Assembly (NCBI GenBank): GCA_001771505.1
Contig: MEUA01000048.1
Span: 1,588-41,098 of the forward strand
Reading direction: 5' to 3'
DNA length: 39,511 bases
From: a candidate division WOR-1 bacterium RIFOXYB2_FULL_36_35
GTDB taxonomy: Bacteria; Margulisbacteria; WOR-1; XYC2-FULL-46-14; XYC2-FULL-37-10
Numbering within the stretch: position 1 is the first letter of the stretch; the number at the start of each line of letters is the position of its first letter. Under the pieces are notes generated by a model. It did no database searches. It was not told the DNA's origin and saw only the letters and a program-made list of their open reading frames with translations. The translations under genes were made by a program, and so were the position numbers. This document shows, piece by piece, positions 1 to 39,511 of the stretch.

Positions 1-1
1 G

Positions 2-325
2 ACAGGGCATAATGCGGATAAACTTATTGCTATTCTTGACGATCCTTCAAAAGAAGGGGAAATCCTAACTTATGTAAGTTTGCTGGATGGAAGAGAAGTT
101 GCTAAACGGTTAAGCGCTCTAACTGGTAGAAAATTCAGAGTTCAAAAAGAAACCAATTTTTTGCAAGCCCTAGCTCATTTATTAGGAAACAACTGGACAT
201 GGACTGAAACTAAGTATGATGAGAACACCTTTGTTCTCCGTTACAAATACTGTGACTCGCGCTTTAGCAACAATCCAGAGAATCGCTGCGGCAGCTACGC
301 GCTTCGCCTTGTCGAAGACAAATAA
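2..325 (+). CDS. C-terminal end of an unknown protein (5' end outside window)
   Basis: This reading frame is open from the first bases of the window to TAA at 323-325, so it is the last 107 codons of a gene that begins upstream. I recognise no family. The visible part is soluble-looking, with an aromatic stretch (NNWTWTETKY) and two cysteines near the end. The +1 frame downstream (about 300-494) also reads like genuine protein, so the annotated stop may result from a frameshift. The coding assignment is fairly secure; the function is unknown. Confidence 0.6.
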   Translation, partial: TGHNADKLIAILDDPSKEGEILTYVSLLDGREVAKRLSALTGRKFRVQKETNFLQALAHLLGNNWTWTETKYDENTFVLRYKYCDSRFSNNPENRCGSYALRLVEDK

Positions 326-494
326 AATAGAATATTTTGATTATTTAAATGAGGCGCAAAAAAATGATTTAAAGGGTAGTGTTGTTAAGTCACTTGAGAG
401 ACAGATGAAAAAAAGATATCCTAATGACAAAATGATGTTTGAGCTGAAGATGTTAAAAGCTATCAATAGTTTCCGCTTGCTTTCATTGAATTAA
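216..494 (+). CDS. Overlapping +1-frame ORF, possible frameshifted continuation of the preceding gene
   Basis: This 92-codon ORF overlaps the end of the first gene by 110 bases. Its first third is alanine/threonine/arginine-rich and looks like an out-of-frame shadow. From about 310 onward it reads like normal protein: KTNKIEYFDYLNEAQ, followed by a lysine-rich amphipathic helix-like tail. There is no convincing ribosome binding site before the ATG at 216. The simplest reading is that the part from about 310 to 494 is the true C-terminus of the preceding gene, reached after a one-base indel. An independent small protein is the alternative. Confidence 0.35.
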   Translation: MMRTPLFSVTNTVTRALATIQRIAAAATRFALSKTNKIEYFDYLNEAQKNDLKGSVVKSLERQMKKRYPNDKMMFELKMLKAINSFRLLSLN

Positions 495-496
495 AA

Positions 497-1174
497 TTAA
501 CTGATTAAGGATTTGCTATGCCAATAAGGTGTGTATACTTCGTATATTAAGTTTATGTTTTTACTTGTCTTTATGAATTTCTCTTTATCTTTTTTACTGC
601 TAAAATTTAGAACAAACTTGAGGCCGGTTTCATAAAAGGGTCTTTTTCCTTTTTTTGTAAAATCGCTAAAGAGTCTTTTCCCTTTTTTTATATAATCGTT
701 CCCTTCTATATAATATTTGACATGTTTGTCTAAAATAAATTCTGCATCTTTTACAGAGACTCCTTTTTTGAAGACAACAACAAGCTCAAAAGGATCGGAA
801 ACTTTTTTAATAAAATAAAGAGGAATCGGTTTGTTTGCATCAGGATTATATCCCATTACATAAGAAGCTCCAGTTTGTATCTGATATACTCCTCCCGCTT
901 TAAGTATAGAGATGTCAATGTCATCGCCAAATGCATAAAAATCTAAAACCTTTTCTTGGGTAAAACTATTGTTTTTTACAAGAAAAGTCATCTCAATAGT
1001 ATCAACGGAAGATGACGCTTTTTCTTTGTATGCAAAAGAGAGAAGCACCCCTTCAAGCTTTAAAACCCTTTCCTCTTCATTATTCTTGCCTATATTGGCA
1101 AAAGCAAAAGAGCTCTTTGCAAAGAGTAAAATCGAAAAAATAAATAGAACAAAATAAATAGTAAAATACTTCAT
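497..1174 (-). CDS. Small secreted protein of unknown function
   Basis: A 225-aa protein with a clear Sec signal peptide: a hydrophobic stretch (YFVLFIFSILLFA) followed by small residues near position 25, so cleavage around SFA-FA is plausible. The mature part is mixed alpha/beta and lysine-rich. It contains a short internal near-repeat around residues 163-182 (KKGKRLF then KKGKRPF), also visible as similar DNA blocks near 625-685. I recognise no domain. There is no Shine-Dalgarno sequence before ATG 1174, but a TACAAT box ends 6 nt upstream, so the mRNA may be leaderless. It is transcribed away from the 943-aa gene at 1292. Confidence 0.75.
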   Translation of the reverse strand: MKYFTIYFVLFIFSILLFAKSSFAFANIGKNNEEERVLKLEGVLLSFAYKEKASSSVDTIEMTFLVKNNSFTQEKVLDFYAFGDDIDISILKAGGVYQIQTGASYVMGYNPDANKPIPLYFIKKVSDPFELVVVFKKGVSVKDAEFILDKHVKYYIEGNDYIKKGKRLFSDFTKKGKRPFYETGLKFVLNFSSKKDKEKFIKTSKNINLIYEVYTPYWHSKSLIS

Positions 1175-1180
1175 GACGGA

Positions 1181-1186
1181 ATTGTA
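1181..1186 (-). promoter_or_regulatory. Candidate -10 box giving a leaderless mRNA
   Basis: On the minus strand TACAAT (5 of 6 matches to the -10 consensus) is followed by six bases and then ATG at 1174. Transcription would start at or next to the A of the start codon. I see no good -35 box. The same geometry occurs upstream of typA. Confidence 0.35.
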
Positions 1187-1291
1187 GGATAAAAATCAGC
1201 CAAAATCAAATTTTTAAAGATTTTTTGAAATCCTTGATGAAAATAGTCGATAAAAGCATGTAGGCAAGTCAAACTTTTGGAGGTTATATAA

Positions 1292-4123
1292 GTGGCAAGA
1301 ATTGATGTTGGCAGGTTCTCTGAAAAATATGCTGTGCGTGTAAGGAGCGATTCTGATTTACGTGGCGTTTTAAAGAGAAAAAGTTTACAAGGGCTAATCA
1401 AATTTTTTAGAGTTCAAGCTGCTCCTTCTATGCAAAACAGAGAAGATGCTTTAGCTGTTCGAAGCACAGATCGTAGTATAGATGTTTTGTTTGAAAGGGG
1501 AAATGGGAGCTCGATGCGGCGTACATTAAGCCAAATAGCAACCGCTAATAATCTTTATTTTCGTGGAGAACAAAATGTTTATATCCACGACTTGGTGACA
1601 TTATTTAATACTTTGCCTGTAGGAGCAAAAGCTTTATTAATAGATTGTGTTGCTGAAAATGATTCTAAAGCTATTTTATTTGATACGTTTTCCCCTCATG
1701 AAAAGAATATTGTTTTTGAAAAATGGCCGCGTTTGATAGATGGCGGTTTTTTGACATTAGACATGTATGAAGATCTGTTTCTTGCTTTAAATGCTAAAAA
1801 TAAAGGCAAATTTTTAGCTCATCTTGATCTAGTTTTTTTTGAAAATTTTTTGCATTATGTTGGAGATGTTGAAAAGACTTTAATATTACAAACTCTTGCC
1901 GAGAGTGGAGATTTTATAGATGATTTATCGCGTGAAAAACTACAATTCATATGGTTGTTTTTTTGCAGGCATACGCATTTCAATAGAATAATAAATGGAA
2001 GCTATCTGGGGGATGTAATTTATGAGAATCACAGATTGTGTTTAAGCGCTTTGGAATTTAGTCAGATGAAAGAATTGATAACTATTATGGAAAACGGTAG
2101 AAGATGTGCATTTTTGCGTAGGTTAAAAGGAGATAGAGAGGCTAAATCTTTTTTAGATTATTTAGCAGGCGAGCTTCTTTCTTCTTTGCCCGCACCTGAA
2201 AAAGATGTTGAAGATGGGTTTGGTCTTACGCAAAAAAGCGCTTATGACAGGTGGGCTGATTATTCAGGAAAGATTGATCGTGCCAGATTTATAAACTCTT
2301 TTTCAGGAAAAAAATCTTTTGGTTGTGTTGACCGTAACATGTTTGATCCTGATGACTGGGCTCTTTTAGTATCTGCGCGCTACGTGGAATCAGATGGAGA
2401 TGGAGGTTTTTTGGTGACTTCAAAAATTCCTGGAAGTTTTGGCGGAAGCGGCTTGAATTATATAAAAAGTTGGGATACTTTGATGAAAACAAGAGCTTTT
2501 GCAATGATGGGAGCAGAAGAGATTGGTCTTATTTCAAAAGAGAGGCTTGATGAAGTTTTGCCGCCGGAGGATAATATTCGGAAGAAATTTTTTATTGAAT
2601 CAGGATGGTCAACATCCCTTTTTTCTTATAATAATTTTGATGATATTAGAAGAGCGATAGATGATCCTTCTAGAGCCGACAGAATAATATCTTTATTAAA
2701 ATCTGTAAGAAGAGACAGCTATAGCAGTGTTATTGGGTTGTCCAGATATTTGTCCAGAGCTATTGGTGATCCATCTTCCAGCAGCGAAGCTGCCGAGGCA
2801 AGTAAAATACTTAATGTTATGAGAGATGTTTGCAAGAAAATAGAAGAGCAGCCGTTTGATGCAATAAAACTAAAATTTAAAAAAAGAAGTAAAAAGACTG
2901 GCCCTAAGAGAAAAACAACTTCTGTTGCGGATGATCCATGGAGCGCATTTGGGGCAGGTTATGGTGGTGGAGCAGGTTATGCAGGGTATTCTACGCAAGG
3001 GGGTAATTCTAGCCGCCGGTCTGATCAGAATGCGGGATATAATTCAGATCCGTGGTGGAACGGATTTACGCAAGGAAGATCCGGTTTTCATGATGATGGA
3101 TTTCATACTGATCCTTACAGTTCTGGAAGGCCAGAAAATAAAGGAAAAGAAGAACCTAAACTGGATAAACAAAAAGAGGAAAAGAGGGTTTTAAGAATTT
3201 TTAGTGGAATTTTTGATAAAGAATATGTATTGGATGTATTACAAACTTTTGGCAATAATGAGGTTCTAGCGTCTCTTTTGTCTGATGGGATATTACGCTT
3301 AAATTTTGATACTAATGGATATGTAATAGATCCTATTACATTTGACGGGACGAGAAGGAGTATAGAGGGTTTAATAAAAGATACGCTTAAATACAAAGGC
3401 TATAGAAATCCTGTTTATCTGGATGCGTGTGTGGATAATGTTTATTTGAGGTTGAAAAAGGCGATGGCATGCGCGCTTTTGGGGCTGGATTTTAATTCTA
3501 CTTTATATGAGGCAAATAACAGATATGCTCTTTTTATTGATCAGATTACAATTAATGATAGATATCATCAGGAAAGATTTGAAAAATTTTTAGAAGGCGC
3601 TTTTGTTGATAGTGTTTGGAGCGTTAAAATTTTCAGCACATATGAAAAGAAAGAAAGAGAAAGGATCCTTGGCGCTTTAAATGAAGGGAAATTTAATGAT
3701 AGATATCGAATTCATCTAAGTGAAACTTTCTCTTCTCTTGACCAGGGGATCGCTCAGTTACTAATGAGTAAGAATATATTGACATACATAAATGGGGACT
3801 ATTTTGTAAATCCTTCCTTTTTTAATGGTGATAGAGAGAGCATTGAATCTGTTTTAGCTTTGAGCTTACTGATGGTCAACATTCGAAATCCGGAATATAA
3901 AAAAGCTTCTATTGATAAAGTTTTTTTTATATTAAAAAAAGCGATGGCTTGTGTCCTTCTCGATCTGGACTATAATGTCTCTCTTGAAGAGGCAAGAAAA
4001 AAACATGAGCTTATTGTCAAGCAACTTAAACTTGAGGGGGACGATAACACCAGGTTTGAAAGGTTTTTAAAAGATGCTTTCACCTCTGAAGTTTGGAATG
4101 CCAGGCTAGTAGTGAGAACATAA
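1292..4123 (+). CDS. 943-aa orphan protein with Gly/Tyr-rich linker and duplicated C-terminal module
   Basis: Starts at GTG 1292, behind a good TTGGAGG ribosome site at 1277-1283. I recognise no known family. Residues 1-530 are mostly helical and soluble-looking. Residues about 540-630 form a low-complexity linker rich in Gly, Tyr, Asp, Pro and Trp, with recurring DPW/DPY motifs, followed by a charged stretch. The rest consists of two copies of a module of about 150 residues (about 633-785 and 790-943). They share the pattern LKKAMAC-LL-LD-N-L-EA in the middle and RFE-FL--AF---VW near the end. There is no signal peptide or membrane segment, so it is probably cytoplasmic. It ends just before a palindromic repeat and is convergent with the RNase H gene. 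The two-module architecture suggests a protein- or ligand-binding scaffold, but that is inference. Confidence 0.8.
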   Translation: MARIDVGRFSEKYAVRVRSDSDLRGVLKRKSLQGLIKFFRVQAAPSMQNREDALAVRSTDRSIDVLFERGNGSSMRRTLSQIATANNLYFRGEQNVYIHDLVTLFNTLPVGAKALLIDCVAENDSKAILFDTFSPHEKNIVFEKWPRLIDGGFLTLDMYEDLFLALNAKNKGKFLAHLDLVFFENFLHYVGDVEKTLILQTLAESGDFIDDLSREKLQFIWLFFCRHTHFNRIINGSYLGDVIYENHRLCLSALEFSQMKELITIMENGRRCAFLRRLKGDREAKSFLDYLAGELLSSLPAPEKDVEDGFGLTQKSAYDRWADYSGKIDRARFINSFSGKKSFGCVDRNMFDPDDWALLVSARYVESDGDGGFLVTSKIPGSFGGSGLNYIKSWDTLMKTRAFAMMGAEEIGLISKERLDEVLPPEDNIRKKFFIESGWSTSLFSYNNFDDIRRAIDDPSRADRIISLLKSVRRDSYSSVIGLSRYLSRAIGDPSSSSEAAEASKILNVMRDVCKKIEEQPFDAIKLKFKKRSKKTGPKRKTTSVADDPWSAFGAGYGGGAGYAGYSTQGGNSSRRSDQNAGYNSDPWWNGFTQGRSGFHDDGFHTDPYSSGRPENKGKEEPKLDKQKEEKRVLRIFSGIFDKEYVLDVLQTFGNNEVLASLLSDGILRLNFDTNGYVIDPITFDGTRRSIEGLIKDTLKYKGYRNPVYLDACVDNVYLRLKKAMACALLGLDFNSTLYEANNRYALFIDQITINDRYHQERFEKFLEGAFVDSVWSVKIFSTYEKKERERILGALNEGKFNDRYRIHLSETFSSLDQGIAQLLMSKNILTYINGDYFVNPSFFNGDRESIESVLALSLLMVNIRNPEYKKASIDKVFFILKKAMACVLLDLDYNVSLEEARKKHELIVKQLKLEGDDNTRFERFLKDAFTSEVWNARLVVRT
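3190..4113 (+). repeat. Intragenic duplication encoding two related ~150-aa modules
   Basis: Within the 943-aa gene, the segments from about 3190 to 3645 and from about 3660 to 4113 encode diverged copies of the same module. The strongest match is VYLRLKKAMACALLGLDFN against VFFILKKAMACVLLDLDYN. It is followed in both by an EA-rich helix and an RFE-FL---F---VW ending. DNA identity is patchy, so the duplication is old. Confidence 0.7.
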
Positions 4124-4160
4124 ATCCCGATTATGAACCCCGATTAGGATAATCGGGGTT
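4124..4160. repeat. Palindromic element copy 1, between convergent genes
   Basis: Perfect 11-bp arms AACCCCGATTA (4136-4146) and TAATCGGGGTT (4150-4160) with loop GGA, preceded by an extra half-site TCCCGATTAT. It lies between the stop of the 943-aa gene and the stop of the RNase H gene. It could serve as a two-way transcription end point, although a strong T-run is lacking. It belongs to the family also seen near 13390, 14224, 24177 and 31602-31942. Confidence 0.85.
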
Positions 4161-4164
4161 AAAA

Positions 4165-4569
4165 TCAATAAGCTGATTTTTTATCTAAGGCAATATTTGC
4201 AAGCTTGTCTGCTTCTCTGTTTTCTTCTCTTTTAATGTGCTTGGCTTTGAAAACTTTCAGTTTTTTTATAAGTGACAGCATCTGATTGTATAAAGGTTTT
4301 AACCCTTCATGTTTTACTCTGTATTCCTTTTTTATTTGCTTAATTAAAAGTTCAGAATCAGCAAAGAGCTCTATTTCTGTTCCTCCCAATATTAAAGCTT
4401 CCGTTAATCCTCTGATTGCTGCCATATATTCCGCGATATTATTGGTTGTTTTGCCGATATAATCTGATATTTCAAGAATTGTTTTTCCGTCTTTTTTTAT
4501 TACAATTCCGATTCCGGCATGCCCTGGATTATTTCTGGATGCCCCGTCTGTAAAAACGGTAAGCTTCAT
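4165..4569 (-). CDS. RNase H-like protein (type I fold)
   Basis: A 134-aa protein of the RNase HI / reverse-transcriptase-like RNase H family, which cuts the RNA strand of RNA-DNA hybrids with two metal ions. The catalytic acids are visible: D8 in TDGAS, E47 in NNIAEY, D71 in ADSELL and D121 in READKLAN. It matches the compact bacterial/archaeal RNase HI form, slightly shorter than E. coli RnhA and lacking the basic handle insertion. Its ATG overlaps the stop of typA (ATGA), so the two genes are co-transcribed and translationally coupled. The family is clear; rnhA is only the nearest symbol. Confidence 0.88.
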   Translation of the reverse strand: MKLTVFTDGASRNNPGHAGIGIVIKKDGKTILEISDYIGKTTNNIAEYMAAIRGLTEALILGGTEIELFADSELLIKQIKKEYRVKHEGLKPLYNQMLSLIKKLKVFKAKHIKREENREADKLANIALDKKSAY

Positions 4570-6365
4570 TTTTTATTCCTTGATCTTTCGTTCTCTGTTA
4601 AAAGCCTTTTTCTAAGTCTTATGTTTTTAGGCGTAATTTCTACAAGTTCATCGTCGTCTATAAATTCAAGAGCCTGTTCCATTGTAAGTTTAATGGGAGG
4701 AGTAAGTCTTATGGCTTCGTCAGCTCCAGCTGCCCTTATGTTTGTCAATTTTTTTTCCTTGCATGGATTTACGGTCATATCTTGGCCGCGATTGTTTTCA
4801 CCGACAATCATCCCTTCATAGACCTCAACGCCGGGTTCAATAAAAAGAGTTGCCCTCTCTTGCAGATTGTTTAAGGCATAACCCGCTGTTTTTCCGTTAA
4901 TACCTGAGATTAAAACGCCGTTTTGTCTTTTATTTATCTCTCCTTTGAATCTTTCATATTTTGAAAATGCGTGATGAAGTATCCCCTCACTTTTTGTATC
5001 CATGATAAATTCTGCTCTGTACCCTAAAAGTCCTCTTGTTGGAACCATATAAGTTAAATGAGTAGTCCCGTTTTTTGTATTCATGTCAAGCATCTCTCCG
5101 CGTCTTTTTCCCAACTTTTCTATGACAGAGCCCGCATATTCATCTGGAACCGAAATGCTTGCCTGTTCAATAGGCTCCATTTTTTCATTGTTTATTGTTT
5201 TAAAAATAACCTTTGGTTGGGCAACTTGTATTTCATATCCTTCACGCCGCATCTTTTCAAGTAAAATAGAAAGATGCAACTCTCCCCGGCCTGCCACTTT
5301 GAAGCCGTCGATCCCTCCCAGCGCTTCAATTTTTAGTCCTACGTTTGTTTGAAGCTCTCTGTCGAGCCTCTCTCTTATATGCCTGTTTGTGACGAATTTC
5401 CCTTCACGCCCGGCAAACGGGGAATCATTAACCAAAAATTCCATCGTAAGCGTAGGTTCGTCTATTTGAAGAAGTGGCATTGGTCTTGGATTCTCTTCAT
5501 TTGAAATTGTCTCTCCGATTGTGATATCAGGAATTCCCGCAACGGCAACGATATCTCCACATTCGGCGTCTGACACTTCAACTTGTTTTAGTCCTTCGAA
5601 GATTGACAACTTGGTTATTTTGCCAGGAACAATAGAGCTGTCCCTTTTACAAACTACAATCTTCCCGTTTTTTTGAAGTATTCCGCTATATATTCTTCCT
5701 ATTCCAATCCTTCCGATATAGTCGTCGTAAATTAAATTTGTAACCTGCATTTGAAGGGGTTCTAAACTTTTGTCAGGATAGGGTTTTACATGCTTCAATA
5801 TTGTTTCAAAAAGAGGAGATAGATCAAGGCTTTCGTCTTCAATATTATATTTTGCTATTCCCTGTTTTGATATTGCATATACTATCGGAAAGTCCAGTTG
5901 TTCATCTGTCGCGTCAAGTTTTACAAAAAGATCAAAAACTTTATCTATGACCTTGTGGGCCCGCTGTCCCGATTTGTCTATCTTGTTTATTACAACAATT
6001 GGCCGCAATCCCAGCTTTAAAGATTTTGACAAAACAAATTTTGTCTGTGGCATCGGGCCTTCCTTAGCGTCAACAAGAAGGAGGACGCTGTCTACCATTT
6101 TTAGAACTCTTTCGACTTCTGAGCCGAAATCGGCATGTCCGGGGGTATCGACAATATTTATTTTATACTCTTTGTATCGGATAGCGCAATTTTTTGAAAA
6201 GATAGTTATTCCACGTTCTTTTTCAAGGTCGTTTGAATCCATGACAAGTTCTGGAACTTCGTCCCTTTCAGAAAAGGCCCCTCCTTGTCTTAAAAGATGG
6301 TCGGTTAGGGTTGTTTTCCCGTGATCTACGTGTGCTATTATTGCTACATTTATTATTTTGTTCAT
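4566..6365 (-). CDS. typA: Ribosome-associated GTPase TypA/BipA
   Basis: A 599-aa translational GTPase, full length for TypA/BipA, which binds the ribosome and aids 50S assembly and stress adaptation. The G motifs are intact: AHVDHGKTT (residues 11-19), RGITI in switch I (51-55), DTPGH (73-77) and NKID (127-130). EF-Tu domain II-like, EF-G domain III/V-like and TypA-specific C-terminal regions follow (for example YMVPTRGLLGYR). It is the first gene of a two-gene minus operon with the RNase H gene. No Shine-Dalgarno sequence precedes ATG 6365. Instead an extended -10 box lies six bases upstream, suggesting a leaderless transcript. Confidence 0.96.
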   Translation of the reverse strand: MNKIINVAIIAHVDHGKTTLTDHLLRQGGAFSERDEVPELVMDSNDLEKERGITIFSKNCAIRYKEYKINIVDTPGHADFGSEVERVLKMVDSVLLLVDAKEGPMPQTKFVLSKSLKLGLRPIVVINKIDKSGQRAHKVIDKVFDLFVKLDATDEQLDFPIVYAISKQGIAKYNIEDESLDLSPLFETILKHVKPYPDKSLEPLQMQVTNLIYDDYIGRIGIGRIYSGILQKNGKIVVCKRDSSIVPGKITKLSIFEGLKQVEVSDAECGDIVAVAGIPDITIGETISNEENPRPMPLLQIDEPTLTMEFLVNDSPFAGREGKFVTNRHIRERLDRELQTNVGLKIEALGGIDGFKVAGRGELHLSILLEKMRREGYEIQVAQPKVIFKTINNEKMEPIEQASISVPDEYAGSVIEKLGKRRGEMLDMNTKNGTTHLTYMVPTRGLLGYRAEFIMDTKSEGILHHAFSKYERFKGEINKRQNGVLISGINGKTAGYALNNLQERATLFIEPGVEVYEGMIVGENNRGQDMTVNPCKEKKLTNIRAAGADEAIRLTPPIKLTMEQALEFIDDDELVEITPKNIRLRKRLLTENERSRNKK

Positions 6366-6371
6366 GTTTCT

Positions 6372-6380
6372 ATTATATCA
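6372..6380 (-). promoter_or_regulatory. Extended -10 promoter of typA, predicted leaderless
   Basis: The minus strand reads TGATATAAT, a perfect extended -10 motif (TG-n-TATAAT). The last T is at 6372, six bases before the A of ATG 6365, so transcription should begin at or within a base of the start codon. The -35 region is AT-rich with no clear hexamer, which is normal for extended -10 promoters. Confidence 0.55.
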
Positions 6381-6412
6381 TGGTAAAAATTTAAAAATTT
6401 GGTGAATTTTCA

Positions 6413-6467
6413 ATTAATCCCGAGTTTCACTACGATTATCATAATTCATGTGAAACTCGGGATTAAT
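6413..6467. repeat. Long inverted repeat with palindrome-family core
   Basis: Perfect 18-bp arms (6413-6430 and 6450-6467, beginning ATTAATCCCGAG) enclose a 19-nt loop containing CGATTATCATAAT. The same core occurs in the repeats at 20553 and 31901, so this may be a variant of the dispersed palindromic family. It sits in the divergent space between typA and the 881-aa gene and could also act as an operator or hairpin. Confidence 0.75.
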
Positions 6468-6484
6468 ATATTCGATGGTGTGAC

Positions 6485-9130
6485 GTGATTGTATACTCAG
6501 TGAGAAAAAAGAGCTTAATTAAGCCGTTTTTGCCTAAAGCGTCTAACTGTTCTTTGAGGGATAAACATAAAGCTTTAGATTTGGTTGGATTGTTTCATGG
6601 ATTTTTAAATGTAAAAGATAGAAGGGTTTATGTGGGGTGGGGTGATTCTTTATCCTTGGATGGAAATAACACAGTCAGAGAATCTTATCTTGAAGCATCA
6701 AACGCATTATCTTGCATGGGTGGATTTCCAGCATCTGATGTTTTAGATTTTTTGTTGAGGATGAAACAGTCTTCAAAGGCTGTCAGAAAAAATCCTTGTT
6801 GGGCGGCGGGCTTTTTAGCTAACAGTTTAATTTTAAAAAAATGTTTTGAAGATAAATTAAAACAGGATGGGATTCCTTTTGATTTTAAGGCTTATGCAGG
6901 ATATGGCTTTGGGTTTTTATCTGCAATTGTTGCTTCAAAGGCCCTCTCCCTTGGAGATGGAGTTAAACTTGCTTATCATATAGCCAGCCTTATTTCCGAG
7001 AACAAAGGAAACTATGGTGTTGTAGCTCTTAAAGGCGAATGCCTTGATGATGTTGTGCATCGTTTAAATTCGGTATTTCCTAATAGTACGGAAGTCTTTG
7101 AGTCTTTGGAATGCGGAAATTTGGGGTTTTATAAGTTGTATGTTAAACAATCTATCCTTGATAAAGTGATGTCGTATATTTTTTGTAATTTTAATTGGGA
7201 ACAGATTGAAGCTTCAATCTTAGCGACAAACATAAAGTTTACCCCTCATTCAAATAGGATGTTGGAACTGCAGATAGCAGTCTCGAAATTCATAGATGAT
7301 TATATTCCAATTAAGCAACCCGAGGCTCCTGTTGTCTCTTGCTTTGGAAATGGTTTAATTTTTTCAAGAGAAGGGATTGTTTCTGATATTTTGGATATGG
7401 TTTCCAAACCTTTGAATCTTAGTCAATTTGCTTATGATGTTAAGTCCTTAACTCCTCGCAGCCTAATTGAATTTGGAAGAGAAAGTATAGCAGGCCGAAT
7501 TTTTTGGCAGACGGAAAGTAAATTGCCTTATTTACTTTATACTGATGAGCCTAGAAGTTTTGATGATTATTGTAAGGCAGCTTCCTATCAGTCTGTATTG
7601 AATTTTTTTTCCTTTCAGCCGCTTTTAGATAAAATAGTAAGATTAGTTCTTAATAAATGTGAAGAGCAAAATGACAAAAGAACCCCTGTTATAATTACTC
7701 TTGAAGGTGATTCAGGGTCTGGTAAGACTACACTTGCAGGTTTCTTATTAGAGTATTTTTCTAACATAGGGTTTAAAGTAATGGTCGACCAGTATGGTAA
7801 AGTCCCTACATTGGATATGTTTTTAAAGCCGAGTGAACTTAGGCACAAGCTGCGGGATAAAGTGATTGAGGATGGAAAACTTTATTATGACGAAATTGAT
7901 GTTTTTGATTGGAAGGCAATTGAGCAATTTTGTTGTGAAATTAATTTGTTTAGAGAGTCTGATAAAGAAGAGATTGTTATTTACGTGGAGGATGCTTATG
8001 ATCAAGCAACAAGAACAAGGGGCTTGCGTTATTTTTATTTAAATAAAAAAATGACGGTTTTTATTGAAGGGAAAAATGCCGGTCTTTGCAGAGGCTCAGA
8101 CATTAATTTTTTGATGATGAATAAAAATTCTTTTTTAAGGTTTATAGAAAGGTCCCAAGTTTTATCTTCGAAAGAATTACTGGTAAATAGACTATGGCAT
8201 CGCTTAGCGTTAACTCCGAGTTTTGAAAGATACCTTAAAGAGGGTAAAAGCAAAAAAATAGATGATGGTAGGTCTGATTACGTGGTGGATATTTCCTCTG
8301 ACATTCCTGATAATTGGGCGGTATATGATGGCAGAGAGACAAAGGTTGATAGGCTTACAAAATTGGAAGCCTTTGAATTTGAAGGGATGAGAGCCGAGTT
8401 TACTTATTATTTAGGGGTTAGAAGCAAGGAGTTAATGTCTTTTTTAGTTAAGGATGGGGAAGGGCGAATTGTTTTGGACTTCGAAGCCGGGGATGTATCG
8501 ATAAAGATTCCTGAATTGATAGGTAACGCAGTCAGAGCTTTTTTTTATGTCCCTGATGATGCAGGCTTTAACACTTTGCTTTCTTTAACCAGATCTTCAC
8601 AAGAGATATTGCAAGCGGCAGCTATTGATGTGCTAAATGAAAGGATAAGGCCTTTGCCTTTTGATCAAATGTACAGTTATTTTCATAGACAACCTTTTAA
8701 GGATAAAATTTTGGGGTTTTATCCTTCCTCTGAAGATAGGGGGGTAACATTAAATGTTTTATTTAGGGGAAAAGCCAAAGGCGATTCTCTGGAGATCGAA
8801 TATAATAAGGATAGTCGTTCCATCACTAAAGTTGTTGTTAAGCATTTTTTTGAAAAGACAGTTTTGTTTGATAGTTTAGTTTCAGATGATGGATCAAATC
8901 TTTCATCTATAAAATATCCTGTTTTGGGAGCCCATTTTTCTGTCGTCAATGAAAATCCTGTTATTAGGATCATCGTTAAAGACTCTGTATTGCCAAAATT
9001 AAAAAGATTATTTCAAAAAGAGACAAGAGGTTTTGTCGGAGGACTAAGTTGGGAGATTTATTCATTGACAGATGCTCTTTACAAAATAAACGGAGTTAAA
9101 GAGGTATTACTTATAAATGATAATACATAA
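6485..9130 (+). CDS. Fusion protein: dead FabD-like acyltransferase domain plus uridine-kinase-like P-loop domain
   Basis: An 881-aa protein starting at GTG 6485; the ribosome site is weak. Residues about 50-345 follow the malonyl-CoA:ACP transacylase (FabD/AT) pattern. The nucleophile-elbow region reads AGYGFGFLSAIVASKALSL where FabD has GHSLGE-type sequence, so the catalytic Ser is Gly141. The AFHS-type motif is kept as TPHSNRM (H255). The later PVVSCFGN and SLIEFGRESIAG match the PVVSN and VEVGPG motifs. Residues about 398-570 look like a uridine kinase/phosphoribulokinase P-loop domain: GDSGSGKTT (408-416), FDW and VFIEG. Residues 590-881 match nothing I know. The first domain is probably a binding module that has lost transferase activity, and the second may still phosphorylate a substrate. 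The domain calls rest on motif order read by eye. The gene stands alone, divergent from typA. Confidence 0.7.
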   Translation: MIVYSVRKKSLIKPFLPKASNCSLRDKHKALDLVGLFHGFLNVKDRRVYVGWGDSLSLDGNNTVRESYLEASNALSCMGGFPASDVLDFLLRMKQSSKAVRKNPCWAAGFLANSLILKKCFEDKLKQDGIPFDFKAYAGYGFGFLSAIVASKALSLGDGVKLAYHIASLISENKGNYGVVALKGECLDDVVHRLNSVFPNSTEVFESLECGNLGFYKLYVKQSILDKVMSYIFCNFNWEQIEASILATNIKFTPHSNRMLELQIAVSKFIDDYIPIKQPEAPVVSCFGNGLIFSREGIVSDILDMVSKPLNLSQFAYDVKSLTPRSLIEFGRESIAGRIFWQTESKLPYLLYTDEPRSFDDYCKAASYQSVLNFFSFQPLLDKIVRLVLNKCEEQNDKRTPVIITLEGDSGSGKTTLAGFLLEYFSNIGFKVMVDQYGKVPTLDMFLKPSELRHKLRDKVIEDGKLYYDEIDVFDWKAIEQFCCEINLFRESDKEEIVIYVEDAYDQATRTRGLRYFYLNKKMTVFIEGKNAGLCRGSDINFLMMNKNSFLRFIERSQVLSSKELLVNRLWHRLALTPSFERYLKEGKSKKIDDGRSDYVVDISSDIPDNWAVYDGRETKVDRLTKLEAFEFEGMRAEFTYYLGVRSKELMSFLVKDGEGRIVLDFEAGDVSIKIPELIGNAVRAFFYVPDDAGFNTLLSLTRSSQEILQAAAIDVLNERIRPLPFDQMYSYFHRQPFKDKILGFYPSSEDRGVTLNVLFRGKAKGDSLEIEYNKDSRSITKVVVKHFFEKTVLFDSLVSDDGSNLSSIKYPVLGAHFSVVNENPVIRIIVKDSVLPKLKRLFQKETRGFVGGLSWEIYSLTDALYKINGVKEVLLINDNT

Positions 9131-9160
9131 AAAACCAAGAAGGGATGAAACAATCAATCT

Positions 9161-9496
9161 CTAGTAGACTTGATCGTACTCATAAACTTGCTGCTCAAAG
9201 AATATCTTTTTAACCGTCGCTTCAAAACTCCATGAGATTATAAATAAAATAACAATACCTATTAAAACCCAGAGGCCGAGTTTATGATGTTTTATCCATC
9301 TGATTGACACATAAATAGTTATAATCACCATTGCAACGGTAAGTACCAATCCCGTTATTATTAAAAGAGTTGAAATAAGTACGGGTAACCATGATCGTAA
9401 GAATAGCACCAATAAATAGCAGGTGTTGGACCATGATATCAAAAGAATAAGTAAATTTGTTACCGTAAAATGTTCTTCATCAATTTCAAATCTCAT
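9161..9496 (-). CDS. Small membrane protein of unknown function
   Basis: A 111-aa protein with three predicted membrane helices (around residues 13-35, 38-63 and 73-90) and polar ends. ATG 9496 is preferred over an upstream TTG because GGAGG lies 5 bases before it. A TATAAT box at 9508-9513 directly abuts that site, so the promoter may lie further upstream. It follows the V-ATPase D gene on the same strand after a 100-bp gap containing an imperfect inverted repeat, and is convergent with the 881-aa gene. I recognise no family. Confidence 0.65.
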   Translation of the reverse strand: MRFEIDEEHFTVTNLLILLISWSNTCYLLVLFLRSWLPVLISTLLIITGLVLTVAMVIITIYVSIRWIKHHKLGLWVLIGIVILFIISWSFEATVKKIFFEQQVYEYDQVY

Positions 9497-9512
9497 ATTA
9501 ACCTCCAATTAT

Positions 9513-9600
9513 AATGAAAAATGACTAAGGTTAAAAGTGCCAAGAACTAGGGTAAAATGAAAAAATATTCTCAAGCATTAGGTCATTAATCATTCTTCAT
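9513..9600. repeat. Imperfect inverted repeat, second repeat family
   Basis: Read on the minus strand, the segment starts with ATGAAGAATGATTAATGACC and ends with CCTTAGTCATTTTTCATT. It has the same pattern of motifs as the inverted repeat before pyrG (29806-29889). It overlaps the stop codon of the V-ATPase D gene. It may be a degraded dispersed repeat; a terminator role is possible but unproven. Confidence 0.35.
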
Positions 9601-10223
9601 TTATTTAAAACAATATCTTTCATCTTAATCATTGTAACCTGGCTTGCTCGTTCCATCTCTGACAGTTTCATTTTTATTTCTGACGATGTTTTTTCAAGTT
9701 CTGGTATCATAACATATTCAAGTGCATTTACTCTACGACGAGTTTCAATAATTTGTGTCGCCATAAGCTGTATTGAGTAGCTCTTGCCGGCAAACTTTAA
9801 TAAATCAGGCAAAATCTTAGAAAAATTTTTACTCGCACTTCTATATTCTACCGAACTTGCTAGGGTTACGCCTGCAGACATAAGTCCGTAATCGCCAGGT
9901 TGTAGGGTGTAGTCTTTTGTCCTAACTCCCATAATATTCTTTGTCTCTGTTTCTATTTTTATCGGAGTAATTTTTTTTGTCTCTGTCTCTTTTAAGAAAT
10001 CTTCATCACAGAGAGCTGTTCCAAAAACAGCCTTTTTAAAAATTTTAGCTAGTATGGGGTCCAATTTGTCGTGAAGGCTTAAAAAATCATCTTTTAATTT
10101 GAGGAATTTTTGGATTAACCCATCAAGTTTGTCTTTTAAAAGTTTATGTCCTCTTTTTGCAAGGGCAAGTTTTCTTTTCGTCAGCAAAAGCTGCATTCTT
10201 GTTGCGGCGGTTTTTCTTTTCAT
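9597..10223 (-). CDS. atpD: V/A-type ATPase subunit D (central stalk)
   Basis: A 208-aa central rotor shaft protein, full length for the family. It has the typical long N- and C-terminal helices (TRMQLLLTKRKLALAKRGHKLLKDK at the start, coiled coil at the end) around a central globular part. It turns inside the A3B3 head and couples nucleotide hydrolysis to ion movement. It lies 8 bp downstream of subunit B with no clear Shine-Dalgarno sequence, so it is probably translated by coupling. Last gene of the A-B-D block. Confidence 0.92.
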   Translation of the reverse strand: MKRKTAATRMQLLLTKRKLALAKRGHKLLKDKLDGLIQKFLKLKDDFLSLHDKLDPILAKIFKKAVFGTALCDEDFLKETETKKITPIKIETETKNIMGVRTKDYTLQPGDYGLMSAGVTLASSVEYRSASKNFSKILPDLLKFAGKSYSIQLMATQIIETRRRVNALEYVMIPELEKTSSEIKMKLSEMERASQVTMIKMKDIVLNK

Positions 10224-10231
10224 TTGAATTT

Positions 10232-11584
10232 TTAGTAATACTTTTCCAGAATCTCTGGCTTAATTCTCTTTAGCTCGTCTTTGGGCAATATCTTCAAAAG
10301 TTCCCATGCAATAGAAAGAGTTTCTTCAATGCTTCTATCTTCCATTTCGTCTTGCCTTATAAATTTATCTTCGAAAGAATCCGCGAATTTAAGATATTTT
10401 TTATCCGTATCAGATAGCGCTGCTTCACCCAAAATAACCATAAGCTCCCTTACTTCTCTTCCTTTCGAATAAGAGGCAAAAAGCTGGTTTGCAACGTTTG
10501 GATGGTCTTCTCTGGTTTTGTTTTCGCCGATAGCTTTATCTCTAAGCCTTGAAAGGGATGGAAGGGGGTCAATGGGGGGGTATATCCCTTTTCTTTCCAA
10601 AGTTCTGTCAAGAATAATTTGTCCTTCTGTTATGTATCCTGTTAAGTCTGGTATTGGATGTGTTTTATCATCATCGGGCATCGATAAAATGGGGATAAGT
10701 GTAATTGAGCCTTCTTTCCCTTTTATTCTCCCTGCTCTTTCATAAATTGTTGCGAGATCTGTATATAAATATCCGGGATATCCCCTTCGTCCGGGGACCT
10801 CTTTTCGTGCGGCAGAGACCTCTCTTAAACTTTCGCAATAGTTTGTCATATCAGTTAAAATCACCAAAACATGCATATTGAGATCAAAAGCCATGTATTC
10901 TGCCGCAGTTAATGCTACTCGAGGGGTTGCGATGCGTTCTATAGCAGGATCAGACGCAAGGTTTATAAATAAAACCGCGTTTTCAATCGCGCCTGTCTCC
11001 CTGAATTTTCTAATAAAAAATTCCGCGTCTTCAAATGTAATTCCCATCGCGCCAAACACGACAGCAAACTCTTCTCTTTCACCTTTTACTTTTGCCTGTC
11101 TCGCAATTTGAGCGGCGAGACGGGAGTGGGGGAGTCCTGAACCTGAAAATATCGGCAGTTTTTGGCCTCTTGTTAAAGTGTTTAGTCCATCAATTGTAGA
11201 TATCCCTGTTTGAATAAAATTGTTTGGATAATCCCTTGAAAAAGGATTAATAGAAGAACCATTAATGTCGATTCTTTTTTCGGAGATTATATCAGGCGCA
11301 TCGTCTATTGGTTTGCCAAGGCCGGAAAAAATGCGGCCTAAAAGGTCTTTTGATACACCAAGTTCAAGTCCCCTTCCTTTAAATTTTATGCTTACTGTTT
11401 TTAAGTCTATTCCATCTGTTCCTTCAAATACTTGGATGAGTGCTTTATCATCTTTTACTTCGAGCACTTTTCCTGAGCGTACCTCTTTGTTTTTTAATTC
11501 TATTTCTATAAGTTCGTCGTATAATGCGCCTGTTACACCTTCAACAAGAAGCAGCGGGCCGTAAATTTCTGTTGCTTTACTCAT
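10232..11584 (-). CDS. atpB: V/A-type ATPase subunit B (non-catalytic head subunit)
   Basis: A 450-aa regulatory nucleotide-binding subunit of the A3B3 head. It shows [21 protein letters not shown] at the start and the [15 protein letters not shown] region, where a P-loop is degenerate as expected for B subunits. The [34 protein letters not shown]-type signature marks the family. Its ATG overlaps the end of subunit A by 8 bp, a normal tight coupling. It supplies the non-catalytic interface and the arginine finger region to the catalytic A subunits. Confidence 0.95.
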
Positions 11585-13319
11585 TGTTTATCCTGCCCCT
11601 TAAATTTTCTAATTTTATTTTTAGTTCTTGCTTGATTGATTCTGTCTCTTTTTCGACCTCTTCCTCTTTTATAAGTTTTAATTTTGAGATTTTTGATATG
11701 GTTTTGATTTTTTGAATTTCCTTTGCTTCTAATCCTTCACTTATAAGACTTAATCCGTTTTTGTATAAGTTTATTATTAAACTGAGTAGACAATATTGTT
11801 TTTTAAAACTTGAAAATTGGTCAATAGGATCAAACGCGCTTTGATACAAAAAATCTTCTCTTATCAGTTTACATATAAACAAAATAAGCTGTTCTTGCTG
11901 AGATAAAGCTTCTGTTCCAACAAGCCTTACAATCTCTTCAAGCTCAGCTTCTTTAGTCAAAAGTTTCAAGGATTCTTCTCTGATTGCTGGGAAATCTTCT
12001 CCTATGTTTTCTTTGAAATATTTTGACAGGTTGTCTACGTAAAGGGAATAGGATTGAAGCCAGTTTATAGCTGGGAAATGCCTCTTATGGGCCAGGGCAT
12101 AATCTAATCCCCAGAAGACCTTGGTTACACGGAGAGTGTTTTGAACAACAGGTTCTGAAAAATCTCCTCCCGGAGGGGAGACCGAACCGATAATTGTTAG
12201 AGACCCTTTTCTTTCTGGCATTCCAAAACATTTTCCGTAACCCGATCTCTCATAGAAATCAGCAAGCCGCGAAGAAAGATATGCTGGGTATCCTTCTTCC
12301 CCTGGCATCTCTTCGAGCCTTCCCGACATCTCTCTAAGCGCTTCTGCCCATCTGGATGTTGAGTCTGCCATTAGGGCGACATTGTATCCCATGTCACGGA
12401 AATATTCTGCAATTGCGGCTCCTGTATATATAGAGGCTTCACGCGCGGCAATTGGCATGTTAGATGTATTTGCAATAAGGATAGTCCTTTCAAGTAGCGG
12501 TTTACCTGTTCTTGGGTCTTTAAGTTCTGGAAATTCCTGCAATACGTCTGTCATTTCGTTCCCTCGTTCGCCGCATCCTACAAAAACAATAATATCAGCA
12601 TCTGCCCATTTTGCTAATTGATGTTGAATTACTGTTTTGCCTGCTCCAAAGGGACCTGGGACACAAGCAGATCCTCCTTTTGCCAATGGGAACATCGTAT
12701 CTATTATCCGTTGTCCTGTTGTAAGTGGAATGCTCACCGATTCTTTTTGTTTTAGTCCTCTACTTTTTCTTACAGGCCATTTTTGATACATTTTAATCTC
12801 TTTGCCTGCAATTTTTGCTATGACATCTTCTATTGTAAACTCTCCTGATTTTATTTCCTCTATTTTGCCATGGATTCCGTGCGGAACCATTATCTTATGG
12901 ACAATAAGACTAGTCTCCTTAACTGTTCCTATTATATCTCCAACTGAGACTTCATCTCCGTTTTTTTTAACAGATGTAAATTCCCATTTTTTTGTTCTAT
13001 TTAGAGAAAAGACTTCGACTCCTCTTGCAATAAATACTCCAGATGCTTTTTCAAGTTCAACAAGAGGCCTTTGAATTCCGTCAAACATTGTGGAGAGGAG
13101 GCCGGGCCCAAGTTCAACAGAGAGAGGCATCCCTGTGTTTTCGACAGGATCGCCGACTTTTAATCCGGAAGTCTCTTCGTATACTTGAATTGATACTAAA
13201 TCACCCCGAATTTCTATGATTTCGCCGCCAAGTTTTAACATTCCTACTTTTACAAGATCACCCTTTTTACACCCAGGCACACTTGCGACAACAAGAGGCC
13301 CTGCTACTTTTTTTATCAT
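11577..13319 (-). CDS. atpA: V/A-type ATPase catalytic subunit A
   Basis: A 580-aa catalytic subunit. The Walker A motif GPFGAGKT is at residues 222-229. The A-specific non-homologous insert (about 115-190) and the [19 protein letters not shown] signature are present. It hydrolyses or synthesises ATP at the A/B interface. The start is set by AAAGGAG ending 6 bases before ATG 13319. It should follow subunit F directly in a canonical operon, but here the F gene is about 1.5 kb away beyond an oppositely oriented gene, so A-B-D needs its own promoter. Confidence 0.96.
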
Positions 13320-13341
13320 GTGAGCTCCTTTTTCATTATTA

Positions 13342-13370
13342 AGATTAAATTATTACTCTATGAAAGTCAA
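13342..13370 (-). promoter_or_regulatory. Candidate promoter for the A-B-D block
   Basis: Minus-strand TTGACT (13370-13365, 5 of 6 to the -35 consensus) is followed 17 bp later by TAATCT (13347-13342, a weak -10). It lies just upstream of the A-subunit ribosome site. It is needed logically, because the inserted plus-strand gene cuts A-B-D off from the upstream operon; the -10 match is poor. Confidence 0.35.
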
Positions 13371-13389
13371 GATGATAAGAATTTTGAGT

Positions 13390-13424
13390 TGCGATTATTC
13401 ACCCCGATTAGGATAATCGGGGTT
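13390..13424. repeat. Palindromic element copy beside the MITE
   Basis: Arms ACCCCGATTA (13401-13410) and TAATCGGGGT (13414-13423) with loop GGA, preceded by GCGATTATTC. The leading half-site and palindrome match the copy embedded in the coding sequence at 14224-14261 almost base for base. A further half-like piece, GATTATGAATCGGGG, follows at about 13437. Confidence 0.85.
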
Positions 13425-13458
13425 CAGAGTTGAACTGATTATGAATCGGGGGTCATAT

Positions 13459-13577
13459 GGACTTGTTGCGTAATGACAGTTTTTGCAATTTGTCATCCCC
13501 GCGAAAGCGGGGATCTATCTTGTTTTCTGAGAAATAGATTCCCGTTTTCACGGGAATGACCATTTCGCAACAGTCCC
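13459..13577. mobile_element. MITE-like element, 119 bp (copy without nested insert)
   Basis: It is bounded by imperfect terminal inverted repeats: GGACTTGTTGCG at the left and CGCAACAGTCCC at the right. Inside are two hairpins, CATCCCCGCGAAAGCGGGGAT and ATTCCCGTTTTCACGGGAAT. It encodes no protein. A second copy is at 31539-31680 and is near-identical apart from a 23-bp insert. No clear target duplication is left here. It lies between V-ATPase subunit A and the intruding 394-aa gene; the first possible ATG of that gene is 4 bp beyond its end. Confidence 0.75.
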
Positions 13578-13628
13578 GTAATGATAATTTGTGTGAAACT
13601 TTTTTATTATTGGAGCGATAAAAAACAT

Positions 13629-14813
13629 ATGAAAATTCAAGGGATTATGAGGGTTGTTACAAGAAATTATGGTGAAAGGGAAATTTCAATAATTTTTAGT
13701 AGAGAAATTGGCAGATTAAATCGTGCAAGAAAGAGTGGAAGCTTGCATTTGTATGCTCCAAATATAAGGGATATTGCTTATAATAGCGTTACAAATATTT
13801 TATTAAATGCTAAAAGAGTTTTTATTTTTTTATCGTCTAAACTTGATGACTATAGTGTGGTAAAGGAGCAGCTTCCGGAATTAGATTTGCATGTAAAACA
13901 GATACTTTCTTCAATAAGCGAAAATTTTGTTGATAAAAATTCTAAAACACAAGATGTTAGAGAAATTGAAGACATTTTGATGTGTTATTTAAAAGCAAGA
14001 AAGTTGGTAAGCACAAGTAGTGTTTCTTTAGAAGGTGATTATCAATTTTTAGTGGTTTTTGTATATAAAAGATTACTTGAAAGATCTAGTGTTGATCAAA
14101 TAGAGAATATTTTAAAAGTTGTTGAGAGCAAAGTACCACGGAGAAAAACCGGTCAGACGGCTGAATTTGCTTATGCTTTTTTAGCTTTTTTATCTGAGTT
14201 AACTTATGCTTCAACTATGGATGATTCCCGATTATTCACCCCGATTAGGAAATCGGGGTTCATGCCCGAAAAAAAAGCAGGCGGCTTCTCTTCAAGTGAT
14301 TTTCCTGTAAATAATCTGGTTTTCTTGGCTGGTTCTTCAAAAGGAAAATTATTATCAGTTGATGTTGATATAGCTGATTTTAATTATGCTGTGATCTCTT
14401 TGACTTTTATATTTTGTTTTTTCGTAAAGCATTTGAAAGGATTCCAGGTGAGATTAGAAAGCGCTCTTGATGTTTTATTGGAGGAAAATCCTACCAAAAA
14501 GATACGTGAAAAACTGGAAACATTATGTCCTGAACAACTTTCAAGGTTATACCGTAGTTTAATTCAGTATATGAAAGTTAGTGATATAAGATTTAAAATT
14601 TCTCAAGGCAATTTGACTTTTAAACGAAGAGAAGAAATTGAAATTGCTGTTCTAGAGATTAAAAATGATAAGTTGACATCTCAAGAGGCTGAGTTTTTGG
14701 ATGATTCTTCCGCTGTTAAATATTTTTCACCGGAAGAGATCTTTGTTCTTCATAAAAAAATGGGGTTATTGATAGGGTTAAAAACAAGATCGATTTTACC
14801 TTTATTTGTTTAA
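13629..14813 (+). CDS. Orphan protein lying inside the V-ATPase gene cluster, in opposite orientation
   Basis: A 394-aa protein from ATG 13629, with GGAG 13 bases upstream. An in-frame ATG at 13581 would add 16 residues but has no ribosome site and abuts the MITE. It is mostly helical and lysine-rich, with one hydrophobic stretch (YAVISLTFIFCFFVKHL) that could be a membrane helix or a buried helix. I recognise no family. Residues about 200-213 (SRLFTPIRKSGFMP) are encoded by a copy of the dispersed palindromic element, which keeps the frame open. The gene separates subunit F from subunit A and overlaps the end of F convergently by 12 bp. This is a late arrival or rearrangement relative to the ancestral ATPase operon. 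Confidence 0.75.
   Translation: MKIQGIMRVVTRNYGEREISIIFSREIGRLNRARKSGSLHLYAPNIRDIAYNSVTNILLNAKRVFIFLSSKLDDYSVVKEQLPELDLHVKQILSSISENFVDKNSKTQDVREIEDILMCYLKARKLVSTSSVSLEGDYQFLVVFVYKRLLERSSVDQIENILKVVESKVPRRKTGQTAEFAYAFLAFLSELTYASTMDDSRLFTPIRKSGFMPEKKAGGFSSSDFPVNNLVFLAGSSKGKLLSVDVDIADFNYAVISLTFIFCFFVKHLKGFQVRLESALDVLLEENPTKKIREKLETLCPEQLSRLYRSLIQYMKVSDIRFKISQGNLTFKRREEIEIAVLEIKNDKLTSQEAEFLDDSSAVKYFSPEEIFVLHKKMGLLIGLKTRSILPLFV
14224..14261 (+). repeat. Palindromic element inserted in frame within a coding sequence
   Basis: Arms ACCCCGATT (14238-14246) and AATCGGGGT (14251-14259), with the extra half-site TCCCGATTATTC in front and TTCA after. It matches the intergenic copy at 13390-13424 except for a missing TA in the loop region. 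The reading frame passes through without a stop. This is reminiscent of Rickettsia palindromic elements found inside proteins. Confidence 0.85.
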
Positions 14814-15113
14814 GCTTCCGCCCAAAGCATGCTTTATTAAGCCGTTTAATCTTTCTTTAAACAAGCCGATACTCCCTTTGTGATCGGGGATTAGAACTAT
14901 ATTTAGACTGTTTTCAAGTTCCGCGATTTTTTCTTGTGTGTCTGATGCGAGAACTTCCGTAATAAATATGACATCAAATTTTTTTGAAAGATGGATTTTG
15001 TCTAAAATTTGTTCCGCCTGCCTCCCATTATCGCAGGAAAATATTGCAATGCCGCTCTCTTTTAGCGGCAGAACCATTTGATATGGGCCTATAATTGCTA
15101 CTTGATTGCTCAT
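14802..15113 (-). CDS. atpF: V/A-type ATPase subunit F
   Basis: A 103-aa Rossmann-like subunit of the central stalk. The start MSNQVAIIGPYQMVLPLKESGI and the later DVIFITEVLA strand fit the F/NtpG family. It is thought to modulate ATPase activity by extending along the D subunit. The start is set by AAAGGAG just before ATG 15113. It is the last gene of the first half of the split operon. Its stop lies within the end of the opposing 394-aa gene, a 12-bp convergent overlap. Confidence 0.9.
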   Translation of the reverse strand: MSNQVAIIGPYQMVLPLKESGIAIFSCDNGRQAEQILDKIHLSKKFDVIFITEVLASDTQEKIAELENSLNIVLIPDHKGSIGLFKERLNGLIKHALGGSLNK

Positions 15114-15122
15114 CCCTCTCCT

Positions 15123-15821
15123 TTAAACATACGCTTTCCTCAAACGTTTCTTGATCTCTTCTGTTTCTAAACCCAACAACTTGCCTGTGAGTATTAACTT
15201 AATATTTTTTGTCTCCATCTCTTTCCCTATTAAAAAGCCAATCAAAGGTTCTATTCCAAAGGCCATATATTTTGCTTTTTGTACAATTTCTATTAAATGG
15301 TTATCAATCTCTCTTTCTAATACAAATAAATTTTTAGAAGGGAGGCTTTTTAAAACGGCATTGGAATAATTTTTGTATTTTATCTTTTCTGCCGCTTCTT
15401 CCATGGTTAAGTTTTCAGTTTCTGTGTTTAAAAGTAAAGTTTGCAGGGCCGCAAAAGCTTCAACATATTCTTTAAATAGAAAAACATTGTTTTTTTTAGC
15501 TGTTTTTTCCAGCATTTTTATATAATCTATTAGTGTTAAATAAGGCAGGCTGAATTTTTTAAGCAATACATCTATTATTTCGGATTCTGGAGCCATATTA
15601 ATCAGAAAACTTTTTATGAAATCAAGCTCGATGTTGACTAATTCACCAAAGTTAAACGGGTTAGACAACCGGTCGATTTTTTCTGAATAAGAAGTTTCGG
15701 TCAAAACAAAAAAAGATGATTCAAAATCTTTTGATTCTGCCATACGAGTAAAATGTGAGGTAGAAAGCATTTGTGCCTCAAGTGATCTTATTCTTCCTAT
15801 CGCATATCCAAGTTTATTCAT
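15123..15821 (-). CDS. atpC: V/A-type ATPase subunit C/d (rotor cap), short form
   Basis: A 232-aa protein, clearly shorter than the roughly 320-350 aa usual for subunit C/d. The N-terminus (YAIGRIRSLEAQML) and the C-terminal signature (GIEPLIGFLIGKEMETKNIK, ending KLLGLETEEIKKRLRKAY) are both present. The reduction is therefore internal, probably one of the three helical repeats. It caps the proteolipid ring and connects it to the D/F shaft. Its ATG follows the stop of subunit E with no gap. Confidence 0.85.
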   Translation of the reverse strand: MNKLGYAIGRIRSLEAQMLSTSHFTRMAESKDFESSFFVLTETSYSEKIDRLSNPFNFGELVNIELDFIKSFLINMAPESEIIDVLLKKFSLPYLTLIDYIKMLEKTAKKNNVFLFKEYVEAFAALQTLLLNTETENLTMEEAAEKIKYKNYSNAVLKSLPSKNLFVLEREIDNHLIEIVQKAKYMAFGIEPLIGFLIGKEMETKNIKLILTGKLLGLETEEIKKRLRKAYV

Positions 15822-16145
15822 TTAGCTGAAAAGAACCTTTGCGACTTCAATTTCTTTTTTTTCTTTTAAATCTTTTGATTTGCCTTCAAATATAAGATCA
15901 AGTATTTTTCTTTTTTCTTCCAGTATTTTTTTCTTTGATTCAAGCTTAAAAGGGGTTATAAACGCTCGTTTTAAATCTTCAGCCTCTTTTTTGCCAGAGA
16001 ACAAAATTTCGTCTCTTTCTTTTTCCGCCCTTGCTTCTGCCTCTTTAATAATCTGCATAGCTTGGCTTTTGGCTTCAGAGATTATATTTTCTGCCTCGAT
16101 GTTGGTATCCTGTTTTATTTTGTTTTCTATATCGGAAAGAGCCAT
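15822..16145 (-). CDS. atpE: V/A-type ATPase subunit E-like stator protein, lacking the C-terminal domain
   Basis: A 107-aa coiled-coil protein in the position of subunit E (between K and C). Residues 1-100 are the long charged alanine-rich helix of the E N-terminus (IISEAKSQAMQIIKEAEARAEKERDEI). The globular C-terminal domain of about 90-100 residues that normally grips the A3B3 head is absent, and the next gene begins directly after the stop. Either this lineage uses a reduced peripheral stalk or the gene has been shortened. Its ATG directly follows the stop of K. Confidence 0.75.
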   Translation of the reverse strand: MALSDIENKIKQDTNIEAENIISEAKSQAMQIIKEAEARAEKERDEILFSGKKEAEDLKRAFITPFKLESKKKILEEKRKILDLIFEGKSKDLKEKKEIEVAKVLFS

Positions 16146-16616
16146 TTAGACTTTAATCCCCGATACAAGAAGAATTGTTGCGAGTAATCCTACTACAGCG
16201 TATGTTTCAACCATCGCAGGGAGGATTACAGCCTTACCCATCTCTTCAGGGCGTTTTGCGAGAAGCAAAATCCCTGCGGCTGAAGCGCGGCCTTGATAGT
16301 AAGCCGAAAATAAGCCGACAACGCCTACAGGAAGAGCCGCAAAACAAAGTTGTAAGCCTGTTGATAGGTCAATTGGCATTCCGCCTTTCAAAAGATTTAT
16401 TTTGAGCATTACATAAAACATGCCCAAAAAAGCGTAAAACCCTTGAGTTCCCGGAAGCGCAAGTAGTACAAGCACTCTTCCAAATTTTTCCGGATCTTCA
16501 GTTAAAACTCCTCCTGCCGCTTCCGATGCGATTGCAATTCCCCATGCCGAGCCCACAGCCCCCAAAAATGCCGTAATTGCCGCTCCAGCTACTGCAAGTC
16601 CTAGTCCTATGTTCAT
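16146..16616 (-). CDS. atpK: V/A-type ATPase proteolipid subunit K, predicted Na+-binding
   Basis: A 156-aa membrane ring subunit with four helices (a fused double hairpin, as in Enterococcus NtpK). It carries L54, T57 and Q58 in LPGTQGF, Q108 in YYQGR and E137 in AMVETYA. These correspond to the five Na+ ligands of E. hirae NtpK (L61, T64, Q65, Q110, E139). Sodium coupling is therefore predicted. A TAGGAGG ribosome site precedes ATG 16616, stronger than its neighbours, as suits the high copy number of this subunit. Confidence 0.93.
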   Translation of the reverse strand: MNIGLGLAVAGAAITAFLGAVGSAWGIAIASEAAGGVLTEDPEKFGRVLVLLALPGTQGFYAFLGMFYVMLKINLLKGGMPIDLSTGLQLCFAALPVGVVGLFSAYYQGRASAAGILLLAKRPEEMGKAVILPAMVETYAVVGLLATILLVSGIKV

Positions 16617-16626
16617 TTTTATCCTC

Positions 16627-18579
16627 CTATTTTATAACTACATATTTTGTCTCTCTGCCCAACGGCTTAAAAGGACGTCCGCTCCCTTCATAAAACTTGC
16701 CGAAAAACTCGACAAGCTGAAGTCTCATTGAGTGGACAAAAGCGCCTAGCACGGAGACTACAAGGTTAAAAAGATGCCCGACAACCAAAATCACAATCAT
16801 TATAACATAACCAAAAATAGGAATGCTTGTTGCGGTGATTCCCGCCAATATATTTACAACTAAACCGATAATACTGGTTGTCATCATTAAAGCCAAAAGC
16901 CTTGAGTAAGAAAGCGTATCTCCCAGAAATGCTGTTGTGCGATAAAGGCTTAATATGCCGCCTATCGCTTTTTTTATGAAACCAGGTTCGTTCCTGCCTT
17001 GAGTTAAAACAAGCATTATGGCTCCCGCCATGCTCAAGTAAGAAGTGAGAGATACAAAATTTGGTCCTATTGCGTTTGCTATTAAGAGGGCGACAAGCGC
17101 CAACAGGAAAAATATCCAAAGCCCAAAATCAAAAATGCCGGCCAAGTATTCTTTCTGTTTTATTTTCCAGTACATACCAACTATAAGTCCCCAAATATTT
17201 TGGATTACTCCCATTGCAAGAGATGCGATAAGCATTGTAAGGGGAGATTTAACAGGATCTATGATTTTTACGTATAGTAGAGCATCTTTTATGCTGCTTT
17301 TAGGCAGATCATCAAGATTTATAGCGAAATAACTTCCTGTTAAAATCCCTGCCGCGATAGATAGTATTCCGCCCCAAAATAAGAGGAGGAGAAGGTTTTT
17401 TCCACCTTCGGACAAGGTAAGTTTTTTTAAAAAATAAAAAGATGCTATTGCGAGAATTGCTCCGTATGCGGCGTCGGATAGGCATATTGCGAAAAAGACT
17501 ATATAGAAAAAAGACAATGCTTGGGTGGGGTCGACCTCTTTTGTCCCTGGCACTCCGAATATTTTGGTTATAAGCTCAAAAGGCTTAAACATGGGAGGAT
17601 TTTCTATTGCGGTTGGAATAATTTCGTTTTCACCCGGCAAAACAGGGATTACGTCTATCTCTTTTGATAGGTTAAGAAGCGTATTTAAAAGCTTTTCTCT
17701 CTCTTTCTTTTTTATCCAACCTGACATTGTATACGCTCTTTTTGTATTGTTTACAAACCCTTTTGCCTCTTTTTCCTGTTTTTTAAGCAGGAGATAGTCA
17801 TAGACAAGTGTTAAATTCTCAATATTTGTCGAAAGGGAGAGCGCCTCTTTTTCCAGCTCTTTTTTCTCGTATATCATTTCTTCAAAGGCTTGTCTTAATT
17901 TTTTTAGTTCTTCATTTGCGCAACAGTTGGCATAAGGGAGCGCCCTTAATTGGAATCTGTTTTCGTTTAAGATATCCAAAACTTCTTTTTCATTTTCTTT
18001 TAAAACGATTATTGCGGCATATTCTTTATTTCCAGCTGAAGAGACAACGCTGATATCAAAAAATATCTTTTTATCCTCAAGCTTTTTTTCTGCCGCCATC
18101 TTATCCTTTTTCCCGTACTCTGCGAATATGATGATTGTCCTTTTTAATTTGTTTTCTAAATCAAGGTTGAAATTAAGACTTTGCCATGGAGTTAAATTAT
18201 CGATATCTGTTTCCAGCTTTGATTTTAAATTTCTTATATTCGCGAGTTCCCCTTCGATAGTTTTTATTTTTTTTACTGTTTCCTTCCAATCTGTTTTTTT
18301 ATAGGCGTTGATTAAAACTTCTTGATGTATTGTTTTTTTGGTCGGGGCAAAACTTTCGACAAAGCTCTTTTTAATTTGAGCTGCTTTTTCGAGGAAGGAG
18401 ATTGCGGCTGCGACTTCTGCTATTGCAAGCTCATAATCCTCATTCTTTGTGTTTTCTTCTTTTTGGAGATTTGTCTCTGTAAGTTCGATGACACCTAACT
18501 CATGGAGTTTTTTTATGACAGTATCTTTGTTTTCCTGAGTTCCGCATATTAGAACTTTTTGCATTTTTACGGTAGGCAT
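16627..18579 (-). CDS. atpI: V/A-type ATPase subunit I (a-subunit, ion channel)
   Basis: A 650-aa two-part protein. Residues 1-330 are a cytoplasmic arm with coiled coils. From about 340 to the end are membrane helices forming the half-channels. The functional arginine lies in the LSYSRLLALMMTTSIIGLV helix, equivalent to the essential Arg of the family. It forms the static part of the membrane motor and anchors the peripheral stalks. It starts one base after the stop of the upstream 98-aa stator gene. Confidence 0.94.
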   Translation of the reverse strand: MPTVKMQKVLICGTQENKDTVIKKLHELGVIELTETNLQKEENTKNEDYELAIAEVAAAISFLEKAAQIKKSFVESFAPTKKTIHQEVLINAYKKTDWKETVKKIKTIEGELANIRNLKSKLETDIDNLTPWQSLNFNLDLENKLKRTIIIFAEYGKKDKMAAEKKLEDKKIFFDISVVSSAGNKEYAAIIVLKENEKEVLDILNENRFQLRALPYANCCANEELKKLRQAFEEMIYEKKELEKEALSLSTNIENLTLVYDYLLLKKQEKEAKGFVNNTKRAYTMSGWIKKKEREKLLNTLLNLSKEIDVIPVLPGENEIIPTAIENPPMFKPFELITKIFGVPGTKEVDPTQALSFFYIVFFAICLSDAAYGAILAIASFYFLKKLTLSEGGKNLLLLLFWGGILSIAAGILTGSYFAINLDDLPKSSIKDALLYVKIIDPVKSPLTMLIASLAMGVIQNIWGLIVGMYWKIKQKEYLAGIFDFGLWIFFLLALVALLIANAIGPNFVSLTSYLSMAGAIMLVLTQGRNEPGFIKKAIGGILSLYRTTAFLGDTLSYSRLLALMMTTSIIGLVVNILAGITATSIPIFGYVIMIVILVVGHLFNLVVSVLGAFVHSMRLQLVEFFGKFYEGSGRPFKPLGRETKYVVIK

Positions 18580-18580
18580 A

Positions 18581-18877
18581 TTAGTTTATCAGTTTTTTTG
18601 CTTCGTTTAATTTAAACGCTGCTTTTTTTTTGATATCTTCTATTTCATTTTCGGCTCTCTTTAAGATCTCAGCCCCTTCATTTTTAGCGTCTGTTTTTGC
18701 CTTTTCAAGAAGGATGTTTACCTTATCGCACGCATTTTTTTTGCTTTGGATTAAAAGATTTTCTCCCTCTTTTTTGGCATTTACAACTATTATTTTTGCC
18801 TCTTTTTGAGCGTTTTCAATTATTTTATCAGCTTCCTGCTCTATTAAAACTATTTTCTGCAAAGTTTCAGTTGCCAT
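18581..18877 (-). CDS. atpH: V/A-type ATPase peripheral-stalk subunit H/G
   Basis: A 98-aa, almost entirely coiled-coil protein with alanine/glutamate/lysine heptads (EQEADKIIENAQKEAKIIV). It is the first gene of the operon, the position occupied by subunit G in Thermus. It pairs with subunit E to form the stator. The start is uncertain: a TATAAT box ends one base before ATG 18877, so if that is the true promoter the first ATG would be untranscribed and a TTG at 18862 could be used instead. Confidence 0.82.
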   Translation of the reverse strand: MATETLQKIVLIEQEADKIIENAQKEAKIIVVNAKKEGENLLIQSKKNACDKVNILLEKAKTDAKNEGAEILKRAENEIEDIKKKAAFKLNEAKKLIN

Positions 18878-18878
18878 G

Positions 18879-18884
18879 ATTATA
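18879..18884 (-). promoter_or_regulatory. TATAAT box immediately before the first V-ATPase gene
   Basis: Perfect -10 hexamer on the minus strand, one base from ATG 18877. There is no convincing -35 box at 17 bp. Either it is a chance match or the annotated start is too long. Confidence 0.25.
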
Positions 18885-18938
18885 TTTTAACAGGGAACAA
18901 AAGTAATGTCCAATGCGTTGACCAATCTCCAAAAGGGG

Positions 18939-20045
18939 CTATACGGTTTTTATAATTTCAATATAAGCTAGATTAGCAATTGAATCCCAAGGTGTTTCAA
19001 AACGATTTTTAGGATTAGCAATGGTATCAATTATAAGATTTCCGACTCTAGTTTCAAGATGAAGTTCTTTGAAAACAGATGCTATGATACATGTCAAACT
19101 GTCTTTATGAGCAAAAAACGCATCTTCTAGTAATTTAGCTTCTGCGTCTTGTTTTGCTATAGCTTTTAATTTTTCAGAGCGAGCTTCTGAATCTGTTATC
19201 TTATAAGCATCATCTCTTAGCGTTTTTATTTCTTCCAGTTTTGCTTCATACTCTCTTTCTTCTTCTTGTATTGTTTTTAACTCTTCTGAAAGCGCTTCTT
19301 TTAAGACTATTCCAACTTTTCTTATATTGCCTTTATCTTTATTCCAAGAATCGAGGCTTCTTAATCTCCACTGTGTCGCAAGTTGGACAACCGCTTGTCT
19401 ATCTTCTTCAGTTTTTACATCAGAAGAATCTGCAAACAATACCTCTTTCAGTATTGCCCCTTCAACTTCCGGATTATCAATCTTATGGCAGAGCATGCTT
19501 AACGCATAACCTTTTACAAGAGGGTTTTTAGCTCCATTTAAGCTTAGCATTACAGATAGCGGTTTTCGTCTATCTTCTTCAGTTTTAATTTCTTTCCACG
19601 TTTTATCAAAAAGTTTTTGGGAATCTTGTAATATTGATATCCCATGTTGGGCGGATATAGCGTTAAGAAATGCTTCCGTTTTACCATCTTCATAAGTGCT
19701 AGAAACTGTTAATGCATGTAAAAAGAGGCCAATTCCATCGGTTGAGGGAGTAGTTTCAACATGTTCTATTAATCTCTTTGCAAAAACAGATGCTATCCCC
19801 TGGAAGAGGTCGCCTGAAACATTTTGATTTTCCAGCATACTTCCAAATGCTTCAAGTTTCTCAGTACCATACTTTTCTATTTGAATAAAAAGTTCATCAA
19901 AATATTGATGTGCATTCTCTAAAGTAATTCTGGTTTCTAAAAAATGAAAACCTTGGGATGTGGGCATTACTGTTTTATTCCGTATTTGCATTTGTATGAA
20001 GGATTGAGTCCCTAAGCTTAGTCTTGCTGGTCGACGAACAAACAT
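18939..20045 (-). CDS. Orphan helical protein upstream of the V-ATPase operon
   Basis: A 368-aa protein from ATG 20045, chosen because AGAAGGAG lies 7 bases before it; a longer ORF would add 17 unlikely residues. It has no signal peptide. Most of it looks helical, with a charged coiled-coil region around residues 255-325 (EEEREYEAKLEEIKTLRDD). The motif KTEEDR occurs twice about 57 residues apart. It is encoded by a direct repeat of about 18 bp near 19398 and 19570, hinting at helical repeat units. I recognise no family. It reads in the same direction as the V-ATPase genes, 61 bp upstream of them, and could be co-transcribed. Confidence 0.7.
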   Translation of the reverse strand: MFVRRPARLSLGTQSFIQMQIRNKTVMPTSQGFHFLETRITLENAHQYFDELFIQIEKYGTEKLEAFGSMLENQNVSGDLFQGIASVFAKRLIEHVETTPSTDGIGLFLHALTVSSTYEDGKTEAFLNAISAQHGISILQDSQKLFDKTWKEIKTEEDRRKPLSVMLSLNGAKNPLVKGYALSMLCHKIDNPEVEGAILKEVLFADSSDVKTEEDRQAVVQLATQWRLRSLDSWNKDKGNIRKVGIVLKEALSEELKTIQEEEREYEAKLEEIKTLRDDAYKITDSEARSEKLKAIAKQDAEAKLLEDAFFAHKDSLTCIIASVFKELHLETRVGNLIIDTIANPKNRFETPWDSIANLAYIEIIKTV

Positions 20046-20215
20046 ATTTTTTCTCCTTCTGTTAATTATGATTTTCGACTGCCAACTTCCGACCATCCAT
20101 AGTCTGTCATAACAATATATCGCTAAAAAACTATTCTTATTTCATCAGATATATTCTACATAAATATTTATCGAAATAATATTATTGTAACTTGCATTTG
20201 TTTCTTGTTTGTAAG

Positions 20216-20224
20216 TGTTATAAA
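20216..20224 (+). promoter_or_regulatory. Extended -10 promoter of the DUF3467 gene
   Basis: TGTTATAAA matches the extended -10 pattern TG-n-TATAAT with one mismatch. TTTGTT lies 16 bp upstream as a weak -35. Transcription would begin near 20231, giving a leader of about 37 nt that carries the AGGAG ribosome site before ATG 20268. Confidence 0.45.
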
Positions 20225-20267
20225 ATAGAGGCAAAGCAAAAGTTTATAAAAAAAGGAGAAATTAAAA

Positions 20268-20555
20268 ATGTCGGAACAGGAAGTTAAAGTTGAAATTGAT
20301 GATGAAATAGCAAAGGGTATTTATAGTAATTTGGCGATTCTTTCGCATAATGAGAATGAATTTATATTGGATTTTGTTTTTGTTCATCCTCCAAAAGGAA
20401 AAGTAAATTCCAGAATTATTACTTCGCCTACTCATGCTAAAAAGTTTCTAAAAGCTTTGCAGCAAAACATAGAGATGTATGAAAAAAAATTCGGACAGAT
20501 CAAAGAAGCTCCGGAGCCTAAAAATTTGGGGGGAGTAGGGTTTTCTCAAAACTAA
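20268..20555 (+). CDS. DUF3467 family protein
   Basis: A 95-aa protein with the family hallmarks: VKVEIDDEIAKGIYSNLAIL, the FILDFVFVHPP strand pair and the SPTHAKKFLKALQQNI helix. The function of DUF3467 is not established; members are small cytoplasmic proteins. It has a good AGGAG site, its own promoter and a monocistronic arrangement. It is followed by a degenerate palindromic repeat and converges on the release-factor-like gene. Confidence 0.88.
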   Translation: MSEQEVKVEIDDEIAKGIYSNLAILSHNENEFILDFVFVHPPKGKVNSRIITSPTHAKKFLKALQQNIEMYEKKFGQIKEAPEPKNLGGVGFSQN

Positions 20556-20579
20556 CTCCGATTATCATAACTAGGGTCA
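20553..20579. repeat. Degenerate palindromic element between convergent genes
   Basis: TAACTCCGATTATCATAACT followed by AGGGTCAA resembles the half-site pair in the repeat at 31901 (CCCCGATTATCATAATCTGG) with several mismatches. It starts at the stop codon of the DUF3467 gene. Confidence 0.5.
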
Positions 20580-20592
20580 ATTTCCTGACAGG

Positions 20593-20991
20593 TTAAAAAG
20601 ATGGAGATTTTCTTGATTTTTTCTTTTCAGAGACAATTTTTTTCTCTCTTAAAATCTTCTCTTTAGCCCTTTTAGATCTCTTTCTTTTTTGCCTTTTGAT
20701 TTTGTATATGCGTTTTTGTTCTCGACTCTTTTCACCCAAAATCATCTCTTCTGCTTTATCAGCCAAAAGCCGCCATGCCAGGAATCTGTTTAACGCTTGT
20801 GATCTTTCCTGTTGAAATTTTACTTCTATTCCTGTTGGCACGTGCTTTAAATATACGGCAGATGCTATTTTATTTACGTTTTGTCCTCCGGCGCCGCTTG
20901 ATCGTACAAACTTCTCTATAACATTGCTTTTATTGATGTTAAGTTTTGCAAGTCTTTCTTTAAGAGCTTTTTGCTTTTCTGGACTTATCAT
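20593..20991 (-). CDS. GGQ-domain release-factor-like protein (probable ribosome rescue)
   Basis: A 132-aa protein containing only the catalytic GGQ domain of class I release factors (RSSGAGGQNVNKIASAVYLK, GGQ at 35-37) and the PTGIEVKFQQERSQALN strand. A very basic tail follows (KRQKRKRSKRAKEK). It lacks the codon-recognition domains. This is the architecture of ArfB/YaeJ and C12orf65-type factors, which release peptides from stalled ribosomes with the basic tail in the mRNA channel. It is the last gene of a three-gene operon with the DUF3052-like and cyclophilin genes. The exact subfamily is uncertain. Confidence 0.82.
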   Translation of the reverse strand: MISPEKQKALKERLAKLNINKSNVIEKFVRSSGAGGQNVNKIASAVYLKHVPTGIEVKFQQERSQALNRFLAWRLLADKAEEMILGEKSREQKRIYKIKRQKRKRSKRAKEKILREKKIVSEKKKSRKSPSF

Positions 20992-21007
20992 TATAATTTA
21001 AATGGAT

Positions 21008-21382
21008 TCAACGAAAAACAAAGCAAAGACCGTATTCATCTTTGGTGAAGTCGGCTGTTTTGTTTTGCATCATCCCATTCTGAGCCGCAAAATCCCTTAG
21101 TCGTTCTCTTGATAAATTGCTTGGCGCTTTTGATATGACAAACCATAATGCTTTGGTGTATTTACTTTTCAAATCTTCAAAAATTTCTTTGTAATTTTCT
21201 TTCTTTTTTGCCCTAAACCAGTATATTATTATATCGACAGGCTCTTCCTTGTAATCAAAAAAAACTGTGCAATTTCTAGGAACATTCTTTTTTAGGTTTT
21301 TTAGGAAATTGCGTGTGGGATTAACAGGCCAAATTGTTTCTCCTCCCAATATATTTAAGCGTTTGTAAAAATTTTTTAACAT
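21008..21382 (-). CDS. DUF3052-like small protein
   Basis: A 124-aa protein with the pattern of the DUF3052 family: a hydrophobic strand ending YWFRAKKK, a central helix, then ALWFVISKAP and a C-terminal FVFR strand. The function is unknown. It starts one base downstream of the cyclophilin stop and lies 16 bp upstream of the release-factor-like gene, so it is the middle gene of this operon. The family call is from pattern similarity by eye. Confidence 0.6.
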   Translation of the reverse strand: MLKNFYKRLNILGGETIWPVNPTRNFLKNLKKNVPRNCTVFFDYKEEPVDIIIYWFRAKKKENYKEIFEDLKSKYTKALWFVISKAPSNLSRERLRDFAAQNGMMQNKTADFTKDEYGLCFVFR

Positions 21383-21383
21383 T

Positions 21384-22019
21384 TTATAAGGTTGTTTTGA
21401 TGATTACATCTTTTAATGTTACATTTTTTAATGGTTTATCTCTGGTGTCTTTTTTTACGAGAGAAATTTTTTCAACAACATCTTGGCCCTTAATTACCTG
21501 ACCAAAAATTGTGTGATGTCCGTTGAGCCATGGGGTGGGGGCTACTGTAATAAAAAACTGTGAACCATTTGTGTTAGGGCCTGCATTTGCCATGGCAAGA
21601 CGGCCGGGCTGATCAAATGTCAGATTTTTATCTATTTCATCTTCAAATTGGTATCCTGGTCCACCATATCCCATACCCAAAGGATCTCCTCCTTGGATCA
21701 TAAAATCGGGAATTACCCTATGAAAGATTGTTTCATTATATAGAGGATTATTTGTCTTCTCTTTTGTTTTTGGGTCAGTCCATTCTTTTTCTCCTTTTGC
21801 AAGGCCCACAAAATTTGAAACGGTTTTTGGGGCTTCCTCAGAATAAAGGATACAGGTTATATCTCCCATATCTGTTTCGAATGTAGCATACAGTTTGTCG
21901 GTGTTTTTCTCCTCTGTCATCTTGGTTTTTCCTCCTAGTTGTGCGATTGCAGGGCTTATTAAACTTATTAATAGAATAAATATTAATATTTTTGTTTTCA
22001 TTTTTTTCTTATTTGTCAT
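21384..22019 (-). CDS. Secreted cyclophilin-type peptidyl-prolyl isomerase
   Basis: A 211-aa protein from ATG 22019; ATG 22001 is possible. A signal peptide ([17 protein letters not shown]) sends it to the envelope. The cyclophilin domain is complete: [15 protein letters not shown] with the catalytic Arg, then [18 protein letters not shown] and [13 protein letters not shown], which keeps the tryptophan of cyclosporin-sensitive forms. It speeds proline isomerisation during folding of exported proteins. It is the first gene of a three-gene operon. A TAGAAT box 8 bases before the ATG suggests a near-leaderless start; no Shine-Dalgarno sequence is visible. Confidence 0.92.
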
Positions 22020-22027
22020 AATAGTTA

Positions 22028-22033
22028 ATTCTA
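22028..22033 (-). promoter_or_regulatory. Candidate -10 box of the cyclophilin operon
   Basis: TAGAAT (5 of 6 to consensus) ends 8 bases before ATG 22019, which would place the transcription start within about 2 bases of the start codon. No Shine-Dalgarno sequence is present. Confidence 0.35.
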
Positions 22034-22148
22034 ACATGCCTGGCCTTGTAGAAAAAGAGGTCATTTTACAGTGCAATTTTGTTGCTTGTTTTTTCGATAG
22101 TAAAATAAGGGGTGAAATTCAATCTAAAAGAGGGGAAACCATCTATTT

Positions 22149-24170
22149 ATGGAAAATATAACTGGGGCAAACATCAATCCGGGCCGAACTGTCGAAAGCG
22201 CTAAAAAAGGAACAACTATTAATCTTTCTGATCGCCTAAGCAAAAAAGGCAAAAAAGAGTTGTTGACAAAAATTAGAGAGAAAGTGAGAAATGTTTCTGA
22301 AAAACAGCTTAAGGACTTATTGGAAAAGATTGATACTGTTTTTGAGGGGAATGTTTTGTTGTGGGCTGTTTCTTTTGTTGTAAAAGAACAAATTTCTGGG
22401 GCTCAGTTGGAGAATTTTATTTTCAATGCTGTTGAAATTATATCAAAAATGAAGCCAGAAGTTGTTTGTGAAAAAGCTTCTGTTGATTATAAACATAGAG
22501 GTTGTGCTGTTTCTAATCAATTTATAAATGTAGTCAGGCAAGAGTCTTTAACAGCGCTTTTTGAAAGTAATTTAAATCCAATTAATCCTGATTATGCGAA
22601 AAAGGTACTCTCTTTTAGACTTGGGGATCACGATCCTATGCCTATTATGAAATTTTTAAAGAGAATACCTGAGAACCTTGCTCCCCTTTTATATTATGCA
22701 ATTAATAATATAGATAGCATTGATGCCACTGTGGAATATTATCTAATTTATAATATTTGTAAGCTTGGAGTGGAAATGGCTGGGAGAGCAGTTGATTTAG
22801 GTGCGGACTTAACAGGAATGTTCAATCAAAGTTTGGATATCTCAGTTGTTCAGACTGATATAGAAAAATTATATTTAAGTTTAGGAATAACTTTATCTTT
22901 GAAGGATATTGAAAAAATAATTGATGCGCTTAAGTTTTTGGTCCCGGAAGATAAAACATTGAGAGAATATTTTGAATTGATTATAAATAAATTACCTTCA
23001 GGTATGACTGTTTTTTTGTTTGTAGAATTTCTTAGAAATTTTTCGGATCAGCGGACAAGATTAAAATATGATCTAGCAGATGATGATAAGTTTAAAAAAT
23101 TTATTTCTTCTTGTATGGATGATTTTTGTGGAATTCCCGAGTATGATTCTGCTGATAAATATATTCAAAAGTATAAAAGCATTTTAGAAGCAAAATTAAA
23201 TTGCGCCCTTCCGATTGAAGACATAATAAAAACAGCTGCTGATGATAATAAAAAAATTAATCTTTCGTTTAGCTCTGCTGCCGACTCTAGAGGGATGTTG
23301 TCCCTTTCTGCAGAAGCAAAAGTTCCTTTTAGTGTTATATCTTTGAAAATTGGAGGAGGAATGACATTAATTAATTCTCCTATTTTTAATAATTCTGACG
23401 CGGGGACAATTGATAGGCCGAACCTTTCAGGATCAGGTTATAATTTAAGTGCGGCTGTTAACAGAAAACAATCTTTCGGGGACTTTGGATCAAGTCTTTT
23501 TGCTCTGGGAGGATCATATGATTCCCAAGAAATGCATTATTCTTTATCTTATAAAGATGAAGAGACGGGATTGCCAATAGATTATGAACGAGATATGGCG
23601 GCTGCAACCACTAAGCTTACCTTTGGATTTCAGCATGAAAAAATATTCAGATGGAATAAAAATAACAAGCCTTCGGCGCTTGCCCCTTCGTTTTCACTGT
23701 ATGTTAATCCGTATTTAAGCAGGTCATTTTTAGGTGTTAATACAGAGGTTACACTTAAAGGGGCCTTTGGCAGCTTTGCCCCTTTTATCTCTTTTAAGTT
23801 TTCGAGAGATGCCGACGGAGCAAAAATAAATGAAGCTTATTTGAACCAAGGAGAAGAGTTGTTGGCCAATTCGTCTGATTTGGATAGTCCGTATATTGAA
23901 CTTTCTGTTTCAGGTGGAAATGTTTTTTCTATTAATGATTCGCATAGGCTGGCTTTGAACGGAAATTTTGAAAAAACAATCTATTCTAACGATACTGGTT
24001 ATGTCTCCAGTTCTTTCTTTTTGGCTTATGTTCCTCGAGTTACTTCTAAGTTTGGGACTGTAGATTTTATGATTGGCGGTGGACTAACTCTTAGCAAACA
24101 GCCTGAATCAAAAGCAGCTAGCGGTTTTAATGTTTTAACAGGTTTTACTTACACTCCGCCTATAAAATAA
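22149..24170 (+). CDS. Orphan protein with helical N-terminus and beta-barrel-like C-terminus
   Basis: A 673-aa protein from ATG 22149, with a GAGGGG stretch 13 bases upstream. Residues 1-370 are helical. From about 375 to the end the sequence alternates hydrophobic and polar residues in strand-sized blocks with glycine and aromatic residues (for example VISLKIGGGMTL, FALGGSYDSQ, SFSLYVNPYLS, FGTVDFMIGGGLTL). This is typical of an outer-membrane beta-barrel or autotransporter-like domain. Unusually there is no N-terminal signal peptide; the start MENITGANINPG is polar. Either the true start differs, export is unconventional, or the strands form a soluble beta structure. I recognise no family. 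It is followed directly by a strong palindromic hairpin. Confidence 0.75.
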   Translation: MENITGANINPGRTVESAKKGTTINLSDRLSKKGKKELLTKIREKVRNVSEKQLKDLLEKIDTVFEGNVLLWAVSFVVKEQISGAQLENFIFNAVEIISKMKPEVVCEKASVDYKHRGCAVSNQFINVVRQESLTALFESNLNPINPDYAKKVLSFRLGDHDPMPIMKFLKRIPENLAPLLYYAINNIDSIDATVEYYLIYNICKLGVEMAGRAVDLGADLTGMFNQSLDISVVQTDIEKLYLSLGITLSLKDIEKIIDALKFLVPEDKTLREYFELIINKLPSGMTVFLFVEFLRNFSDQRTRLKYDLADDDKFKKFISSCMDDFCGIPEYDSADKYIQKYKSILEAKLNCALPIEDIIKTAADDNKKINLSFSSAADSRGMLSLSAEAKVPFSVISLKIGGGMTLINSPIFNNSDAGTIDRPNLSGSGYNLSAAVNRKQSFGDFGSSLFALGGSYDSQEMHYSLSYKDEETGLPIDYERDMAAATTKLTFGFQHEKIFRWNKNNKPSALAPSFSLYVNPYLSRSFLGVNTEVTLKGAFGSFAPFISFKFSRDADGAKINEAYLNQGEELLANSSDLDSPYIELSVSGGNVFSINDSHRLALNGNFEKTIYSNDTGYVSSSFFLAYVPRVTSKFGTVDFMIGGGLTLSKQPESKAASGFNVLTGFTYTPPIK

Positions 24171-24176
24171 CATAGG

Positions 24177-24207
24177 GTTAACCCCGATTATCCTAATCGG
24201 GGTTAAC
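24177..24207. repeat. Palindromic element copy, perfect 14-bp arms; possible terminator
   Basis: Arms GTTAACCCCGATTA (24177-24190) and TAATCGGGGTTAAC (24194-24207) with a 3-nt loop TCC, followed by the T-rich TTTCAATTTTTG. It is the most perfect member of the dispersed family and could end transcription of the 673-aa gene. It is 19 bp upstream of the promoter of the PPC gene. Confidence 0.85.
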
Positions 24208-24230
24208 TTTCAATTTTTGAATTACTATAA

Positions 24231-24236
24231 TATAAT
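24231..24236 (+). promoter_or_regulatory. Candidate -10 box of the PPC-domain gene, predicted leaderless
   Basis: TATAAT, one of two overlapping copies (24226-24231 and 24231-24236), is followed by 7 bases and ATG 24244. There is no Shine-Dalgarno sequence. The palindrome ends just upstream, where the -35 region would start. Confidence 0.45.
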
Positions 24237-24243
24237 ATTAATT

Positions 24244-24666
24244 ATGCATATACAGCCTCAACTTGGCCGTGTTTTTATTGGAAGATTTGAATGTGGAGAT
24301 GATCTGCTGGAAGTTCTTACGGAATTTTGCATAAAGCAGAATATTCGCCTTGGAACATTTTCTTTGATAGGGGCGGTTAAGCGAGCAAAACTTGGATATT
24401 ATGATCAAAAGGAAAAGCAATATGTTGCATCAATTAACCTGGATAAAAAACTCGAAATTTCTTCGTGCATGGGGAATGTCTCTTTAAAAGATAATCGGCC
24501 CATCGTTCATGCCCACATAACTCTGGCGGATTTTGACGGAAAGGCTTTTGGCGGACACCTTATGCCTGGCACAGAGGTCTTTGCCGCCGAATTTTTTATT
24601 CAAGAGCTTACGGGTGGCGAACTTGTGAGAAATAAGGATAATGCAACAGGATTGCCTCTGTGGTGA
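24244..24666 (+). CDS. PPC (DUF296) domain protein
   Basis: A 140-aa protein consisting of one PPC domain, the fold shared by plant AT-hook proteins and small prokaryotic proteins. Diagnostic parts are FSLIGAVKRAKLGYYD, HAHITLADFDGKAFGGHL with histidines in metal-ligand-like positions, and the MPGTEVFAAEFFIQEL ending. Prokaryotic members form trimers; DNA binding has been proposed for some, but the role is unsettled. ATG 24244 is preferred to an upstream TTG at 24217 because the family start fits and a -10 box sits 7 bases before it. Confidence 0.85.
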   Translation: MHIQPQLGRVFIGRFECGDDLLEVLTEFCIKQNIRLGTFSLIGAVKRAKLGYYDQKEKQYVASINLDKKLEISSCMGNVSLKDNRPIVHAHITLADFDGKAFGGHLMPGTEVFAAEFFIQELTGGELVRNKDNATGLPLW

Positions 24667-24685
24667 AATTTTGTATCAGGCGCAG

Positions 24686-24714
24686 TTGCTCCATTTCTAA
24701 AATTGTGATATAAT
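24686..24714 (+). promoter_or_regulatory. Promoter of the wecA-like gene and downstream run
   Basis: TTGCTC (24686-24691) lies 17 bp before TATAAT (24709-24714), which is extended by TGA to TGATATAAT. The start of transcription should be near 24721, only 3-4 nt before ATG 24725, so the mRNA is nearly leaderless. No Shine-Dalgarno sequence is present. Confidence 0.55.
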
Positions 24715-24724
24715 AAAACCCCGT

Positions 24725-25681
24725 ATGTTAATATACATCGGGACCTTCTTTATAGCTCTCCTTTCAACTGTTTTTGTTGCGCCAATAGTTATTAAATTTG
24801 CTACATTTAAGGGTGTTTTAGATAAACCTGATCCCCGAAAGATTCATAAAGAGCCAGTCCCTAGGCTTGGTGGTATTTCTATATATGTTGGGTTTGCCTT
24901 AGCTCTTTTATTTGCTTTGATTTTTTCCTGGTTTAACGGCATGCATATAAAATATTTGGGAATACTTGGTATTTTTATTTCTGCGACAATAATGTTTTTT
25001 CTTGGAATCGTTGATGACGTAAAAGGGGTTAATTCTTTAATAAAACTTTTGATTCAACTTTTGGCCTCGGCAATAGTGATATTCTTTGGAATCGAAATAA
25101 ATTTTATTTCTAATCCTTTTAACGGGATTTTTCCTTTGATTGGTTTTATATCAATTCCCTTGACTCTTATTTGGCTGACTGGAGTGACAAATGCTGTGAA
25201 TTTAATAGATGGATTAGATGGTTTAGCTGCCGGGGTAACAACTATATCTGCAATGACCCTTTTTTTTGTTGCATTGCGCACTCATGAAATAGGCGCGGCT
25301 TTAATTCTTTTATCTCTTGCTGGCGCGGCTTTAGGATTTTTAAAATATAATTTTTTCCCTGCCAGAATATTTTTAGGGGATTCAGGCAGTTATTTTTTAG
25401 GATTTTTACTTGCAACTTCGTCTATTATGGGTGTTTTTAAAACTACACTTGTTGTTGCCTTAATTATCCCTTTGTTAATTTTAGGAGTTCCGATATTTGA
25501 TACAATGTTTGCCATTGGGAGGCGTTTGAGTGAAAGAAAAAGCCCGTTTGCGCCGGACAAAGGACATATTCATCATATGCTTTTACGGGCAGGATTTACC
25601 CAGAGAGAGGCTGTTCTATCGATCTATGTTGCATGTTTTTTGTTGAGTATTGGAGCTCTGCTTATGGCATTGAAACATTGA
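24725..25681 (+). CDS. wecA: Undecaprenyl-phosphate GlcNAc-1-phosphate transferase (WecA/TagO/MraY superfamily)
   Basis: A 318-aa polytopic membrane enzyme that transfers a sugar-1-phosphate from a UDP-sugar to a polyprenyl phosphate, starting surface polysaccharide synthesis. Conserved loops are present: KIHKEPVPRLGG (39-50), the metal/catalytic DD pair D97-D98 in IVDDVKG, NAVNLIDGLDG (156-166), LGDSGS (217-222) and the HIHH motif (281-284), typical of the WecA/TagO branch rather than MraY. The next gene makes UDP-ManNAc, supporting an envelope-glycan role. wecA is the nearest symbol; tagO is equally possible. Confidence 0.92.
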   Translation: MLIYIGTFFIALLSTVFVAPIVIKFATFKGVLDKPDPRKIHKEPVPRLGGISIYVGFALALLFALIFSWFNGMHIKYLGILGIFISATIMFFLGIVDDVKGVNSLIKLLIQLLASAIVIFFGIEINFISNPFNGIFPLIGFISIPLTLIWLTGVTNAVNLIDGLDGLAAGVTTISAMTLFFVALRTHEIGAALILLSLAGAALGFLKYNFFPARIFLGDSGSYFLGFLLATSSIMGVFKTTLVVALIIPLLILGVPIFDTMFAIGRRLSERKSPFAPDKGHIHHMLLRAGFTQREAVLSIYVACFLLSIGALLMALKH

Positions 25682-25723
25682 TTGTTCCGATAATTATGTC
25701 AGCACAAAAAGGATTGTTTATTA

Positions 25724-26878
25724 ATGTCTAAAAAGAAGATAATGTTGGTTTTTGGAACAAGGCCAGAGGCCATAAAAATGGCGCCCCTTCTTCTTGAAAT
25801 GAAAAAGCATCAGGATAAGATTGAACCTGTTGTTGTTTCTACCGGACAGCATAAAGAGATGCTTGCACAGGTTATGCGTATTTTCAATCTTAAAGCAGAT
25901 TATGACTTGGATATTATGCAGAAATCTCAATCTCTTCAGCAGATTGTCAGCAAAACATTAAGTGGCCTTGAAATTGTTTTGGATAGGGAGAAACCTGATA
26001 TGCTTTTAGTTCAAGGGGATACAAGCACTGCTTTTGCTGCGGCGTTGTCCTCTTTTTACCATAAAATTACTTTAGGGCATATTGAGGCAGGGCTTAGAAC
26101 CTTTGATAAATTTAAACCTTATCCGGAAGAAATTAACCGCCGGCTGATTTCTGTTGTTAGTGATTTGCATTTTGCTCCCACAAAAACATCTGTTAATCAT
26201 TTGCTAAATGAAAATATTCAAAAAAAGAATATATATTGTTCCGGAAATACTGTGATAGACGCTTTATTGTTCGTGGCGAATAAAAAACTTAATTTGTTTG
26301 AATCTGGCTTGAAATTAGATGTCAACAAAAAAATAATTTTGGTGACAACTCATAGAAGAGAATCATTTGGCATGCCTCTTAGATGTATTTGTGAAGGGAT
26401 AAGGCGACTAGCAGAAAAATATTTTGATATAATACAGGTTGTTTTGCCTGTCCATAAAAATCCCATGGTTCGTAGCGCAGTAAATGAAGTTTTAGGGAAT
26501 GTTTCAAATGTATTAGTTATTGAGCCTATGGATTATGAGCCGTTTGTTCATCTTATGAAAGCATCTTATTTGATTTTGACTGATTCTGGAGGTATTCAGG
26601 AAGAGGCTCCTTCCTTGGGAAAACCTGTTCTTGTTTTGCGCGAAAAGACAGAGCGTCCGGAAGCTATAAAAGCAGGGACTGTTAAACTTATAGGAGTTGA
26701 CGCCGATAAAATTTTTAAAGAAGCGGGCAGACTTCTTTCTAAAAAAAGTGACTATAAGAAAATGCAAAAAGTTGTCAATCCATATGGAGATGGCAAAGCT
26801 GCAAAAAGAATTATTTCTGTCATATTGCATTATCTTGGGTTTAAAAATATTATGGAGAAAGAATTTCACTATAAATGA
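25724..26878 (+). CDS. wecB: UDP-N-acetylglucosamine 2-epimerase (non-hydrolysing)
   Basis: A 384-aa enzyme interconverting UDP-GlcNAc and UDP-ManNAc for surface polysaccharides. It has the GT-B-like fold signatures FGTRPEAIKMAPLL at the N-terminus, LGHIEAGLRT with the active-site region, EEINRR, and TDSGGIQEEAPSLGKPVL, followed by RERPEA-like LREKTERPEA. Length is normal. It is 42 bp downstream of the wecA-like gene with a weak ribosome site, and its stop overlaps the start of murA (ATGA). The MnaA name would be equally valid. Confidence 0.95.
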   Translation: MSKKKIMLVFGTRPEAIKMAPLLLEMKKHQDKIEPVVVSTGQHKEMLAQVMRIFNLKADYDLDIMQKSQSLQQIVSKTLSGLEIVLDREKPDMLLVQGDTSTAFAAALSSFYHKITLGHIEAGLRTFDKFKPYPEEINRRLISVVSDLHFAPTKTSVNHLLNENIQKKNIYCSGNTVIDALLFVANKKLNLFESGLKLDVNKKIILVTTHRRESFGMPLRCICEGIRRLAEKYFDIIQVVLPVHKNPMVRSAVNEVLGNVSNVLVIEPMDYEPFVHLMKASYLILTDSGGIQEEAPSLGKPVLVLREKTERPEAIKAGTVKLIGVDADKIFKEAGRLLSKKSDYKKMQKVVNPYGDGKAAKRIISVILHYLGFKNIMEKEFHYK

Positions 26879-28167
26879 GAAGAATTTTACTTAGAGGCGG
26901 AAATAAATTGAAAGGGGATGTCCTGGTTTCAGGGGCCAAAAATGCCGCGCTCCCTATCCTTGCCGCAACTATTTTGACTAAAGGTGAATGTATAATTACT
27001 AATGTTCCAAATCTTTTGGACATACAAACAATGATTAGAGTTTTAAGATCTTTGGGTATTCGTGCGGAATACTCATATCCAAACACAGTTCATACTTGGG
27101 TAAATGGCGGATTAAAACACGTTGCTCCTTACGAGCTGGTAACAAAAATGCGCGCGTCTTTTTTTATAATAGGGCCTCTTTTGGCAAAAACGGGACGGGC
27201 AAGGATCCCTCTTCCCGGAGGATGCGCGATTGGTTCCCGCCCGGTAAACATACACCTTAAGGGCTTGGAAGCTTTGGGTGCAAAAATTTCAATGGAGCAT
27301 GGTTTTGTTATAGGGAAAGCCGATAAATTAATTGGAAGCAGGATATACTTGGATTTTCCATCTGTTGGGGCGACTGAAACCATAATAATGGCCGCGACAC
27401 TTGCGCAGGGCGATACCATTATAGAGAATGCCGCTCGGGAACCGGAAATCGTCGATCTTGTAAATTTCTTGAAGAAATGCGGAGCTAAGATAGACGGCGC
27501 TGGAACCGAGGAGATCAAGATCTCGGGGACATCTTCATTAGTGGCGGCCAATCATGAGATTATTCCTGATCGGGTTGAAGCAGCTACTTTGATTATTGCG
27601 GCGGCGATTACACATGGAGATGTTGTTATTAAAGGAATAAATCCATTGCATATAGAATCGGCAATTAGCAAGCTGAAAGATGCCGGAGTAGTCTTTGATA
27701 TAAAAGAAGATACTATTAGAGTTACTGTTCCAGACGGAATTAAGCCTGTTGATATTAAGACTTTGCCTTATCCCGGGTTTCCAACCGATATTCAGCCTCA
27801 AATTTCAGCTCTTCTTACTTTATCTTCAGGTACTTCTGTTGTTACAGAGACTGTTTTTGAAAATAGATTTATGCATGCCCATGAACTTAGACGTTTGGGT
27901 GCGAATATAAGGCTTGAAGGGCAAAGCGCTATTATAACGGGAGTTCCAAAACTGGAAGGGGCTCCGGTTAAAAGCAGAGATTTACGCGCTGGCGCAGCTT
28001 TAGTGATCGCGGGCCTCGCGGCGGAAGGAGATACTTTAATTGAAGATATAGATCAATTTATAATTCGTGGTTATGATGGCTTGGATAATAAATTGATATC
28101 TTTGGGAGCTAAAATTAAAGAGCTTGGGAATATAGCGGAGTATGGATATGGTGAGGATATTTCTTAA
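26875..28167 (+). CDS. murA: UDP-N-acetylglucosamine 1-carboxyvinyltransferase
   Basis: A 430-aa enzyme of the first committed step of peptidoglycan synthesis, adding enolpyruvate from PEP to UDP-GlcNAc. It shows the family start (LRGGNKLKGDVLVSGAKNAA), the active-site cysteine C117 in LPGGCAIGSRP (so classically fosfomycin-sensitive), and the closing RGYDGLDNKLISLGAKI. Length matches MurA. Start and stop overlap both neighbours, wecB by ATGA and ybeY by 26 bp, so it is translationally coupled. Confidence 0.97.
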   Translation: MRRILLRGGNKLKGDVLVSGAKNAALPILAATILTKGECIITNVPNLLDIQTMIRVLRSLGIRAEYSYPNTVHTWVNGGLKHVAPYELVTKMRASFFIIGPLLAKTGRARIPLPGGCAIGSRPVNIHLKGLEALGAKISMEHGFVIGKADKLIGSRIYLDFPSVGATETIIMAATLAQGDTIIENAAREPEIVDLVNFLKKCGAKIDGAGTEEIKISGTSSLVAANHEIIPDRVEAATLIIAAAITHGDVVIKGINPLHIESAISKLKDAGVVFDIKEDTIRVTVPDGIKPVDIKTLPYPGFPTDIQPQISALLTLSSGTSVVTETVFENRFMHAHELRRLGANIRLEGQSAIITGVPKLEGAPVKSRDLRAGAALVIAGLAAEGDTLIEDIDQFIIRGYDGLDNKLISLGAKIKELGNIAEYGYGEDIS

Positions 28168-28519
28168 TTTTACAGATAAGATATTTGAGTCAGACAAGGC
28201 ATTTAGGGGAATAAACTTAAAGGTGGGTAAGATATTGAGCGAACATAAGGCGAGGGGGGGGATGGGGATTACTTTTGGAGATGGCGCACTGCTTAGAGAA
28301 TTAAACAAAAAATATAGAAATAAAAATAAAACGACAGATGTGTTATCATTTAATTTAGGGGATAAAAAAAATATAATGGGAGATGTTTATATTTCGGTTC
28401 CGGCTGCAAAAAGACAGGCGAAAGAGTATAATATTTCTTTAAAAGAAGAACTTTTACGGCTTGCAATTCATGGAACATTGCATGTTTTGGGGTATACCCA
28501 CAAGGAGATGGGAGTATGA
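28142..28519 (+). CDS. ybeY: Endoribonuclease YbeY, short C-terminus
   Basis: A 125-aa zinc-dependent endoribonuclease that matures 16S rRNA and takes part in ribosome quality control. The zinc motif is intact: H110, H114 and H120 in HGTLHVLGYTH. An upstream TTDVLSF segment is also diagnostic. The protein stops 5 residues after the last histidine, where most homologs continue for 15-25 residues with an acidic helix. It starts inside murA (ATG 28142; ATG 28148 is also possible) and its stop overlaps the next start (ATGA). An eight-G run at 28254-28261 lies in the coding sequence. Confidence 0.92.
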   Translation: MDMVRIFLNFTDKIFESDKAFRGINLKVGKILSEHKARGGMGITFGDGALLRELNKKYRNKNKTTDVLSFNLGDKKNIMGDVYISVPAAKRQAKEYNISLKEELLRLAIHGTLHVLGYTHKEMGV

Positions 28520-29799
28520 TTGTTGAGTTTTTTGTTTTAATTATATGTTTTTTGTTTTCGGCTTTCTTTTCAATTATAGAGACTGCTTATACGTCTCTTT
28601 CGCACTTAAAAGTTTCTCATCTTGTGGAAAAAGGAGTTTATGGAGCGGCACGCGTTAAAAAACTTAAAGATGAACCGAGCAAACTCTTGTCAGTTGTTTT
28701 AATCGGTAATAATATCGCAAACATTGGAGCTTCAGTTCTTGCGACATCAATAATTATTTCATTTTTTGAAAGAAGGGGAATTCAAAATCTTGGAGCGATT
28801 TTAGGTCTTGCGACAGGAATTATAACATTTTTAATAATTGTTTTTGGAGAGATAATTCCTAAAAATATAGCCATAAGAAATTCAGATAAGATAGCTTTGT
28901 TTTTTTCTTTGCCTCTTCTTGTCGTTTCTATTATTTTAACTCCTATATCTATTGTTTTAACTGCAATATCAAAACCTTTTGTTTCGTTTTTTGGCGGAAA
29001 AATATCGGAAAAAGGACCCTTTTTAACAGAAGATGATTTAAGATTTCTTATCGCAACTTCTGAAAAAGAGGGTGTAATTGAAAAGAAAGAGAGAGAGATG
29101 ATATCTTCTATTTTTGATTTTGGAGAGACAACCGTAAAAGAAGTTATGACTCCCCGCCCTGATATTAAAGCTATTAAAAGCAGCCTAAACATTAATGAAG
29201 CAATAGCATATTTTAGAGAGACGGGACATTCAAGAATTCCAGTTTATGAGGATAATCTTGATAATACTATTGGTGTGATCTATGCCAAAGATCTTTTGGG
29301 ATGTCAGACTGAGAAGCAATTAAAAGATTATATGAGAGTTGTAATATTTATTCCTGAAGTTAAAAAAATAGATGAGCTCTTGCGCCAAATGCAGATTAAC
29401 AGAACTCATATTGCGATTGTTGTTGATGAACATGGTATAACATCAGGAATTGTAACAATGGAAGATATCATAGAAGAGATTGTTGGAGAAATTCATGATG
29501 AATTTGAGCAGGGAGAAAAACTTTTTGAAAAGGTTGATGAAAATACTTATGTTGTGGCAGGTAAAATGCCTATAGAAGAATTGAATTTTGAACTCAAACT
29601 GGATATTCCAATTTCTGAAGATTATGATACTATTTCGGGGTTTCTCCTTTCCTTTCTTGGCAAAATGCCGGCTGTTGGCGATTTTATTGAATATGAAAAT
29701 TTAAAGATAAGCGTGGAAAGGGTTTTAAAGAGACGTGTTACGAGGCTTAAAATTGTGAAAAAATTAAACAAAATTGAGGATAATATTGTAGGGGGATAA
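28516..29799 (+). CDS. CNNM/CorC-family membrane protein with CBS pair
   Basis: A 427-aa protein with the standard layout: DUF21/CNNM membrane domain (about 1-190, with the GNNIANIGAS and FGEIIPKNIAIRN motifs), a CBS-domain pair (about 205-330, starting VMTPRPDIKAI) and a C-terminal CorC_HlyC domain (about 345-425). Members are linked to magnesium homeostasis or export and are often called hemolysin-like for historical reasons. It overlaps ybeY, a common pairing (ybeY-corC). Confidence 0.93.
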   Translation: MIVEFFVLIICFLFSAFFSIIETAYTSLSHLKVSHLVEKGVYGAARVKKLKDEPSKLLSVVLIGNNIANIGASVLATSIIISFFERRGIQNLGAILGLATGIITFLIIVFGEIIPKNIAIRNSDKIALFFSLPLLVVSIILTPISIVLTAISKPFVSFFGGKISEKGPFLTEDDLRFLIATSEKEGVIEKKEREMISSIFDFGETTVKEVMTPRPDIKAIKSSLNINEAIAYFRETGHSRIPVYEDNLDNTIGVIYAKDLLGCQTEKQLKDYMRVVIFIPEVKKIDELLRQMQINRTHIAIVVDEHGITSGIVTMEDIIEEIVGEIHDEFEQGEKLFEKVDENTYVVAGKMPIEELNFELKLDIPISEDYDTISGFLLSFLGKMPAVGDFIEYENLKISVERVLKRRVTRLKIVKKLNKIEDNIVGG

Positions 29800-29805
29800 C
29801 TATAA

Positions 29806-31537
<1,732 letters not shown>

Positions 31538-31538
31538 T

Positions 31539-31680
31539 GGGACTGTTGCGTAATGACAGTTTTTGCGATTTGTCATCCCCGCGAAAGCGGAGATCCATCT
31601 TAACCCCGATTATAAATCGGGGTTGTTTTCTGAGAAATAGATTCCCGTTTTCACGGGAATGACCATTTTGCAACAGTCCC
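31539..31680. mobile_element. MITE-like element, 142 bp, with nested palindrome and 5-bp target duplication
   Basis: Terminal inverted repeats GGGACTGTTGC (31539-31549) and GCAACAGTCCC (31670-31680) extend to about 17 bp with two mismatches. TTAGT flanks both sides (31534-31538 and 31681-31685), a perfect target duplication that includes the pyrG stop codon. Inside are the two hairpins seen in the copy at 13459. It has no coding capacity, so it is non-autonomous; no transposase is in the window. Confidence 0.85.
31602..31624. repeat. 23-bp palindrome nested in the MITE
   Basis: Arms AACCCCGATT and AATCGGGGTT with loop ATA. It is absent from the other MITE copy, where CTT joins GTTTTC directly (about 13520). 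The insertion boundaries are therefore exact, with TT at the junction as a possible 2-bp duplication. Confidence 0.9.
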
Positions 31681-31753
31681 TTAGTGTCAGACGGAAAAAA
31701 GTCAATTTATTATAGAACCCTTCTCTTCACAGCCGTTAAGTAATTTCTTATAA

Positions 31754-31844
31754 TTAACCCCGATTAGGGAATCAGGGTTCATACCTGGGGGAAACTTTCA
31801 ACACTCTGCTAGAATTCTGTTCGTCTATGAATAATCGGGGTTAA
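31754..31844. repeat. Split palindromic element with 65-bp centre
   Basis: Outer arms TTAACCCCGATTA (31754-31766) and TAATCGGGGTTAA (31832-31844) are perfect 13-bp inverted repeats. The left end also forms an imperfect palindrome with ATCAGGGTT. The centre is unique sequence. It looks like two elements, or one element opened by an insertion. Confidence 0.65.
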
Positions 31845-31900
31845 GTTATAAAATTGTTGCTAGTGCCACCTCAGACTTACCTGTTTTGCAACATTGTGTT

Positions 31901-31942
31901 TTAACCCCGATTATCATAATCTGGGTGAATAATCGGGGTTAA
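31901..31942. repeat. Full three-half-site palindromic element
   Basis: Arms TTAACCCCGATTAT (31901-31914) and ATAATCGGGGTTAA (31929-31942) enclose a third half-site (CATAATCTGGGTGA). Its reverse complement matches the order of the copies at 4124, 13390 and 14224, so this is probably the complete 42-bp form of the element. Confidence 0.8.
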
Positions 31943-32183
31943 TGTTCCTTCGAAACATTTTCTGAACTCAATACTCGGTTGTGGCATAAAAATGTGATTA
32001 AAAATGGATATCACCAGTAAAATCAGGTAATTCCGCCAAATTGAAAATTGAGTGAAATTTTTGCTTTAATTATAAGAAAAACATATGCAAGTTTTATGTT
32101 TGTCATGTCGATTGATTTGTGAGTGGTAGATACTAAGAATATTATGAAATTTAAGTTGGTTTTTAACGATATATAGGAAAGTT

Positions 32184-32189
32184 TATAAT
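32184..32189 (+). promoter_or_regulatory. Candidate -10 box of the 541-aa gene
   Basis: Perfect TATAAT, about 40 bases before ATG 32229. The -35 region at 17 bp (TTTTAA) is weak. The resulting leader of about 30 nt carries the strong AGGGGGAG ribosome site, so this gene uses a conventional start. Confidence 0.4.
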
Positions 32190-32228
32190 ATTAAGTAGTT
32201 TATTGTTTCAGAAGGGGGAGATATAAAT

Positions 32229-33854
32229 ATGACGGAATCGATTAGCGCTAGTCGAATGTTAATGGGACATATTGTACCTGTTGATCCGAAACAGGCCGAA
32301 AAACCAGATAGAAACGGAGCAAAGACAGGAAAGAAGCCTCCTGCAAAAGCAGAGGCAGATAAATCTTTGTCCGGCAAAGTTTTGGATGGAGTTGGCGCTG
32401 TAATACAATATATGTTTATTCCCGCTGCAGGAGTAGTTCCTAGTTGTACATCTCAAGCTCCAAGCTGTTTAATGTTTAATCCCGATATTACAGATGGGAA
32501 AGGAAATACAATAACCGGAGGTTTGTCTTCGGAATTAAGCACTAAAGGAGTGGCTGAAATCCCTTTTCGTTTTGAAATAGTTTCGAAAATAAGAAATGAT
32601 GGCAGCGGGTGGGGGAGTGTCAAAGTCAATGGCGGAATTTCAATCGGACTTCATGATGGATATGTCGGCTTTAATAAAGACGGAGATTTTTATGTGAAGG
32701 AAGATGGAGGGCCTTTTACAAGTTGTAATACTGCGGTTGACGATAACAACCTAGATGATTTAGGGCAATGTTCTCCTTTTGTTCTCCAAGATGGAGATGA
32801 AAAGCCAACTTATATTTCCGGGGCGTATCCTGCAGCTATTCCTTTAATGGTTGATGGCTATCCTGTTTTAACATCGCTCGATGGCAGCGGCAATGCTACA
32901 TATAGACCAATACAAGTAACTGCTCCAGAGCTTGGTATTTTTAATTCCAATGTATTCAAGCTATCTGCAGATAACGGAGGAATTCACTTTGTAGTTTTTG
33001 GATCAAAAATAGAAAACGAAATGATTGTTACTGCTTACTATTATATAAAGGGGTTTGTTTCAGTAGATGATTTTACGAATCCGGATACCGTGCTTCTTGG
33101 AGAAGATTTAGCTGATGTTTTAAAAAAAGATGGCGGAGCTATTTATTCGGCTTTGATTGAAGAAGGATATATTAGCAATGACGGAACAGATGAAATAACA
33201 ACAAAATTTACGGGTGATTTTGAAGATTTTTCTCTGCCAAGTGAACAATATAGTTTTTCGCAAGATCAGATACAGGCAGCCTTTATTGTTATGCGATATG
33301 CCTTGGAAAATGGCAATATTGTTGGTCCCTTTGATATCAATGAAAATGATATAAATACTGAAGATACTTTTAATGCTTATTATAAAACAGATGATAAAGG
33401 GGTTCTTCTGTCAGAAGATAGTCATACAGAAGTAGCTGCGCATATTTATTCTTATACTAAAGATCCTAAATATACTTCCAAAGATATCTATTATGGAAAT
33501 GAAGATAAGGGATTAACCGGGGTGCTTGTAAATAACGGAGTTATCAACCCTGAAAGCATCGCAACAATTGTTGTCCCTCTTAATTACGAGCTTACTTTAA
33601 GAAATAGTGAGACAGGCAGAATACAAGAAGTAAAAGGCAAAATTGAAAAAGGGACACAAGGCATTTCATTTATATTTGATTCTGCTCTTTTAGATAGCGC
33701 GGAAGGTTCTGACTATACAATAATTGACGGATCCATTAGATTGGAATTGGCTAAGAATGCCCCTAAAGGGTTTTCTTTAAATGTTTCAGTTAATGGAATA
33801 ATGGTTGAAGTTGAGCAGAGAGAAGAAGAAGGAGTTTGTGAAAAGCAACAATAG
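32229..33854 (+). CDS. Acidic orphan protein co-transcribed with the giant secreted protein
   Basis: A 541-aa protein with a strong ribosome site (AGGGGGAG, 9 bases before ATG 32229). The first 50 residues are polar and Lys/Pro-rich, then comes one moderately hydrophobic segment (VLDGVGAVIQYMFIPAAGVV). From residue about 75 the protein is acidic and beta-rich, with DGKGNTITGG and NNLDDLG-type turns and four cysteines in the first 180 residues. There is no classical signal peptide. I recognise no family. The giant IPT/TIG gene starts 20 bp downstream, so the two probably form an operon and may act together at the cell surface; that is inference. Confidence 0.75.
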   Translation: MTESISASRMLMGHIVPVDPKQAEKPDRNGAKTGKKPPAKAEADKSLSGKVLDGVGAVIQYMFIPAAGVVPSCTSQAPSCLMFNPDITDGKGNTITGGLSSELSTKGVAEIPFRFEIVSKIRNDGSGWGSVKVNGGISIGLHDGYVGFNKDGDFYVKEDGGPFTSCNTAVDDNNLDDLGQCSPFVLQDGDEKPTYISGAYPAAIPLMVDGYPVLTSLDGSGNATYRPIQVTAPELGIFNSNVFKLSADNGGIHFVVFGSKIENEMIVTAYYYIKGFVSVDDFTNPDTVLLGEDLADVLKKDGGAIYSALIEEGYISNDGTDEITTKFTGDFEDFSLPSEQYSFSQDQIQAAFIVMRYALENGNIVGPFDINENDINTEDTFNAYYKTDDKGVLLSEDSHTEVAAHIYSYTKDPKYTSKDIYYGNEDKGLTGVLVNNGVINPESIATIVVPLNYELTLRNSETGRIQEVKGKIEKGTQGISFIFDSALLDSAEGSDYTIIDGSIRLELAKNAPKGFSLNVSVNGIMVEVEQREEEGVCEKQQ

Positions 33855-33873
33855 ATTGGGGGTACATGAACTT

Positions 33874-36800
33874 ATGAAGAGATTAATTGGTTTTTTACGG
33901 GTTGTAATTTTTATTTTATTTTTCTTTGTTTCTGTAGCAACATATGCAGCAGGGATAGAGTGGCCTGTCAATTCTGTTCTTTCTCATAATTCTCAGTTAG
34001 GAGGGAAATATTTATATTCTCCCGACAATGTGAATGCGGCTATAAATATTTATGACATATCGGGAGGATCAAGTTTTAACCCTGTAAATAATAAGATTGG
34101 ACAGATAACTTCCGGTCAGTTGGGTGGTGGAGTTATATCTGCAATGGCGTTAAGCCTTGATGGAAATACTCTTTATGCTTTGGCAACCAATGGTAATGTA
34201 AAGATGTTCGGTCCTACGGGAACACTTAAAGGGACGATAAACGGCACTACGTTTGTTGCTCCGACTCAGATGGCGATGTCTTCTGATGGCAAGAGACTTT
34301 ATGTTTTGGATCAGGCATTTAAAGGTGTAAAGATTATAGATACCAAAACAAACCAGATAATTTCTTCTATTTCAGTTGATCAGAATCCGGATGTTAAGGG
34401 TGTAAGCGCTACGTATCTTTTCGGGATAGCAATAAGTCCTGACAATACAATGCTTGCCGTTACAAATAAGCAGGCTTATACTTCAGATGGATCAGGATCT
34501 GCTGTCTATATATATAACATAGTACATTCTGCTGACGGGACTATTTCTTATCAATATAATAGAAGTCTTACTTATGGTTCTATCATTAATTATCCGACAC
34601 ATGTTGTTTTTTCTCCTGACAGTAAGACTTTGTACGTGCGGGTTGATCAGACCTCAGGCTCATTTAGAGACATTGTAATGTTTAATGTTACTAATAATTT
34701 TAGCGGGTCTGCTCTCTCTTTAGAAAACGGGAATTATCAGGATCCAAACAATGTACATGGAGAGATTTTAGGGTTGTCCGTGAATGGTTTGTACATATAC
34801 GCAACACATAGAAACAGTTCAGGGACAAATATAGTTTATAGAATATCTACAGTAAATAGCGATGGGACCCCCAGAAATTTATCTAACTGGACATACAATT
34901 CTGCTATTGACGGAAGCTTTACGTTGCCTTTCGTCACTTTTCCCGCGGATGGACTCTCTGTAGTACCTGACGGTTCTTATTTGTGGTTTACATGTTCTGA
35001 ACCTGCTAGCGCCATGTACAATGCTATGTTTTCATCTTATACAGGATATAGGGATGCTTCAGGGGCTTTAGTGAATAAAGTTCCCGAAGCTCCTTCTATA
35101 GTACATCCTAATTCTGTAAGCGGAGATAATCTTGATAATTATGCAGGGGTGGCTCAATGGGCTCACGGTTATGATGATAGTCCTGCCGGTAATTATAAAT
35201 ATGAAATTTATTATAAACAATCAGGGAGTTCTACTTGGACATCATTAGAAGGGTTTACTCCTAACACTACGACTTCGTTGGCGACTTTATCCGCAGGAGT
35301 CTACTATAATTTGAGAATCAGAATGTATGATGGTGTGAGCTGGTGGAGCCCTTATACATATTCAGAACCGTTTAAAAAACCAAATGCTACTATTTCTACA
35401 ATAGAAATTGATAAAAACAGAGACCCTAATGTTGAGAATTTTACAGAATATAACGCTTCAACAAATATAGGGTATATTTATGACGCTATAAAAATAAAAG
35501 GGACAGGGTTTGGCTCTCTTTCCAGTCCTTTTTCCTATAATGGCACAGATTATCAGGTAATCTTCAGAACAGCTACAAAAGATTATATATTACCTGCATA
35601 TATTGATGAAAATTCTGATGGTCAGTACAATGACGGAGAGGAGCATGTTATCTCCAATTGGCAGGATAGTGAACTTTCATTTGTTATGCCGGAAGAGTTT
35701 AAGGATAAATCTGCCGTATATCCCCAGCAGTTTCAACTAGTTGTTAAATCATTTGGTGTTGAAGGGGCTATTTACAGTTTTAATGTCGGGCCTGTTGTAA
35801 CCGACATGAATAGATTCGGATATCCTGGACAACAGGTAGATATTTATGGGGCCGGTTTTGGCGCGACTAAAGGGACAAGCTCTGTTATTTTTAACAGTAA
35901 TGCAACCGCGCAGACTTCATATTGGGATAACGGGCATATAACATGTACTGTGCCAAGTGGCGTGGTAAACGGTAGAGTGAAGGTAAAGGTTAATAATGTA
36001 GATACTTCCATAAACTATGCTGGAGCGCCTCTTGGTGACGGGCAATACAATCTGCCTGTAACTTTTGAAGTTCTTCCTATTCCACAGCCTACTTATACCT
36101 CAGTAAAAGTCTGGGATATAGATTATGATAGCAACGGTAATAAACTGGCGGATTCAAACGAATATAAGGAGCAGACTTGGGGATATGATTCTGACGCGAT
36201 TATAATTAAAGGCAACAATTTTGGGAGTGCGGGAACAGTTAAACTTGGCACAAGAACTATTCCAAGTGAGGAAGTTTACTGGGCAACCGATGGAACACAA
36301 ATATCTTTTTCGATTCCATCGACTGCTGTTATGGGACATCCTGGAATAACCATAACAAATACTTTTGGCAGCCTTACAATCCCTTTTGATATACACCCAA
36401 AAATTGATAATAATGGAATATCTCCTGCTTCAGGGCTTCCTGGCACACGAATATATATTTCAGGGACAGGTTTTAATGATTCGACTTTGATTAATTCAAT
36501 TGACTTTTTAATAGACGGGAATATTGCGGCTTCAGTCGCTGGTGTTTTGGAAGGTGGCAAGATTCATGCTGATGTTCCGAATCTTTTAATTAATACTTAT
36601 AATGTTAGAATTGCTTCTGAAGATTTTGACGGCATTTACAGCAACGATAACCAGACTTTTACATTGGTCAACCCAAAAATCACAGGGTTTGCTGTTGATA
36701 CTGATCCTCATCCTGTTTATGACACATGGAAGGATTTAGGGCCTCAGGATTCGGTTGCTGTTAACGACAATATAAAAATTAAGGGGTCAGGTTTTGGGTC

Positions 36801-39511
36801 CCCGGGAGATGGCGCAGGGGATACTGCTTCTTATAATGTTACATTTAATGGTATTAAAATAAGAGATGATGATGTTAATAATACAGGTTATCAGATTTAT
36901 TCATGGAATGACAATGAGATAAAACTTGGCATACCGCACAAAGCAGGGAATGATTATATTAAATCGGGAAATAATGTTGTTGTTGTAACAGCCGGTGATA
37001 TTACAGCTACAAGTTCTATAAAAATCAGACCTACTATTGACAGATATCTTCCTGATGACGCGACTGCTCATAAAGGGAGTTCTGTTGTATTGGTAGGGAC
37101 GGCGCTGGAAAGTCTCTCTTTAAGTCAGGTTGTACATTTTGGCGACAGTTTAATTGGAAATGGTGTTATAGCAAGAGCAGGAGAGACACCTGCCGATGTT
37201 GATGGATCTGATGTTACTGAAACCCTTACTTTTAATGCTCCTGATTTACCTCCTGCTTCTTATAGTGTTTCTGTTGAAGGGGAAGGGGTCTTTAGCAATA
37301 AAGTAGATTTTAATATTGTTGCGCCTGTTGTATCACAAATTCAGGTTGCTGATGATCTGTTTGGTTCTACCCCTTTACAATTTTCTGGAAATGAAGCTGC
37401 CTATGGGTATGTTTACAGCAGTCTTAAAATTACAGGAGAGGCTTTTGGGGAGGAGGGGACTGTAAAAATCGGAAATATAATTCTTGAGCCTAACAAGAAT
37501 GTCTGGTGGGATGCGAACAAAAATGAGATATCAGTTGCCGTTCCAAGGAATATAGTGACCGATTATGTTGATGCCGGTGACAAATTATCTATTATAAACG
37601 CTTATGGCGAACCGATTAATGCTTCATTTACTGTAAGGCCAAAAATTTCATCTCTTTCAAAACAGGCTGCTGCAGTGGGGGGGTCTTTTTCGATAAAGGG
37701 ATATGCTTTGGGAGATGCCGGGGATGGTGATGTAGTCAAATTTTTGAATGATACGCTTGGCAATGAATTTATGGATGTTGTTGTAACCTCAAGAGATTCG
37801 GATAACGACATAATAAATGTGATACTTGATGAAGCTGTATTTGCATCAAAAACTGGTATATATACTATAGAAGTAGATAGAAACAGCCAGGTAAGTAACA
37901 GTATGCAGTTTAATATTTTGCCAAAGTCTGTTCCTATTATAGAAAATTTTCAGGTTGATACCAATCCTAATCCTGACATAGAAAGCTTTAAAGATGTTAC
38001 TGATGGGGTAGTTATTTATGATACGGTGAAAATATCAGGAGAAAGTTTTGGCGCTGTTGCTGACGGATCACGCGCTACTGCGTCTAACAATATTACTATA
38101 AACGGTTTGATGATACCTGATGTTTTGGGTGATCCCCTTAATCCTTCCGATCCGGGAAATCAGGGATATCAAGTCTATTCTTGGAATGACACGGAAATTG
38201 TTGTTGGCATTCCGCGCAGTGTAACTACTATTGACGGGGTTAAATATATTAATGCCGGAGTTCACGAGATAAAAGTTACCGCTAACGGGGATGTTTCTAA
38301 CAGCGCTAATTTAACTATAAAACCGACGATAAATTATGTAAATCCCAAAAATGGTTATCCCGGGCTAACAACTGTTACTATTAGTGGGGAAGCTTTGGTT
38401 TCAGTGGATGCGGGGTCTATTACAAAGTTATATTTTGGCGGAGTTAACCTTGGAACAGTTACAGTCAACCGAGGAATTGGAAATTCTATGGATGGGCGGG
38501 GAGCAAAAGATTTTATAACAGTAAAACTCCCTTCTGATCTTCCTGTTGGTTTATATTCAGTCTCGGCAGAGGTTGGATCTCTTGTCAGTGTAAGTAAAAA
38601 TGATGAAAATTTATTTAATGTTTTGGCGATTCCTGTTCCGGCTATTAGCTCAATACAGGTAAAAGATGATACTTGGAATAATAAATATGTCACTCAATCA
38701 TTAGATAGCGCGTACGGCTATGTTTATAGCACAGTTTCAGTCGAGGGAAATGGATTTGATACTTCACCTGGATCTAGAATTGTTTTAAACCTTAGTAATG
38801 GGGATATTGTTGATCTTCCTTCTGATTATATATATGCCTGGGAGAACAAACTTATAGAGTTTGGGGTGCCAAGAGTTATTACTATCCAGCCTCAAGACGG
38901 GCCGTCTCAGGTTTTTTATATATCTCCAGGGAGCGCCACAATAGAATTGATAAATCGTTTTGGCAATAAAGCTGATCTTATATTTAATATACATCCTAAA
39001 ATATATAGTGTTTCAAAAAGCTCTGTAAAAGCAGGGGATACTATGGATGTGAGTGGAGTTGGTTTTGGAGACCCTACGAATACTGTTGATATCACTTTCT
39101 GGGATGCAACTGGAACAAAAGTAGGCCTTGTGGAGATGTCGAACGGTTTTGTAAGGACTGCAGACAATGGCGATATTTCTGGAAATGATGCTATAAAAAA
39201 CATTGTTGTACCTGATCTTGGAGCATCAGGGACATATACAGTAAAAGTTTCCGCGTACGATGACGCTCCTCCCTACAGCAATGGAAAAGATGTGACATTT
39301 ACCGCGACGCCAGGTCCACAAACACCGTCAGTGACAAAGATTGAAGTAAGAAAAGATGAGAATTCGGCTTATGTGACTACAAGTGAAGGATATCTAGGAT
39401 ATACGGTAAAGATGAGCGGAACAGGGTTTGAAGGGAACTATAATAATCAAGGCAAGGTAATGATAGATGGCGTAGAGATGCCGATATATAGTTGGAATGA
39501 ACCGACAGGAA
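33874..39511 (+). CDS. Giant secreted beta-propeller/FN3/IPT-TIG protein (3' end outside window)
   Basis: The frame is open from ATG 33874 to the window end, at least 1879 residues. A signal peptide (LIGFLRVVIFILFFFVSVAT, then YAAG) gives export. Residues about 30-400 carry repeated blade motifs of a YVTN/lactonase-like beta-propeller (SSDGKRLYVLD, SPDNTMLAVTN, SPDSKTLYVRV, VPDGSYLWFT). Residues about 403-504 look like a fibronectin type III domain. From about 505 onward are tandem IPT/TIG domains marked by I-I-G-GFG (IKIKGTGFGS, IKIKGSGFGS, VKISGESFGA, VSVEGNGFDT). It is probably a surface adhesin or matrix-binding protein. The ribosome site GGGGG at 33858-33862 is 11 bases away. A three-codon ORF (ATG 33866) ends with its TGA overlapping this ATG, so coupling is possible. 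Confidence 0.88.
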   Translation, partial: MKRLIGFLRVVIFILFFFVSVATYAAGIEWPVNSVLSHNSQLGGKYLYSPDNVNAAINIYDISGGSSFNPVNNKIGQITSGQLGGGVISAMALSLDGNTLYALATNGNVKMFGPTGTLKGTINGTTFVAPTQMAMSSDGKRLYVLDQAFKGVKIIDTKTNQIISSISVDQNPDVKGVSATYLFGIAISPDNTMLAVTNKQAYTSDGSGSAVYIYNIVHSADGTISYQYNRSLTYGSIINYPTHVVFSPDSKTLYVRVDQTSGSFRDIVMFNVTNNFSGSALSLENGNYQDPNNVHGEILGLSVNGLYIYATHRNSSGTNIVYRISTVNSDGTPRNLSNWTYNSAIDGSFTLPFVTFPADGLSVVPDGSYLWFTCSEPASAMYNAMFSSYTGYRDASGALVNKVPEAPSIVHPNSVSGDNLDNYAGVAQWAHGYDDSPAGNYKYEIYYKQSGSSTWTSLEGFTPNTTTSLATLSAGVYYNLRIRMYDGVSWWSPYTYSEPFKKPNATISTIEIDKNRDPNVENFTEYNASTNIGYIYDAIKIKGTGFGSLSSPFSYNGTDYQVIFRTATKDYILPAYIDENSDGQYNDGEEHVISNWQDSELSFVMPEEFKDKSAVYPQQFQLVVKSFGVEGAIYSFNVGPVVTDMNRFGYPGQQVDIYGAGFGATKGTSSVIFNSNATAQTSYWDNGHITCTVPSGVVNGRVKVKVNNVDTSINYAGAPLGDGQYNLPVTFEVLPIPQPTYTSVKVWDIDYDSNGNKLADSNEYKEQTWGYDSDAIIIKGNNFGSAGTVKLGTRTIPSEEVYWATDGTQISFSIPSTAVMGHPGITITNTFGSLTIPFDIHPKIDNNGISPASGLPGTRIYISGTGFNDSTLINSIDFLIDGNIAASVAGVLEGGKIHADVPNLLINTYNVRIASEDFDGIYSNDNQTFTLVNPKITGFAVDTDPHPVYDTWKDLGPQDSVAVNDNIKIKGSGFGSPGDGAGDTASYNVTFNGIKIRDDDVNNTGYQIYSWNDNEIKLGIPHKAGNDYIKSGNNVVVVTAGDITATSSIKIRPTIDRYLPDDATAHKGSSVVLVGTALESLSLSQVVHFGDSLIGNGVIARAGETPADVDGSDVTETLTFNAPDLPPASYSVSVEGEGVFSNKVDFNIVAPVVSQIQVADDLFGSTPLQFSGNEAAYGYVYSSLKITGEAFGEEGTVKIGNIILEPNKNVWWDANKNEISVAVPRNIVTDYVDAGDKLSIINAYGEPINASFTVRPKISSLSKQAAAVGGSFSIKGYALGDAGDGDVVKFLNDTLGNEFMDVVVTSRDSDNDIINVILDEAVFASKTGIYTIEVDRNSQVSNSMQFNILPKSVPIIENFQVDTNPNPDIESFKDVTDGVVIYDTVKISGESFGAVADGSRATASNNITINGLMIPDVLGDPLNPSDPGNQGYQVYSWNDTEIVVGIPRSVTTIDGVKYINAGVHEIKVTANGDVSNSANLTIKPTINYVNPKNGYPGLTTVTISGEALVSVDAGSITKLYFGGVNLGTVTVNRGIGNSMDGRGAKDFITVKLPSDLPVGLYSVSAEVGSLVSVSKNDENLFNVLAIPVPAISSIQVKDDTWNNKYVTQSLDSAYGYVYSTVSVEGNGFDTSPGSRIVLNLSNGDIVDLPSDYIYAWENKLIEFGVPRVITIQPQDGPSQVFYISPGSATIELINRFGNKADLIFNIHPKIYSVSKSSVKAGDTMDVSGVGFGDPTNTVDITFWDATGTKVGLVEMSNGFVRTADNGDISGNDAIKNIVVPDLGASGTYTVKVSAYDDAPPYSNGKDVTFTATPGPQTPSVTKIEVRKDENSAYVTTSEGYLGYTVKMSGTGFEGNYNNQGKVMIDGVEMPIYSWNEPTG
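35395..39511 (+). repeat. Intragenic tandem IPT/TIG supermodules (~200-230 aa period)
   Basis: The units begin near 35402, 36097, 36691, 37340, 37953, 38653 and 39340. Each opens with a hydrophobic-acidic strand (IEIDKNRDP, VKVWDIDYD, FAVDTDPHP, IQVADD, FQVDTNPNP, IQVKDD, IEVRKD), followed by I-I-G--FG and later a P-KI/PTI hinge leading into a second, shorter IPT domain. Two subtypes partly alternate. The array continues past the window. Confidence 0.75.

Follow-up and report, generated by a model that had tools for sequence, protein, structure and literature searches.

The closest described systems are the malonyl-CoA:ACP transacylase FabD (TIGR00128, PF00698), the P-loop kinases of the uridine kinase/phosphoribulokinase/pantothenate kinase I superfamily (PF00485; PDB 1rz3, 6pwz, 4bft), and the plant protein TTM1, in which a uridine-kinase-like and a CYTH domain stand in tandem (PDB 7z67). 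To our knowledge TTM1 has no FabD part. Catalytically dead acyltransferase domains have scarcely been described outside polyketide synthases, and the literature that we searched contained none.

Here we describe a protein of the candidate division WOR-1 bacterium RIFOXYB2_FULL_36_35 that joins a FabD-fold domain with a degenerate active site to a P-loop kinase domain and a further C-terminal region. The window, that is, the whole stretch of DNA analysed, comprises 39,511 nucleotides of contig MEUA01000048.1. Among named genomes its V-ATPase A subunit is most similar to that of WOR-1 RIFOXYB2_FULL_45_9 (69% identity), which indicates, without proving, membership of the WOR-1/Margulisbacteria lineage. 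The pairing of domains is unusual and amounts to a new combination of known folds.

An intact gene among genes of the opposite strand

The gene begins with GTG and lacks a clear Shine-Dalgarno sequence. Its composition is close to that of its neighbors (GC 0.35, GC3 0.29), with the three parts of the gene much alike. It is flanked by typA and rnhA on one side and by a V-type ATPase operon on the other, all on the opposite strand; as the sole plus-strand gene among these it has no operon partner, and no biosynthetic genes lie beside it at this locus.

Table 1. Coordinates of the fusion gene, its domains and motifs, and associated features of the window.
Feature	Position	Strand	Remarks
881-aa fusion protein	6485..9130	+	Intact ORF, GTG start, open over 881 codons
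FabD-fold (acyltransferase-like) domain, degenerate active site	6572..7579	+	aa ~30-365
Gly141 (GGC) replacing nucleophile Ser	6905..6907	+	GYGFG, 139-143
His255 (CAT), catalytic-type His kept	7247..7249	+	TPHSNRM
Uridine-kinase/PRK/PanK-superfamily P-loop kinase domain	7610..8299	+	aa ~376-605
Walker A	7706..7732	+	GDSGSGKTT, 408-416
Asp444, general-base Asp position of Udk/UCK	7814..7816	+	In LDMFL; kept in both kinase relatives
Family motif DAYDQAT	7991..8011	+	503-509; aligns with UCK VYDFxTH
C-terminal region	8300..9127	+	aa 606-881; unmatched among Pfam, NCBIfam and PDB sequences
Palindrome with perfect 18-bp stem	6413..6467	.	Between divergent typA and fusion gene
REP-like repeat sites	4121-4162, 6413-6467, 13398-13426, 14222-14262, 24178-24206, 31600-31942		
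Further orphan ORFs	1292-4123, 13581-14813, 22149-24170, 32229-33854	+	No Pfam match above cut-off

The palindrome just upstream of the gene (RNA fold z -5.3) is a possible operator or cis element. It is also a variant of a REP-like palindromic repeat present elsewhere in the window: ATAATCGGGGTTAA and its complement have 27 matches with up to three mismatches, compared to 5.3 expected. Copies are mainly intergenic and frequently close to orphan genes. The four further orphan ORFs in the window (410 to 943 aa) are dispersed between conserved genes; by eye, the C-terminal part of the first (1292-4123) apparently comprises two copies of a unit of ~150 aa. Positions 33805-39510 encode the first part of a giant protein (>1900 aa) that extends past the end of the window. 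It has repeated IPT/TIG-like and beta-propeller-like stretches, as judged by eye, and is probably a surface protein.

No orthologue of the fusion was found in 95 relatives or in 74 genomes of the phylum, two others of the same family included. Pattern scans of GTDB, and searches of viral contigs, phages and plasmids, likewise gave none; the GTDB and viral scans required near-exact matches of eight residues and reach close relatives only. A sister genome (G002) carries a different orphan beside typA, with typA and the V-ATPase genes on separate contigs. Given this, and given that no orthologue was found, the fusion looks either young or very rare.

The N-terminal domain is homologous to FabD

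Direct scans leave the fold undecided, because the matches were short and below threshold at most. Pfam returned no FabD match for the N-terminal domain, NCBIfam returned MdcH over aa 135-184 (E 0.0012), and the nearest FabD among PDB sequences (5ypv) matched with an E-value of 0.33. More is gained from an HMM built from the FabD proteins of 30 relatives: the elbow segment scores above all 1000 shuffles, and a second, collinear segment reaches the level of ~1%.

A tblastn search of 7.3 Gb of plasmid records matched aa 40-308 to a Streptomyces plasmid acyltransferase annotated as 'ACP S-malonyltransferase' (E 3e-10) and to a homologue on a plasmid of Acinetobacter larvae (E 4e-4). Aligned to this acyltransferase (AT) family the domain scores 79 bits, against 29 bits for the best of 1000 shuffles. 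The Streptomyces protein is itself FabD-like (TIGR00128, E 5.6e-12; PDB MCATs, 4e-8), and a profile of the AT family that includes the window domain aligns with FabD over 287 columns (hhalign E 1.9e-14). An AlphaFold2 model of the domain (pLDDT 75, pTM 0.75) matches the FabD structures 2cuy, 6u0j and 1mla at 1e-13 to 1e-11; because the underlying alignment contained FabD rows and residues 1-39 were left out, we treat the model as supporting evidence only.

Homology to FabD across the whole domain is thus found by tblastn, BLASTP, hhalign and the structure model, and on sequence comparison the assignment of aa ~30-365 is beyond chance. The original prediction of a FabD fold, made from sequence motifs, is therefore borne out, although the domain is longer than the segment proposed there for profile searches (50-345): LVGLFHGFL (33-41) forms beta-strand 1, which a naive FabD alignment places ten residues further downstream, and the domain accordingly extends over ~30-365.

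Stand-alone second FabD-like proteins are encoded in two other genomes of the same class (L057:791-1645, minus strand, in G022; L058:237-1193, minus strand, in G019). They are 27% identical to one another and both lack PGQGSQ; the former keeps GHSLG and the latter has ASSFG. We considered them as relatives and rejected them: they are absent among the matches listed for the window domain.

The active site has lost its nucleophile and two further positions

The FabD-fold domain has no nucleophilic Ser in a GxSxG motif; the elbow holds Gly141 at that position, as had been predicted. The retained His, also predicted, lies in an HxxxM spacing that is preserved (HSNRM here, HSARM or HxxLM in relatives). 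In place of the GQGSQ loop stands NVKDR, without the oxyanion-hole Gln; a GWGDS segment was rejected as a candidate for the loop. The position of the Arg that binds the malonyl carboxylate is occupied by Ile. One sequencing error could account for Gly141, but would not account for the other changed positions. A separate, normal and intact FabD is encoded elsewhere in the same genome (G000:C24).

The replacement of Ser by Gly is not conserved in homologues. The Streptomyces and Acinetobacter relatives keep both Ser and His (GESFG, AHS), which makes Gly141 a change in the fusion protein and not a trait of the family. This weakens the original prediction, which had named Ser at the elbow of homologues as a refuting observation. 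Gln and Arg are likewise absent from these relatives. For this reason the AT family appears, on its sequences, to have abandoned malonyl transfer already, with the fusion protein having lost the nucleophile on top.

The kinase core is kept in two divergent relatives

The original prediction had named a uridine-kinase-like P-loop domain; motifs, structure model and relatives confirm a P-loop kinase and place it in the uridine-kinase/PRK superfamily. The domain alone matches PF00485 with an E-value of 2e-4, slightly short of the gathering threshold (21.5 bits, compared to a cut-off of 22). The top Foldseek matches of a model of aa 376-605 are uridine kinase 1rz3, PanK, UCK2 and glycerate kinase; the match to type I pantothenate kinase (4bft, E 3e-6) is on a par with that of uridine kinase.

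Two relatives of the kinase domain occur in the same class. One is a stand-alone protein of 267 aa in the sister genome G002 (27% identity); the other is the middle part of a multidomain orphan of at least 615 aa in G012 (L173:2-1846, minus strand), which has other flanking regions and an exact copy of DAYDQAT, and whose 3' end lies beyond the stretch analysed. No FabD part was seen in the stand-alone protein, or in the G012 protein over the 615 or more residues covered. Apart from the three family members, all that a kinase profile picked up in 383 genomes were P-loop look-alikes. PADLOC also yielded P-loop matches only, and a role in a defense system was rejected.

At an identity of ~25%, the three kinases nevertheless have the P-loop, LDxFL, [YF]DxxT and an Arg of the RFIER region in common without exception, a constancy that implies that catalysis is under selection. 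Where UCK has its base-binding His, all three carry Arg or Lys, so a pyrimidine nucleoside is probably not the substrate, and the domain scores just 19 bits against the uridine kinase model TIGR00235 (cut-off 220). The description 'nucleoside-kinase-like' is accordingly right as to superfamily and too specific as to substrate: pantothenate and glycerate kinases match about equally well. From its motifs the domain is probably an active small-molecule kinase other than a uridine kinase. The label of a pseudo-FabD plus a uridine-kinase-like domain is fair if it denotes folds, but not if it denotes enzymes.

For the C-terminal region the expectation of no known match held in the three libraries searched. 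Its structure model has a pLDDT near 30 and was set aside. A CYTH identity was considered and rejected, the ExExK motif being absent.

What might the fusion protein do?

From these features we infer kinase activity, a class of substrate, ligand binding by the FabD-like part and a coupling of the two. The reading that we tentatively prefer is of a soluble protein of several domains, with a FabD-fold module for binding or scaffolding attached to a working small-molecule kinase. The FabD-fold domain, incapable of Ser-based transacylation, would serve the kinase as this module, while the kinase would most likely phosphorylate a small molecule other than uridine, with ATP as the donor. The FabD-like part would probably hold the substrate, or else a partner protein that perhaps bears a phosphopantetheine arm, and probably position or regulate the kinase step. 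Against this reading stand the lack of an operon partner and the fact that the fusion is known from a single copy, so that conservation of the pseudoenzyme, and selection for its altered active site or for the domain combination, would be conjecture.

If the FabD-like cavity grips an acyl-phosphopantetheine (CoA or carrier protein) while the kinase phosphorylates a hydroxyl of the acyl group, then the protein would be a tailoring enzyme that tethers its substrate for a small biosynthetic step. The nearest AT relatives are large multidomain proteins in Streptomyces plasmid gene clusters, beside transporters and gamma-butyrolactone-type regulators, and the kinase fold is near that of pantothenate kinase, both of which fit. 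The neighbors at the window locus (typA, rnhA, V-ATPase genes) are nevertheless not biosynthetic, relatives of the kinase exist without a FabD part, and loss of the Ser means that no acyl group could be loaded covalently. We consider this unlikely, if conceivable.

Alternatively, the FabD-like part may be the decaying remnant of an ancestral, active AT-kinase fusion that lost its Ser by drift, with selection acting on the kinase and C-terminal parts only. Retention of Ser in the relatives is consistent with decay, as is the fact that no orthologue is available in which the Gly form is conserved. But all 881 codons are open and the composition is normal; moreover, several core motifs of FabD survive, which favors a folded domain in use. 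Decay of the domain therefore strikes us as improbable.

The original prediction went further in proposing a sensor of acyl-CoA or acyl-ACP, in which the inactive transacylase, on binding its ligand, would turn the kinase on or off. The fold, the retained His and the lost nucleophile are compatible with a module that only binds, and the genuine FabD elsewhere in the genome leaves the window domain free for another role. However, the domain has also lost the GQGSQ loop and the Arg that would bind malonyl groups, and we find a sensor of this kind doubtful. Equally doubtful is a new type of metabolic regulator or tailoring enzyme whose FabD-derived pseudoenzyme part would bind acyl-CoA or acyl-carrier-protein and either control the fused small-molecule kinase or hand it its cargo. 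A regulatory NTPase, STAND/AAA-like and with an unusual module at its N-terminus, is very improbable: nSTAND3 scores best in Pfam when only the P-loop segment is considered but spans just 31 residues, whereas the fold and motifs of the full domain fit uridine kinase/PanK.

If the FabD-like domain of our preferred reading does bind CoA or ACP, then the fusion would tie fatty-acid or CoA status directly to phosphorylation. The kinase domain, joined to differing partners within one small candidate phylum, also offers a concrete case of domain shuffling among uncultured bacteria.

Comparison with known systems

The nearest relatives of aa 40-365 are the N-terminal AT domains of two plasmid-encoded proteins of Streptomyces sp. 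NBC_00388 and NBC_00503 (WP_328322391.1, WP_330301354.1; 1240-1257 aa), with 25% identity over 359 aligned columns (BLASTP) and local correspondences such as AHSARM to PHSNRM and DGVKIA to DGVKLA. On Acinetobacter larvae pRW1 the copy of the AT protein is split by a frameshift or wrongly annotated. Unlike the window protein, these proteins keep the Ser of GESFG, have no match to a P-loop kinase, and continue into a different remainder of ~850 aa with a gene of ~500 aa downstream. On the Streptomyces plasmids the 1240-aa AT-containing protein and the ~500-aa protein form a two-gene unit (L234:7893-13229, L235:7884-13213); the Acinetobacter larvae plasmid (L236/L237) encodes a version of the large protein with ~40% identity, which also lies next to a gene of ~500 aa. 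The unit is essentially without Pfam matches. When four sequences were compared, the kinase weakly matched the remainder of the Streptomyces protein (E 0.005), which we judged to be chance, and an APH-like motif in that remainder (GDTNTENIKI...FLDPRAIGY), seen by eye only, had support from no library.

With TTM1 the window protein has in common a uridine-kinase-like domain and an extra C-terminal domain, and there is a weak Foldseek match; the difference lies in the CYTH motif ExExK, absent from the C-terminal region here. With the PF00485 superfamily the kinase shares the fold, the P-loop, the position of the general-base Asp, the YDxxT segment and an EG strand; it differs in the Arg at the position of the base-binding His, and has two relatives, both in the same class. 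With FabD itself the N-terminal domain shares the fold, collinearity over the whole domain and the His; it differs in having lost the equivalents of Ser92, Gln11 and Arg117 (E. coli numbering), and in being fused to a kinase.
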